This document shows positions 1 through 57,054 of a stretch of DNA of 57,054 bases, one piece after another (the first letter of the stretch is position 1; every line of letters starts with the position of its first letter). The notes below the pieces were generated by a model, which was not told the DNA's origin, made no database searches, and was given only the letters and a program-made list of their open reading frames with translations. Source of the stretch: Chthonomonadaceae bacterium. GTDB taxonomy: Bacteria; Armatimonadota; Chthonomonadetes; Chthonomonadales; Chthonomonadaceae. A program made the position numbers and the translations under genes. Location: assembly GCA_025352825.1 (NCBI GenBank), contig JANXSG010000036.1:1-57054 (forward strand), written 5' to 3'.

Positions 1-2
1 TG

Positions 3-455
3 AACGGAGGCGATGGACAGGTGCTGGGTATCGATATCGATATTCGTGAGCACAATCGCGTTGAGATCGAGAGCCACCCGATGTTCAAGCGGATTACAAT
101 GTTCGAAGGTTCTTCTATCGATCAGGCGATGATCGACCGGGTAACTCGGTTTGCTGCCGGGAAACGAGTCATGATTGTCCTCGATTCAAATCATACTCAC
201 GACCATGTTCTTCAGGAACTGAAACTCTACTCATTGCTTGTCACAAAAGACTGTTATCTGGTGGCAATGGATACGATAATAGAAGATATGCCCGCTGGAT
301 TCTATAACGACCGTCCCTGGGATATTGGAAACAACCCTAAAACAGCAGTCTGGGAATTCTTAAAGCACTCCGATAGATTTGTGATCGACCGCGATATCCA
401 GTCGAAATTGCTCATCACAGGCGCCCCTGATGGATATCTGCTCTGCGTGAAATAG
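3..455 (+). CDS. CmcI/rhamnosyl O-methyltransferase family protein, C-terminal part
   Basis: The frame is open back to the window edge, so this is the C-terminal 150 residues or so of a gene that starts outside. It matches the cephalosporin hydroxylase/rhamnosyl O-methyltransferase (RMNT_CmcI) family. Visible signatures are GIDIDIREHN, EGSSID, the loop LDSNHTHDHV, and the family-typical tail DMPAGFYNDRPW followed by NNPKTAVWEFL. Family members are SAM-dependent enzymes that methylate sugar hydroxyls, or in the cephamycin pathway assist hydroxylation/methylation. Here, next to other methyltransferases and glycosyltransferases, sugar O-methylation is the likely role. The N-terminal SAM-binding glycine loop lies outside the window and cannot be checked. 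An in-frame GTG at 21 is not a credible start because homologous sequence continues upstream. Confidence 0.87.
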   Translation, partial: NGGDGQVLGIDIDIREHNRVEIESHPMFKRITMFEGSSIDQAMIDRVTRFAAGKRVMIVLDSNHTHDHVLQELKLYSLLVTKDCYLVAMDTIIEDMPAGFYNDRPWDIGNNPKTAVWEFLKHSDRFVIDRDIQSKLLITGAPDGYLLCVK

Positions 456-471
456 AGAGAATCCTTGTCAG

Positions 472-658
472 CCCTCACCCCCCGACCCCCTCTCCCGAGG
501 CTTCGGGAGAGGGGGAGCTATAAATATTTGGTCTTCTATTTCCACTGCGTGGGAATAGGTTGGAAGTAGATGAATACTTATCGAAAATCTATAATCCCCC
601 GCCAAAGTCACCCCCTCTCCCGAAGCCTCGGGAGAGGGGGACGGGGGGTGAGGGGTTG
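472..658. repeat. Composite G-rich inverted-repeat element (MITE-like)
   Basis: The gap between the first two genes carries two small hairpins (CCCTCTCCCGAGGC/CTTCGGGAGAGGG near 486-516 and CCCTCTCCCGAAGC/CTCGGGAGAGGG near 611-640). The outer flanks, CCCTCACCCCCCG at 472 and CGGGGGGTGAGGG at 642, are also inverted copies of each other, so the whole 187 bases look like one element with terminal inverted repeats. The same arrangement recurs near 23497 and 56461, with shorter versions elsewhere. A short open frame read from this element is an artefact of the repeat. Its function, if any, is unknown; transcripts through it would fold strongly. Confidence 0.8.
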
Positions 659-661
659 TAG

Positions 662-718
662 ATGATACGACCGTTGTATCATTCATTGAAAATTAATTTT
701 GATTCTGGCTTCGCCAGA
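662..718. repeat. Two small hairpins in the leader of the PhyH gene
   Basis: ATGATAC (662-668) pairs with GTATCAT (676-682), and TCTGGCTTCGCCAGA (704-718) is a palindrome. The second motif, CTGGCTTCGCCAG, recurs at 6164-6182, as its complement at 23464, and in a variant with an ACA loop near 2351. No clear role; both sit directly upstream of a ribosome binding site. Confidence 0.55.
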
Positions 719-740
719 TTTCGAATACTAGGAAACCTAT

Positions 741-1463
741 ATGCCAATACAGATTGACACAGCTTCATATAAGGAGAACGGCTTCTTACTCACACGCGGC
801 GCACTCAGCGATTTAGATTTTGCCCCTTTAGTGGCGAGGTTTCTAGAGTTGGCTTCAGCACGAACCGGAGAGACATACTCAAAGATCGATGATCCCGAAT
901 TAATAGCAAAAATTAGCAGTGACCGAGATCTGGAAATGTATCTGTATGATTCCATCCGCCGATACCCAGAGCTTGTCGAGTTCTCACTGGCCGAGATACT
1001 TACTTGCACCATCTCAAAACTACTTGGTGGCCGCGATAACGTACTTCTCGAAAAAATTCCGTTTCGAATTGACTGCCCAATGGTAATTCGAGAGCTGGCG
1101 GTATGGCATCAGGATCATTTCTATGTCAAAGGCGATCCTGAAACTGTCACCGCCTGGATTCCGCTGCAGGATACTTCTTTCCGCGAAGGCTGCCTGATGA
1201 TTATGCCAGGTTCTCACTCTAATGGCCCCATTACACATGACACCACTATCTTGCAGAAGAAGATCTATCCTTCTGATATCTTCGATCGCGAAGTGCGCTA
1301 CGTCGAGATGAAGCGCGGGGATGTGCTCTTCTTCCATGGCTGTCTACTACACTCCTCAGGCAACAACATCAGTGATGTAATAAGATACAGTGTGCAGGCG
1401 CGGTACCTTGCCACAAGCCACGAAAGTGACCCAGGAATGGGAAAAAGGATAGCTATCTCATGA
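741..1463 (+). CDS. Phytanoyl-CoA dioxygenase (PhyH) family oxygenase
   Basis: A 240-residue protein of the PhyH family of Fe(II)/2-oxoglutarate-dependent oxygenases. The iron-binding facial triad is visible: H123 and D125 in WHQDHF, and H204 in LLHSSGNN. R215 in RYSVQAR is the expected 2-oxoglutarate-binding arginine. Length is normal for small bacterial PhyH proteins. An AGGA ribosome binding site lies 8 bases before the ATG. The stop overlaps the start of the next gene (ATGA), indicating translational coupling with a TylF-like methyltransferase. In a glycan or secondary-metabolite cluster these oxygenases hydroxylate a sugar, lipid or amino-acid substituent; the substrate cannot be read from sequence. 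Confidence 0.88.
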   Translation: MPIQIDTASYKENGFLLTRGALSDLDFAPLVARFLELASARTGETYSKIDDPELIAKISSDRDLEMYLYDSIRRYPELVEFSLAEILTCTISKLLGGRDNVLLEKIPFRIDCPMVIRELAVWHQDHFYVKGDPETVTAWIPLQDTSFREGCLMIMPGSHSNGPITHDTTILQKKIYPSDIFDREVRYVEMKRGDVLFFHGCLLHSSGNNISDVIRYSVQARYLATSHESDPGMGKRIAIS

Positions 1464-2212
1464 AATCGCGCGACCAGAAAAGCCAGTCATCATCCGATCT
1501 CAGCCAGTTTGAACAGATTGCGAATTTTTTCAAGGACGACCCTATCGATCTCATCGAGAAGATTGAAGCGTTCCCGAAATATGTCAGCCGGCAGGCGCTG
1601 GCGAAATTCTTTACGAAGTATGAACTATTCAAACAGATACTGCACGTGAACGGCTCGGTAGTCGAATGCGGCTGCCTGCATGGAGCCGGAACCATGGCCT
1701 GGGCAAAAATGTCTGCTATCTTTGAACCTTCGAATCATACTCGTAAAGTAATTTCGTTCGACACCTTTGAGGGGTTCCCGTCCGTGAGCGAATCGGACAC
1801 GAAAACAGGCACATATCATGATTTGGAACGAGGCGGGTTGACTGGCAGTCCGGAAGAATCTTTGACAGAGGCGGTGCGGATATTTGATCTCAACCGATCT
1901 ATCTCCCATATTGAGAAGGTGAAGCTGGTTAAGGGTGATATGATGCAGACTGCCGATCAGTTTCTGGAGAAGAACCCACATCTGGTGGTGGCTTTGCTCT
2001 ATCTGGATTTCGATCTCTACGAGCCTACAAAAAAAGCGCTGGAAGTGTTTGTGCCCCGAATGCCAAAGGGCGCGATAATCGCCTTTGATGAGTTGAATGC
2101 GGAGATATTCCCAGGTGAGACAACGGCGGTGGACGAAGTTCTTGGCCTTCACAACTTGCGGATTCAGCGTTTCCCGTTTGATTCCTATGTTTCTTACGCA
2201 GTTATCGAGTAG
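1460..2212 (+). CDS. TylF/macrocin O-methyltransferase family protein
   Basis: A 250-residue class I SAM-dependent methyltransferase of the TylF/MycF family, which methylates sugar hydroxyls on macrolides and glycans. The SAM-binding segment VVECGCLHGAGTMAW is at about residues 67-81. SFDTFEGFPSVSE is the acidic loop of the second strand. YLDFDLYEPTKKAL near 176-190 is the family's metal/catalytic loop, followed by IIAFDELN and GETTAVDEVL. It starts inside the stop of the PhyH gene, with a 4-base overlap, so the two are probably made together. No signal peptide or membrane segment is seen. The sugar substrate is unknown. Confidence 0.9.
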   Translation: MKSRDQKSQSSSDLSQFEQIANFFKDDPIDLIEKIEAFPKYVSRQALAKFFTKYELFKQILHVNGSVVECGCLHGAGTMAWAKMSAIFEPSNHTRKVISFDTFEGFPSVSESDTKTGTYHDLERGGLTGSPEESLTEAVRIFDLNRSISHIEKVKLVKGDMMQTADQFLEKNPHLVVALLYLDFDLYEPTKKALEVFVPRMPKGAIIAFDELNAEIFPGETTAVDEVLGLHNLRIQRFPFDSYVSYAVIE

Positions 2213-2274
2213 CAAATACAAAAAACAAATTGAAACTGGCGCTCAAATATCAAAATCGGTTGAATATGCAAGTT

Positions 2275-2330
2275 CAGCCCTCACCCCTCTCTCGAAGGTT
2301 CGGGAGAGGGGGCCGGGGGGTGAGGGTTTG
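2275..2330. repeat. Short G-rich inverted repeat
   Basis: CCCTCACCCCTCTCTCGAAG followed by GTTCGGGAGAGGG and GGGGGGTGAGGG forms a single hairpin with long arms. It is the compact version of the composite element at 472-658. It sits between two co-oriented methyltransferase genes and does not carry a U-run, so it is not an obvious terminator. Confidence 0.75.
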
Positions 2331-2379
2331 TTGAAAGCTAATTTAGAGACTGGCACAGCCAGATCAGGAGATTGGATGA

Positions 2380-3171
2380 ATGGGAAATATAACCGTAAAT
2401 GTCGATCCGGTTGCGCTCACGCGGGATCTGCAGTATCAGACCAACCCGGTAGGAGTTACACTCTCTATCGATCCATTTGAACTAGTTGTGGGTCCGCTGA
2501 CTTACAACGTCGATGGTCTGGCGACTCAACACAACTGCGACTTTATGAACGATCCCAAATTCCAGCACGCATACCAACTGGGCAAATCGACAGGGTCATG
2601 GGGACAGTCGGAAATTCCCTGGCGACTGCATGTTATCCTCTGGGCGGCGGAGCAGGCGCTGCGGCTGGAAGGCGACTTTGTAGAGTGCGGGGTGAATAGA
2701 GGCGGGCTGTCTTACTCCATAATCAATTACTTCAACTTTGAACGGACAGGGAAGAACTTCTGGCTGCTCGATACCTTCAATGGTCTGGTGGAAGAATATG
2801 TTAGCGAGGAAGAAAAGAGCAGGAATATCCACAACCATCACATCTATCAGGAGTGCTATGATGCGGTTAAGCAGACATTCTCCCCGTACCCTCAGGTAAA
2901 GATAATTCGTGGAATGGTCCCTGATACGCTGCCTCAAGTGACCGCTGAGAAGGTAGCTTATCTCTCCATCGATATGAACTGTGTCATGCCGGAAATCGCT
3001 GCAGCAGAGTACTTCTGGGAGAAGATGGTGTCGGGTGGAATGATAGTCCTCGACGACTATGGCTGGGCACTCCACATTGCTCAAAAAGAAGCATTCGATG
3101 TGTTCACCCGAGAACGTAATGTCAGTATTCTCGCCCTGCCCACAGGGCAGGCGATCATAATGAAGCCTTGA
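2380..3171 (+). CDS. TylF-like class I SAM methyltransferase
   Basis: A 263-residue methyltransferase related to the TylF family but divergent from its neighbour. Motif I is FVECGVNRGGLSYSI (about 100-114), followed by the acidic loop WLLDTFNGLVEEY. YLSIDMNC (about 195-202) and MIVLDDYGW are the expected strand 4/5 positions. Residues 1-80 form a family-atypical N-terminal region. The chosen ATG at 2380 has AGGAG 9 bases upstream; another ATG at 2376 is out of frame. It follows the other TylF-like gene after a 167-base gap filled by a hairpin repeat. The likely substrate is again a glycan hydroxyl group. TylF-like membership is firm at superfamily level only. Confidence 0.82.
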   Translation: MGNITVNVDPVALTRDLQYQTNPVGVTLSIDPFELVVGPLTYNVDGLATQHNCDFMNDPKFQHAYQLGKSTGSWGQSEIPWRLHVILWAAEQALRLEGDFVECGVNRGGLSYSIINYFNFERTGKNFWLLDTFNGLVEEYVSEEEKSRNIHNHHIYQECYDAVKQTFSPYPQVKIIRGMVPDTLPQVTAEKVAYLSIDMNCVMPEIAAAEYFWEKMVSGGMIVLDDYGWALHIAQKEAFDVFTRERNVSILALPTGQAIIMKP

Positions 3172-3228
3172 AGTTGCCTACCTAAATGCAGGGATTAGAG
3201 CGGAAAATATCCAGGATGGATCACACAA

Positions 3229-6150
3229 ATGACTAATGTTCCCAAGTTAAGTATCGTTATTCCCACCTATAATCGGGCGGAGCTGCTGCGAGAATGTCTC
3301 ACAAGCATGCAGCACGCCCCGGCAGATTGCGAAATAGTGGTTCTCGATAACGCCTCCCCGGACAACACTCCTCAGCTTGTGCAAGAGTTTGCAGTAAAGG
3401 ACAGCCGTATCCGCTCCATTCGACATGATCAGAACCTCGGTCCGATGGTGAATTTTGAAAAAGCGCTGGCTGCCGGCAGAGGAGAGTATATCTGTCTGAC
3501 ATGTGACGACGATATTTTTCTCCCCGGCAACTTCGATAAAAAGCTCCGAATTCTGGATACCCATCCAGAGATCGGTCTGGTCTACTCGCAGTGGTATGAC
3601 ATGGATATACATGGGAATATCCAAGGTGTGGTGATGTGGCCGGGCATTCTGAACTACCCGTATATTGGAACCCGAAACGAATTCCTGGATCTGCTTCCTG
3701 CAAGCTACCTCTATATGCAGACAGCTGTGATCCGCCGGAGCCTGTACGAGAAGATAGGCGGGTTGGATATGCGCGAGGATATGACAGCAGGAGTGGATTG
3801 GGAATTCTTATTGCGATGCTGCTACCACACCAAAACAGCCTTTATCAACGAACCTACCGTCGCAATCCGCACTCACGAGCAGAGCTTCACGGAGAGCCAC
3901 TGCAGAAAACAGGGTCAGTTTGCGCGAGGGCGAATTGCTATTTGGCGTAAATGGCTGGTAGAAAACGACAATCCCCCTGTGCTGGATGACCAGCTCTGGA
4001 ACCGCATGGCAAACGCCTTTATCGCCGATCTTCAGCATGAGTTCGGAAACGATGTCGACACCATCAACAGCTATATCCATCAACTTGAAGAGATGAAACG
4101 AGACAGCGTCGCAAAAATCTCTATTCAGTTCAATGCCCAGTTTACGGCGGAACCTAAGCAGCCAATAATTCAGCAGTTATTAGTGCCTGCGTCAGACGCG
4201 CCAGTTTCACAGTCTGCATCTACGCTGGCATCCGATGCTCCAGTTTCAATTTCTGAATCAACGCCTTCCCACGATCCAAATGATTTGAATAAAGATGATT
4301 GGCGATGGGATGAGATCTATGGCCGGGTCAATCTGGCGGAGATTCCGAATCACTTCCATACTTTCACAGGGATGCCATTCCTCGCGAAATATCTGCAGAA
4401 AGCTGCCGAACTCTGCCCTCCGGGCGGCAGGGTGCTGGAGCCGGGGGTTGGTTTTGGTTATGGCGCTATCTGGATGTCGCTAAGGGGAGCGCGTGCGGAG
4501 GGTATCGACTATTCGCACCCCATTGTGGAACGTGCGAAACGCATAAATCAGATGCTGTGTGGAAAAGCTGAGTTCCGGTACGGGGATATGTTCAAACTTA
4601 AGGAGTGCGTGCAAGGCATTTTCGATGTTACACTGCACCAGGGCTGCCTAGAGCACTTTTCGGATGAGGAGATTCAGGAGATACTGCGCCAGCAGTTGGC
4701 AGTATCGAGGCATGTCGTTTTTAGCGTCCCCAGTATCAACTACCCATTCGAGAGAGAGTTTGGAAACGAGCGTCTCATACCCCTCGCTGCGTGGGGGAAC
4801 ATCCTCAAAGAGTTTGATATCGAGATGCTGAGTTACTACGGAGACCCAGCTTTAGGCGGTCAAGAACATGTCATGGGTGTGCTGAGAGGTGTATCGACAG
4901 GGAGAAGTACGGAGATAAGCAGTGCTGCCCCACTGGGAATACTCGATTTTAGCGAGGCAGATTCGCTGGGAGATCGTGCTGTAACAGCCATCCGCCATCT
5001 CTCCACTTCACCCCAGCCCGCTCTCATTTGGAACGCGCCGATATTTGATCCAAGCGGCTATGCCGAGGAAGCTCGCGGGTTTTTGATGGCGCTGGATAAC
5101 GCCGGATACTACATTGCCGCGCAGCCCATCAAATGGAACGAACGCGTTGCCAATCTCCCCATTGAGCAGGAGGGACGTCTGCGTGCGATGACTTTCAAGC
5201 AGCCGCAGCCAGGCAGCGTATATGTAAGCCATATTCTCCCGCCACACTTTACTCGAAGAAACGATGCCAGGATAAATATTGGCCGCACGATGTTTGAGAC
5301 AGACAGACTGCCAGCAGAGTGGGCGGATGCCTGCAATAAAATGGATCGTATCTGGGTGCCATCCGAATTCAATAGAGAGACATTTATTCGTGGAGGAGTT
5401 CGTGAAAGCCTGATCTCTATCGTGCCCGGAACTATCGACATCACACCTTATGATCCCAAATGCGAACCGCTCAAAATTGAAGGCGCGCGCGGTTATAACT
5501 TCCTCTCGATCTTTGACTGGTCGCTTCGTAAAGGCTGGGACGTTTTGCTTCGCGCCTATATCGAGGAGTTCAGCGCGAGCGAAGATGTTTCGCTCATCAT
5601 TAAGACACACTCGTCACTTGGTTATAACATGGATCAGCTGTCGCACTCGATTGCGAAGTTTATTCAGGATGATCTTAAGCGAGACCTCAAGGATATTCCT
5701 GATCTGATTATACAGGCTTCGGATATTCCCGCCACCTTGATGCCAAATCTCTATGCCGCAGGAGACTGCTTCGTGATGCCCACCAGAGGCGAAGGCTGGG
5801 GACGCCCATATATGGAAGCGATGACCATGGCGAAACCTGTAATAGGAACGAACTGGAGCGGAAACACAGCCTTCATGAATGCAGAGAACAGCTACCTGTT
5901 GGAGTACAAACTGGTGGATGTTCCCGAGGCTGGCTGGAAGGAAGCGGCAACTTTTAAAGGGCATCGGTGGGCGGAGCCCGATACTGTTCATCTGCGCCAG
6001 TTGATGCGCCAGGTATTTCTCAATCGCAAAGAGGCTGCAAAGATTGGCAAGCAGGCGCGAGAAGATATAGCCTCACGATTCTCGTATGCCGCTATAGCAA
6101 AGATTATAGGAGAAGAGCTGCAGAGTCAGGGAATGCTGGCCGCTGCATAG
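3229..6150 (+). CDS. Fused glycosyltransferase 2 - methyltransferase - glycosyltransferase 4
   Basis: A 973-residue three-domain protein. Residues 1 to about 290 are a GT-A, family-2 glycosyltransferase: LSIVIPTYNRAELLRE at the N terminus, the metal-binding CDDDIF near 92, and GVDWEFLLRC near 188. A low-complexity Ala/Ser/Pro linker covers about 300-350. Residues 350-560 are a class I methyltransferase with VLEPGVGFGYGAIW near 400 and a GIDYSHPIVE acidic loop. Residues 595-970 are a GT-B glycosyltransferase: ETDRLPAEW near 688, the WVPSEFNRE segment, SIFDWSLRKGWDVLL near 757, and the donor-binding GEGWGRPYMEAMTMAKPVI near 853. No signal peptide is seen, so it is probably cytoplasmic. It would add two sugars and one methyl group in one assembly step. 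Each domain is well supported; the substrates are unknown. Confidence 0.92.
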   Translation: MTNVPKLSIVIPTYNRAELLRECLTSMQHAPADCEIVVLDNASPDNTPQLVQEFAVKDSRIRSIRHDQNLGPMVNFEKALAAGRGEYICLTCDDDIFLPGNFDKKLRILDTHPEIGLVYSQWYDMDIHGNIQGVVMWPGILNYPYIGTRNEFLDLLPASYLYMQTAVIRRSLYEKIGGLDMREDMTAGVDWEFLLRCCYHTKTAFINEPTVAIRTHEQSFTESHCRKQGQFARGRIAIWRKWLVENDNPPVLDDQLWNRMANAFIADLQHEFGNDVDTINSYIHQLEEMKRDSVAKISIQFNAQFTAEPKQPIIQQLLVPASDAPVSQSASTLASDAPVSISESTPSHDPNDLNKDDWRWDEIYGRVNLAEIPNHFHTFTGMPFLAKYLQKAAELCPPGGRVLEPGVGFGYGAIWMSLRGARAEGIDYSHPIVERAKRINQMLCGKAEFRYGDMFKLKECVQGIFDVTLHQGCLEHFSDEEIQEILRQQLAVSRHVVFSVPSINYPFEREFGNERLIPLAAWGNILKEFDIEMLSYYGDPALGGQEHVMGVLRGVSTGRSTEISSAAPLGILDFSEADSLGDRAVTAIRHLSTSPQPALIWNAPIFDPSGYAEEARGFLMALDNAGYYIAAQPIKWNERVANLPIEQEGRLRAMTFKQPQPGSVYVSHILPPHFTRRNDARINIGRTMFETDRLPAEWADACNKMDRIWVPSEFNRETFIRGGVRESLISIVPGTIDITPYDPKCEPLKIEGARGYNFLSIFDWSLRKGWDVLLRAYIEEFSASEDVSLIIKTHSSLGYNMDQLSHSIAKFIQDDLKRDLKDIPDLIIQASDIPATLMPNLYAAGDCFVMPTRGEGWGRPYMEAMTMAKPVIGTNWSGNTAFMNAENSYLLEYKLVDVPEAGWKEAATFKGHRWAEPDTVHLRQLMRQVFLNRKEAAKIGKQAREDIASRFSYAAIAKIIGEELQSQGMLAAA

Positions 6151-6196
6151 TTTTCACATGATTTGCCTGGCTTCGCCAGGCTAATCATGTGAAAAC
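6150..6196 (+). repeat. 21-bp-stem hairpin just upstream of a start codon
   Basis: GTTTTCACATGATT, one unpaired T, GCCTGG, a CTTCG loop, then CCAGGC, T and AATCATGTGAAAAC. The two arms match at 20 of 21 positions. The hairpin includes the last base of the preceding stop codon and ends two bases before the TAGGAG ribosome binding site of the next gene. No U-run follows, so it is more likely to influence mRNA stability or coupling than to terminate. Confidence 0.75.
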
Positions 6197-6209
6197 TTAG
6201 GAGTTCTGA

Positions 6210-8414
6210 ATGCATATCTTAATCGGCCCTATGAAAGCTGAAAATGAAGAGCAGATTCGCCATCCTGAGCGTCGTCTGGAGGATAGCTTCTGCTTTTATG
6301 AAAAGGATTCGGGCAGCTATGAGGAGATTTTAGCCATGCTTCCGGAGGGTTGGAAGCCCGATGTAGTAATTCACTGGAGCCTTGAGTACTACATCCCTCC
6401 AAAAGGCATAGAAAAAGCCGACTGTTTGACTGTCGGAATATTCGGAGACTGGAATCTCGGAGCCTATGCAGTTCAAAATATTGGCAGCGCTTTCGATATT
6501 TTGTTTGCCGACCGAGCTGGCTGCGAACTCCTCCAAAATCTAGGTTTTAATAATGCGTACTATGCTCGCCTCTGGGGTTTCGATTCAAAGCTGCATCGCC
6601 GCCTGCCTGAAATCGAACGCGATATCGACATACTCATGATGGGTAATCTTAACCATATTGTACAGCGTGAGAGATCATTCTGGCTTGCACGTGTGGCTAA
6701 ACTATCCAGACGGCACAACGTCCTGCTTACTACGGGCGTCTACGGCGAAGACTACACCAGAATGATGAATCGCGCAAAGATTGTGTTTAATAGATCAGTC
6801 GGCGGTGGAATAAATATGCGCGCGTACGAAACGATGGCGTGCGGCGCACTGCTCTTCAATGAGCGTGAAAATCTTGAGATCAGAGATATTTTTACCGATC
6901 GCGAACACTGTGTTCTCTATGGTGATGACGATCTGGAAATACTGCTTGACTACTACCTAGCGACTGAAAATACTGCAGAACGGAAGAGAATCGCTTCGGC
7001 GGGCTGGAAGCGTGTTCAGAACTATCGAGATTTTGACCGCATTAGCGAGTTGCTTGATAAGATTGAGAATATATTAGCTCAGTGGAAAGCCACGAATCGA
7101 AAAAGAGAACCTCGAGGTTTTGAAAAAGTACAGTTAATAAATCGCGAGCTTTGCAGGCTTCATCATGCCCATCTCTGCAATGAGGGAGGGCTTTATGCCA
7201 CTCTCAATCAAGAGATGTCTGATCTTCTGAAGAGGCTGGTTAATCTGCCAGAGTATCTGCCCCAGGCAGCAAATGCCCATGCAGCGCTATTAGGGGAGTG
7301 GGGAGTTCGCCTTCCACAGGAAGATCAGCCTGCTGCGTTTAAACTGGCGGAAAAACTGCTTTTTTGTGCGCTCAAAATAGAGCCGAATTACTTTGCGGCA
7401 CAGTGGAATTTAGGCTATCTGTATCATGCATTTGGCAAAGCTGAGGAGGGGAACAGCGAGCTACTAAAAGCGCTGGATATTCTAAACTCCCCCACATTTG
7501 ATCCGAGCCAACTCCGTGGCGTACTCTTCCCCCACAGATTTGAGCGTTTTGATTTGGAGGCACAGTGTATTTGGGGCAGATATGCAGCTGGAACACGTGA
7601 GTGGAGTGATGAAATGCGCCGAATTTGTAAAGGCAAGATCTATTTCACACGCGCTCAATCTGCATATATACATGGAGAGTTCTCCGAATCCGTCCATTTC
7701 GCCAACGAGGCTGTCTTTGCTATTTCGGATTGGGGAGAAGCTCACTATCTTTTGGCTTGTTCACATCGTGAATTGGGTAACAATCAGGATGCACATAACG
7801 CGTTTAAAAGAGCCATATCTGCTTGCCCTTTCATGTTTGATGCTTGGAAAGAGGATGCTCAGCTGCTTATGGACCTGGGCAGGGCTGGCGAGGCTGCCAC
7901 CATTCTGGATGAACTGCTTGCCATTTTAAACGGATGCCCTTTCTATGCGTACGTTCTGCCGGAAATTGAGACAAAGTTATTTCAAGCCAAGCTAAAAGCA
8001 ACCAGGCAGGCTGCTAAAACCCCGGTGAGGATGCTCGCGCTTCCGAATTGGAATGAACCGAAAAGTTGGCAGCCGCTGGTACGCAAATATGTGGAGCAGT
8101 ATCATCATGGCGACCCGGTAAGTCTGATGCTGCCAGTGGTCGCTCTGCAGCATCCAAAACCGGAGACTGTGCTTAAATCGTTGATCGAGTTTGTGGATAA
8201 CGATCTGCATATACTTATGGAAGATATCGCTGATGTGGTTCTAATGACAGAGCCTCTCAACACGGTTCTTAATATTGATGGTAGTGTGCTAGCCGATATT
8301 TTGGTACTAATGAATGATTGTAATGAGTTAGAGATCGCTCAAAATGCAGACATACCGACCATCACACTGGAAAATTTAGATCAAGCTCTTACTTTAGTGC
8401 CAACCTCGGCGTAG
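6210..8414 (+). CDS. CgeB-like glycosyltransferase with TPR region (paralog A)
   Basis: A 734-residue protein. Residues 1 to about 285 are a GT-B-like glycosyltransferase of the CgeB/Glyco_trans_1_2 type: NRAKIVFNRSVGG near 190, then NMRAYETMACGALLFNE and REHCVLYGDDDLE. Its opening ILIGPMKAENE is shared with the paralog at 11458. Residues 330-570 read as tetratricopeptide repeats (AQWNLGYLYHAFGKAEEGNS, EAHYLLACSHRELGNNQDAH). Residues 600-734 are a conserved tail (LALPNWNEPKSWQPLVRKY) typical of TPR-linked glycosyltransferases. TAGGAG lies 6 bases before the ATG. No signal peptide. TPRs in such proteins usually dock the enzyme to a partner or recognise a peptide, so a protein-glycosylation role is possible. 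Fold assignment is firm, acceptor unknown. Confidence 0.85.
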   Translation: MHILIGPMKAENEEQIRHPERRLEDSFCFYEKDSGSYEEILAMLPEGWKPDVVIHWSLEYYIPPKGIEKADCLTVGIFGDWNLGAYAVQNIGSAFDILFADRAGCELLQNLGFNNAYYARLWGFDSKLHRRLPEIERDIDILMMGNLNHIVQRERSFWLARVAKLSRRHNVLLTTGVYGEDYTRMMNRAKIVFNRSVGGGINMRAYETMACGALLFNERENLEIRDIFTDREHCVLYGDDDLEILLDYYLATENTAERKRIASAGWKRVQNYRDFDRISELLDKIENILAQWKATNRKREPRGFEKVQLINRELCRLHHAHLCNEGGLYATLNQEMSDLLKRLVNLPEYLPQAANAHAALLGEWGVRLPQEDQPAAFKLAEKLLFCALKIEPNYFAAQWNLGYLYHAFGKAEEGNSELLKALDILNSPTFDPSQLRGVLFPHRFERFDLEAQCIWGRYAAGTREWSDEMRRICKGKIYFTRAQSAYIHGEFSESVHFANEAVFAISDWGEAHYLLACSHRELGNNQDAHNAFKRAISACPFMFDAWKEDAQLLMDLGRAGEAATILDELLAILNGCPFYAYVLPEIETKLFQAKLKATRQAAKTPVRMLALPNWNEPKSWQPLVRKYVEQYHHGDPVSLMLPVVALQHPKPETVLKSLIEFVDNDLHILMEDIADVVLMTEPLNTVLNIDGSVLADILVLMNDCNELEIAQNADIPTITLENLDQALTLVPTSA

Positions 8415-8460
8415 TCAACTTAACCTGGCAGAGATTTTAAATCCCTGCGTGTAAAAAATA

Positions 8461-8544
8461 GTCGTCTTTCAGACGGATAATGATCGCTGCGCTATGCGTC
8501 TGAAAGACGCCTGTTTTTTCAAGACGGGGGTTTTCAACCTCCGG
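8461..8544 (+). terminator. Terminator-like hairpin plus second short hairpin
   Basis: CGTCTTTCAGACG (8463-8475) pairs with CGTCTGAAAGACG (8497-8509) around a 21-base loop and is followed by a run of six T residues at 8514-8519, which fits intrinsic termination or attenuation. A second hairpin, GGGGGTTTTCAACCTCC (8526-8542), follows. Both motifs reappear in reverse order near 50829-50920, so this is also an interspersed composite repeat. It separates the first glycosyltransferase block from the acetamido-sugar trio. Confidence 0.6.
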
Positions 8545-8562
8545 TATTGAGAGGAGATCCTA

Positions 8563-9636
8563 TTGATTAATATTGCAGTGATTGGATGCGGTCGGTGGGG
8601 TATGAACTATGTACGGCTCCTCCATGAGATGCCTGATATTCGACTTGTTTCTGCATGCGACGGAGACTCTAAACGCCGAGAACTGGCACAGGGCCGATTT
8701 CCTCAGTTAGAGATTCGCGAAAATATGGACACCGTGATGGAAGATAATAATGTTGAAGCTGTGATTATCGCAACTCCTGCGGCCACCCACCATGCAATTG
8801 TGAAGCGAGCGCTGAAAGCCGGAAAGCATGTACTTGTAGAAAAACCTTTGACGACAACTGTAGAAGATGCTGTCGACCTAGAACAGACTGCTGCTGCTGA
8901 AAATCGCCTCCTTATGGTTGGGCTGACTTTCCTATACAACTCTGGCATACAGAAAATGAGAGAAGCAGTTCATGATCCCGCATTTGGAACGATCTACTAT
9001 CTGCATCTCACCAGAACCAACCTCGGGCCGGTACGTCAGGACGTCAGCGCCATATGGGATCTTGCCTCACACGATCTGGCTATCTGCAGCTACCTGCTGG
9101 AGAAAGAACCAATCTGGGTTCAGGCAAATGCAGCGAAAGTGTTAGGTCAAGATCAAGTAGATGTCGCGTTTATCACGTTGGGCTATGCCGATGGCACACT
9201 CGCCAACATCCACGTCAGCTGGGTAGATCCTAATAAAGTGCGCGAGGTTGTTGCTGTGGGTAGCCAACAGCGAATCGTCTTCGACGATTTGAATCCTGGG
9301 GAACCAATCCGAATATATGAGAAGGGAATCTCCGCTTCGCGTCAGGAAGCAAACAGCTTCGGCGATTACCGGCTGCTTACTCACGAGGGCGGCATCTACA
9401 GCCCGAGAATTTCACCGGCAGAGCCGCTGCGAGAACAGGTCGCTCATTTTATCGATTGTATTACTGTAGGCAAACAGCCTGTAAGTGATGCTCGAATGGC
9501 AGTGGAGAATGTCCGACAACTGGCTGCTATAGAAAACTCTCTAAACCTGCAGGGCATGCGAATCCCCATAAAACCGAGTCAGGCAGCGCATGCTGTTTTG
9601 GAGGAATCCAATGTACCACTCGCACGCGCTAGTTGA
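8563..9636 (+). CDS. Gfo/Idh/MocA dehydrogenase, WlbA-like
   Basis: A 357-residue NAD(P)-dependent sugar dehydrogenase. The Rossmann loop is VIGCGRWGMNYVR at the N terminus and the family catalytic motif is LVEKPL near 92. SAIWDLASHDLAICSYLL carries the catalytic His/Asp helix. It starts with TTG, supported by GAGGAG 6 bases upstream. It overlaps the next gene by 26 bases. With the acetyltransferase and DegT aminotransferase that follow, it matches the WlbA-WlbB-WlbC arrangement, in which the 3-position of a UDP-2-acetamido sugar is oxidised, aminated and acetylated. The exact nucleotide sugar is inferred from context. Confidence 0.88.
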   Translation: MINIAVIGCGRWGMNYVRLLHEMPDIRLVSACDGDSKRRELAQGRFPQLEIRENMDTVMEDNNVEAVIIATPAATHHAIVKRALKAGKHVLVEKPLTTTVEDAVDLEQTAAAENRLLMVGLTFLYNSGIQKMREAVHDPAFGTIYYLHLTRTNLGPVRQDVSAIWDLASHDLAICSYLLEKEPIWVQANAAKVLGQDQVDVAFITLGYADGTLANIHVSWVDPNKVREVVAVGSQQRIVFDDLNPGEPIRIYEKGISASRQEANSFGDYRLLTHEGGIYSPRISPAEPLREQVAHFIDCITVGKQPVSDARMAVENVRQLAAIENSLNLQGMRIPIKPSQAAHAVLEESNVPLARAS

Positions 9637-10192
9637 GAGTGAAGATATCGGAGAAAGCACACGAATCTGGGCATTTGCACATGTCATGCGAGGTGCTAAG
9701 ATAGGGAAAAACTGCAATATTGGTGATCACGCTTTTGTAGAGTGTGGCGCTGTGATAGGTGATGACGTAACTATCAAAAATGGGGTTTGTGTTTGGGAGG
9801 GTGTAACGATTGGAAACGGTGTTTTCGTTGGGCCAAATGCAGTTTTCACCAACGATATGTACCCGCGTTCCCCACGCCTCGATGCTGTACAGAACCGATA
9901 TTCCAACAGAGATTGGCTGCGGCGGACACATGTTCATGAAGGTGTCACTATTGGTGCAAACGCGACTATTATTTGCGGAATAACACTCGGTTCATACTGC
10001 TTCATCGGGGCGAGCGCCGTAGTCACTCAAGATGTAAGTTCCCACGCTCGGATGATAGGTTGCCCCGCTCGTGAGAGAGGATTTGTCTGCCGCTGCGCAC
10101 ATACTCTTACCGCTGATAATGCTGATGTCTGGAGCTGCCCGGAATGCCGGCGAAGATATGATAATACGATGAAAGAGATAGGATTTGCCTAA
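9611..10192 (+). CDS. Left-handed beta-helix sugar N-acetyltransferase, WlbB-like
   Basis: A 193-residue hexapeptide-repeat acyltransferase. Turns such as IWAFAHVMRGAKIGKNCNIG, VTIGNGVFVGPNAVF and VTIGANATIICGITLG form the left-handed helix. The C-terminal tail CRCAHTL...WSCPECRRRY carries four cysteines resembling a zinc knuckle, as in WlbB-type enzymes. The start at 9611 (MYHSHALVE) has GGAGG 6 bases upstream and is preferred over an ATG 21 bases earlier that lies inside the upstream gene. The predicted reaction is acetyl-CoA-dependent N-acetylation of the amino group installed by the DegT-family aminotransferase encoded next. It is translationally coupled to the dehydrogenase gene. Its stop codon lies within the long hairpin at 10188-10260. 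Confidence 0.9.
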   Translation: MYHSHALVESEDIGESTRIWAFAHVMRGAKIGKNCNIGDHAFVECGAVIGDDVTIKNGVCVWEGVTIGNGVFVGPNAVFTNDMYPRSPRLDAVQNRYSNRDWLRRTHVHEGVTIGANATIICGITLGSYCFIGASAVVTQDVSSHARMIGCPARERGFVCRCAHTLTADNADVWSCPECRRRYDNTMKEIGFA

Positions 10193-10260
10193 CCCCCAAC
10201 CCCCTTCTCTAACGCAAACGATAAAGCAGTTTGCGTTAGAGAAGGGGGTTGGGGGTTAGG
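10188..10260 (+). repeat. Perfect 32-bp-stem hairpin between operon genes
   Basis: Bases 10188-10219 (CCTAACCCCCAACCCCCTTC continuing to CGCAAAC) are the exact reverse complement of 10229-10260, with a 9-base loop GATAAAGCA. The stop codon TAA of the acetyltransferase gene is inside the left arm. The element ends 23 bases before the next start codon. No U-run follows, so readthrough with RNase III-type processing or mRNA stabilisation is as plausible as termination. Confidence 0.9.
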
Positions 10261-10282
10261 TAAATTGTGAAAGGAATAGTTA

Positions 10283-11437
10283 ATGAATGTCCCGCTTGTA
10301 GATTTACATATCCAGTATGAATCTATTGCTGAGGAGATAGCTGTCGCCACACGGGAAGTGATGGAGCGCGGCGATTTTATTCTGGGAAGAGCAGTGGGTG
10401 CGTTTGAGGAGGAGTTCGCAGATTTCTGTGATGTGAAGCATGTCGTAGGGGTTGCTACCGGTACGGACGCGCTTCATCTGGGAATGCTGGCCTGCGGTAT
10501 TGGCCCGGGTGACGAGGTCATTACTGCAGCCAACTCATTCATTGCTTCTGCTTCCGCTATCTCATTTACCGGAGCAACCCCGGTTTTCGCAGATATCAAC
10601 CCAGACACGTACAATATCGATCCTGGTTCGGTAGAGAAGGCAATCACCTCGCACACCAAAGCAGTAATGCCGGTGCATCTCTACGGGCAACCTGCAGACA
10701 TGGATGCCATTGTTAAACTAGCACGAAGACATAACCTGCGTATTATTGAAGATGCCAGCCAGGCGCATGGAGCTGAATGGAATGGCAAGAGAGTAGGCAG
10801 CTTTGGGGATGTGACAGCCTTCAGTTTTTATCCGGGCAAGAACCTGGGAGCATATGGGGATGGCGGAGCCGCAGCAACTAATAATCCTGAGATCGCTGAA
10901 AAGCTGAAAATGCTTCGAAACTACGGACAGAGCAAGAAGTATCACCACGATTTTCTGGCGTTCAACAGCAGGCTTGATACTTTGCAGGCTGCGATCCTGC
11001 GTGTGAAACTGCGGCGTATGAACGCATGGAACGAGCAAAGAAGACAGGCTGCCCTCATCTATAATCGAATACTTACCTCACTCGACATCTCTCCTCCCTC
11101 GGTTGCGAAAGATGCGCAGTCAGTTTATCATTTGTATGTTATTCGTTCACCACAGCGGGATGCGTTAGTTGAGAGACTAAACGAACGGGGAGTAGGCGCA
11201 GGCGTTCACTATCCCATATCGATCCCTCAACAAAAAGCCTATGCCTCCCTGCGCTATAAGTTAGGTGATTTCCCTCATGCGGAGAAGGCATGTTCGGAGG
11301 TGTTATCGCTGCCAATGTTCCCTGAAATTACAGAAAAACAGATCGAATATGTTTGTGATACTCTTGCAGATATACTGATTGCAGGTAATTTCGTGATTGG
11401 AGTGTCTAACAGACCGGAGCAGCGCATTGCTGCTTGA
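10283..11437 (+). CDS. DegT/DnrJ/EryC1/StrS aminotransferase, WlbC-like
   Basis: A 384-residue PLP-dependent sugar aminotransferase. Visible signatures are [15 protein letters not shown] (phosphate-binding turn), the [11 protein letters not shown] segment, and [16 protein letters not shown] with the PLP lysine at K186. The C-terminal YHLYVIRSP and [14 protein letters not shown] are typical of nucleotide-sugar members. It should transfer an amino group, usually from glutamate, to the 3-keto sugar made by the WlbA-like dehydrogenase. It sits 90 bases after the acetyltransferase gene, across a strong hairpin, and its stop is 20 bases upstream of the next glycosyltransferase gene. The family is certain; the specific sugar is inferred. 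Confidence 0.92.
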
Positions 11438-11457
11438 GGGCTGAACGGAGATCAGAT

Positions 11458-13599
11458 TTGCGAATACTTTTAGGTCCGATGAAGGCTGAAAATGAAGCAG
11501 GCATACGCCATCCCGAGCTTCGATTGGATGACAGTTTCTGCTTTTATGATAACGATTCGGGAAGCTACGCCGAAATTCTGGCGAAGCTGCCTCACGGCTG
11601 GAAACCAGACGTAGTCATTCACTGGAGTCTGGAATACTATTCGCCTCCAAAAGGCATCGATACAGCAGAGTGTCTGACAGCGGCTGTCCTTGGTGACTGG
11701 AATCTTGGCGGCCAGGCAATGCATCTGATGGGCGGGGCTTTCGACGTGCTCATTGCAGACAGAAATGGCTGCGAACGATTAAGATCGGCAGGGTTTACCA
11801 ACGTCATACATGCTCCATTGTGGTCTTACGATCCTAAAGTACACCGTGTACTTCCCAACATACGGCGTGATATCGATATCCTGATGATTGGCAACTTCAA
11901 CCACGAAATCCAGCGGGAACGCGCCCGGTGGATTTCCAGAGTGCTCATGCTTTCAGATAAATACAATGTTTGTATTACCGCAGGATTCTTTGGGGAAGAG
12001 TACACCCAAATGATGAATCGCGCCAAAATAGTGTTCAATCGTAGCGTGCGGGGCGAAATGAATATGCGCGCCTATGAAGCTGCCGCCTGTGGAGCGCTGC
12101 TTTTTAACGAGCGTGAAAATTCTGAAATCAGAGATTTCTTCACCGACCGAGAAGAGTGTGTTCTGTACGGCGACGATGATCTTGAATATCTGCTGGAGTA
12201 CTATCTCAGTCATCCAGAGGAATCAGAGTCCATCGCAAAAGCTGGATCACTTGCCGTTCTGCCTTATACCATGCAGCATCATACTAATCATATCTACGAT
12301 CTTCTGCAATCTGAACTGAATACCCCCAAATTTGAGTCTGCGAAACGGCAGGCATACACGCTTTCCGAGACTGATCGTGAGTACAACGGGCTGTGTCATC
12401 AGCTGCTCACACCGGTGCATCACCCTTTTCAAATTGCGGAAAAGTTAGCCGCTTTGGAAGGAAAGACAACAGATAGCGCGGCCCTGCACAATGCCATAGG
12501 GTGTGCCTTTTCAGGACTCAGCGGACAGGATATTGACGAGAGCTTTCGTGTGATATTTATCGATCAGGCGGTGGCTTGTTTCAAGCAGAGTATCTCAATG
12601 CGGCCGAACTATGCTGTCGCATGGTTTAATCTCGCACAACTTGCTTTAAAGACAAACCTCCCCATTGCCGAGGAGGCGTTGGAACAGACATACAAGCTTC
12701 TTTGCGAATCATTGGTACGTCCCACTCAGTTGATCGGGCCTTTCTATCCAGGAGTTTGGGACGCACTGCGAACAGAGATGGAAAGAGTTTACGGCTGGTT
12801 CCAGCCTGATTCCGTCGACGGCTGTGAGGAGATTCGCCGCCTCATCCTCTGGCTTACCTATGAACAGCTATATGATCTTAACGCTGGAGAAGAACACTGG
12901 GAAATCGCTTATGATTACGCCCATAAAGCTGTTGAAATGCGCCCCGATGTCTTTTCATCTCGCATGAGGCTAGCACGTGCGTTTTGCCAACTGGGCTATT
13001 TGGAAAAGGCATGCGAACAGTACAGGTTTTCTCTTCAAGACCTTCCGTTGAATCCAGAAGCATGGACTGAGCTAGCTCAGATATTAATGATTTTAAAACA
13101 GTACGACGAATGTCACACTTTTATATCTGAACGACGTATTATGCTAAGCGGCTGTCCGGTCTACTTCTGGTGGCGAGAAGAGCTAGAACAGATGGAACAG
13201 AAACTGAACGAATGCAGGACTGCTCTCCCCAAATCACTTACATTGCTGGCGCAGCCAGATTGGAATTTCCCGTCTAGCTGGCAGCCACTTGTACGAAGCT
13301 ATGTCAGGAATTTTCACTCTGGTGATCCCATTCTTCTCATTCTAACATCTTCGCCTGAGAAAATAGATACCGTAGTTAGCGATCTCAGCCGATACCTCAC
13401 CTCTGATTTGAATATTAGCCTGGAAGAAATTCCCGATGTACAACTGGTGATTCACCCGGTAACCGAAGAGGATTGCAGGTATCTGTATAATTCAGCTGAT
13501 GGTTTCATAAAGCTTTCCCCGCAAAACGATACCCCACCTTCACCAATTCGGACACTCTCTCTCGATCAGCTTCCCGAAGCAATAGCACTCTTAGCTTGA
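11458..13599 (+). CDS. CgeB-like glycosyltransferase with TPR region (paralog B)
   Basis: A 713-residue paralog of the protein at 6210, with the same order: glycosyltransferase residues 1-285 (NRAKIVFNRSVRG, NMRAYEAAACGALLFNE, EECVLYGDDDLEYLL), a TPR region about 310-560, and the C-terminal LAQPDWNFPSSWQPLVRSY domain. I chose the TTG at 11458. It aligns exactly with the paralog's start (LRILLGPMKAENE against MHILIGPMKAENE) and has GGAG 8 bases upstream; an earlier TTG at 11434 overlaps the previous stop. It is the last gene of the glycan cluster on this strand. The two copies may act on successive acceptors. No secretion signal is seen. Confidence 0.84.
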   Translation: MRILLGPMKAENEAGIRHPELRLDDSFCFYDNDSGSYAEILAKLPHGWKPDVVIHWSLEYYSPPKGIDTAECLTAAVLGDWNLGGQAMHLMGGAFDVLIADRNGCERLRSAGFTNVIHAPLWSYDPKVHRVLPNIRRDIDILMIGNFNHEIQRERARWISRVLMLSDKYNVCITAGFFGEEYTQMMNRAKIVFNRSVRGEMNMRAYEAAACGALLFNERENSEIRDFFTDREECVLYGDDDLEYLLEYYLSHPEESESIAKAGSLAVLPYTMQHHTNHIYDLLQSELNTPKFESAKRQAYTLSETDREYNGLCHQLLTPVHHPFQIAEKLAALEGKTTDSAALHNAIGCAFSGLSGQDIDESFRVIFIDQAVACFKQSISMRPNYAVAWFNLAQLALKTNLPIAEEALEQTYKLLCESLVRPTQLIGPFYPGVWDALRTEMERVYGWFQPDSVDGCEEIRRLILWLTYEQLYDLNAGEEHWEIAYDYAHKAVEMRPDVFSSRMRLARAFCQLGYLEKACEQYRFSLQDLPLNPEAWTELAQILMILKQYDECHTFISERRIMLSGCPVYFWWREELEQMEQKLNECRTALPKSLTLLAQPDWNFPSSWQPLVRSYVRNFHSGDPILLILTSSPEKIDTVVSDLSRYLTSDLNISLEEIPDVQLVIHPVTEEDCRYLYNSADGFIKLSPQNDTPPSPIRTLSLDQLPEAIALLA

Positions 13600-13859
13600 C
13601 AGTTTGAGTGGGACAGAAGATATCCTGAGAAAGAGATAAACGCGAAACGGCTCTGTTTCCACAGCGACTCTGCCACTCTTCGCAGAGAGTTTATAGCCTG
13701 GAAATTAATGGAGCGAGAGGCGGGATTTTACTGGAGGATTTAATGATAAGGCTGGAATATCACATTATAGCGTTACTCGCTATGTATTTCTGAGAGGGCG
13801 AGAAATATCTCACCCTCTCTGTTCTTTATCACTGTTTCTGTTCGATCTGATTATTTAAA
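13600..13859. other. Intergenic region between convergent genes
   Basis: This 260-base gap separates the end of the glycan cluster from the convergent pseudopilin gene. It contains one clear hairpin (13792-13819, listed separately). I see no reading frame with family resemblance and no RNA gene. Confidence 0.5.
13792..13819. terminator. Hairpin at a convergent gene junction
   Basis: GAGAGGG, C, GAG, AAATAT, CTC, A, CCCTCTC forms a two-part stem. It lies 40 bases beyond the stop of the pseudopilin gene and could terminate transcription from either side. The T-run after it is short on both strands. Confidence 0.5.
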
Positions 13860-14676
13860 TCAGTCTTTTAACCAATTCACATTCTGATCAACATACTTGA
13901 CCCAGTCTCGGCAGGTCATTGTAGTACCGCCTGCAGAGTAAGATGCATCAGGATTTGCACAGTATTTCAGTTGATCTTCTGTGCTTTTTGGCAGTCCGAA
14001 AATATCCGATCCTAATTTTCCAGCTTTCCACTTAACTGCTTTGGCATGGCCATCGGCAAAGTTCACATTCAGCTGGCCTCCGTGTCTCAGTCCAGCGTTC
14101 GAGGTAAGCGATGTGTAGTATTGGAATATATAGTTTGAGCAGAATGTGTATCTTGGGTTATCACCCGTATCGGAGTAGACCATCATTTCCGCCGGGGCGT
14201 TAATAGATGCTATTGAGATGCCTGGCTCAATGTATCCTCCTGGAAAGCGTATACGCTTTCCAACCATTCCCAGGCGCACACTGCTGAGTATTCCCCAATT
14301 GTATCCATAGCCAATACAACGCTTTTGTGGGTTGATTCCTTCCTGGCCGCCACAGTCGTCCGTTGGAGTTAGTGTCCATTCGGTGCGATCGGGGCAGTAG
14401 AACATTGTGATGCTTTTGACATACGGCTGCAGGATGGCATAGAAGTCGTCTTCTTTACCACTACGATCATGGACAACGGATGGTGCCATCTCATCATAAT
14501 CTTGAACATACATCGCCATTGCGGTGCCGCTCTGTCGGATATTGCTGAGGCACTGTGTTCGCCGAGCGGATTCGCGTGCCTGGGCAAACACCGGGAAAAG
14601 AATGGCCGCCAGAATAGCAATAATCGCAATGACCACGAGCAGCTCAATCAGTGTAAATCCTATCCGAATTCATCAT
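13860..14676 (-). CDS. Type II/IV pseudopilin-like protein with H-X9-DG motif (5' frameshift)
   Basis: A 258-residue open frame begins inside the class III prepilin leader with [19 protein letters not shown]. It contains the exact H-X9-DG motif ([12 protein letters not shown]) of DUF1559-like pseudopilins common in Planctomycetes and Armatimonadota. Upstream in the same frame GFTLIELL is encoded, but reading further back gives TGA TGA. The only start with a ribosome binding site (AGGAG, then ATGATG at 14671-14676) is one base out of frame and stops after ten codons. One extra base near 14660-14670 therefore separates the start from the leader. Either the gene is inactive or the sequence has a single-base error. 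Intact members are exported, processed before F of GFTLIE, and form surface or secretion pseudopili. Confidence 0.8.
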
Positions 14677-14871
14677 TACATCTCTCCTTTTATTGGTATG
14701 TGGTATCGTGAGTGAGAGCATGTCGATCAATCGCATGATCAGCTAGAAAATAGTACAATGTCATAATGCGATTTGCTGCTCTGTTCAAATTGACTTTCTC
14801 CACCCCTGTTAAGAATACCTGTTCCTATATTAACGATTTGTTAAATTATTTATAAAGCAGCGCCTACACGC

Positions 14872-16374
14872 TTAAGAATTCTCACCTTCATCTGTTTCTT
14901 CGGCCCAGTTCAGAAATGTGTTTGCTGTCTCAAGAAGAAGCTCGCGTCGAGAAGATGCCAGCTTATCAAATGAGAGAGGAGCAAACCCCACTCTTTGATT
15001 TCCTGCAAATTTCTCACGATAGCAGTCCACGAATCGCCAGTAGAGGCCATCCCAAATAAGTGTCCAGTCTCCCGCCTGCCAGTCTCCCATGCGCTGCAGA
15101 TAGGCGCTTCCACATATATATGGTTTTGTGGCCATTAGCCCATTATCTGCAAACTGGCTCATCCCGTACACATTCGGAACCATCACCCAGTCGTATGCAT
15201 CGATAAAGAGAGTCATGAACCAGGCGTAGACCTCATCAGGATCGAACTCACATAGAAGCATCAGGCTGCCCAGCACCATCAGCCGTTCGATATGATGGCA
15301 ATATCCGGATGTCAATACGCGATGAATTACCGTGTCGGCTGGCACAAGCCCAGTGGTTCCATTCCAGAAGCTGCTGGGAATCTTTTTTGAGAACCCGAAC
15401 GTATTGCACGTTCGCTGCTTTCCGCCAGCAAAAGTGTACACTCCGTGAATAAATTCTCGCCACCCAATGATCTGTCTGATAAAGCCTTCCAGAGCATTTA
15501 TTGGTACTGCATTTTCAGCCGAGTACTGCATTGCTGCATCGATAACTTCACGCGGTGTTATCAAGCCTATGTTAAGTGCGGGTGTCAGTTTTGAGTGGAA
15601 CAGATTCCCATCTTCCACACGCATAGCATCTTCAAAATCTCCAAATTTTGCTAATCGAAAGGTGAGAAAATCTTCTAATGCTAGCCGTGCTTCCTCATGG
15701 GATGTAGGATAATCGAAGCCGTCCAGTGATCCATACCCATCCGAGAAATGTGCCTTCACCCAAAGTTCTGCTTCTATAACATACTGGTTTTTTGGGAATT
15801 GGCGAGGCGGAGGAACGACCATACTTTTCGGAATCGGTTTGCGGTTATCTTTATCAAAACTCCACTGCCCGCCTTCTGGCTTACCGTGTTCATCCACTAA
15901 TATTTTGAACCGACGTCGCTGCAGAATATAAAATTCCGACATTCGGAATATTTTTCGATCACGGAAATAGTCGTCTAGCTCCGGCTGCGTGGTGAGAAAC
16001 ATCGGGGTGGGCAGAGTTTTTATTGAGAAATGTGGAGTAAAATATTTCTTTATATCACGTTCGAGCCAATCATCCACCACCTCATGGAGCACTATATTTC
16101 TCACTCCATCCTTCTTCATTTTTGATACTGCGTCGGCAAGTGTCGGAAAATCGTGAATACCACAATAGGTTACACACGCACCCGCAGCGCTGAGCTTCAC
16201 CGCAAAAGCTTTCATGGAGGCGCGATGCAGTACTAGTTTTTGTGGATGAAATCGGAACTGTGTAAAATAGAGATGATGTTCTATGAGATATATATGGCTG
16301 TCGGCAGCTTCTTTAAGAATAACTCCGAATAGCTGGTGTGGAAATACTACGAACGCCTTCATAATTTGAACCAT
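14872..16374 (-). CDS. Photolyase/cryptochrome-related protein (PhrB/DPRP family)
   Basis: A 500-residue protein of the deoxyribodipyrimidine photolyase-related family, whose characterised members (PhrB, CryB) bind FAD and repair (6-4) photoproducts or act as photoreceptors. Visible segments are FVVFPHQLFG at the N terminus, the FAD-region FIRQIIGWREFIHGVY, GYCHHIERLMVLGSLMLL, WFMTLFIDAYDWVMVPNVYG and ATKPYICGSAYLQRMGDW. In PhrB the region after this last motif supplies three of four cysteines for a [4Fe-4S] cluster. Here it reads WQAGDWTLIWDGLYWRFVD and has none, so the cluster is probably absent. Either the first methionine or the one at codon 5 (MKAFVVFPHQ) could be the start. The gene is divergent from the aldo/keto reductase. 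Confidence 0.88.
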   Translation of the reverse strand: MVQIMKAFVVFPHQLFGVILKEAADSHIYLIEHHLYFTQFRFHPQKLVLHRASMKAFAVKLSAAGACVTYCGIHDFPTLADAVSKMKKDGVRNIVLHEVVDDWLERDIKKYFTPHFSIKTLPTPMFLTTQPELDDYFRDRKIFRMSEFYILQRRRFKILVDEHGKPEGGQWSFDKDNRKPIPKSMVVPPPRQFPKNQYVIEAELWVKAHFSDGYGSLDGFDYPTSHEEARLALEDFLTFRLAKFGDFEDAMRVEDGNLFHSKLTPALNIGLITPREVIDAAMQYSAENAVPINALEGFIRQIIGWREFIHGVYTFAGGKQRTCNTFGFSKKIPSSFWNGTTGLVPADTVIHRVLTSGYCHHIERLMVLGSLMLLCEFDPDEVYAWFMTLFIDAYDWVMVPNVYGMSQFADNGLMATKPYICGSAYLQRMGDWQAGDWTLIWDGLYWRFVDCYREKFAGNQRVGFAPLSFDKLASSRRELLLETANTFLNWAEETDEGENS

Positions 16375-16640
16375 TACCTTACAATTTCCAAAAAAAATGA
16401 TTGAACAAAAACACTCTGCTGTTCATCTTGTTACCAGATGCTGGATATGAAGAAAGCTGTATGAATTGATCGTCATCAAAGAGAATACCATTTCCACGAG
16501 GATATAGATGAGATTGTGCTGAATAACGTATTATTCATGAACTTTATAGAACGCTTATCCCGGTGGCCAAAATGGCATCACCAGCGGATGTGCGTCGATT
16601 TGATTTTAGATATAATTTACATCGGTAAAAGGAGAATCGA
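16375..16640. promoter_or_regulatory. Divergent promoter region, photolyase-like / aldo-keto reductase
   Basis: A 266-base gap between divergent genes. On the plus strand, TATAAT at 16611-16616 lies just upstream of AAAGGAG and the ATG of the reductase and is a plausible -10 box. No matching -35 box is obvious. Nothing else recognisable is seen. Confidence 0.35.
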
Positions 16641-17555
16641 ATGGCATTAACAAAAAAGCTTCTGGGTCGTACCGGTCTTTGCGTGACACAACTGGGTTAT
16701 GGAGCAATGGAGGTGCGAGGATCGCGGATATGGGGCGGCCGTTCGGTGACAGAAGCACAGGCGGATACTATCCTGAACGCCGTCCTGGACGCCGGTATCA
16801 ACTTCATCGATACTGCCAACGACTACGGCAGGAGTGAAGAGTTCATTGGTAAGTATATCAGCAAACGCCGCAGTGAGTATATCCTTGCAACCAAGTGTGG
16901 CTGTACAGTTGTACACAAAGATGAGAATACCGACGACACTCCCCATGTGTGGACACGTGAAAATCTGTTCCGTGGACTCCATGAGAGTCTGGAGCGAATG
17001 AAGACCGATTATGTGGATATTATGCAGCTTCATAACCCCAGTGTCGAGCAGGTGGAGCAGGGCGATCTGGTTGCAGTACTTCAGGAGATGAAACAACAGG
17101 GGAAAGTACGCTGGATCGGCTGCTCTTCGACACTGCCTCACATCACAACGTGTATTGGCTGGAATGTCTTCGATACATATCAGATTCCCTACTCCGGCCT
17201 GGAACGCACGCATGAGAATGTTATCTCGCTGGCAGCGAAGGCTGGTGCAGGCATCATCGACCGAGGCGGCGTGGCACGTGGCGAACCCGGTGAAGGACTT
17301 GGCGGTGAGGATAAATGGAAGGATTTCGAGGCCGCCAAACTGGACGAGCTCCGTGCACCGGACGAATCCCGCACGGCTTTCTTACTGCGCTTCTTGTTGA
17401 GCCATCCGGATATTCATACGACCATTGTAGGAACACTGAATCCGGCACATCTGCAAGAGAATATTGCCATCGCAGCAAAAGGGCCGCTGTCATCAGAAAT
17501 CTACTCTGAAGCCAAGCGACGACTGGATGCAGCAGGCCAGAGTCCCGCTGCCTAA
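16641..17555 (+). CDS. Aldo/keto reductase
   Basis: A 304-residue TIM-barrel NADPH-dependent oxidoreductase. The catalytic tetrad is visible: D and Y in FIDTANDYGRSEE, K in ILATKCG, and H in MQLHNPS. RTGLCVTQLGYGAM at the N terminus and VGTLNPAHLQENI near the C terminus (NADPH-binding) are family hallmarks. AAAGGAG lies 8 bases before the ATG. It stands alone: divergent from the photolyase-like gene and followed by a terminator. Substrates are probably small aldehydes or sugars; specificity is not readable. Confidence 0.93.
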   Translation: MALTKKLLGRTGLCVTQLGYGAMEVRGSRIWGGRSVTEAQADTILNAVLDAGINFIDTANDYGRSEEFIGKYISKRRSEYILATKCGCTVVHKDENTDDTPHVWTRENLFRGLHESLERMKTDYVDIMQLHNPSVEQVEQGDLVAVLQEMKQQGKVRWIGCSSTLPHITTCIGWNVFDTYQIPYSGLERTHENVISLAAKAGAGIIDRGGVARGEPGEGLGGEDKWKDFEAAKLDELRAPDESRTAFLLRFLLSHPDIHTTIVGTLNPAHLQENIAIAAKGPLSSEIYSEAKRRLDAAGQSPAA

Positions 17556-17563
17556 ACAATCAG

Positions 17564-17594
17564 GTGGGTTAGAAAAATGACTTTTCCTAACCCA
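17564..17594. terminator. Hairpin terminator between convergent genes
   Basis: GTGGGTTAG (17564-17572) pairs with CTAACCCAC (17586-17594) and is flanked inside by A and T tracts (AAAAA/CTTTT). It lies just after the aldo/keto reductase stop, facing the convergent Ntn-hydrolase gene. Confidence 0.7.
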
Positions 17595-17642
17595 CGAACT
17601 TATAATTTTACATTCAAAAAAATAGAAACTCATGTAAACAGG

Positions 17643-19004
17643 TCAATTTACAATAAGAAGAGAATCCCACCACTCACCTGGTTTACCTGCCATAACGTTT
17701 AACGGGTTGGTATTCCAGGTTCCATCTACAAAAACCTTGTAGTAATATCGCCCTTTAGGAAGATTGATATCACCCACCCAAGAGTCCCCGTCTTTCTTGA
17801 GAAGCAGAGCCTCTGGCATGTATTTGTTAAACTCTCCGGCGATACCCACCTTTTCCGCGTTAGGGAAAGCCTTCATTTTGAAGTGAACGGTTCCACCAGC
17901 AGAATGCATCAGGTTCGCACAGTAGTTGTCCGGATCTGCCTGGAATGCCTTTGCATACATGGCATTTGCCACGGGGAGATTTCCGATAAACCCGTTAGCA
18001 TTAGCAAGATCAGAATAGGTTTTAGAAGAAGGGAAAATATCACATGCGAGATTAAAAATGCGAATAGCATCATCGGGGTGTTTCTGGTTGAGCAGAGAGT
18101 AGCCCATTCCCAACAATTCGATCGGATTTACCTTTTTCGTACTACGAATTTGCTGTATGGCGGCATCCATTCCCATTTCCGCAACGAGAGCAGATGCCGT
18201 TGGCGGAAACAGTGTCTTCATCTCGATGTTTCTAGAACCCTTGGTGAGTTCGTCGCTCAAGCGGAATGTGAATGGCTGGTCGAAATTGCGTATTTGGTAG
18301 AGCGTGACTCTTCCATCGGTCAAATCTATCTCATGGGAGTACAATGTTGCATTTCCCCAATCTGCCTGTGCCGTCGCGCATAGTATGGATGAAACTAACT
18401 TGACGGATGGTTTTTTCCCGGAGGAGAGCATGCCCTGTGCCGTCCTTCTGCGCCAACACACCGTATCTGAAGATTGGGGACCGCTAAGATTGTAATTTGT
18501 CAGTACAAAGTCCTTCTGATCTTTTTTGCGTATGATGTAGTTAGCGTGAACAATAGCATAGTCTCCTGTGCGGTCGGCAAGAAAAATCTGCGCCCTTTCC
18601 TGCCATAGTAAGTTGTATTTTTCAATGACATGTACAGCTTCATCAAGCTGCGCGCACTGTTTGAATAATGGCTCGACGAGATAACCTTCAAAATCGATGC
18701 GACCTGAATGTTTCACAATCGGAATAGGCTTGGAAAGTGCGGCTGCATCAAAGAAAAGCCCCTTCTCGTTAAGGCCTCCTTCAGGGTATTTCTCTTCAAA
18801 CCCCCAGAACACATAGCCTATCCGTCCTTCACCTCCTGGGCGAAACCACAAGAAAGTTTCCGTACCAGGTTTATAGTCTTCATTATTGCCGACAAGAACG
18901 TGTTTACCAGACGAAGCAATAAAGATAGTGCAGCTCATCGCCAGTTGGCAGAGGAGCAGAAACACGAAAGAGATAAATATTATGGGAATGCGTATGCTCA
19001 TCAA
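17643..19004 (-). CDS. Secreted Ntn-hydrolase (choloylglycine/acyltransferase-like) with TPR and CBM48
   Basis: A 453-residue protein. Residues 1-24 are a signal peptide (IPIIFISFVFLLLCQLAMS), after which a cysteine starts SCTIFIASSGKHVLVGNNED. This is the nucleophile region of the choloylglycine hydrolase/penicillin V acylase-like Ntn-hydrolase superfamily. GGLNEKGLFFDAAAL is a second superfamily motif. Residues 290-360 resemble two TPR units (NPIELLGMGYSLLNQKHPDD). Residues 363-453 (VHFKMKAFPNAEKVGIAGEF, WVGDINLPKGRYYYKVFVDG) are an AMPK-type glycogen-binding/CBM48 domain. The enzyme would act outside the cytoplasm on an amide or acyl bond, perhaps near a glycan. The combination of domains is unusual; the substrate is unknown. 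Confidence 0.82.
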   Translation of the reverse strand: MMSIRIPIIFISFVFLLLCQLAMSCTIFIASSGKHVLVGNNEDYKPGTETFLWFRPGGEGRIGYVFWGFEEKYPEGGLNEKGLFFDAAALSKPIPIVKHSGRIDFEGYLVEPLFKQCAQLDEAVHVIEKYNLLWQERAQIFLADRTGDYAIVHANYIIRKKDQKDFVLTNYNLSGPQSSDTVCWRRRTAQGMLSSGKKPSVKLVSSILCATAQADWGNATLYSHEIDLTDGRVTLYQIRNFDQPFTFRLSDELTKGSRNIEMKTLFPPTASALVAEMGMDAAIQQIRSTKKVNPIELLGMGYSLLNQKHPDDAIRIFNLACDIFPSSKTYSDLANANGFIGNLPVANAMYAKAFQADPDNYCANLMHSAGGTVHFKMKAFPNAEKVGIAGEFNKYMPEALLLKKDGDSWVGDINLPKGRYYYKVFVDGTWNTNPLNVMAGKPGEWWDSLLIVN

Positions 19005-19130
19005 AACAGCTCATATTTATCCGTGGCGATGTATTAACGTTCGTTTTCAAACGACGATTGGATGCAGCCGGTCAAAATCCCATGGATTAAAGGATTTTTG
19101 ACAATAACGCCATTTCCATCCTACAGTAGA

Positions 19131-20789
19131 TTATATATCCATTTCTTCTTGCGTCAATGATTCTTGCATCTGTTCCGCCTGTGAATAAGATATATTCGAA
19201 CCATAGAGGGGAAAATCGAAATTACGACCTTCTAGCAAGTCTTCTATAGTTCGAATTTGAAGCATTTCCACGCGCCGTCCCACTCCAGAGGGGGCCTGGT
19301 AATACCCGGCTGCTAATGCAGCGTCACGCATAGGTTTAGTGGGCGCTTCGAGACAGATAAAGAATCCAAGTTGGGCTTTTTCTGTATGCAAAACACCAAA
19401 AAGATCACGGATCTGGTTTGCTGTGACATGCCCACCTTTAACCTGAACAACGGCTTTAGAAGGCTTTTTGGGATTATCGTGAAAGTACGCAAAACCGTCT
19501 ATACCTTTATCTGCACCCTTTTTCTCTTGTGGGATAGCGGGAATCAATCCAACAGCCCACATTTCAAAATCTTTATGGCTTAAATCTTTATCATAGAGTA
19601 ATTTTGCGCCAAAGAGATCAGTTGGCAATCCTTCCAGATCAAATGCAATACTCTGAGCCGGGTCTTCTTTGCTCAAAAGCCTAGAATTTCTTGCGCCGAA
19701 CGAGTCATAGAGTCGCTTCTGAACCAGGGAAGTTGCAATAGGGGTAATGTCGATGCCGATCCATTTCCGATCCAACTTCTGAGCGGCGACAACAGTTGTA
19801 CCACACCCACAGAAAGGATCGAGTACTATATCACCATAATTGCTTGATGCAGCAATAATACGCTCAAGCAGGGCCAATGGTTTCTGAGTTGGATAGCCCA
19901 ACCGTTCTGATGACTGTGCCGCAATAACTGGAATATCTATCCAAATATTTTGCAAAGGAACCCCATGCATCGAATCTAGGTATACTTTCAGACGAGGATA
20001 TCCGTTCTTGCTATATAAAATAAGGTTTTCTGCCTCATACCTTTCCATTTGTTCAATCGCACAAGACCAACAGCGTGAAGGAGGTGGTTTGATCCCTTTC
20101 CATTCGTATAGTTGCCCTTTTGAAGCTCTTTGCATAGATGCTGTTAAATCACGTGATGCATAATGACGACCAGTCGCCTTTTCTATATATCGATAAGAAT
20201 TTGTAATATGCTCATCGGAATAAGCTGCATGTTGTGTATTCCAAATATAGTTTGTTGATTTGGTATAAAAGAATAATATGTCACTAATGACACCATATCG
20301 TTTACCGACATTTGCATGAGCACTAGTGCGTTTCCATATTATTTCGTTCTTGAAATTTTTCGGTCCAAATATACAATCCGATATGATTCGTAAATAGGAA
20401 GATGCTGTTGTATCGCAGTGGAGATAGAGGCTGCCACTCGTCTTGAGAACGCGATGAAGGTGATAAAGCCGCGGAGCCATCATAACCAAATACGCCATAA
20501 CATCGTTTTCGCCGATCGCATTATGGAAGCCATTCATTAATTCGATTACTTTTGGAACTGGACAAAGACCAGGGAAGTTATCCCAAGCTTCCGACGCACC
20601 AGCCCAATTCCATGTATCACCGAATGCTTTAATCTGCGCAGGTGCATCAGTGCCACTATGCTCGCGGAATAGAACATTATAGTTACGGTTAGAGTTGAAG
20701 GGAGGATCAAGGTATATAAGATCAACACTCTCGTCCGAAATGTGCTTTTTAAGTATTTCTAAATTATCACCAAAGTAGAGTGTATTCAT
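19131..20789 (-). CDS. DNA methyltransferase fused to Mrr-like restriction endonuclease
   Basis: A 552-residue protein. Residues 1-350 are a beta-class N6-adenine/N4-cytosine DNA methyltransferase: DPPF at 28-31 (catalytic motif IV) precedes VLDPFCGCGTTVVAA near 320 (motif I, SAM binding), with the target-recognition region between. Residues 370-520 resemble a PD-(D/E)xK nuclease of the Mrr type: GADKGIDGF near 423 and AVVQVKGG near 445, fitting D-x(n)-QxK. The fusion would let one polypeptide modify and cut DNA at its own site. No separate specificity subunit or nuclease gene lies nearby. No ribosome binding site is clear before the ATG. The methyltransferase is certain; that the nuclease is active is inferred from motif spacing. 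Confidence 0.88.
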   Translation of the reverse strand: MNTLYFGDNLEILKKHISDESVDLIYLDPPFNSNRNYNVLFREHSGTDAPAQIKAFGDTWNWAGASEAWDNFPGLCPVPKVIELMNGFHNAIGENDVMAYLVMMAPRLYHLHRVLKTSGSLYLHCDTTASSYLRIISDCIFGPKNFKNEIIWKRTSAHANVGKRYGVISDILFFYTKSTNYIWNTQHAAYSDEHITNSYRYIEKATGRHYASRDLTASMQRASKGQLYEWKGIKPPPSRCWSCAIEQMERYEAENLILYSKNGYPRLKVYLDSMHGVPLQNIWIDIPVIAAQSSERLGYPTQKPLALLERIIAASSNYGDIVLDPFCGCGTTVVAAQKLDRKWIGIDITPIATSLVQKRLYDSFGARNSRLLSKEDPAQSIAFDLEGLPTDLFGAKLLYDKDLSHKDFEMWAVGLIPAIPQEKKGADKGIDGFAYFHDNPKKPSKAVVQVKGGHVTANQIRDLFGVLHTEKAQLGFFICLEAPTKPMRDAALAAGYYQAPSGVGRRVEMLQIRTIEDLLEGRNFDFPLYGSNISYSQAEQMQESLTQEEMDI

Positions 20790-20951
20790 GAGTCACAATT
20801 CAACAGGTGTAGGCTCTTATCCTGCAGATTTAACTATTCAAAATCTTAACACACCTTGAAATAAACTAGCATTTGATACCGGTACTTGATAGTTTAGATA
20901 CTGAAAAAAGACAATCCCAATAACCATCTCGGCATGTATGCTCAATAATAA

Positions 20952-21172
20952 TTATCCACGGCCATAACCTAACCATTCCGGCAGATTCTCATCGCACCAG
21001 CGACGATACTCTTCCATTGTATCGAATGACCGGTAAGAAGCGTCGTCAGCATAGGTTTATAGGTGTGGATGAAGGCGTAATGCATGCGCAGTTCTAACCG
21101 ACGTCTAGCTGCGGCCTCAAATTCTTCGAGCCATTCTTTCTGAATTGCATCCTCTTGATCTGTTATTGCCAT
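20952..21172 (-). pseudogene. Small protein ending in PEWLGYGR, frameshifted
   Basis: From the ATG at 21172 (AGGGA upstream) an open frame gives a charged N-terminal half (AITDQEDAIQKEWLEEFEA) and runs to HTYKP. At about 21050 the recognisable continuation, YADDASYRSFDTMEEYRRWC then DENLPEWLGYGR, is found in the next frame and ends with TAA at 20952. One missing base after AAACC would join them into a protein of about 74 residues. Small proteins with an EEYRRWC...LPEWLGY tail are familiar as uncharacterised bacterial families. Without the correction, the first frame continues only as unrelated sequence. Function unknown. Confidence 0.6.
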
Positions 21173-21228
21173 GTTAGTTCCCTGCCGACTCCAGGATAAA
21201 AAATTGACTCACTCTCAAAAGAAATGTT

Positions 21229-21777
21229 TTAATTTTCAGGAAATTGGATATATTTTGGTTCTACCCAGTCTGTAAGCCATACTCCATTGTCCGAGCAAAA
21301 AAACTGGATTCCGTCGTGCGACATTTCTTGTGTGAGAATTGTTAAAATCACAGGCTTTCCATGCCGGATTCCAACATTTAAAGCAGTATCGCTATCCAAA
21401 GAGAGATGGACATGATGCCTATTACCCTTTATCAACCCTTGCTCACGTATGGAAGATATAAAACGAGAAGCCGTGCCATGGTACAGAATCTGAGGTGGTT
21501 CTTGCGCAATTAGATCGAGGTCGATAGATATTGAATGACCTTGAGCGGCACGTATAAGCTTACCATCTGGGCTCAGGACAAAGCGTTGTTTATCATTGAG
21601 CGCCACAACATCATGAATTAATTCCGTTGTGAGATGTACAGATCCATTTTTCGAACAAGCAACTAAATCGGATACCTTCGCCCAACCATTAGCATCGAGA
21701 ATTAACCCAATCTTGTCTGGGCGGTGTCGTAAAACAAGACTCATAAACTTACTGGAACGGACGATTTTATCATTCAT
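21229..21777 (-). CDS. kptA: RNA 2'-phosphotransferase KptA/Tpt1
   Basis: A 182-residue RNA 2'-phosphotransferase, which removes a 2'-phosphate from RNA by transfer to NAD+. Visible signatures are SKFMSLVLRHRPDKIGL (catalytic Arg and His), GWAKVSDLV, LYHGTASRFISSI, HHVHLSLD and RHGKPVILT. Together these give the R-H-R-R set of the family. I chose the ATG at 21777 (MNDKIVRSS), which has GGGAG 10 bases upstream and matches the family start, over an ATG 36 bases earlier without a ribosome binding site. In bacteria, which lack tRNA-splicing 2'-phosphates, its natural substrate is unsettled; RNA repair is one idea. It shares a strand with carbonic anhydrase but no clear operon logic. Confidence 0.95.
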   Translation of the reverse strand: MNDKIVRSSKFMSLVLRHRPDKIGLILDANGWAKVSDLVACSKNGSVHLTTELIHDVVALNDKQRFVLSPDGKLIRAAQGHSISIDLDLIAQEPPQILYHGTASRFISSIREQGLIKGNRHHVHLSLDSDTALNVGIRHGKPVILTILTQEMSHDGIQFFCSDNGVWLTDWVEPKYIQFPEN

Positions 21778-21932
21778 ATTTTGTAATCTCCCGTTCCATA
21801 TTTCTTGAGACATTATATAATTCTAAAACAAATGTGGCTCTACTGTAAATTGTGTCGAATTGATGGTTTTTTCTCGCGCTGATAACTCAGTGTACATGAC
21901 TATAAGGTTCCATATTATTTCCCGTGTTTCTG

Positions 21933-22586
21933 TCATTTTGCACCGGGAACACCTTCAAAGAACTCTACTACCCCTGTCTCTAAGGAGTAGTGGGCCCCTA
22001 CAATCAGCAGCCCGCTGCTTTCAATCAACTGTTCCAGAACTTCCGAACCGTAACGGAGGTGGTTTACCGAGGCGCGAACGTTGGCACGAATAGCGTGCCG
22101 CATGAGTGCCTCTGTATCGTTCGCAAGGTCTGTCCCTAAAAATCCCTGCACAGATGGCCTGACCCGGTCAACTATCGAACGTAGTCCTCTCGACTGCCGT
22201 GCTGTAGGCTGCTGAAGTTCTTCCAGAGTAGCCGAAATTGCGCCGCAACGAGAGTGCCCCATAACCACGACTAGCCGAGTGTGATAACGCTCCGCGGCGA
22301 ACTCTATGCTGCCAATCTGTGAGTTTGCAACTATGTTACCGGCAACACGAATTACAAACAGGTCGCCCAGGCCCTGATCGAAAACTATCTCTACCGGCAC
22401 ACGTGAGTCTGAGCAGCCAAGAATTACCGCGAACGGCTCCTGGCTATCCACCAGATCGTTTAGCCGATTGGGATCAGTCAGAGTACTATAGCTGCGAATT
22501 CCTAAGACAAAACGGGCGTTGCCATCTCTCAGACGATCAAGCGCTTCTTCGGCAGGAATCAAATGCTGCTCCTTTATTACTACCAT
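21933..22586 (-). CDS. Beta-class carbonic anhydrase
   Basis: A 217-residue beta-carbonic anhydrase (CO2 + H2O to bicarbonate). Zinc ligands and catalytic dyad are visible: C, D and R in LGCSDSRVPVE, and H and C in VVMGHSRCGAI. DQGLGDLFVIRVAGNI is the family core. The ATG at 22586 with GAGG close upstream is preferred to a TTG five codons earlier. No signal peptide, so a cytoplasmic enzyme. Confidence 0.95.
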   Translation of the reverse strand: MVVIKEQHLIPAEEALDRLRDGNARFVLGIRSYSTLTDPNRLNDLVDSQEPFAVILGCSDSRVPVEIVFDQGLGDLFVIRVAGNIVANSQIGSIEFAAERYHTRLVVVMGHSRCGAISATLEELQQPTARQSRGLRSIVDRVRPSVQGFLGTDLANDTEALMRHAIRANVRASVNHLRYGSEVLEQLIESSGLLIVGAHYSLETGVVEFFEGVPGAK

Positions 22587-22669
22587 TTTGCCTCGCCCCA
22601 ACGTCGTTGGGGCTGAGGGATTCGGTAATGCACTTTGCGATCATGAACCCTTTTAGTTTGACAACTACC

Positions 22670-23396
22670 TTACAAGCTGTCCCCTTTAGTATATCCCAAC
22701 ACAATATCGAATTTAGCCTCCAACTCGCCGATCACCGATTTTTTTACTGGTGAGAATACTGAGGTTACAGTAGACACTTCTATCTCACTCCCTATTCTGC
22801 AGAAGATACCGTCTCGCCGATTACCTGGATCACCTTTGATAAATAGTTGTGTCGTCCAGGGTCGATGTCCCTTAGCCTTAACTTTGAAATGAATATGGGG
22901 CGCAGGGCGTCCTCGATACGCTACCTGCTTGATCGTGCGAAAGTAGTACTCACCGCTCATACCAGTTAGAAAACGGCCAAAACCCTGAAAGTTACCATCA
23001 AAGGCGCTTGTTCGAACCCCGCTCCGCCAGATAGACAGCGTTGTGATCGACCTGCCAGATTTCGATAGTCGCGTTCCGGACAGGCTGCCCCTTCGCATCC
23101 AGCAGACGCCCGCTGATGTGTGTGATTTCGCCTATCGCCGGAGTGATCGCGTCGTTGACAATGAGTAGGTCGTTGTCGGTGTCCAGAGGCAGCTTATGGT
23201 AAGGGTAGAACGGACCTTCTTCTACGGAGACGGTACGGGTAAGTTCTTCAGCGAGAGCTCCAGGTTTGGTATAGAGTTCTGAAGCGACTGCAGCACCGCT
23301 CATGTACAGCAGCACACCTGATGCGCACTGCGAGATAAAGTTACGACGGCTGACGCCTAGGCCGCTTAAAATGGAAGGTGATTTTTGTGGTTGCAT
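22670..23396 (-). pseudogene. Intradiol dioxygenase-like protein with Tat signal, frameshifted
   Basis: Two overlapping frames together make one intradiol ring-cleavage dioxygenase-like protein. The first starts at 23396 (GGAAGG upstream), has a twin-arginine signal (SRRNFISQCASGVLLYMSG) and carries VSVEEGPFYPYHKLPL with the first iron tyrosine, then VRNATIEIWQVDHNAVYL. The second carries AFDGNFQGFGRFLTG and AYRGRPAPHIHFKV with the second tyrosine and both histidines. The break falls in a GGGG run (23017-23020 on the plus strand). Dropping one G gives the continuous AERVRTSAFDGNFQGFG. All iron ligands are then present, so the product would be exported by Tat and could open catechol-type rings. 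A one-base homopolymer error is as likely as real inactivation. Confidence 0.8.
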
Positions 23397-23463
23397 TGAT
23401 TTATCCTTCCGAGGTAACTGCAAAAGTCGGTAGTTATAGTAATGTCGTCCATTTTTACCTAAG

Positions 23464-23476
23464 CTGGCGAAGCCAG
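23464..23476. repeat. Short palindrome CTGGCGAAGCCAG
   Basis: The palindrome CTGGCGAAGCCAG is the complement of the CTGGCTTCGCCAG motif found at 705-717 and, extended, at 6165-6181. It sits just upstream of a composite G-rich element, as at 705 where the order is the reverse. Confidence 0.5.
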
Positions 23477-23496
23477 AACCAAAAGTAAACTCTTAA

Positions 23497-23620
23497 CCTC
23501 ACCCCCTGCCCCCTCTCCCAGATGCTCGTACCTCGCGGGGAGAGGGGGAGACTAAAACCATGCATTGGCCCCTCTCCCAACGAGCTTGCGAGTTACCGGG
23601 AGAGGGGTTGGGGTGAGGTG
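23497..23620. repeat. Composite G-rich inverted-repeat element
   Basis: Outer arms CCTCACCCCCTGCCCCCTCT and AGAGGGGTTGGGGTGAGG enclose two smaller hairpins, CCCTCTCCCAG.../CGGGGAGAGGG and CCCTCTCCCAACGAG/CTTGCGAG...GGGAGAGG. The layout matches 472-658 and 56461-56645. It occupies the gap upstream of the dioxygenase gene. Confidence 0.75.
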
Positions 23621-23736
23621 TATTTAAGCGATTATATCTGCATTTCGTATTACTTTCACAACCCCTTCAACCCCGGCGCAATCACCCGCAAAATTGCGTT
23701 CAGAATGAACTTAAGTTGTATTAGCGACGAGCGGAT

Positions 23737-24066
23737 TTACAAATCTACTACTACAGCCATTTTCACAAGATCTCCTACGGTACAACCCAATTCCACTGGA
23801 TGGCGAAGAGGCAATTCCGGGTGAACAGTGTACCGATTATTCCGACCTTCACGGCTTCTAGTGATTATTCCTCCCTCTTCCAGGTCTGCTATGATACGCT
23901 GCACCGCACGTTCTGTTATACCTACGAGCAGCGCAATATCTCGTAGTCGAAGTTCAGGGTCTCGCGCCAGGCATAAAAGCACATGTGAATGATTGGTTAG
24001 GAATGTCCAGCCAGCAGTCACATTCGCTTGATCTTTGTAAGAAGAAGGCAAGATTTCAATCTCCAA
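23737..24066 (-). CDS. Winged-helix (MarR/ArsR-like) transcriptional regulator
   Basis: A 109-residue regulator with the compact wHTH layout of a common bacterial family: [40 protein letters not shown] (recognition helix), [20 protein letters not shown] (wing) and [20 protein letters not shown]. It starts with TTG about 20 bases from a 24-base imperfect palindrome and is divergent from isocitrate dehydrogenase, so autoregulation and control of icd are plausible. No ligand domain is seen. Confidence 0.82.
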
Positions 24067-24085
24067 TAAAAATATATGATAATTA

Positions 24086-24109
24086 ATTCGTGTTATATAT
24101 TACGCGAAT
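24086..24109. promoter_or_regulatory. 24-bp palindromic operator candidate
   Basis: ATTCGTGTTATA followed by TATTACGCGAAT: the half-sites match at 10 of 12 positions. A further half-site, ATTCGTG, lies at about 24128. The palindrome sits between the divergent regulator gene and isocitrate dehydrogenase, about 20 bases before the regulator start. It is a good candidate binding site for that regulator; no experimental support. Confidence 0.55.
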
Positions 24110-24176
24110 AAATTTTCGTGGTATTATATTCGTGATATCAGTATTATATCTCAGAATGGAAGGAAACTATACGCAG

Positions 24177-25628
24177 ATGAGCAATACAACGATTACTGTG
24201 GCCTATGGCGACGGTATCGGTCCCGAGATAATGAAGGCTGCACTTAATATTTTGCAGGAGGCCGGCGCTAAGCTGGACATCGAAACTATAGAGATCGGCC
24301 AGGAAGTGTATGAGCGAGGGATAACATCGGGCATCGCGCCGGAATCCTGGGAATCGCTACGAAGGACTGGCGTTTTTCTTAAAGCGCCTATCACTACTCC
24401 TCAGGGCGGTGGGTATAAAAGCCTGAATGTTACTATTCGAAAAAGCCTGGGGCTATACGCCAATGTGCGGCCATGTGTGGCTTATGCACCATTCGTACGC
24501 ACTCGGCACCCAAACATGGATGTGGTGATCGTGCGAGAAAATGAGGAGGATCTCTATGCAGGAATTGAACACCGGCAGACCGATGAGGTCATGCAGTGCC
24601 TCAAGCTGATTACCAGGCCGGGCTGCGAGAAGATAGTGCGTTACGCATTTGAGTATGCACGTGCGAATGGCCGGAAAAAAGTCACCTGTTTCACCAAAGA
24701 CAATATCATGAAACTAACCGACGGGCTCTTCCATAAAGTGTTTGATGAGATAGCCTTGGACTACCCTGAACTCCAAAATGAACACTGGATAGTTGATATT
24801 GGCGCCGCAAAACTGGCAGATACTCCTGAAGTATTCGATGTGATAGTGATGCCAAACTTGTACGGTGATATTCTATCAGACGTAGCTGCCCAGATAGCGG
24901 GTTCGATTGGTATGGCTGGTTCTGCGAATATTGGAGAGCATGGGGCCATGTTCGAGGCTATACACGGTTCTGCTCCAGCCATTGCGGGGCAGAATATCGC
25001 GAATCCTACCGGGCTGCTTCTCTCTGCGGTGATGATGCTGGTACATATTGGGCAAGAGGATATAGCGGCTAAAATTCACAATGCCTGGCTGAGCGTGCTC
25101 GAAAAAGGCATCCATACTGCAGATACAGCCACGGTGCAGAACAGCGGGGAAACCGTGGGAACAAAGGAGTTTGCCGATGCAGTAATAGCACGTTTAGGGC
25201 GGATGCCGCAAATTCTAAAACCTGTATCCTACGATACCACATCTAAAACACCATTTACTCTCAAGCCAGCAATTCGTCGAGTTGCCGCCCGTAAAGAACT
25301 CATTGGTGTGGATGTCTTTTTGCACTGGAGGGATGGCTCTCCAGATGAGTTGGGATTATTGATGGAAGCGGCCAATAATGAACGACTACAACTCTCTATG
25401 ATCACCAATCGCGGTATTAAAGTATGGCCGAACGGGATGCCAGAAACGTTCTGTACCGATCATTGGCGATGCAGATATTTGTCGGGCTCAGATCAAATGG
25501 CGATTCTTCATTCAGATATCATCGCCCTGCTTCAGAGAATAACTGACTTGAAACTTGATTTTATCAAATGCGAGAACTTGTGCAATTTCGATGGAGAAAC
25601 CGGTTATGCCCTGGGGCAAGGGCAGTAA
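24177..25628 (+). CDS. icd: NADP-dependent isocitrate dehydrogenase, long Thermus-type
   Basis: A 483-residue beta-decarboxylating dehydrogenase that converts isocitrate to 2-oxoglutarate in the TCA cycle. Signatures are VAYGDGIGPEIMKAAL, KSLNVTIRKSLGLYANVRP (substrate-binding Ser and Arg), VIVRENEEDLYAGIEH, the Mg-binding NLYGDILSDVAAQIAGSIG, and HGSAPAIAGQNIANP. About 140 residues follow the catalytic core (KPAIRRVAARKELIGVDVFL onward), as in the Thermus enzyme and unlike the E. coli enzyme or isopropylmalate dehydrogenase. I place the start at the ATG at 24177 (MSNTTITVAYGDG). The longer frame begins in AT-rich promoter DNA. A possible regulator is encoded divergently. Confidence 0.88.
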   Translation: MSNTTITVAYGDGIGPEIMKAALNILQEAGAKLDIETIEIGQEVYERGITSGIAPESWESLRRTGVFLKAPITTPQGGGYKSLNVTIRKSLGLYANVRPCVAYAPFVRTRHPNMDVVIVRENEEDLYAGIEHRQTDEVMQCLKLITRPGCEKIVRYAFEYARANGRKKVTCFTKDNIMKLTDGLFHKVFDEIALDYPELQNEHWIVDIGAAKLADTPEVFDVIVMPNLYGDILSDVAAQIAGSIGMAGSANIGEHGAMFEAIHGSAPAIAGQNIANPTGLLLSAVMMLVHIGQEDIAAKIHNAWLSVLEKGIHTADTATVQNSGETVGTKEFADAVIARLGRMPQILKPVSYDTTSKTPFTLKPAIRRVAARKELIGVDVFLHWRDGSPDELGLLMEAANNERLQLSMITNRGIKVWPNGMPETFCTDHWRCRYLSGSDQMAILHSDIIALLQRITDLKLDFIKCENLCNFDGETGYALGQGQ

Positions 25629-25639
25629 ATAGTGGAAGT

Positions 25640-25667
25640 ATCCCTCGGTGTGAATTATCCGAGGGAT
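25640..25667 (+). terminator. Hairpin after isocitrate dehydrogenase
   Basis: ATCCCTCGG (25640-25648) pairs perfectly with CCGAGGGAT (25659-25667) across a 10-base loop, 12 bases after the icd stop codon. No clear T-run follows, so termination efficiency is uncertain. Confidence 0.55.
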
Positions 25668-25727
25668 GTATGGCTTTAAGTGCGATTTGCAATAACTATA
25701 CTGCATAATCTAAATTGGCACTGCAGT

Positions 25728-25764
25728 TACCTCTCCTGTTTCTGGGAGAGAGGGTGGTGAGGTA
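25728..25764. repeat. Degenerate G-rich inverted repeat
   Basis: TTACCTCTCCTGTTTCTGGG followed by AGAGAGGGTGGTGAGGTAA: a degraded short form of the CCCTCTCCC family found elsewhere in the window. It lies between convergent icd and msrA. Confidence 0.55.
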
Positions 25765-25800
25765 ATATCAAGTGTAATTCCTTTACACTATCTTACAGAA

Positions 25801-26469
25801 CTACTTTTTAAGTTTTGATTTAAACTTTGCCCGGAACTCGGCAATCTCCGGCGCGACTACACTCTGGCAATATGGCTGATCGGGATGAAGACGGTAGTAG
25901 TCGATATGGTAGTCTTCAGCCCGATAGAATTTCTTGTATGGCAAAATCTCAACTGATATCGGATCAGCCCAAAGTCTCTGTTGTATAGTTTTCTTGATGG
26001 CTTCATCGACTGTCTTGCGCTGTTCAGCATTGCGAGTGAATACGATGAATCTATACTGCGGCCCGACATCTGGCCCCTGCTGATTTGGTGTGGTGGGATT
26101 TCTAACTGTAAGTAGAACTTTCAGCAGATCGGAATAGGTAATTATTGTGGGATCGAAGGCGATGTTCACCGATTCCGCATGACCTGTCTGTCCAGTTTCA
26201 ACATCTTCATAGCTAGGATTGGGCACTTTCCCTCCGGAATACCCAGGCAGCACTTTCTCGACTCCCTTCAGCTGTTTGAAGATGGCTTCCATGCTCCAAA
26301 AGCACCCCGCAGCGAAGGTAGCATACTCTCTGTGTGCAGATGTTTTTTCTGGCGGCGACGCTTCTGCTATCGCCGGCTTTGAAAATAGTGTTCGGGCAAA
26401 AACAATAGCCACCAACGAAAGAATCGTGCCAGTTAAAAATTTAGTGCGAGAGTGAAGTAGACCACTCAT
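25801..26469 (-). CDS. msrA: Peptide-methionine (S)-S-oxide reductase, exported
   Basis: A 222-residue MsrA, which repairs methionine-S-sulfoxide in proteins. The catalytic cysteine is in FAAGCFWSMEAIF. GVEKVLPGYSGGKV, TGHAESVNIAFDP and GPQYRFIVF are family signatures. A signal peptide or N-terminal anchor (FLTGTILSLVAIVFARTLF) precedes the domain, so the enzyme is probably periplasmic or envelope-bound. The chosen ATG at 26469 has AAGGAG 7 bases upstream; a longer frame starting 51 bases earlier lacks one. Confidence 0.94.
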   Translation of the reverse strand: MSGLLHSRTKFLTGTILSLVAIVFARTLFSKPAIAEASPPEKTSAHREYATFAAGCFWSMEAIFKQLKGVEKVLPGYSGGKVPNPSYEDVETGQTGHAESVNIAFDPTIITYSDLLKVLLTVRNPTTPNQQGPDVGPQYRFIVFTRNAEQRKTVDEAIKKTIQQRLWADPISVEILPYKKFYRAEDYHIDYYRLHPDQPYCQSVVAPEIAEFRAKFKSKLKK

Positions 26470-26609
26470 ATTTTTTCTCCTTATGCTGCAAATACCAGTA
26501 TCGTTACATCTAACGAACACTTATTATAAGTATTTTGTGCTTATAAAAGTTCCCTTTTCTCCTGGCACTACGTCACCATCTTCCTGGGTGAGAGCAGATA
26601 CCCTTTTGA

Positions 26610-27911
26610 TCAATCCACTTCCAAAGCTTCCTTAAAAATGCGCAGCCCTTCATTTATCACTTCCTCATGTGTGTTGAGAGCGGGGATGAGTCGGATCGTG
26701 GAGTTATCCACATCTAATTTACCTATATTTGCGCCACAGGTAAGGAAGAGCAGACCCTGGTTGCGTGCTGCAATTTTCACACGCTCCACTCTCAGGTAAT
26801 CTGGCAGGCCATCCGAAGTCTGCAATTCCACCCCAATCATCAATCCATTGCCCCGCACATCTACCACTCCATGATGACCTATGAGCGGCTCCAGCCTCTG
26901 TTTGATATACTCTCCGTGATAGGATGCTTGAGAGACGAGATTATCGCGCTCAATGATTCTCAGCGCTGCCAATCCGGCTGCACAAGAGACCGGATTTCCG
27001 CCAAAAGTGGTTCCGTGCTCGCCCAGTTTCCATCTCTCCATCAGATCACGCTGAGCAGCCACTCCAGCTAATGGAAGCCCACCACCCACAGCCTTGCCAA
27101 ATACAATCATATCTGGTTCGATGCCAAGATGTTCAAAGGCAAACCATTTCCCGGTTCTGCCAAAACCAGACTGGATCTCATCCGAGATAAGCAGTATTCC
27201 ATGCTGATTAGTCAATTCACTAAGCCGCTGGCCAGCCTCCTTCGTCATCGGCACGTAGCCGCCCTCTCCCTGCTGGGCTTCACAAAACACCGCTGCAATA
27301 TTGCTGCCCTCCTGCTCCAGAAGTTCCTCAAGAGCGGCCATCGAATCCTGGAGCCTCGGTATGCCATCACCGCCTATGTTGTTGACATGAAATATGCTTG
27401 CCCTTAGAGGAGCAAGGAACTCTTCGTAAGCATCCCAGTGCGCATATTTCGAACGAGAGAGCGCTGATGCGAAGAGAGTACGTCCATGGAACGCCCCTTC
27501 AAAAGCAACGAACTTCTTGCGTCCGGTAGCTTTGAGAGCCAGTTTGGCTGCTGTATCGATCGATTCACTGCCACTATTCATAAACTGAAACTGCCAATCC
27601 GATCCATGGTGATGCTTTTGCAGCAGATCCCCAATCCAGTGCGCCAGTTCCAGCTGCGGGGTATGGCGCATGATATCCGAGACGTGGAGTACGCTTGCTG
27701 CCTGCTCAACTATTGCTGCTACGATTTCGGGATGCCCATGGCCGCAGGCATGTACGGCAATGCCTCCCGTAAAATCGATAAACCGGGTGCCTCGATAGGT
27801 AGTTACGATAGAGCCTAGCGCATGCCGAACCACTTCATCTGTCTCAAAACCCACCACCTCGGCCAGCAGTCTCTCAGCCTGCAGAACACGTACATCATTT
27901 TCGGTCAGCAT
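26610..27911 (-). CDS. Class III aminotransferase (GABA/ornithine/lysine type)
   Basis: A 433-residue PLP-dependent class III aminotransferase. Signatures are FIDFTGGIAVHACGHGHPE, FMNSGSESIDTAAKLALKAT, AFEGAFHGRTLFASALS, LLISDEIQSGFGRTGKWFAF (PLP-ring aspartate) and MIVFGKAVGGGLPLAGV with the PLP lysine. It moves the omega-amino group of a diamine or amino acid such as GABA, ornithine or lysine. The aldehyde dehydrogenase encoded just upstream on the same strand would oxidise the semialdehyde product. Substrate choice among 4-aminobutyrate, 5-aminovalerate and lysine is not resolved by sequence. Confidence 0.92.
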   Translation of the reverse strand: MLTENDVRVLQAERLLAEVVGFETDEVVRHALGSIVTTYRGTRFIDFTGGIAVHACGHGHPEIVAAIVEQAASVLHVSDIMRHTPQLELAHWIGDLLQKHHHGSDWQFQFMNSGSESIDTAAKLALKATGRKKFVAFEGAFHGRTLFASALSRSKYAHWDAYEEFLAPLRASIFHVNNIGGDGIPRLQDSMAALEELLEQEGSNIAAVFCEAQQGEGGYVPMTKEAGQRLSELTNQHGILLISDEIQSGFGRTGKWFAFEHLGIEPDMIVFGKAVGGGLPLAGVAAQRDLMERWKLGEHGTTFGGNPVSCAAGLAALRIIERDNLVSQASYHGEYIKQRLEPLIGHHGVVDVRGNGLMIGVELQTSDGLPDYLRVERVKIAARNQGLLFLTCGANIGKLDVDNSTIRLIPALNTHEEVINEGLRIFKEALEVD

Positions 27912-27970
27912 ACTTAAGCCTTTCTTTCACACCACCAAAACTGGTGTAGCAAGGAACAAACCTCGTGTTC

Positions 27971-29467
27971 TCAACCAATTGTATCGATCTGGGCACGTAC
28001 CAACTCTTCAGAATCGCTGAAGTTCACATAGATCGATTTCCACTCGGTACAGTAGTCCATCGCCATAATGCCAGCTTCACGATGTCCGTTCCCAGTCTGC
28101 TTCATTCCGCCAAAAGGAAGCTGTATCTCCGCTCCGCTGGTGGGCAGATTAATATAGACAATTCCAGCTTCTAAATCTCTCATAGCACGGAACGCATTAT
28201 TTACATCACGAGTATATAGTGATAATGACAGTCCATAAGCCGTAGAGTTTGCTGCCGATAGGGCTTCTTCCAAACTTTCCACTTCGATAATGCCGGTGAC
28301 TGGCCCGAAAATCTCTTCCTGGGCTATGCGCATCCCTATTTCCATGGAGTCGAATACAGTGGGAGCGTAAAAGTATCCTTTGGCGAGATCTCCATCTTTT
28401 AAAATAGAACCTCCGGTTAGTACTTGTGCTCCCTCAGTTTTACCAATCTCGACATATCTATCTATTCGCAGCAACTGGGCTTGATTTACAACAGGGCCGA
28501 TCTCGATCGAAGCGTCCGCGCCTGAACCGAGTTTTAGCGCACGCGTTCTCTCCACTAATTCGACGGTAAATCGCTTCTTCACTCCTCGCTGTACAATGAC
28601 ACGGCTGGCCGCGGTGCATCGCTGTCCGGCAGTGCCAAAGGCACTCCACAAAGCACCTTTTATCGCCAGCTCAAGGTTGGCATCATCAAGCACTACTATG
28701 GCGTTTTTTCCACCGAGTTCGCAGCTAACACGTTTCATCATCTGCCCGCAGCGTGAAGCGATATGCCGGCCAACTTCAGTGGATCCGGTAAAAGAGATAG
28801 TCGATACCGATTTTGATTCTACCAAAGCCGCGCCTGCTTCATTCCCATTTCCCGTGACTAAGTTAACCACACCTGATGGAATTCCAGCCTCGATGAGCAG
28901 CTCTACAAAAGAGACCGCAAGGCCTGGGGTGTCTTCAGCGGGTTTGAAAACGATGGTGTTGCCCGCAATCAGTGCAGGAAACATTTTCCAGCTGGGTATT
29001 GCAATGGGGAAATTCCACGGCGTGATCAGCCCCACTACTCCAACAGGAACTCGCTGCGCCATACAGAATATATCTTCACGCTCCGAGGGAGCAATATGCC
29101 CATTGGGCATCCTGCCAAATGCGGCAATATAGTAAGCCATATCTATGGCTTCCTGAACATCACCACGCGCCTCCACAATCACTTTTCCCATCTCGGCGGT
29201 CATCTGCTGGGCAAGCTGTTCTTTATGAGCTTCCAGAAGCTGGCCCATTCGAAAAATTACAGTGCCTCTTTTGGGAGCTGGAGTTAGCCTCCACGAATGA
29301 TAAGCGTTCGCGGCGGATTGTGCCGCAGCTTCCACATCAGCGGTCTCTGATCTGGCATACGTTCCCAAAACTCGATCCGAATTGGCAGGGTTAATCGAAT
29401 CGAGAGTTTTTCCACTTAGCGAAGGCTGCCATTTTCCATCGTAGTAGTTGGTAGCGCCAGTGTGCAT
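27971..29467 (-). CDS. NAD(P)-dependent aldehyde dehydrogenase
   Basis: A 498-residue aldehyde dehydrogenase. The catalytic cysteine is in GTAGQRCTAASRV, the general-base glutamate in VSCELGGKNAIVV, and the cofactor motif in ISFTGSTEVGRHI. VVGLITPWNFPIAIPSWKMF and the C-terminal QLPFGGMKQTGNGHREAG fit semialdehyde dehydrogenases. It lies 59 bases from the downstream aminotransferase gene and its ATG abuts the stop of the upstream unknown gene, so the three form one operon. Likely substrates are the semialdehydes produced by the aminotransferase. Confidence 0.93.
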   Translation of the reverse strand: MHTGATNYYDGKWQPSLSGKTLDSINPANSDRVLGTYARSETADVEAAAQSAANAYHSWRLTPAPKRGTVIFRMGQLLEAHKEQLAQQMTAEMGKVIVEARGDVQEAIDMAYYIAAFGRMPNGHIAPSEREDIFCMAQRVPVGVVGLITPWNFPIAIPSWKMFPALIAGNTIVFKPAEDTPGLAVSFVELLIEAGIPSGVVNLVTGNGNEAGAALVESKSVSTISFTGSTEVGRHIASRCGQMMKRVSCELGGKNAIVVLDDANLELAIKGALWSAFGTAGQRCTAASRVIVQRGVKKRFTVELVERTRALKLGSGADASIEIGPVVNQAQLLRIDRYVEIGKTEGAQVLTGGSILKDGDLAKGYFYAPTVFDSMEIGMRIAQEEIFGPVTGIIEVESLEEALSAANSTAYGLSLSLYTRDVNNAFRAMRDLEAGIVYINLPTSGAEIQLPFGGMKQTGNGHREAGIMAMDYCTEWKSIYVNFSDSEELVRAQIDTIG

Positions 29468-30838
29468 TTATGAACCTCCCACTAGCCGTGCATCTGTGCC
29501 GAGAATAATACTGCTGACCCCGGTTTTGTTAAATCCCTTGAAGCCTTCCCATCTCTGTAGAATCTCAAGATGGCTACCGGGAGCTCCTCTGGCCTGGAAC
29601 TGACTGGCCTGCTCGGGGGTGATGACTCTGTTTCTCAGCAGGGGCTTCAGGCGATGCTGGGCAACAGCCCACACCTCTGCAGCCGTGAACGCTTGCTTCA
29701 GTATGGGAAGATCTGTAAACGGAGGCATTACGCCAAACTCTGCTTCCTTCAGGAGTGATATCACCACTCCAAAATCGTACTCTGCTTCCAGATGATGCAT
29801 CCCTGCGGCGGCAATACTGCTGCCATGAAGCGCGCACCAAAGCCCTAAAGTCCCAAGAGTATCTCGCTCCGTTAACTCAGCCGTTTCAAAATCGATTTTC
29901 AGCTCATCTGATGTCAGATCAAGATCCGCGAATATTACCACTCTACTCACAGGATGCTCGAGTACCTGAGCGCCCCAGCCAGCCTCTTCGCCAGCATAGA
30001 ACCTCTCTCTGGATACAAAACCCATCGCATGAAAAAGCCCGAGCATCGCCCGGAAACTATCTCTGGAACATCTGTAAGTGTGGTGATCGTGGTTCGCCCA
30101 GCCTATGCCAATTTTCTGCTGCTGCGCATACTGCCATCTAGCGGCAGCATTCCTAGAGAGATAGTACTCTCGCTCCGCAGAAAAAAACTCGTCGACGGCA
30201 CGATCTCGCCCGATACCAGCAGCCACCCTCTCAAAAATTAGGAGAGCTTCAGCAATTACTCTAGACTCTTCGCCATCGCGTGATCGCGTACGAAAGCTTG
30301 TTTTTGCTTTCTCAAGCATTGTCATTTGCTCTGCGGAGACAGAGCCGGGGGCATACCCTGCGTAGCCTCTTCGCGCAATCACCATGAGCTCACCCACGGT
30401 AAGGTCAAGATGAGCGCATTCGTACTGTGAACCAGCATCCCCATGTTTCAGCGAGAGGTCAAGGCTATTCTGTGAGGCGAATAACTCTATGTCTTGAACC
30501 TCTATCGCCATGCAGGGAGTGGTACGTTTGGATTTGAATCTAAGTGCGGGCAGCCGTGCTTTTTCGTGCTTCCAGACGATGTCGCCTTCGATATTTTTCC
30601 GTTCCTCAAGCCCTGATTCTGCTACTTGATGTGCCAAAACATCATCAGGCGGAAGTATCCAGTGATCGATTATATCCTGCAGTCGCACTCCAGCAGTCGA
30701 TAGAAATCGTTCATTCAATTCACTGATCAGAGGAGCCGACGCCAGAAATTTTGTAAATAGTTCCGTAAAAATTCTGTCTGCATAGGCGCAGCGAGGCCAA
30801 GGAGAATTTAAATCAGGACTATTTTCTGTAGGAAGCAT
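29468..30838 (-). CDS. Unrecognised enzyme-like protein with NHDHHTY motif
   Basis: A protein of about 456 residues (477 if the earlier start at 30901 is used; the ATG at 30838 follows a GGGGGA stretch). I do not recognise the family with confidence. A histidine cluster, GWANHDHHTYRCSRDSF, is followed by LGLFHAMGFVSRERFYAG and GWGAQVLEHPVSRVVIFADL. This pattern of a metal-ligand-like His, an MGF segment and a paired strand resembles vicinal-oxygen-chelate folds, including the DUF1338/2-oxoadipate dioxygenase HglS. That resemblance is by eye only. Being first gene of an operon with an aldehyde dehydrogenase and a class III aminotransferase, it could act on the resulting keto acid. No signal peptide or membrane segment. 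Confidence 0.6.
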   Translation of the reverse strand: MLPTENSPDLNSPWPRCAYADRIFTELFTKFLASAPLISELNERFLSTAGVRLQDIIDHWILPPDDVLAHQVAESGLEERKNIEGDIVWKHEKARLPALRFKSKRTTPCMAIEVQDIELFASQNSLDLSLKHGDAGSQYECAHLDLTVGELMVIARRGYAGYAPGSVSAEQMTMLEKAKTSFRTRSRDGEESRVIAEALLIFERVAAGIGRDRAVDEFFSAEREYYLSRNAAARWQYAQQQKIGIGWANHDHHTYRCSRDSFRAMLGLFHAMGFVSRERFYAGEEAGWGAQVLEHPVSRVVIFADLDLTSDELKIDFETAELTERDTLGTLGLWCALHGSSIAAAGMHHLEAEYDFGVVISLLKEAEFGVMPPFTDLPILKQAFTAAEVWAVAQHRLKPLLRNRVITPEQASQFQARGAPGSHLEILQRWEGFKGFNKTGVSSIILGTDARLVGGS

Positions 30839-31038
30839 GTTTTCCCCCGCTCTTCCGGAAGAGAAAGACTTGATAACACTCAATTTTCGGACTGAAACCA
30901 TCTCATCTGCAACTATGATATTGTACCGTAAATTTACCCGTGCGGTCTTCCAAATTTATATCTTCACTCACTATCTCTACCATGCAAATGCCACTATCAA
31001 GTCGGGAATCCGTGTGCGGAGTTAGGCTCGAAAAGAAA

Positions 31039-31077
31039 GCACAGTCGTTACCGCGATTCAGTCTGGACGGAGTGAAG
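31039..31077. repeat. Duplicate of the 3' end of the family-10-like glycosidase gene
   Basis: These 39 bases match 32195-32233 at 35 positions in the same orientation. Read on the minus strand they encode HSVQTESR plus stop, against RSAQAESR plus stop in the glycosidase gene. Further upstream in that frame DSILEHLCPLHSV aligns with DSVPNLLSALRSA. This is a remnant of a duplicated gene end. Confidence 0.65.
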
Positions 31078-31368
31078 AGGACACAGATGTTCGAGAATGG
31101 AATCTGATAGTAATTTAGCGGTAATTTTCCGTGACCAGACAGACTTGCGCCCTTTCCACCGGCTGCTAATACACTAATGGCTCTGATGCTGCCTCTGAAG
31201 GAGTACATTCAGAAGCAGATATCGAAAGTGGCGCAAATTTTGCATGGAGAACTAAGGCAGATCGAGTCGATGCCTTGTGCTCCTTCTTCCAGAATTACGG
31301 ATGAAGGTGATATTGCTTCAGTGAGTGAAAATCTAAAGAATCGTTTGAATGAGATATGTTTATAAGAG

Positions 31369-31394
31369 TCGCGCAAAGCCGCAAAGGCGCAAAG
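31369..31394. repeat. CGCAAAG repeat, left copy
   Basis: TCGCGCAAAGCCGCAAAGGC then GCAAAG. This iterated CGCAAAG motif is commonly found beside GxxExxY genes. An inverted, shorter copy lies at 32015-32032, so the pseudogene is bracketed by inverted copies. Confidence 0.55.
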
Positions 31395-31498
31395 ATGGAG
31401 TTGTTAGTTTATGCTGTTATCGAACAATATGGATTGAGCGAAAGGTGTTTGGGGAAGATACTTCGGGTTTATGAGTATAGTAAAGATTTTGTTCATAA

Positions 31499-31881
31499 TC
31501 ATCCGTCCAGTTTATTTGCCATACGGGTGATGCCATCTTTTATAAGTTCTGAACCGAAATTGATGAGGAGACCGAAGTGTTTATTTGAGAGTCGAAGGTA
31601 GGTTAGAAGCTGTTTCTTGTAGACGGGAGAAGTTCGTTCTACGGATTTAAGTTCAATAATTACTTTATCTTCGATAATGAGATCTGCTCTAAAGCCTTCG
31701 TTAATATTGAGTGATTTGTAGATTATTGGTAAGAGCACTTGACGCTCGACTTTTAACCGCGCAGCTCAAGCCCATACACCATCACTGTTTCGTAGACCGA
31801 TTCCAGGAGGCCGGGGCCGAGTGTGGTATGCACAATTTAGGCAACATCTACAATCTCAGAAGCGAATTCATTCTCAGTCAA
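31499..31881 (-). pseudogene. GxxExxY family protein, broken by a stop and a frameshift
   Basis: The C-terminal half is open and unmistakable: LLPIIYKSLNINEGFRADLI, then IEDKVIIELKSVERTSPVYK and KKQLLTYLRLSNKHFGLLIN (PD-(D/E)xK-like fold). The N-terminal half is found upstream: TENEFASEIVDVA, a TAA stop, then IVHTTLGPGLLESVYETVMV with the name-giving G-L-L-E-S-V-Y. Next comes GLELRG, another stop caused by a missing base, and KVERQ in the frame of the second half. One nonsense codon and one frameshift thus inactivate it. Intact members are small putative nucleases of unknown role. Confidence 0.85.
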
Positions 31882-32014
31882 TGAAGTATTTCCTTTCGAG
31901 AGGTAATTGACTTAGTTTATCGATCTGCAAATGGCTTGGTTAACTGTTGTGGGCTACTTACTATTTGGATTCGAAATGTACTGCGAATTAGCCGGAGAGA
32001 ACCCCACTTCAAAC

Positions 32015-32032
32015 CTTTGCGTTTTTGCGCGA
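32015..32032. repeat. CGCAAAG repeat, inverted right copy
   Basis: CTTTGCGTTTTTGCGCGA is the reverse complement of TCGCGCAAAAACGCAAAG and mirrors the copy at 31369-31394 across the GxxExxY pseudogene. Confidence 0.5.
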
Positions 32033-32203
32033 GAAAATGTATTTGAATTGTTTGAGGTCAGTGAGGTTATGCGATCTCTCAGACCTGAGGTATCACATAA
32101 AGAACAGTTCAGTTATCTCGCGAAATTCGTCTTGAATGTCATCTCTGTCTAAATTCTGGAAATCTTTAGCCATACAGCGCACTCCATAAAACTAGCACAG
32201 TCG

Positions 32204-34219
32204 TTACCGAGATTCAGCCTGGGCGGAGCGAAGTGCAGATAGAAGATTGGGCACAGAGTCTGGCGGAGCAGTAATGGGCAAAGCGGCATTCTCTAGAATA
32301 GGCCACCAGTTGTAGTCGTTGATATAAGAGAGATCAAAAACCATGCAGCCCTGGCCCTGGCGGAAGGCTGCCTCGATAGCCCGGATAAACACTTCAGGGC
32401 GGTCTGTATAGTCTGCACAGTAGATCCCAGGGTAGACAAACGCGCTGTTCGCAACCGCTAATCCAGAAAGCTGTGCAGCATACTCCACCGTCCCTTTTTC
32501 GCTCAGCCCCTGTGTGCGTGCATCCTCTTTACTGGCCACCTGATAGTAACAGCCGGTAGATATCCAGTCGAAATAGTCGGCATAACCAGTCTGTGGGTAG
32601 TCCGGTGTAAACCAAGGATATCGCAGCCGGGTCTGCTCGCTGCCCCAGTTCACGCCCACCTCGTAGTACTTCGGATACCACGAGCCCACGTAGGTTCCCA
32701 AAGTAATGTTCGGTTTGGCAGTGCGAGCGGTGCGGGCAATATCTGCCACCAGATCACGAATCACTGTTGCGCGGAACTCAAGCCAGGGTTTGTAGAGTGC
32801 GCCTTCTATTCTTGGTGCACCGGGAGTAGGCGAGAAAGAGAATATATCCTCCGGCCATCGGAAATCAGTCCGAGCGGAGTATCTTGGTTTGGAGCGCAGC
32901 CAGGTTCGGAAGGAGTCTCGGGTCAGCTCGCTGAAGTCGTTATTGATATTACTGAATCGGCATCGATCCAGCACGAGTGCGTCTATCTCGTAGTTAGTAA
33001 CCAGCTCCTTCACAATATCTAGTTCGTACTTGCGCGCTTCGGGATTCAGAGGATTCACAAAGCAAGCTATCTTCTCGCTGGGTGCGGTGGCGATAGGAAT
33101 TAGTTTTGAACGAAGATCGAAACGCACGAGGGAACCGGGGCGCAGGTGCTCCCCAACCCACACTTGATCTGCGGTGCGAGCAGCAGTGATCAACCGTCCA
33201 TCCTCGGGAGCAAGCAGCGGATCTTCCCCGAGCAGCGCGCTGTCGATCACCCCTGTCACCCGGTTATTGACATCCACGGAGATATTCAGCTGTTTTCCTA
33301 GTGGAATTCCGCTGTCTCCATGCACCAGGCTTCCAGATTTCTCGGCGCTCTCCAGACCGACCAATCCGCTGGTGGGGTCGCCACCGAGGAGTACGCTGTC
33401 GTCGGTGAGAATGGTCGGTTTCGTGATATCGTCTGGTTCTCCAATCGCCCGAACTGGGAGTCGCTGGCCATCCTCCGAATTTAGTCCTCTATCGACTGTA
33501 TAGACTATGCTCTGCCATTCTGGATGATTATAAGCTGGCCCTACACTGTAGTACTTATGGCCTTCACTGAGGGTGTTAATACAGGCGTCGATCTTCAGCC
33601 CTTCACGATGGCCTATCTCCACAAATGCAGCCAGAACATCGAAATCGGGCAGTTTTCTTCCTTTCCAGAGTTTCATTCGAGGCGCGATTTTACTGGAAAA
33701 CAGCACCTCTCCGCTCAGCGGTTTGATATCTACTACGATGGTATTGAAATGTGCAGATTTACAGTGCTGAACGATATCCTCCACCCCAGCACGTGTGGTG
33801 GTATAGTCTTCCTGCGTAACCACGCCATTCTTAGTGATTTTGCGAAATACATTTGCGCTTCCATCCACCCACATCAGTCTGCCCTGCAGCCCCAGAGCAG
33901 CGCTAACTCCCCGCGTGACTTCCGGGTCTGCCTGAGCGTAGGATAGCGCGGTTGATTGGATAAGTAGCAACACAAGGACAACTACGAAAATTGGTGCTGT
34001 TTGAAACTTGAATTCTTTGCCTATCCCCCTGACCCCCTTTCCTGATTCCCTCGTACCTAGGAGGGAAGGGGGAATCTTGATCGTTTTTCCTCCTCCTTTC
34101 CTGAGACAAACAGTGTTATAGTTGGGGTATCGAGGGAAGAGGGTAGTGGGCTCAGGCATACAACAGAACGATTCTGTGCTCTTTAACTGCTTTATATGAA
34201 GATCTAGTAAAAACATCAT
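32204..34219 (-). CDS. Secreted glycoside hydrolase family 10-like (GHL10) protein
   Basis: The mature part, about 600 residues, is a family-10-like TIM-barrel glycosidase. Segments are GVEDIVQHCKSAHFNTIVVD, DFDVLAAFVEIGHREGLKID, VKELVTNYEIDALVLDRCRF, ELTRDSFRTWL, NITLGTYVGSWYPKYY and YADYFDWISTGCYY. A signal peptide (APIFVVVLVLLLIQSTALS) ends before YAQADPEV. The open frame reaches back to 34219, but its first 50 codons or so look non-coding. The best ribosome binding site, AGGAGGAGG near 34090, is followed not by a start codon but by a G-rich repeat (34021-34078) whose translation is IPPSLLGTRESGKG. The true start is therefore uncertain and may have been displaced by the repeat. Confidence 0.8.
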   Translation of the reverse strand: MMFLLDLHIKQLKSTESFCCMPEPTTLFPRYPNYNTVCLRKGGGKTIKIPPSLLGTRESGKGVRGIGKEFKFQTAPIFVVVLVLLLIQSTALSYAQADPEVTRGVSAALGLQGRLMWVDGSANVFRKITKNGVVTQEDYTTTRAGVEDIVQHCKSAHFNTIVVDIKPLSGEVLFSSKIAPRMKLWKGRKLPDFDVLAAFVEIGHREGLKIDACINTLSEGHKYYSVGPAYNHPEWQSIVYTVDRGLNSEDGQRLPVRAIGEPDDITKPTILTDDSVLLGGDPTSGLVGLESAEKSGSLVHGDSGIPLGKQLNISVDVNNRVTGVIDSALLGEDPLLAPEDGRLITAARTADQVWVGEHLRPGSLVRFDLRSKLIPIATAPSEKIACFVNPLNPEARKYELDIVKELVTNYEIDALVLDRCRFSNINNDFSELTRDSFRTWLRSKPRYSARTDFRWPEDIFSFSPTPGAPRIEGALYKPWLEFRATVIRDLVADIARTARTAKPNITLGTYVGSWYPKYYEVGVNWGSEQTRLRYPWFTPDYPQTGYADYFDWISTGCYYQVASKEDARTQGLSEKGTVEYAAQLSGLAVANSAFVYPGIYCADYTDRPEVFIRAIEAAFRQGQGCMVFDLSYINDYNWWPILENAALPITAPPDSVPNLLSALRSAQAESR
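34021..34078. repeat. G-rich inverted repeat at the 5' end of the GHL10 gene
   Basis: CCCCCTGACCCCCTTTCC and GGAGGGAAGGGGGAATC around TGATTCCCTCGTACCTA: a member of the CCCTCTCCC family. It lies between a strong ribosome binding site and the signal-peptide codons of the GHL10 gene. Confidence 0.7.
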
Positions 34220-34473
34220 CTAAAAGTATTTCTCCAACGGTCAACTATTCTCCAAACTTTTTCTGAACTTGCACAGTATATCATGAACGACACTCTCAAT
34301 CACATCCTATTCTTTACCCTGGGGCATCAAATGAAAAAGAAGCACTTCTGAGGTGACTTCTAATTCAAATACAAATGTGTTCATTCCCACCAAAAACGAA
34401 CAGTTTAATCTAGGATATTATACTCAGAATTGACGTGAATGTCAGAATATTCATTCAAAGAATTACGTCCTTA

Positions 34474-34515
34474 TTGACAAGTATAGAATATGATGACAGA
34501 ATATCAGATATTCTG
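34474..34515 (+). promoter_or_regulatory. Promoter with overlapping perfect palindrome, antitoxin operon
   Basis: TTGACA (34474-34479), a 17-base spacer and CAGAAT (34497-34502) make a good sigma70-type promoter. The -10 box lies inside a perfect 19-base palindrome, CAGAATATCAGATATTCTG (34497-34515). A half-site CAGAATAT lies upstream at 34443. Binding of the antitoxin here would block the promoter, the usual autoregulation of toxin-antitoxin operons. Confidence 0.65.
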
Positions 34516-34534
34516 AATTGCATGAGCACCGATT

Positions 34535-34837
34535 ATGAATGAGTATCGAAGCGAGACGGGCAAGATCGGCAAACGTGGAGTCTTTACAATCCCAGCAAGA
34601 CTTCGGAAACGTTTCGGAATGGCAGACGGTTCCCTTATTATTGCTGAGGAGCGTGCGGACGGCATTCTGTTAAAGCCCGCTGTTGCCACTCCATTGGAAA
34701 CATACAGCAACGAACGTACGGCTGAGTTTCTTCTATCCAACGCTGTTGGTACCGCTGATTATGAGGCGGCTCAGCAAGAAGTGATGTCAATGGGGCTTGA
34801 TCCAGCTCGCATAACTCACAGCAAACCATCCCAATGA
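34535..34837 (+). CDS. AbrB/MazE-family antitoxin
   Basis: A 100-residue protein. The N-terminal swapped-hairpin DNA-binding domain is clear: GKIGKRGVFTIPARLRKRFG, MADGSLIIAEERADGILLKP. The C-terminal 50 residues, EAAQQEVMSMGLDPARI, would form the toxin-neutralising tail. Its stop overlaps the start of the PIN-domain gene (ATGA), the standard antitoxin-toxin order. The antitoxin appears complete although its toxin is broken. It is preceded by a palindromic promoter-operator. Confidence 0.87.
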   Translation: MNEYRSETGKIGKRGVFTIPARLRKRFGMADGSLIIAEERADGILLKPAVATPLETYSNERTAEFLLSNAVGTADYEAAQQEVMSMGLDPARITHSKPSQ

Positions 34838-34975
34838 TGAGGGTGTTCCTGGACGCAAATATACTATTTTCTGGTCACGGGTGATGTAACCCATTTCGGG
34901 CATTTGATCGGTCAAGATGTGGAAAGTGTGCAGGTTATGACTGCAAGTATGTTTCTAATGTTGGACATTCCCTAA
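34834..34975 (+). pseudogene. PIN-domain (VapC-like) toxin with internal deletion
   Basis: Starting inside the antitoxin stop, MMRVFLDANILFSG is the N terminus of a PIN nuclease with its first acidic residue. It hits a stop four codons later. In the next frame VTGDVTHFGHLIGQDVESVQ then VMTASMFL is the typical PIN C terminus with the last acidic motif (TGD). The 80-90 residues that normally lie between are missing, and the junction (about 34870) changes frame. The gene therefore cannot encode an active RNase. This is a deletion, not a point error. Confidence 0.85.
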
Positions 34976-35032
34976 TGAATCTTCGGGAATTTACTGACGA
35001 TATTGCGCATAGAAAGTCATGTTCTCTATTGT

Positions 35033-36472
35033 CTACACCCCGAACTTCTTTTGAACTAGCGAGCAGATATCGTGAACTACACTCTCCACCACTTCCTTGT
35101 CTGTACCCTGGGCCATCACCCGGATAAGAAGTTCCGTGCCGGAGGAGCGAACCGAGAGCCATTCCGGGCTGCCAAGTCGCTTCTGGCCATCTTGGATAGC
35201 TGTAGAAATCTCTGCATCCTTACGCCAGCCGATCTTAGTATGTACAGGAATACTCTTAAGCAGCTGCGGGCAGCTCTGCACAACGCTTGCCAATTCAGAG
35301 AGAGGAAGCCCCTGCTCTTTCATCACTAGCAGTACCTGAAGGGCAGTCACCAGCCCATCGCCAGTAGGGGTTAGCCCGGGGAGAAGTATATGCCCGCTCT
35401 GCTCACCACCAAGTGAAGCGCCTAGTTTATCCATTGCCTCCGCCACATACCTATCGCCCACATCTGTGCGATGCAGCTTGATATGCATCTTCTCAAGCGC
35501 TTTTTCGAGTCCCACATTACTCATGATCGTTGCCACCACGGTATCTCCAGTGAGCTCGCCTCGCCTTTTTAAATGGCCAGCTATGATAGCCATAATGCGG
35601 TCACCATCAACGATACCGCCTTTTTCATCCGCAAGGATCACACGATCCGCGTCGCCATCGAACGCAAGACCCGCGTGTGCGCCCACTTCGACAACTTTAG
35701 CCGCAAGATTACCAGGGCGCGTAGAACCGCATTCCAAGTTGATATTTACTCCGTTCGGCTCTGCATGTACAACAGTAAGATGAGATCCTGCAGCTGTGAA
35801 GATTTTAGGGCCCAGATGATGTGCAGCCCCATTGGCACAGTCCATTACCAGTCTCAGCCCGCCAAGCGGTTCGGAATCCGAGCCTCGTAGAGTCGACATT
35901 ACACGCTCAACGTATTCATCTAATGGGATGGTTGTCTCCACCACACGCCCGATATCTGCGCCCGTCGGACGAGGCAGGCTTTCAATACTGGCCAGAATAT
36001 CCGAGATTTCAGATTCCACTTCGTCAGGAAGTTTTTTGCCGTTCGGGCCAAAAAATTTGATGCCATTGTCGGGGAAGGGATTATGTGAGGCGGAAATTAC
36101 CACTCCCGCGGAAGCTCCGCGGGATAGTACAATCTGAGCGATGGCGGGGGTTGGCGCGACGCCCACATTCACAACATCCACACCCATGGATGCAAGTCCT
36201 GCTGCGATAGCTGCCTCCAGCATGTCGCCGGAAATACGAGTATCTCTGCCAATAATTACGATAGGGCGTTTCCCGAAAATTCCCAGATCTCCAGACGCCT
36301 GTCGTCTCAAGCCGTGCGAAAGGGTTTTACGAGAAGTATTGTAGGAGATTGCATCGTGGTTTCGCACCCAGTGGCCGGCGGCCATCCCGATACGAAGTGC
36401 CAGAATAGCAGTCAGGCTTTCATTCGCAATACCCCGGACGCCATCCGTGCCGAAAAGTTTTTCCTTGACCAT
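35033..36472 (-). CDS. glmM: Phosphoglucosamine mutase
   Basis: A 479-residue GlmM, which converts glucosamine-6-phosphate to glucosamine-1-phosphate for UDP-GlcNAc and cell-wall synthesis. Signatures are KLFGTDGVRGIAN, the phosphoserine loop VVISASHNPFPDNGIKFFG, the Mg loop LAFDGDADRVI, GGEQSGHILLP, and the phosphate-binding RSSGTELLIRVMAQG. Its ATG shares a base with the grpE stop (TGATG), so the two are translationally coupled. Length is slightly above the usual 445-450 because of an insertion near residues 45-65 (SRKTLSHGLRRQASGD). Confidence 0.96.
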   Translation of the reverse strand: MVKEKLFGTDGVRGIANESLTAILALRIGMAAGHWVRNHDAISYNTSRKTLSHGLRRQASGDLGIFGKRPIVIIGRDTRISGDMLEAAIAAGLASMGVDVVNVGVAPTPAIAQIVLSRGASAGVVISASHNPFPDNGIKFFGPNGKKLPDEVESEISDILASIESLPRPTGADIGRVVETTIPLDEYVERVMSTLRGSDSEPLGGLRLVMDCANGAAHHLGPKIFTAAGSHLTVVHAEPNGVNINLECGSTRPGNLAAKVVEVGAHAGLAFDGDADRVILADEKGGIVDGDRIMAIIAGHLKRRGELTGDTVVATIMSNVGLEKALEKMHIKLHRTDVGDRYVAEAMDKLGASLGGEQSGHILLPGLTPTGDGLVTALQVLLVMKEQGLPLSELASVVQSCPQLLKSIPVHTKIGWRKDAEISTAIQDGQKRLGSPEWLSVRSSGTELLIRVMAQGTDKEVVESVVHDICSLVQKKFGV

Positions 36473-37080
36473 CAGTCCTGCTTGACCTTAACAAGGGAGG
36501 GACGCAGGACTTTTTCGTGCAGGATATACCCACGCTGAACCTCTTCGGCCACAGTATTGGGGGGAAGGTCGTCGTCTTCAGCGTGCCCAATGGCTTCGTG
36601 ATAGTTAGGATCGAATTCCTTACCCAGCGCTTCGATATGAGAAACACCGGCGCTCTGCAGAAAAGTGTGGAGCTGTTTGAGAGTGCCGTTTATCCCACTT
36701 ACCAGAGCATCTAGGTTACTCGTCTGTTCGGCAGCTTTAAGCGCTCTTTCGAGGTTATCAACTATCGGAAGAAACGATTTGATGAGATCGGTATTCGCAG
36801 TTTTGAGGATGGTTTTGTACTCCTCATCTCTTCGGCGACGGTATGTCTGATAGTCCGCCTGAAGGTAGATCAGTTTTTTCTCCTGATCGTCCGCCTTGTG
36901 ATTCGCCTTCACCAGCTCCTGCTTTAGCTCGGCTATATTTGCTTCGGCAGCGCTGAGGGTTTCTGCCAGAGATTGATCGCTAAACAGAAGGGGTTGTTCC
37001 AGATCCTCGTCCTGGTGCACTGGAGCGCCTTCACTAATTTCGTCCAGTATTTCCATCTTACTTGACTTGGGATGCATCAT
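36472..37080 (-). CDS. grpE: Nucleotide exchange factor GrpE
   Basis: A 202-residue GrpE, the nucleotide exchange factor of DnaK. It has an acidic N-terminal tail, a coiled coil (AEANIAELKQELVKANHKAD, then EKKLIYLQADYQTYRRRRDE) and the head domain FLPIVDNLERAL, FDPNYHEAIGHAEDD, VAEEVQRGYILHEKVLRPSL. It follows hrcA and is fused translationally to glmM. No dnaK or dnaJ lies in the window, so the heat-shock operon is split here. Confidence 0.95.
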   Translation of the reverse strand: MMHPKSSKMEILDEISEGAPVHQDEDLEQPLLFSDQSLAETLSAAEANIAELKQELVKANHKADDQEKKLIYLQADYQTYRRRRDEEYKTILKTANTDLIKSFLPIVDNLERALKAAEQTSNLDALVSGINGTLKQLHTFLQSAGVSHIEALGKEFDPNYHEAIGHAEDDDLPPNTVAEEVQRGYILHEKVLRPSLVKVKQD

Positions 37081-37241
37081 ATTTTTAAATCTCCTTCAAT
37101 AATAGTAAGCAAATAAGGCGACCTATGTAGACTTCCGCACTCATGGGCAGAGATGTCTTCAAATATTGGCCGCCGCTGTGGATTCTTTTGATTTCACAAT
37201 ATCAAACAATGCTTTCAGTGAAATATCACGAGTAGCAATCT

Positions 37242-38279
37242 TTACGAAAGATACATGCTCGTCAGCATGGATGAGAGGTTATGCGCCATCAAAGCAACCG
37301 CCGCCGCTGATCTATCGTAGTTCATACGTGTGGGGCCGACCACACCGATACATCCTGCCGGTCGGGACCCTATAAGATACGATGTGGAGATAATACTGCA
37401 CTCCTGCATCGCGGCATACTCATTTTCCGCCCCTATGATGATAGTAATACTGCAGCCACTAAGTGTGCGTGTAAGCATATTGTAGAGTTCACGCCGCTGC
37501 TCTAAAGCCGATAGCAGACTATCGAGCCGCTGCATATCCTGGAATTCGGGCTGACGCAAAAACTGTGTCGCGCCTTCGAGAAAAACCCTCTTTTCGGTCA
37601 GAGCCTGCGCCATTTTAAATATCACCGAAAATAACTTATTCAGAATAGCAGCATATTCACCCACTTCACTCGGGAAGCTGCATGGCTGTTTCATCCGTCC
37701 AATCTCTTCCAGCTCATGCGCGGAGACAATGGAGTTGATATAGTTATTTAACTGTGTTAAAGCTGTATCCGATGGGACTGTTTTTGTATCTACAAGCCGA
37801 TGTTCTACATGCCCTGTGGAGAGCAGCACCACCAATAGAATGTGTCTGGGACTGGCAATGCTTACTATGACGCTGCGGAGGCTCGAACTTTCGGTGGAAG
37901 GATCTGTCGCTAGAGAGGGATATAGTGTAATTCCAGAGAGTATTTTGCAGGTCTGCAGTATGAGATTTTCGATTTCCGTTTGGACTTTGCTCTGCCTATT
38001 GTGTACCTGCTTGACTTCTTCAGAAGTTAACGCCGCAGGAGCATCCATCACTTCATCCACATAGTAACGATAACCCCGATCGGTTGGTATCCTTCCGGCG
38101 GACGTATGCGGCTGAACAAGATAACCCATCTCCGACATCTCGGCCATCTCATTCCGAACTGTCGCAGATTTGCATCCAAGATTGTAGAATTCAATCAGAC
38201 GGTCGGAGCCTACTGGCTTCGTTGTCATAACATAATCGTTCACAATTGCTTGTAAAATACGTTCTTTGCGGATATCCAT
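37242..38279 (-). CDS. hrcA: Heat-inducible transcription repressor HrcA
   Basis: A 345-residue HrcA, repressor of class I heat-shock genes, normally bound to CIRCE elements and helped by GroEL. The wHTH shows RKERILQAIVNDYVMTTKPV, SATVRNEMAEMSEMGYLVQP, HTSAGRIPTDRGYRYYVDEV, all family hallmarks. The C-terminal GVVGPTRMNYDRSAAAVALM is also typical. The start MDIRKERIL at 38279 fits the family length; a frame 35 codons longer does not. A good promoter lies at 38390-38418. I find no CIRCE element between promoter and gene. Confidence 0.95.
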   Translation of the reverse strand: MDIRKERILQAIVNDYVMTTKPVGSDRLIEFYNLGCKSATVRNEMAEMSEMGYLVQPHTSAGRIPTDRGYRYYVDEVMDAPAALTSEEVKQVHNRQSKVQTEIENLILQTCKILSGITLYPSLATDPSTESSSLRSVIVSIASPRHILLVVLLSTGHVEHRLVDTKTVPSDTALTQLNNYINSIVSAHELEEIGRMKQPCSFPSEVGEYAAILNKLFSVIFKMAQALTEKRVFLEGATQFLRQPEFQDMQRLDSLLSALEQRRELYNMLTRTLSGCSITIIIGAENEYAAMQECSIISTSYLIGSRPAGCIGVVGPTRMNYDRSAAAVALMAHNLSSMLTSMYLS

Positions 38280-38389
38280 CGGGTGTTTCTGACGATGCTT
38301 TGAATGCACTCTTGATTTTGTGATGATGGTAGATTTGCGCCTATCTCCAGGCACAGGCTTCGATTGAATATATACTGCCAACAATATCT

Positions 38390-38418
38390 ATTATAATCCT
38401 GAAGACGGGGCTTGTCAA
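38390..38418 (-). promoter_or_regulatory. Sigma70-type promoter of hrcA-grpE-glmM
   Basis: Read on the minus strand: TTGACA, 17 bases, TATAAT, both boxes perfect. The expected transcription start is near 38382, about 100 bases before the hrcA start. No TTAGCACTC-N9-GAGTGCTAA element overlaps it. Confidence 0.75.
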
Positions 38419-38657
38419 GTATGAGAACTCGGAGGTGATCTCAATATAATCCAACCTAACAAAGCGGGTGACTTCATTTTTTGGTGATAGGAAACTAGAT
38501 GACGACAGTACACAGCCAACTTTTTGATTCTTCAGCACTGTAATGATTTAAAGTTGTACCGTCAATAATACGGAGTAGACCTGCACACAAATACGTGTTC
38601 AGGCGTAGAACATCGTCGTTCTCTTCGAGCGATGTTACTCGGAATAAATGAGATAAA

Positions 38658-41198
38658 ATGTCCAAACTATTCATTCCTGTCGTGGCCCTGATGAATCGGC
38701 TGCGTTTTCCCCTCAAGTTTGCATTAATTGGATTCGTGTTCCTGATACCCCTAGCCGTCGTAAGCTATTTCTTTCAGAAAGAGATCAATCAAGGAATCGA
38801 GTTTGCAACTCTCGAATGTCAGGGAGTCGCTTATGAACGCCCGACTATGAAACTGTTGAATGATACGCTGAAGCATAAGGAGTTGGTAAACATACACCTC
38901 CTCACAAAAAATACTAATATCGAAGCGATTACAGCGATGCAGAACACCATTGAGGAAGACATCCAGGTAGTGAATACCGTAGATGGTCTGTATAAAGATT
39001 CTTTGAAGGTGAGTAAGGATTGGAAGAAACTGAAAGATGAGTGGCATGTCCTCAAAGAACATACCTTAAGTTTTAACGTACAGCAGAACTTCGATGAGCA
39101 TGGGACCTTCATAAACAACCTGAACAGTTTAATTACGACTATAGGCAATGCATCCAATCTGATTCTCGACCCAGACGTGGACAGTTACTATCTTATGGAT
39201 ACCGTGTTGACCCAAATTCCACAAGTTGCGATGAATATCGGAAACACACGTGGACTTGCGTTGGGGGTACTTCAGCGTAAGGTATTGACACCAGATGAGA
39301 AAACTCAAATGGTTGTATTTAACAGCCAGATCAACACCCCACTAGGTACTGTACAGAGTGATTTACAGCAGGTTATCCAATACAACAGCAAACTTAAATC
39401 GCAGATAGATGATCCCGTGCAGAAGTTCCAAACAGCAGCAACATCATTCATAAACCTGGTGAGTACAAAGATTATTTCTGAGAAATCCATTCAGCTTCCA
39501 TCGAATGAGCTTCTCGATTCTAGCGATGCAGCGTATGCATCCATCATGGAGTATCACCAGGCTGGAATGAATTCGTTGGAGAGTCTATTAAATATTCGAC
39601 GCAATACTTACGTTCACCGCAGGAATGCGATGGATCTTCTGATCGCCTTTTGTTTGATTTTAGTCGTATATCTCTTTATTGGTTTCTACCGATCGATAAT
39701 TGGAAGTGTAGCACTTCTTTCAGAGGCAGTCAAACGTATCGGGCAGGGCGATTGCAGCCAGGAAGTTCATCTGGGTACTCGAGACGAGATCGGCAGCATG
39801 GAGACTGAATTGCAAATAGTGATGCAGAGTATGCGGGAGATGGCTTCTGCAACCGAGAGCATCGCAGCTGGTGATCTAACATCACGGATTTTAGTTCGCG
39901 GGGAGAAAGACACACTGGGTAATGCGTTTGCCCAGATGACGGAGAATCTGTATGAGCTCGTCGGTGAGGTTGTTAAGAGCGCTGAGAATGTCAGAAGTAT
40001 AAGCACCGCACTCTCTTCAGCAGCCACCCAAACCGGTCAGGCTGCAGTTGAGATTGCTTTCTCTATACAAGAAGTTGCACAGGCGGCCAGCCAATCTGCT
40101 GTGACAAGTCAGGAAGTTGCTGCAGCGAACGAGCAGCAGGCGCAAGCGGCTACGAAAGCCGCGGGAGCAATGGAAAGTCTTCAGGAAGCAGTAGCAAGAG
40201 TCCAGGATGGTGGAAAGCAGCAGCATCACGCTGCACAGCAAGCAGATTCAGGAATGCAGCAGGCGGCACATGCCGTTGAAGGTGTGGCCAAATCTGCACA
40301 GCAGATGGCGACTACCGCACAGCAGGCTGCCGACATTGCTCACACGGGCGGTAAAGCAGTGGAGAAGACCATCGACAGCATGACCCGCATCAAAGATCAA
40401 GTAGAAGCTGCATCTGAGCGAGTTGTCGAGTTAGGACAGAAAGGGCAGGAGATCGGGGCGATTATTGAGACGATCAACCAGATTGCAGAACAGACGAATC
40501 TATTGGCTCTCAACGCGGCAATTGAAGCCGCACGGGCAGGTGAACATGGTAAGGGTTTCGCTGTGGTTGCAGATGAAGTGCGAAAACTTGCAGAGCGAGC
40601 CACTTCAGCGACAAAAGAGATTGGAACATTGATCGGGAGTGTGCGATTAGGTGTGGAGACATCCGTACAGGCGATGCAGGAGAGTCGGAGAGAGGTTCTG
40701 GAAGGCGCGGCGTGCAGTGAGGAAGCCGGCAACGCCCTGGCTCAGATTCTCGAAGCAGCGGAAAAAGTTGCTTCAGAGGTACAGGGAGTGACAGCTACTT
40801 CACAGGAGATGGCGGCATCAGTACAGACCGTACGAGCTGCTGTATCCACAGTGTTGGATGTGGCCGAAGAGAACGAATGCTCTGTCAAGCAGATGGCTGT
40901 TCAGGCGGAACTCGTGTCTAATTCCATCACGACAGTAGCGTCCAACAGTCAACAGACGGCAGCCGGAGCGGAGGAGATGGGCGCATCTGCTGAGGAAGTA
41001 GCAGCAAATACTCAGACTGTATCTGCAGCTATAAAAGTACAGACAGCCAGTGTTGAGGAAGTAAGCGCCTCTGTCATCGAATTGAAAGAAATGGCCATCA
41101 GATTACAATCACTTGTCAGTCAGTTCAAGTTGGATAATGACCAAACGACTACCGAACTCCCCCGACAGACCAAAGGAGCTTTTCGTAAGGCAGCATAA
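38658..41198 (+). CDS. Methyl-accepting chemotaxis protein
   Basis: An 846-residue chemoreceptor. One membrane segment is at about 20-42 ([19 protein letters not shown]) and a second at about 332-352 ([18 protein letters not shown]). They bracket a 290-residue, mainly helical periplasmic sensor. HAMP-like sequence follows ([20 protein letters not shown] and a second unit [20 protein letters not shown]). The signalling hairpin tip is intact: [40 protein letters not shown]. No CheA, CheW or methyltransferase genes lie nearby, so it serves a system encoded elsewhere. The ligand is unknown. Confidence 0.94.
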
Positions 41199-41466
41199 AT
41201 ATCCGATCCATTTCTCAACCCCTGTTGAGGTCGTTTGCACCATAGAAGTAAGATGCATGTTTTCAAGATACCAGCCGGTCAGCATTCCGAGAAGTAACAC
41301 ATGCATCGCACAATTCATTGATTGACTTTACATTGATAATTTCCGAGTGTTTTTAAACGGAAGACCTAAGAACGAATCTTCACCAAGTTTCCGCTTATAC
41401 AGGTTTTTAATCTCGGTCTTACCGAATTCTGTGATTTGGGATAAATTATCCCAGCCGATCACTGAA

Positions 41467-42546
41467 CTAATTTTTGAGTACGGTGGGCTGACGGAAGGAT
41501 CGTTCTGCCATATCGCTGGCATCTGTCGAGACAGGGGAATCCCGCCACAGCCAGCGCATCATGTCTGGTAATATTGCTCCGGCGAATTTCTGGCCGTGCA
41601 GATTCATGCCCCAGGAATAGTTGACATCATATCCCTTTTTCGTGAGCGCTTTCATAAGCCGGACATTCTGCAGAAACCAGTCCCACCTCTCATCGTAGAC
41701 ACCATTTCGAAATCCACGATTATCGTTGCGCCCATCACAAAGATAGATGCGTATCGGCTTCTTCCTAGTCGATAGCACGCGTTGAGTATAGACATCCCCG
41801 CCGTGAATATTCACGAAACTCCCCACATTGCTCAGCACTTTTCTAAACTCATTCGGGCGTTCCCAAGCGACCATAAAGGCAGCAATAGCTCCCGAGCTAG
41901 AGCCACCGATACCGCGCATCTCAGGGTCTTTCGAGATATTGTAATCCTTGTTCAGAGCCGGCATAAGCTCTTCGGTAATTACTCGGGCGTATTTATCGTC
42001 GGGCGTGTTGTATTCGACACCACGGTTGGTGAAGCCGTCCCCCCATCCAATTTTCGGTGATGGTTCGGGCTGCTCTGGAGTACGCCCGGGATTGATGAAT
42101 ACCCCGATCATCACAGGAATCTCTCGCCTGTAGATCAGATTATCCATTACATTCTGAGCTCGCATATCTGCATTTTCATCTTTGAAAGCTTGACCATCCT
42201 GAAATATCATGAGCGCTGCCGTAACTTTTGGATCGTACTGTGCTGGCACATAGATCCAGTAAGTATGCTGAGTGCCAGGATATACCATGCTGGGAATTAC
42301 ATATGGCCCTCGTATCTCACCTTTCGGAACTCCTTCGTGCTGCAGAGAATCTGGCCCTGTGCGATATTGGGAATCCGGGCTTGGCCCAGGCGGCATTGGT
42401 GGTGGGATTCTGGATTGTACCGGCTTGGTCACGGTTCCCGTTTGTATAGCTGTCGACTGCGAATGCACAGGCTGTGACAAAGATATAGCCACAGCTCCTA
42501 AGAACACAGCTCTAAATGTATAGCCATAGATTTTTTTCATTATCAA
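41467..42546 (-). CDS. Secreted esterase, enterochelin esterase/EstD-like
   Basis: A 359-residue alpha/beta hydrolase of the esterase D/enterochelin-esterase-like type. A signal peptide covers about the first 30 residues ([21 protein letters not shown]). A proline-rich linker precedes [20 protein letters not shown], the start of the fold. The nucleophile elbow is [14 protein letters not shown], and the likely catalytic histidine is in [18 protein letters not shown]. These enzymes cleave esters of siderophores, acetylated polysaccharides or feruloyl groups. With several glycosidase-like proteins in the window, polysaccharide de-esterification is plausible but unproven. A GGAGG-type site precedes the ATG. 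Confidence 0.87.
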
Positions 42547-42764
42547 CCTCCTTCAACTTGAGAATTTTTTGCTCACAAGGTGATTAGTAGCTTCATTACA
42601 TGATAGTCATGTTTTCAATTTACTCGCTTCCGATTCAAAACACCAATTTCTCGAGGAGTTTACGCTTCTACTATATTATAAAACGGATTTTTTTTACAAC
42701 CTGTTCAGCATATATTAATATACTCCTAGCTAACTTTACAATGACACACATGCTTCCGGAATCT

Positions 42765-42848
42765 CCATCTCTGGTACAATGATCACTTGGCTTCTGTGAA
42801 GCTGGTAGGTTGGGGAACGCGGTCAGACACCCATCGGGTACAATGCAG
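42765..42848. repeat. REP-like repeat (GGTCAGACACC type), outlying copy
   Basis: GTTGGGGAACGCGGTCAGAC then ACCCATCGGGTACAATGCAG at 42809-42848 closely matches the units at 45202-45371. A partial unit, ATCTCTGGTACAATGA, precedes it at 42766. Sequences of the GGTCAGACACC type are known near REP-associated tyrosine transposases; none is seen here. Confidence 0.55.
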
Positions 42849-42987
42849 TCTTGCAGGAAGTCTCGCATCGTCAATTTACGTTAGGATTATAAGTTTGATT
42901 TAGAAACAGAGAAAAAACGACTATCTGCAGCCTAAATTAAATCATCACGATTGCTTTACACACTCCTAATTATTTGAAGGTTCCAAG

Positions 42988-43931
42988 ATGCCAGAATCGT
43001 ACGCTAGATTATACAAACCTGTTTTGCAACAGGTTGTTGCAAAAGCAAATCGCAGCCTGTTGGTTTATTTCCAAGGTATACAAGCGCTTCGAGATAACCT
43101 CGACAACGACCCAGAATCTAAAACGCGTAATCTGGTGGTGACAGTCGATGGAGCATATACCAACCGAGAAGTGTATAAATCGACCCCTAAGCATACGGTC
43201 ATCATTGGAAGAATACGCAAGGATGCCCAGTTCTTTGGAAAGTCAGAGAAGCGGGAACAGGGAAGAGGGCGGAAGCGCCTATACGGTGAGAAGCTGCCGA
43301 CACCGGAAGCAGTAAGGCAAGATGAAGAGATACCATGGCAGCAGATAGTCGCATATGCAGCGGGCAGTCAGTCCATGTTCGGTGTTAAGATTGTTAAAGG
43401 TGTGCGATGGAAACCGGCAGGAGGATGCAATCTAGCTAATGGTCATTCATCCTGTAGGCTACAGACCAACAAAGGGGAGCAGAATGCTGTACCGTGAGCC
43501 AGGATATCTGATATATACAGAAGCTGAATTACCAGTAGATCAGCTTCTCCAGGCGTATCTATGGAGATGGGAGATCGAAGTGAATTTCAGGGAAGAGAAA
43601 ACTGTGATGGGATTGGGGCAGGCACAGGTTAGAAAGAAGAATTCTGTCGAAAACACGAGTGCCTTCATCGTAGCTTGTTAAGCTATAATGCATGTAGCAG
43701 CATCAAAGATAGGGCTTAATAAGTACAGGACTGCCTCTGCCAAGGTGGAGAGAGCGGAAACCACCAACGAGATGCAGCACGAACCAATTGATAAGCAGAA
43801 TTAGAGCAGAAATGTGGGGGCGGGCATTAAATCTGAATAAAAGTGGCTTTGAGTCTACAATATCCATATTGCAAAGCCCTCAAAATTCAATCGGCACATT
43901 TGCGTCAGCCGTATTATACGCTTTTCAATAG
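42988..43931 (+). pseudogene. DDE transposase remnant, multiply broken
   Basis: Fragments of one transposase lie in order: VVTVDGAYTNREVYKSTPKH (first catalytic Asp), IIGRIRKDAQFF, GVKIVKGVRWKPAGG. A frameshift near 43435 follows, then VIHPVGYRPTKGSRMLYREP and YLWRWEIEVNFREEKTVMGL (catalytic Glu). A stop at 43679 is followed by ASKIGLNKYRTASAKVERAE. A further shift near 43765 leads to LISRIRAEMWGRAL and IGTFASAVLYAF plus stop at 43931. At least two frameshifts and one nonsense codon are present, and the N terminus appears truncated at 42988. The family resembles IS4/IS701-type DDE transposases. I could not find convincing terminal inverted repeats. Confidence 0.82.
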
Positions 43932-43992
43932 CCAAACATGAGTTTGTCGTAATATTACTACGGCTCTCCACTCATTTCTCAAGGAAAACGCT

Positions 43993-44714
43993 ATGCTCAA
44001 CAGTACTCTTTTCAGAATCGCTTTTCTTTTCGCACTTGGCAATCTGTCCCTCACTCGTGGGATGGCACAGGTCACCTACGGAAACATGCCGACTACCTCA
44101 ATTTTTACAACTATCATTTATACATCCAACACTATTGGCGAACATAACCGCTATCTTCTGCTGGCGAACAGTCCGCAGACCACTACGGCATCGGGATTGA
44201 AAGCAGGGGGTATCCTCTGCGCCGACTCCTACAAATATGCCAACCCTGACAAGAACAGTTTGGTGGTCAAAGGAAAGCTGGCTGTCGGCTACCCCATCCT
44301 GCTCCTTAAACCTTCGCCGTCAATGGATCGACCTATTCCAGTGCTGGCTACATTAGCTCAGATGCCCGCTGGAAAACGAATGTCACCACTTTCGATAATG
44401 CACTGGATACAATACTGAACCTACGAGGAGTCTCATTCGATTGGAAGCCGACTGAGGGCATGAACTTCCTCGGTGGAAAGCAGATCGGCTTTATCCCGCA
44501 AGAGATGGAGAAGGTTTTGCCGGAGCTGGTCAGCACGGACAGTTAGGGCTACAAATCCGTCGCATACGCCAACGTCATTCCTATCCTCGTCGAAGCAGTC
44601 AAAACGCTTAAGAATGATAATAATGCCCAGGCAAAGTGTCTTGCCGATATTGAATCCAAGAATGTGGAACTCGAAGCCCGTCTCGCACGCCTCGAATCTG
44701 CTTTCAAAGTATAG
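43993..44714 (+). pseudogene. Secreted protein with S74-type C-terminal chaperone domain, broken
   Basis: The 5' part starts at 43993 with GGAAAAC upstream and a signal peptide (LFRIAFLFALGNLSLTRGMA). It continues with AGGILCADSYKYANPDKNSL, as in bacterial structural or tail-fibre-like proteins. The frame shifts near 44370. The next frame encodes RWKTNVTTFDNALDTILNLR, GVSFDWK, QIGFIPQEMEKVLPELVSTD, a TAG stop at 44544-44546, then GYKSVAYANVIPILVEAVKT and a coiled-coil tail. This C-terminal part is the intramolecular chaperone/auto-processing (peptidase S74) domain. One shift and one stop inactivate it. Confidence 0.78.
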
Positions 44715-45502
44715 AAATAGACACAAGACGGAACAAAACTTGCAGTTAGTCGTATCAATACCTAGTCCTCCACCAGTAACAAAGATATTGAAATAACAAG
44801 ATTATCTGCACTCTCACAGCTTTAGGTAAAGTCGTTTGATCTCTATGTCAAAGGGAAGGAGGTTACTCGATACCCTGAATGTGCTCCTGCGGTTTCATGA
44901 ATTCGCTCCAGCTTGGCGGGTAGCTCCCGCCTTGTTGCTCTCCTGCCTTCTGGGGTGCTATCGTCTTAGCAGTTCTACATTTCGACGGCTGCTGTTCCTA
45001 TGACACAACTGGTACACGGCCCAGTTTGACTGTTTTGCTCATCTCCCATCAGGTTAAAATTAGTCTAACAATTCATCATTAACTTTCTGAAATATCTTGC
45101 ACCAGAAGGTCGAGTCCGTGTATCGCGCGGCGAGCACTTCAATGTCTACCTGGGACTAACAGCAGGAACTCAATCTCGCCAAACATGTTCACATGCGGTC
45201 AGTTGGAGATCGCGGTCAGACACCTATCTGTCACAATTTAGCCGCAAGATGTATCTGCTGATTGGAGTTGAGGAACATGGTCGGACACCTAATTTGGTTC
45301 AATCAAATGATCGATACTATTGAGGAGATGTCGCTGGGGAACGCGGTCAGACACCTATCTGGTAAAATGAGTAAGAGTCGACAGCACTAACATCTGCCTA
45401 AAGTTCGACAGTTTAGCCTTGTTTTATGCCACTATCAAGATCATCGTCAGATGTTAGAATAGTTACCAGAATTATAATTTGTCGCCCGGAGAGAAACAAA
45501 AT
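44715..45502. other. Intergenic part of the decayed island
   Basis: Nearly 800 bases without a supported gene. The second half carries the three-unit REP-like repeat. TATAAT at 45473-45478, just before hicB, is a possible -10 box; no clear -35 box accompanies it. Confidence 0.5.
45202..45371. repeat. Three-unit REP-like repeat, period 65-66
   Basis: Units begin at 45202, 45267 and 45333: GTTGGAGATCGCGGTCAGAC, GTTGAGGAACATGGTCGGAC and GCTGGGGAACGCGGTCAGAC, each followed by ACCTA and an AT-rich half ending near CAAT or AAAT. Each unit is about 38 bases, separated by about 27 unrelated bases. Units differ too much from one another for a CRISPR array. A fourth copy lies at 42809, on the other side of the two pseudogenes. 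Confidence 0.65.
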
Positions 45503-45715
45503 ATGAATTCGAACTACACGGCAGTAATAAAACGAGATGCTAATTGGTGGATTGGCTGGATTGAAGAAGTGCCGGGCGTAAATTGCCAGGAATCTAGGCG
45601 TGAAAAATTGTTACCGTCTCTCAGAGAAACATTAACCGAGGCACTTGACTTAAATCGTGCAGATGCACTGGAAGCCGTCGGCAATGAATTTGAAGAATTA
45701 ACGATTGCCGTATGA
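45503..45715 (+). CDS. hicB: HicB-family antitoxin
   Basis: A 70-residue HicB-like antitoxin. NYTAVIKRDANWWIGWIEEV and PGVNCQESRREKLLPSLRET are the family's partial RNase H-like fold. The ATG at 45503 has GGAGAG about 9 bases upstream; a TTG at 45479 would add eight residues but lacks a site. Its stop overlaps the start of the toxin gene by four bases (ATGA), so both are made together. No separate DNA-binding domain is seen in this short form. Confidence 0.85.
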   Translation: MNSNYTAVIKRDANWWIGWIEEVPGVNCQESRREKLLPSLRETLTEALDLNRADALEAVGNEFEELTIAV

Positions 45716-45906
45716 AACGGTGGGATTTACTGATACATCTCACAACACAAGGCTGCGCATTATTCTGGGAAGACGGCAGTCACTCTTGGTGGTGCCATTT
45801 GGACACAAACAGACGAAGTGCTGTTCCAAGGCATAATGAAATCAATAATCAATTGGCGATAAAAATTTGCCGCGATCTAGGTATACCTTCTCCCAAAAAA
45901 TTCTAA
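45712..45906 (+). CDS. hicA: HicA-family mRNA interferase toxin
   Basis: A 64-residue HicA-like toxin with a dsRNA-binding-like fold. MKRWDLLIHLTTQGC, WEDGSHSWWCHL (the catalytic histidine is in GSHSWW), SAVPRHNEINNQLAIKICRD and LGIPSPKKF align with the family throughout. It would cleave mRNA unless bound by HicB. It follows hicB with a 4-base overlap, the reverse of the commoner hicA-hicB order. It is the only apparently intact gene pair in the surrounding decayed island. Confidence 0.88.
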   Translation: MKRWDLLIHLTTQGCALFWEDGSHSWWCHLDTNRRSAVPRHNEINNQLAIKICRDLGIPSPKKF

Positions 45907-46184
45907 TTTTATATCCGGCCATGACCTGAGTAATAACCACGCTTCCCGATAAGGTTAAACGATAGACGGCAGAACCTACTGCTCTTCGGAAGTTCACTCA
46001 CGAGGCTGATGGTATGCACCATGTGCCAATGACTGCAGAGGCAAATAAGAATACTGCGTTGAAGCGATAATTGGAAAATAACTATCAATAGAGTATAATG
46101 CTATTGAGAAGAGCATAAGCTCACACACTTTATAACCCGTTTGATAACATTATCAAGACTTAAAATAATGTAGGAGACAACCGC
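45907..46184. other. Intergenic region
   Basis: No gene, hairpin or repeat is recognisable in this 278-base gap. AGGAG (46172-46176) is the ribosome binding site of the next gene, and the AT-rich stretch before it may hold its promoter. Confidence 0.4.
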
Positions 46185-49100
46185 ATGAGTTTCGACGAAC
46201 TCCCGCCGAACTCGAAGCGCCGCACTCGAACGCGAGCAGCTTCAGAGAACGAGGCGGAAGCGTCCTCGCCGGATGCGCCGTCCGCCGCTCCGAAACGCCG
46301 TCCTCGTATCAAGGCCGCTGAGACAGCAGCAGATATTTCTCCTGCTCAATCAACTGATGACACGACACCTCGGCCTGTTCGAAGCAGGCGAAAAAAAGTC
46401 GTTGAACATGCCGAGACATCTCCCAGTCATGTCACGCCTGAAATACAGCCTTCACTAACTGACATGTCTGAAGCTGTGAATCAGGCTCCCCTGGCTGAAA
46501 AACGGAGGCGTGCGCCTGTTAAAACGAAATCCTCAGAAATAAACACTGAGGCAAGTCAACCCACCCTTGACACTACTGAATCTGTAGTACCCTCACCGCT
46601 TAGTCGTCGCAATATCCGAAACAAAACAAAAGTTGATTCTCTGCCGCCAGCGCCTGCGGAATCGGCTTCGGAAACATCCGACCACGCACCCATTAAACCA
46701 AAACCTACGGTGCGTCGACGCGGGGTAAAACCGTCTGTGGAAGAGATAACACTGGCTTCACCAGAGTTATCGGAAGCCTCAGGATCGGAAGTTTCACCAG
46801 AATTATCACCTCCGGAACGCACCAACAGGCGGCGACGCCCTGCAAGGAAACGACGCCCAGGCGATACAACATCGGAAGAAATCCCTACGCCAACAGATAC
46901 ACCAATCTCGACAGAAGAGTCAGCAGAATCCGACACAGAAACGCCGTCCTCTCCAGCACGTTCACGCAGACGAAGGGGCGGCCGTGGCAAACGAAGCGAG
47001 CTTGTAGCAGTTCCCTCAGAGGCAGAAGTCGAAATTCCGGTCGAACCTACTGAGTTTCAGGCTGCAAAAATTGAGGAAGAACATGAAGCCAAGGTAGACC
47101 GAACCATCGGTGCGCATCTTGTGATGCGGCACGGCTGCCCGGAAATCCACATTAACGGCGCTATCTATCCGCCTGTCATATTTTTCGGGAATCTAGATGC
47201 CGAACAGAATCGCGGCAAAGTTGTATCTGAGATACGCCGTGCCGCAAGCGCTGGGATACATCTGCATTCTACAATCATAGAACTAGTCTGTCCACTATCA
47301 GAATCTTCAGGACATTTCGATGAAATCGTTCTGCGACTGAAAACGGTTCTGGAAGCTGATCCTGAAGGATTTATAATTCCACGCATAATTTTTGTGCCGG
47401 CAAAAGGCTGGAAACGCGAAAATCCCGCTGAAGTGGCTGCATACGCGGATGGCACATCTGGTGATCCCTCAATTACTAGCGAGAAATTCTGGCAGGAGAG
47501 TGTCCTCTCACTTACAGCGCTCATTGATCATATTCAAAGCAGTGAATGGGGTAGCCGTGTATTCGGGTATCACCTGGAGAAAGGAGAGTGGTTCCAGCCT
47601 TCTTCCCAGGGATACGATCGAAGTCCTGCGAATAGAGACGCATTTCGGGGTTGGCTGAAAGACAAGTACAAGCATAATTTAGTGACATTGCGTGCAGCCT
47701 GGTATGATGGCGATATTCAGTTTCATACTGCAGAAATTCCTGCTCAAATTTTGAAGCCGAATCCCAGCAGAGCCTTTTTCGAAACACGCAGAGATCGGCG
47801 CTATATCGATTTTCATGAGTTTACGGCAGAAAGTACGGCCCGAAGAATCATAACGCTTGCTCGCGCTGTGAAAAAAGCCTCTCATAACCAGGCGATAACA
47901 TCTGTGTGTTATGGCTACACCTTTGATTTTGGCCATCCCTACAACGGGCATCTTGCATTGGGAATGCTGTTAGCCACTTACGTTATCAATCTTATCTGCG
48001 GTCCGCCATCATACAGAGACAGAAAGCTTGGAGGATCGGCAGATTTTCCATCCCCTGTCGATTCCATGCCTCTCCATGGCAAACTATGGTTATCTGAAGA
48101 CGATACGAAAACATTTCTATCGCCTGCGGAACAAGACCCAGAAGATTTTAATCCGCGATTTTCAGATAGGATATCTACGGAATATGCGCATGACCGCGCC
48201 ATAGGTAACGCATATGCCCACGCGGCAGGAACTAGCTGGATGGATCTATGGGGAGATGGCTGGCTAGACGATGACTTGATATGGGATCGCATCAGAAAGT
48301 TCAAGGATCGATTTTCATCGTTCACTGCACATCGCGAAAGAGCCCGAGTGCCTGAAGTGGTGGCTCTAATAGATGAAAAGAGCCTGCTGCATATTCAGCA
48401 CGGAGAGACATTCTTTCGGAATCTGACCAATGGACTGCGTGAAACGCTTCACCGTGCAGGTGTATCGTACGGAACCTATCTTCAGAACGATATTCTGGCA
48501 AAGGATTTCCCAACCGAAGCGAAACTCTATCTGTTTCTCACACCTTTCCGATTGACCTCCGAACAGAGGTCGGCCATCAAAGAAAAACTGCAGACATCTG
48601 GGAAAACTCTAGCATGGCTCTACGCACCTGGTGCCTGTGAAGAGAGGCCGTCTATTGGCGGGTTGATGGAGGAGTCTTCTGCAGGAGTGACAGGGTTTAC
48701 ACTGCGACAGCAGGCGTGGAACTCCGAGATGGGCTCTAGGATTATTGACTCAAGGCACGCTCTTACGGATCGCCTGAACAGCAGAGAATTGGGAACACGT
48801 GAGCGCCTCAATCCATCTTTTTATGTGGATGATGAGGCTGCAGTAAATCTGGCTGAATACCAATCTTCCTGTCTGACCTCTCTCGCTGTGAAAGAGTTGG
48901 ATGGATGGAAATCAGTCTTTGTCGGCGATCCTGTGCTGCCGCTGGAACTTCTGCGTGGTATCTGCAGATATGCTGGGGTTCATCTCTGGACTCCTCAAGG
49001 TGATGATGTAGCCTCGATTGGTAATGGTTTTGTTACCATACATGCCAACAGCGATGGCGGTCGAACTCTCCATCTTCCAGACTATACGGCACTATATGAC

Positions 49101-49643
49101 ATGTGCACAGAAAGATTAATTTCGGACAATATTCGAGAGTATAGATACTCTATGAAAGCCGGCGCAACGCAGTCATTCTTTGTGGGGCAGATTGAAAAAA
49201 TGCAGCGTATAGGTCTTCCGAATCTGCCTCCTGTTAGTTTTAATCGGCGAAGAGGTGCACAGCCGGAGCTTACTCGCTCGATACCTCCTGTCCATGACAG
49301 CAACAGGTTAGACGAAGTCTATCCAGATCCGTTCAGTGAGGATATAGCCACCCTTGAAGCGGTACTCTCTGTGGACTTAAGCTCCGTGAATGAACTTGAG
49401 TTCTACCAGCTGGAAGATGATGAAGCATTTCTGGCAACCATCAATACCGGTACTCTTCCGCCAGCATCTGCAGAAGAGACTTTAGCCGCTGGGGAAGCGC
49501 TCTCAAGCGGCAGAAGACGTCGAAGGAGAGGTGGCAGAGGGAGAGGCAGAAATCGCGTTCCTGGAGAGTCAGCGGAAGGAGCCGAAGCCGACAATACTCA
49601 ATCAGCTGAAAATGAGAGTGAAATCTTTCCTAAGGACTTGTGA
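46185..49643 (+). CDS. GH42-like glycosidase-fold protein with arginine-rich disordered ends
   Basis: A 1152-residue protein. Residues 1-305 are low-complexity, rich in Arg, Lys, Pro, Ser and Glu, with basic patches RTNRRRRPARKRRPGD and SRRRRGGRGKRSE. Residues 306-720 look like a GH42-type TIM barrel: HINGAIYPPVIFFGN, RVFGYHLEKGEWFQPS (E465/E468, acid-base region), FRGWLKDKY, LHGKLWLSEDD (E638, candidate nucleophile region). Residues about 725-850 match a GH42 trimerisation-type domain (AKLYLFLTPFRLTSEQRSAI, GKTLAWLYAPGA). The C terminus has GRRRRRRGGRGRGRNRV. No signal peptide is present. Tails like these usually bind RNA or other polyanions, so the cellular role may not be plain sugar hydrolysis. 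Catalytic residues are inferred from position. Confidence 0.78.
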   Translation: MSFDELPPNSKRRTRTRAASENEAEASSPDAPSAAPKRRPRIKAAETAADISPAQSTDDTTPRPVRSRRKKVVEHAETSPSHVTPEIQPSLTDMSEAVNQAPLAEKRRRAPVKTKSSEINTEASQPTLDTTESVVPSPLSRRNIRNKTKVDSLPPAPAESASETSDHAPIKPKPTVRRRGVKPSVEEITLASPELSEASGSEVSPELSPPERTNRRRRPARKRRPGDTTSEEIPTPTDTPISTEESAESDTETPSSPARSRRRRGGRGKRSELVAVPSEAEVEIPVEPTEFQAAKIEEEHEAKVDRTIGAHLVMRHGCPEIHINGAIYPPVIFFGNLDAEQNRGKVVSEIRRAASAGIHLHSTIIELVCPLSESSGHFDEIVLRLKTVLEADPEGFIIPRIIFVPAKGWKRENPAEVAAYADGTSGDPSITSEKFWQESVLSLTALIDHIQSSEWGSRVFGYHLEKGEWFQPSSQGYDRSPANRDAFRGWLKDKYKHNLVTLRAAWYDGDIQFHTAEIPAQILKPNPSRAFFETRRDRRYIDFHEFTAESTARRIITLARAVKKASHNQAITSVCYGYTFDFGHPYNGHLALGMLLATYVINLICGPPSYRDRKLGGSADFPSPVDSMPLHGKLWLSEDDTKTFLSPAEQDPEDFNPRFSDRISTEYAHDRAIGNAYAHAAGTSWMDLWGDGWLDDDLIWDRIRKFKDRFSSFTAHRERARVPEVVALIDEKSLLHIQHGETFFRNLTNGLRETLHRAGVSYGTYLQNDILAKDFPTEAKLYLFLTPFRLTSEQRSAIKEKLQTSGKTLAWLYAPGACEERPSIGGLMEESSAGVTGFTLRQQAWNSEMGSRIIDSRHALTDRLNSRELGTRERLNPSFYVDDEAAVNLAEYQSSCLTSLAVKELDGWKSVFVGDPVLPLELLRGICRYAGVHLWTPQGDDVASIGNGFVTIHANSDGGRTLHLPDYTALYDMCTERLISDNIREYRYSMKAGATQSFFVGQIEKMQRIGLPNLPPVSFNRRRGAQPELTRSIPPVHDSNRLDEVYPDPFSEDIATLEAVLSVDLSSVNELEFYQLEDDEAFLATINTGTLPPASAEETLAAGEALSSGRRRRRRGGRGRGRNRVPGESAEGAEADNTQSAENESEIFPKDL

Positions 49644-49672
49644 AAGTAGCCTGTAAACATCTCCCTTTAATG

Positions 49673-49693
49673 CCGGGAGTTTTCAACTCCCGG
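49673..49693. repeat. Hairpin CCGGGAGTT-TTC-AACTCCCGG
   Basis: A perfect 9-bp stem with a three-base loop, 30 bases after the preceding stop. The same motif occurs as GGGAGTTGGAAACTCCC at 50830-50846 and, degenerate, at 8526-8542. Confidence 0.65.
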
Positions 49694-49744
49694 AAATTGA
49701 CGAATATAGGATTACTTTCACAATCGACTTTGTCGAGATGCATT

Positions 49745-49984
49745 ATGCCGCAAAATCTCACTTCTAAACAGATGATTGCATTCAAAATAGGCGCTCGCGC
49801 CCGCAAGTTTGCATTTGAAGGATTCGCTATAGAAGGTTACGAGTATCTCTATACCGCACTGGAAGAGTCGAAAACTGACGATCAGGAACTTCATCATTTA
49901 TTGGGATTGGAGCTTAATAAATTGGAAAAATGCATTTCCGATCTCGATGAACAAGAAACCAGAGAGTTGAAACACGTTGATTGA
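49745..49984 (+). CDS. Small conserved-looking hypothetical protein
   Basis: A 79-residue, largely helical acidic protein beginning MPQNLTSKQMIAFKIGARAR, with a predicted amphipathic C-terminal helix (LGLELNKLEKCISDLDEQET). I do not recognise a family. The ATG at 49745 is preferred over the start of the longer frame at 49640, which runs through a hairpin repeat. Its stop overlaps the start of the PHP phosphatase gene by 8 bases, suggesting coupled translation and a possible functional link. Confidence 0.6.
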   Translation: MPQNLTSKQMIAFKIGARARKFAFEGFAIEGYEYLYTALEESKTDDQELHHLLGLELNKLEKCISDLDEQETRELKHVD

Positions 49985-50795
49985 AGGTTTCTATGCGATA
50001 GACTACCAGGTGCACTCCTTTCGTTCTCATGATGGTAAAGCTTCCATTGAAGATCAGTGTGCCCGTGCTGTTGATATTGGGCTGGATGAACTGGGGTTTT
50101 CTGAACATAAAGATTTTGATCCCGATGACCCAGAAGTGGACTATTTCGATTATGATGCCTATATGGTCGAGATAGAAGCTGCAAGAGCAAAATGGGGTGA
50201 TCGTCTGAAAATTCGAGCCGGAGTTGAGATCGATTATCAGAAATGGTTTGAAGATAAAATCGGCAGCTACATCGAAAGCCACGCGTTCGATTTTGTAATC
50301 GGCAGCGTACACTATGTCGATCGTAAAATGCTGATGACTCCTGAGTACAATGCAGATAGAACCGCCCATCAAGCATACCACGACTATTTCAAGGCAGTGC
50401 AGGATTCGATTTCAAGCGGACTGTTTGATATTCTGGGGCATCTCGAATACGCGAATCGACGTGGTATAGCTGCGTGGAGAGCCTATAATCCTGAGAACTA
50501 CCGTCCGGAGCTAGAGTCTCTATTCCAGACCTTGATTTCCTCCAAAACACCTCTGGAAATCAATACAGCTGGCCTGCATCAAGGGCTGGGAATTACCTAC
50601 CCAACTTCAGAAACAGTATCTATGTATGCTGCTTTAGGTGGGCATTACTTATCCCTGGCCTCGGATGCACATCACCCCGATCAGCTCGCTCATCGGTACG
50701 CTCAAGCTGCTCAAACAGCTCTCTCACTCGGCCTCACTCATCTCTGCACGTGGGAAAATAGAGTTCGTCTAGAAGTTCCCCTGGTCGCTGGATAA
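49977..50795 (+). CDS. PHP-family phosphatase, histidinol-phosphatase-like
   Basis: A 272-residue PHP metallohydrolase. Metal ligands appear in order: DYQVHSFRSHDGK, GFSEHKDF, IRAGVEIDY, FVIGSVHYVDRKM, GHLEYANRRG, LSLASDAHHPDQL. This matches the HisK/HisJ type of L-histidinol-phosphate phosphatase, the penultimate step of histidine synthesis; other phosphoester substrates are possible. It starts with TTG inside the upstream small gene. No other his genes are nearby, so the substrate assignment rests on family alone. Confidence 0.85.
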   Translation: MIEGFYAIDYQVHSFRSHDGKASIEDQCARAVDIGLDELGFSEHKDFDPDDPEVDYFDYDAYMVEIEAARAKWGDRLKIRAGVEIDYQKWFEDKIGSYIESHAFDFVIGSVHYVDRKMLMTPEYNADRTAHQAYHDYFKAVQDSISSGLFDILGHLEYANRRGIAAWRAYNPENYRPELESLFQTLISSKTPLEINTAGLHQGLGITYPTSETVSMYAALGGHYLSLASDAHHPDQLAHRYAQAAQTALSLGLTHLCTWENRVRLEVPLVAG

Positions 50796-50828
50796 TGGGG
50801 CTCTAAAAGAATTTAAATTAACGATTTC

Positions 50829-50920
50829 CGGGAGTTGGAAACTCCCAGCAACAAATAGCAGGCGTCCTTCAGACGCGACTCCCGCCCGCAGGGCGGTTGG
50901 CCGAAGGACTTCCAGACGGG
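50829..50920. repeat. Composite hairpin element (reverse order of 8461-8544)
   Basis: GGGAGTTGGAAACTCCC (50830-50846), then GCGTCCTTCAGACGC (50862-50876), then a GCCCGCAGGGC hairpin and CCGAAGGACTTCCAGACGGG. The first two motifs match those at 8526 and 8463 in reversed order. It fills the gap between the PHP gene and the convergent matrixin-like gene. Confidence 0.55.
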
Positions 50921-51001
50921 TACTTCAGTGCCCGGCAATATGCTGGATATTTATCTTTTTATTTACACAGCTCCCTTGACCTCGACTTATACAAGTCTCG
51001 G

Positions 51002-52000
51002 TTATCTCCCACACAAGACCGTTCCATTAATAATAGAATGTTTTATAGATCGACCATAGCTGGAAGTGTAGGCTGTAAGCAGCATATTGACATCACGTGG
51101 GGATGGCTGCTGTAGTGTGTAGATATTCGAAAGCACAGACATGATATCTGTGGATGTATTACTGTGGCCGGCAATCCCCAGCGCATGCCCGAACTCATGC
51201 ATAGCTATTGGCATCACATTACTTAGCTGGCTAAGATAAGTCAGATTCAGAACGATATCTGTGTGCTGCAGATTTCCGTTTCCATCGGCAGAATAGGTTG
51301 TACTACCTCCCCGGTTGTTCGTACCCTGAGCAACAAAGGAAACCGTTATATCAGCGGATGCAGCATCTGCCACCAGCTGATAGGTGATAAACTGATTCGT
51401 CACTTTTACCCACTGATCAAATCCGGCAACAGCCTCATTTTCTCGATCTGAAGAGAGTCCCACATTACTTACAAATGCTACTTTAACGGGGAAAACGGCC
51501 CAGTGAAAAAGTTGATTTAGTTTTCCCGTCTGAGGGTCGGTTTCGTGTACGTAGTTAGGTAAGAAGCCATCTGCACTCACCAAACGAGGTTTGTAAACCG
51601 CTGTAATGTCTTCATGCGGATCAGATATGGTAATCTCAAGATGAGGCGTTGTGGCCAACTGAGTGCCATTACTAGTCCACTTCGAAAACTGCCTGTCACC
51701 AAATATATCCGGAGCATCCATGGTAATTAACGTATTGATGGGCCATGCCTGGCTGATCGGAGTGCTGCTATTCTGCGGTACGGTATTTGGAAGTGTAATT
51801 ATAAGTGGTATCGACCGGGTCAATCCTGATGCGCCTATCGAGACTCCCTTATCTGGTGAGGGAGTTACCACAGGCGGTGGCCCGGATGTCGAAGGACCGG
51901 AAGAAGCGCCTCCCCCACCACAACCCGTCAAAGAGTTTGATATTACCAGTATACCGATAGCCAGCAGCCAGATTACTATGGAATGTTTTATTGTTTTCAT
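51002..52000 (-). CDS. Matrixin-like metalloprotease lipoprotein
   Basis: A 332-residue protein with a lipoprotein signal (WLLAIGILVISNSLTGC, lipobox LTGC) and a Gly/Ser/Pro linker (GGGGASSGPSTSGPPP). The middle part (FSKWTSNGTQLATTP, ISDPHEDITAVYKP) resembles a beta-sandwich repeat. The C-terminal domain carries the complete metzincin zinc motif HEFGHALGIAGH followed by SNTSTDIM with the Met-turn, typical of matrixins (M10). It should be a surface-anchored zinc protease. Convergent with the PHP gene and divergent from the alpha/beta hydrolase lipoprotein. Confidence 0.9.
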   Translation of the reverse strand: MKTIKHSIVIWLLAIGILVISNSLTGCGGGGASSGPSTSGPPPVVTPSPDKGVSIGASGLTRSIPLIITLPNTVPQNSSTPISQAWPINTLITMDAPDIFGDRQFSKWTSNGTQLATTPHLEITISDPHEDITAVYKPRLVSADGFLPNYVHETDPQTGKLNQLFHWAVFPVKVAFVSNVGLSSDRENEAVAGFDQWVKVTNQFITYQLVADAASADITVSFVAQGTNNRGGSTTYSADGNGNLQHTDIVLNLTYLSQLSNVMPIAMHEFGHALGIAGHSNTSTDIMSVLSNIYTLQQPSPRDVNMLLTAYTSSYGRSIKHSIINGTVLCGR

Positions 52001-52193
52001 TGCTTCGCCACCAATTGCAAATTTCCAGCCCAGACTCCGGGCAGGATGGCAGAAGAATTATCGGCGATAAAACCTGTTATTTTTACTGGTGGAGTAGTAT
52101 ACAGAGATAGTGCAAGTAAATGAATATTGGCGTAACTTCACAACTTTGTAGTACGTATTCATGGAATACGACTTGTATATAAGGAGCTAATTT

Positions 52194-52964
52194 ATGAGAA
52201 ATTCTGGATGGGTACTTCCTGGAGTTGCTTTGGGGTTGAGTGGATTGGCGGGCTGTGCTCAGAAAATTCCTGCTATGAGTCCCTCGGAAAAGCCGCAAAT
52301 ATCTCAGAAGCTGCCAAAAGATGCACTCCGTCAACAGAATGTATCCGAAGCTACTCTCAAAACTTCAGATGGATGGAGCATACTTGGGAAACTGTATCTT
52401 CCAAGCGGGTTTAGCAAAGGCGGAGTAGTTCTATTGCATCAGCGTGGTGGAACCGGAGAAGATTGGAAACCGTTGTGCGAATCACTTCAGGGCGCAGGAT
52501 ATACTGCACTCGCGATTGACCAGCGAGGAGCCGGAAGATCGACTGCGGGACCTGGACCGACTGGTGAAAATGCTCCGTGGGATACAATGGGGGATATTTC
52601 AGCTGCTATAGAAAAGATGAAGAGTTATGGCCTTATAACACTCATTGGGGCATCCTATGGTGCGAATAATGCACTGCTGTATGCTTCGGCGCACCCAGAA
52701 CAGGTAAGCAAAGTAGTGCTGTTGTCACCAGGTGAGAACTATCATGGGCTGGAAGCGCTGCCCGCAGCGAAGACATACTCGGGGAGTATGCTCATTCTGA
52801 CGGATCATGGGGATACCATCGCAGCAGATGGACCTGCCAAAATTAACGACGCTGCTAAGCAGGCAAAGCATAACTATATCGAGTATGATGGCGATGGCCA
52901 TGGCACCGAACTGCTCCGCGGAAAATCAGTTCAGGATATTCTGGACTTTCTTAATAAAAACTAG
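52194..52964 (+). CDS. Alpha/beta hydrolase lipoprotein
   Basis: A 256-residue serine hydrolase. The N terminus is a lipoprotein signal (VLPGVALGLSGLAGC). The fold starts at LKTSDGWSILGKLYLPSGF; GGVVLLHQRGGTGEDW is the oxyanion region. The nucleophile elbow is LIGASYGANNALL, the acid is in ILTDHGDTI and the histidine in DGDGHGTELL. AAGGAG precedes the ATG by 9 bases. Probably a surface-bound esterase or peptidase of the dienelactone-hydrolase-like group; substrate unknown. Confidence 0.88.
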   Translation: MRNSGWVLPGVALGLSGLAGCAQKIPAMSPSEKPQISQKLPKDALRQQNVSEATLKTSDGWSILGKLYLPSGFSKGGVVLLHQRGGTGEDWKPLCESLQGAGYTALAIDQRGAGRSTAGPGPTGENAPWDTMGDISAAIEKMKSYGLITLIGASYGANNALLYASAHPEQVSKVVLLSPGENYHGLEALPAAKTYSGSMLILTDHGDTIAADGPAKINDAAKQAKHNYIEYDGDGHGTELLRGKSVQDILDFLNKN

Positions 52965-52970
52965 TAGTAT

Positions 52971-54110
52971 CTATGGTGCCAGCGAAAAAGCAATTTCCGA
53001 CGAACCTGTCAGGGGTATCGTAAGGTCTCTTGATGCGATTTTAGAGGAACCGGACTTACTCTGCTCAACTCTGTAGTTTTTTCCAGCCGCGAGAAATAGA
53101 TCTATGGATTTTCCCGGTGATATCTCCGCTACCAACTGGCCTTTCAGCCTCAGCATGATAGAATCGGTACTGCCATCCGATCTTCCTTGCACATTTAGGG
53201 TTATTTTGCGTCGGTTGGTATAGAAAGCGCTGACATTCCAGGCAGGCACGATCTGGCTAGTCTCATTCCACACCATCGGGAAGTAGGTACCCGCGGGGCC
53301 GTATGATGCAGCATAGATACTATGGGAAGGTTCACTCTCCACGGCTTCTGCTGCATTGCCAGTGAACCATGTCTGATCCAGAGGGCCAGGCTCAGCCGCA
53401 CCAACAAATCGCCACTGGTTCGTCCAGATTTCTACCCAGGTGTGATTTCCACCGGATTTAGTCCAGTCCGGTATGCCAGCCACTCTGGCAGGGATACAGC
53501 AGGCTCTGCAGGCGTCTGTGAGCATGATCGAAAGACCAGTGCAGGAGGCGTATCCGGCTTTCGCCGACTCGGAAGGATTCTGATCCGGTTTTGGCCGCTT
53601 GGTAGGATGATACTGCACATGAAGCTGTTTGAAGACTTCACTGTTTAGGACTCCTACCGCTTCTTCGATAGATTTACAGTTTTTCACGGCGGGCAGGAAT
53701 CTATTAACAAAATCGGGACGCCATTCTTCACGTTTCTCATTGAGGTTGACATAGGGCAGAACATCGTTTAAGAACAGTTCTTCGGGAATACTTTTCCCCC
53801 ACGCCACTTCGTTTCGGGCTTTGTAAGCGAGATTGATATCTCTCAGAATCATATCGCATTTTAGTACCTTCAGATCATCGATTGGCATGTTTGCAATCAG
53901 GAATGCCACCGCGGTGAGATGCTCCTGTGATGAAGTATTGATTGCTTTTATCCACTCAGATGCGTTGGATTCTGCTGCTCCCAAAGATTTAACAAGTGAT
54001 GGCCGAAACCGGCTGGGAACTTTGTTCACGGCGGAGATCATGTCGCTGCCATCTGCAGCACACACCTGCACACATCCCAAAATCAATATCAGACTTACCA
54101 ACATTTTCAT
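52971..54110 (-). CDS. Secreted transglutaminase-like protein
   Basis: A 379-residue protein with a signal peptide (MLVSLILILGCVQVCA). The transglutaminase-like core is at about 185-270: GYASCTGLSIMLTDACRACC with the catalytic Cys, IPARVAGIPDW, GNHTWVEIWTNQWRFVGAAE with the catalytic His and a following acidic residue. The C-terminal 90 residues (RRKITLNVQGRSDGSTDSIM) look like a beta-sandwich. Such proteins act as proteases or amidases more often than as cross-linkers. Convergent with the hydrolase lipoprotein, stops 6 bases apart. Confidence 0.9.
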   Translation of the reverse strand: MKMLVSLILILGCVQVCAADGSDMISAVNKVPSRFRPSLVKSLGAAESNASEWIKAINTSSQEHLTAVAFLIANMPIDDLKVLKCDMILRDINLAYKARNEVAWGKSIPEELFLNDVLPYVNLNEKREEWRPDFVNRFLPAVKNCKSIEEAVGVLNSEVFKQLHVQYHPTKRPKPDQNPSESAKAGYASCTGLSIMLTDACRACCIPARVAGIPDWTKSGGNHTWVEIWTNQWRFVGAAEPGPLDQTWFTGNAAEAVESEPSHSIYAASYGPAGTYFPMVWNETSQIVPAWNVSAFYTNRRKITLNVQGRSDGSTDSIMLRLKGQLVAEISPGKSIDLFLAAGKNYRVEQSKSGSSKIASRDLTIPLTGSSEIAFSLAP

Positions 54111-54223
54111 AACCGCCTGCCTCCCAAGATAATCCGTGCAGCCTCATTTAAACAATAACTTTGCTTCAATGTCTCGATCATGGTCATAAACATTAGCAGC
54201 CAGAACCATACGCAATCGAATGG

Positions 54224-55255
54224 TTAACCCGCGGCCGTAAGATCCACCACACAATTACCTTCCCAACTACTAATCGCGGCTTCGATGATCTCCTGAACTG
54301 CCAGACCGTCTTCTCCGCTTGCTTCGATCTCTTCACGGGGAACTTTGGCAGTTACCTGCTCCAGCCATCTATTGATCCGCTTATCGAACGTCTCGCCGAA
54401 CCCGGAAATTCCACCCATGATGCTGTTCTTTATCACCGTCAGTTCCATACTTCTGCGAGGGTAGAACGTCAGCTCCTCAAAGCAGTTATCAAGAACAAAA
54501 CGCCCGTCCGTTCCCATCACCTCGCAGCGTTCCAAATTATGGGCAGTGTTGGTATCATAAGAACCTGTAAGATGGCCGACAACACCGTTTTCAAATAGGA
54601 TGTTGACCTGAGCATTACTCCAGCAGACTCGCTTGCCGTCGGGCCCATCCGCCTTGGGAGCGTGATTAAAAAAGGCCTGAACCTTCCGCGCATTTCCACA
54701 GAAGAAGCGCATCACATCCAGACTGTGAGGATGCAGCGCCCGAATATGGAACCATGGGGAAGACTCATTCGGATTATCGATCCACATCGTCATATTGCAT
54801 AACAGTGGAGTTCCCAATCGCCCTTCCTTCATCCACTCTTTCGCTTTGGAAGCTGGAGGGGTAAATCGATGATTGAGGTTGATACCGTAATAGACGCCCT
54901 TCTCTTGTGCCTTTGCAACCATTTCACGGGCATGTTCTACACTATTGCTGATTGGTTTTTCGCCCAGAACATGCAGTCCGGCCTCCAGACACTCCATAGT
55001 AGGCGTGTAATGGTCACCGCCGTTATCGGCGCCTGCCGAACATATGGAGACTGCCTCCAGCTCACCGCCCACATCCTGGAGCATCGCCTGCACGCTCGGC
55101 CAGTGCTTTACGCCATCGCGTTCAGCGGATTTGGTGGCCTTCTCCGGGATGATATCGCAGTAGCCCACCAACTCCGCCAAAGGATGTTTTTTATAGATCG
55201 GGCCGTGGGTGTTTCCAATCCCTCCACAGCCAACGACAGCAACTTTCAATGGCAT
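54224..55255 (-). CDS. Gfo/Idh/MocA family dehydrogenase
   Basis: A 343-residue NAD(P)-dependent sugar dehydrogenase. VAVVGCGGIGNTHGPIYKKH is the cofactor loop, LGEKPISNSVEHAREMV carries the EKP motif, and WFHIRALHPHSLDVMRFFCG the catalytic segment. I chose the ATG at 55255 (MPLKVAVVG, AAAGGAA upstream) over a frame 60 codons longer that overlaps the next gene. It is in tandem with two paralogs on the same strand, an arrangement typical of catabolism of unusual sugars or inositols. Confidence 0.93.
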   Translation of the reverse strand: MPLKVAVVGCGGIGNTHGPIYKKHPLAELVGYCDIIPEKATKSAERDGVKHWPSVQAMLQDVGGELEAVSICSAGADNGGDHYTPTMECLEAGLHVLGEKPISNSVEHAREMVAKAQEKGVYYGINLNHRFTPPASKAKEWMKEGRLGTPLLCNMTMWIDNPNESSPWFHIRALHPHSLDVMRFFCGNARKVQAFFNHAPKADGPDGKRVCWSNAQVNILFENGVVGHLTGSYDTNTAHNLERCEVMGTDGRFVLDNCFEELTFYPRRSMELTVIKNSIMGGISGFGETFDKRINRWLEQVTAKVPREEIEASGEDGLAVQEIIEAAISSWEGNCVVDLTAAG

Positions 55256-55268
55256 CAAATAGTTCCTT

Positions 55269-56417
55269 TCAGAGTGTATCCGGGAGAGTGAGAGGATCGC
55301 CGTGCAGCGGTGGAAGACGGTTCGGGCGCACCAGAATCCCACCTTGCTCATACGACTCCATGACCGCCCAGGTGTACTCCAAAGCCGCGAGAGCATCCCG
55401 CCCAGAGGCACGGAGGCTTTCGAGAGGAACTCCATTTGAAATATCTTCCAGGAAGGCGTGAATGCGTCGTGGGAAGGTCTGTCCGAAGTCGGTTATTCCC
55501 GAACTCGTAACTTCCGTACCTGCAGCGCCTCCACCCGACATTTTATTCGGATTTCCCGCTTTCTCGGAGCCGGGAGCGGGCCAGAATGTCACTTTCTCGA
55601 TACAGTTCTCGATGCAGAAAGTTCCATGCGTCCCGCCTACTTCCAGACTCCACCAGCCTCCTAATCCGTAGGGCGCATCGCCACGCTGGCTGAGAAGATA
55701 GCCCGCGCAATCGTTCTCAAATTTAACATGAACACTCACCGTCGACAGCATGACATCGTTTACGCGCCGCCGGAATCCAGGTCGGTTCACGAAGGCCTGC
55801 ACGTGGGTAATATCGCCGCAGAAGTGCCGCATTACACTGAATGGATGCGAAAGGAAAGCCTTGAAATGTCCGTATGGAAACCCTTTAAAGCGCGATGACG
55901 ACGTAGGACTGTAGCTGGGTTCACCGGCGGAGAATCCCATCTTGTGCAGGCAGTAGACCAGTTCACCGATATGCCCATCCGCCATATACTGCTTGGCCTT
56001 TTCTGCGGGAGGTGTGAAGTAGTGATTGAGATTACAGCCCAGATAGACTTTTTTCTCAGCAGCTTTTTTAACCAGCTGGCGGGCTTCGCCGACATCGTTC
56101 GAGAGAGGCTTCTCTACCAGTACATGCTTGCCTGCCTCCAGCGCCTCCAGCGCAGGTTCGTAGTGCCAGCTTCCATTTTCATACCCGCCCGTGGTGACAT
56201 CTACAATATCCAGATCCGGCTCGTGTGCCAGCATATCTTTGAGGCTGTAGTAAGCTTTCACTCCATGCTTTTCGGCTGCCTGGTCTGCCCGTTCTTTGAC
56301 AACATCGCACACGGCAACCAGGTTCGATAGTTCGTCTTTGGAGTGGCAGTCAAGATGCTGCATCCCAATTCCGCGCATCCCCACCACACCCACTTTAAGC
56401 TGTTTTTTATCACTCAT
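55269..56417 (-). CDS. Gfo/Idh/MocA family dehydrogenase
   Basis: A 382-residue dehydrogenase with KVGVVGMRGIGMQHLDCH (cofactor loop), VLVEKPLSNDVGEARQLVKK (EKP motif) and GHFKAFLSHPFSVMRHFCGD. It is about 40 residues longer than its downstream neighbour, mainly through an insertion near residues 165-185 (SAGEPSYSPTSSSRFKGFPY). Its stop is 14 bases before the start of that neighbour, so they are one transcription unit. Substrate unknown. Confidence 0.93.
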   Translation of the reverse strand: MSDKKQLKVGVVGMRGIGMQHLDCHSKDELSNLVAVCDVVKERADQAAEKHGVKAYYSLKDMLAHEPDLDIVDVTTGGYENGSWHYEPALEALEAGKHVLVEKPLSNDVGEARQLVKKAAEKKVYLGCNLNHYFTPPAEKAKQYMADGHIGELVYCLHKMGFSAGEPSYSPTSSSRFKGFPYGHFKAFLSHPFSVMRHFCGDITHVQAFVNRPGFRRRVNDVMLSTVSVHVKFENDCAGYLLSQRGDAPYGLGGWWSLEVGGTHGTFCIENCIEKVTFWPAPGSEKAGNPNKMSGGGAAGTEVTSSGITDFGQTFPRRIHAFLEDISNGVPLESLRASGRDALAALEYTWAVMESYEQGGILVRPNRLPPLHGDPLTLPDTL

Positions 56418-56460
56418 GAGTTCACTCTCCTGCTAATAACGTTATTTATATTATTGAATT

Positions 56461-56645
56461 GCCCTCACCCCCGACCCCTCTCCCAAAAACAGGAGAGGGG
56501 TGACTTGGGCATGGGATTTATTTGTCTTATAGTACATCAAGCGATGAACATACGCCTTCTTCATCGTCAATGCATCGATTGCGGTAATACCAAAGATTTA
56601 TACCTCCCCTCTCCTGCTTTTGGGAGAGGGGTCGGGGGTGAGGGA
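56461..56645. repeat. Composite G-rich inverted-repeat element
   Basis: CCCTCACCCCCGACCCCTCT plus a GGAGAGGGG arm at the left, and CCCCTCTCCTGCTTTTGGGA plus GGGGTCGGGGGTGAGGG at the right. The outer arms are inverted copies and the inner parts are two hairpins, the same layout as 472-658 and 23497-23620. It separates two tandem dehydrogenase genes. Confidence 0.78.
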
Positions 56646-56648
56646 ATA

Positions 56649-57054
56649 TCACCCATTCTCAATATCGACGACTGATTCTGTTTCCCAGCTCTGAATTGCT
56701 GCCTCGATGATCTCCTGAACCGCCAGACCGTCTGCACCGCTTGCGTCTAGTTTATCTATCGGAGTTCGATTTGAGACCTGCTCTACCCAGCGATGCACGC
56801 GGCGTGTGATGGTGGAGTCGAAATCTGTCAACCCTCCGAACAGGGCGTTCGGTACAACAGTCAGCTCCATACTTCGGCGAGGGTAGAGAGTAACCTTTTC
56901 AAAACAGTTGTCAATTACGAACCTGCCTTCGCTGCCCAGAACTTCACATCTCTCAAAATTCGACTGCATGTTAGCGTCGTACGAGCCGGTGAGGTGCCCA
57001 ATAGCTCCGTTTTCAAACTGGACATTCAGCTGAGCGTTGCTCCAGCAAACTCGC
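56649..57054 (-). CDS. Gfo/Idh/MocA family dehydrogenase, C-terminal part
   Basis: The frame is open to the window end; 134 C-terminal residues are visible. RVCWSNAQLNVQFENG, IGHLTGSYDANMQSNFERCE, GSEGRFVIDNCFEKVTLYPR and SGADGLAVQEIIEAAIQSWE align closely with the paralog at 54224-55255. This gene and that one are therefore close copies flanking the more distant 382-residue member. Confidence 0.9.
   Translation of the reverse strand, partial: RVCWSNAQLNVQFENGAIGHLTGSYDANMQSNFERCEVLGSEGRFVIDNCFEKVTLYPRRSMELTVVPNALFGGLTDFDSTITRRVHRWVEQVSNRTPIDKLDASGADGLAVQEIIEAAIQSWETESVVDIENG

Follow-up and report, generated by a model that had tools for sequence, protein, structure and literature searches.

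A GH42-like protein with arginine-block arms, conserved in Armatimonadota, as a possible cytoplasmic scaffold for RNA or another polyanion

Introduction

In Caulobacter, Arg-rich charge blocks in the tail of RNase E drive the formation of RNA-dependent condensates, the BR-bodies (PMC10412687), and in cyanobacteria a C-terminal nonapeptide of RNase E binds PNPase (PMC10989914). The protein described here has a glycosidase fold, with GH42 beta-galactosidases as its best structural matches, and carries an arm of a related kind on each side of it. The fold is known and so is the type of arm; their conserved combination is undescribed in the sources that we searched, and a literature search returned nothing joining Armatimonadetes, beta-galactosidase and arginine-rich.

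Results

The gene and its protein

The window analyzed in this work is the whole 57,054-nt stretch of contig JANXSG010000036.1 from a Chthonomonadaceae bacterium (Armatimonadota). The gene of interest is preceded by a Shine-Dalgarno-like sequence and a putative promoter:

46185..49643, + strand, ORF of the tailed GH42-like protein (1152 aa, ATG start, stop included)
46173..46176, + strand, Shine-Dalgarno-like GGAG found in the sequence 8 nt 5' of the ATG
46071..46099, + strand, sigma-70-like promoter match TTGGAA-17-TATAAT upstream of the tailed GH42-like gene (consensus match only)

Neither a signal peptide nor a membrane segment is visible in the sequence of the 1152-aa protein, so that the statement of the sequence-only reading that a signal peptide is absent still holds. 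A fragment like a DDE-superfamily transposase (PF13546, below cut-off) is found upstream of the gene at window positions 42988-43497 (+), within a stretch poor in long ORFs. On the other side of the gene, an inverted repeat CCGGGAG/CTCCCGG without a T run is located at window positions 49674-49694, between the tailed gene and a 79-aa ORF.

GH42-like core and candidate catalytic residues

The central part of the protein consists of a barrel and two accessory domains, and two Glu residues are candidates for the catalytic pair:

47100..49229, + strand, GH42-like three-domain core, residues 306-1015 (AF2, Foldseek)
47586..47588, + strand, Glu468, candidate general acid/base in a GEW motif, invariant in Chthonomonadales
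48096..48098, + strand, Glu638, candidate nucleophile in a SEDD motif at the end of beta-7, invariant in Chthonomonadales

The barrel had been called GH42-like from the letters alone, and three lines of evidence agree with this. Pfam PF02449 (GH42) matches with 23.8 bits against a cut-off of 21 (E 3.4e-5), at residues 478-578 only; the AF2 model of the core, built on an alignment of 25 cores, has a pLDDT of 90.2 and a pTM of 0.92; and the top Foldseek matches are all GH42 enzymes, spanning all three domains with TM scores of 0.60-0.67 at ~12% identity, the best being GH42 Gan42B (TM 0.67). PF02449 is matched at E 0.001 by just 8 of the 25 ortholog cores. NCBIfam holds no model that matches the query or covers the tailed family, and TIGR00757 (RNase E/G catalytic domain) finds a separate gene in the genome. 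E468 and E638 are taken to be the Glu pair of strands beta-4 and beta-7, judging from where they stand in the sequence and from the predicted strands. An Asn immediately before the acid/base Glu is a hallmark of clan GH-A. In a hand alignment to GH42 sequence, most orthologs have Gly just before the aligned acid/base Glu.

Disordered arms with Arg blocks

The core is flanked by two long arms that contain Arg-rich patches and a short predicted helix:

46185..47078, + strand, N arm, residues 1-298, disordered polyampholyte (AF2 pLDDT below 50, composition, conserved start)
49230..49640, + strand, C arm, residues 1016-1152, disordered and acidic, containing an Arg/Gly block (AF2, composition)
46965..46994, + strand, N-arm Arg/Gly patch RRRRGGRGKR, residues 261-270 (sequence motif)
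49512..49550, + strand, C-arm motif RRRRRRGGRGRGR, residues 1110-1122 (conservation in 18 Chthonomonadales)
49335..49367, + strand, short predicted C-arm helix, residues 1051-1061 (AF2; recurs in family f1)

Structure prediction, which had been proposed as a check, returned a confident three-domain core and arms with pLDDT below 50 (residues 1-298, 1020-1049 and 1066-1152 of the full-length AF2 model), from which the disorder of the arms is deduced. The sequence-only reading had described the 300 residues before the barrel as basic and the tails at both ends as arginine-rich. The arms are predicted to be disordered and do contain Arg blocks, but they are not net basic: the 298-residue N arm has 53 K+R vs 51 D+E (net +2), with eight clusters of three or more R/K, and the 137-residue C arm carries a net charge of -10. 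Both arms are charge-blocky polyampholytes, about neutral overall and not simply basic. Compared with composition shuffles, 71 of the 77 C arms and 48 of the 77 N arms have a strongest positive block that goes beyond the shuffled sequences.

The 4.87-Mb host genome contains the pattern RRRRGG[R/S]G just twice, both times within the tailed GH42-like gene, and in relatives this pattern mostly tags the same gene via different synonymous codons. A tandem DNA repeat beneath the Arg tracts was looked for and none was found. With no such repeat and a motif unique to the gene, repeat expansion and a genome-wide Arg bias were rejected as the origin of the Arg tracts. In the C arm, R1111-R1115, G1116, G1117 and R1118 (R5-G2-R), and also R1120, are invariant in 18 of 18 Chthonomonadales, as are E468 and E638 of the core (n=18). 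The C-arm helix segment recurs in family f1 as (D)LETL-AVL-M, and the modelled helix is a possible linear binding motif. An extra C-terminal [FW]R[KR]-like motif is present in 33 sequences of the Fimbriimonadia-side families. The C arms of family f22 (for example L148, L149 and L152) show a conserved FDVPIMKLDEW segment together with a C-terminal FRKR motif, and both are possible partner-binding linear motifs.

Distribution, orthologs and paralogs

A core profile search detected near single-copy, mostly full-length orthologs in ~161 (a hand count from the match listing) of 291 Armatimonadota genomes. The survey for tails and barrel together, another of the proposed checks, found both across 11 Armatimonadota families. 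Nearly all sampled genomes of the host's family and order have an ortholog at 41-62% identity, and both arms are present in nearly all of the 77 analyzed sequences. Of 39 distant and 10 low-scoring full-length sequences inspected, almost every one has an arm on either side: N arms span 120-450 aa, and C arms run from ~30 to 360 aa and as a rule contain an Arg block. The C-arm Arg block is absent in two f2 orthologs and one f21 ORF and degraded in L023, and L162 has almost no N arm in its frame.

Arms of this type had been considered very unusual for a glycosidase fold, and the paralogs bear this out: the 18 secreted paralogs examined (30-35% identity) are without arms, and by eye they have signal peptides or extra N domains. 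The arms are thus not a trait of all GH42-like proteins in the phylum. In the tree the tailed clade is monophyletic with respect to the untailed paralogs, which form a separate clade (support 100), and the tailed protein is inherited vertically. A single genome-contig scan, run with one query sequence, gave matches solely in Armatimonadota. Judged from the sequences, the arms are ancient and conserved at the protein level.

Gene neighbourhood

In all 19 loci of families f21, f22 and f24 that have enough downstream sequence (the twentieth, L171, ends at the contig end), era is the next gene downstream, with a spacing of 0-12 bp in 17. A HAD phosphatase gene is upstream of the tailed gene in 17 loci. 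In f3, a Chthonomonadales family, mtaB is next downstream in six of eight contexts. Neighbours vary by family, and several f1 genomes have a fab operon upstream instead of RNA genes. In the window the tailed gene is followed by a small ORF:

49745..49984, + strand, 79-aa small ORF (no Pfam match above cut-off)

This conserved ORF family is found in roughly half of the Chthonomonadales genomes sampled, and in 14 of the 15 genomes possessing it, window included, an ORF of 71-79 aa directly follows the tailed gene. A functional operon read from the window alone was rejected; the PHP (HisJ-like) gene downstream does not recur next to orthologs. The era, mtaB and small-ORF neighbours suggest a role that may lie near RNA metabolism.

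Loss of the catalytic Glu and selection on core and arms

Both Glu are kept in 65 of the 77 analyzed sequences. The other 12, all from the Fimbriimonadia-side family f22 (L178-L187, L155 and L175), have one or both replaced; 12 of 77 is not a frequency, because low-scoring genomes were deliberately chosen for the Glu survey. Where they are replaced, position 468 has N, S, P, G, I or R and position 638 has L, M or D. At least two loss events are needed on the tree, and both arms are retained in all 12 sequences, which by their residues constitute a putative natural pseudoenzyme series: Glu-replaced cores with intact arms. The era adjacency is present in L155 and L175, both without either Glu.

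Pairwise dN/dS ranges over 0.11-0.45 in the N arm, 0.02-0.5 in the C arm and 0.01-0.21 in the core. The core value is 0.01 in the pair L178/L179, where E638 alone is lost, and 0.02 in L180/L181, where both Glu are lost. N-arm sequence between the Arg blocks is 40-78% identical between close pairs.

Discussion

We tentatively favour, with a confidence just short of even, the reading that this protein is a cytoplasmic scaffold conserved in Armatimonadota, in which a GH42-like core displays Arg-block arms that bind RNA or another polyanion. Since the Glu pair is lost in some lineages while the arms are kept, we argue that binding or scaffolding, and not sugar cleavage, is the constant role; the repeated loss of putative catalytic residues, together with the RNase E-like organization of the arms, makes this the most economical constant function. 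In such a protein the barrel and its two accessory domains would carry the long disordered arms, and the Arg and Arg-Gly blocks would bind RNA or a comparable polyanion. Linear motifs of the C arm (the short helix and, on the Fimbriimonadia side, the FRKR-like terminus) would recruit partners in the style of the RNase E charge-block tail. The glycosidase pocket, intact in most lineages, may yet serve to cleave a sugar ligand or to sense one. It would nevertheless be dispensable, one or both Glu being gone in at least two lineages whose core and arms remained under selection. We infer the RNA or polyanion binding, the scaffolding and any link to the ribosome or to tRNA maturation from these features. 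Points against the scaffold reading are that the arms are not net basic, that Arg blocks have many possible ligands, that 65 of the 77 analyzed sequences keep both Glu, that the C-arm Arg block is missing or degraded in two f2 orthologs, one f21 ORF and L023, and that the neighbours differ between families, as with the fab operon in f1.

The main competitor is a working intracellular glycosidase, whose arms just deliver the enzyme to an anionic or nucleic-acid-linked glycoside or to a membrane glycan, the Glu-less lineages being recent specializations. The closest folds are active GH42 enzymes and both candidate Glu are invariant in Chthonomonadales; because most of the analyzed sequences (65/77) keep the pair, the majority of species may use the protein mainly for catalysis. 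As an account of the protein as a whole we nevertheless find it somewhat unlikely. One or both Glu disappeared on at least two occasions in lineages that kept the arms, the core is under strong constraint in two such pairs (dN/dS 0.01 and 0.02), era stays adjacent in L155 and L175, and the gene neighbourhood suggests no cytoplasmic substrate; the clan GH-A Asn also appears to be absent, at the position given by the hand alignment to GH42 sequence. Arg blocks bind many things, such as DNA, polyphosphate, acidic lipids and proteins. Arms that bind DNA or another polyanion (polyphosphate or an anionic membrane) instead of RNA would make the protein a nucleoid- or membrane-associated scaffold, and the Arg/Gly and Arg/Ala/Pro blocks, which are not RNA-specific, are compatible with that; we consider it unlikely, with the neighbours era and mtaB, which act on RNA, weighing weakly in the other direction.

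Could the arms be fast-drifting low-complexity spacers or solubility tails with no specific partner? The quick divergence of N-arm sequence between the blocks and its spacer-like composition would fit, but the invariant R5-G2-R of all 18 Chthonomonadales, positive blocks beyond those of shuffles, dN/dS well below 1 and the retention of arms in 11 families make this very improbable. A misassembled N terminus, or homologs without tails in the same context, had been named as findings that would speak against the tailed protein. Misassembly is excluded, because the start MS-x-DE recurs in most same-family orthologs, which come from independent genomes. Start, arms and reading frame are common to these genomes, the orthologs share the start and the arms, and with no supporting point found the chance of an artefact, whether a misassembled or a misannotated N terminus, is practically negligible.

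The scaffold reading has a more specific form, in which the protein is an Armatimonadota RNA-scaffold hub that serves RNA decay, the assembly of ribosomes or tRNA maturation. Its base would be a glycosidase core and not a ribonuclease, the RNase E-type arms would be placed here and not on RNase E/G, and in some lineages it would be a pseudoenzyme. We regard this form as doubtful. If the arms bind RNA, a large part of a bacterial phylum uses a glycosidase fold as a conserved RNA scaffold, scaffold arms with Arg blocks need not belong to a nuclease, and there is a testable handle on RNA organization in a poorly studied phylum. Natural pseudoenzymes would separate the role of the pocket from that of the arms.

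Among known systems, the GH42 beta-galactosidases (Gan42B, 4oif; A4 beta-gal, 1kwg) share the three-domain fold along the entire core (TM 0.60-0.67), and the query has Glu at the positions that probably correspond to their acid/base and nucleophile. The tailed proteins differ from them in the low identity (~12%), the weak PF02449 coverage, the long arms, the loss of Glu in some lineages and the apparent lack of the clan GH-A Asn at the hand-aligned position. The next-best fold match, the GH164 beta-mannosidase Bs164, is weaker (E 1e-14) and has no arms. The secreted Armatimonadota GH42-like paralogs belong to the same core family (30-35% identity), and most have Glu at both positions; they differ in the signal peptides or additional N domains seen by eye, in having no Arg arms and in forming their own clade. 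Similar tails on the RNase E/G of the same genome were sought and rejected for the six Chthonomonadales genomes inspected, in which RNase E/G has no such tails, only an insert in the S1 region. At these loci (L209, L195, L200, L201, L203 and L205) the internal insert is variable, acidic and Arg-containing. The tailed protein is unlike RNase E in having no nuclease domain and in bearing an arm on either side of a glycosidase fold. The proposed resemblance to RNase E-type proteins is one in kind: like the noncatalytic tails of RNase E, the arms are disordered and charge-blocked, with Arg-rich patches and short linear motifs.
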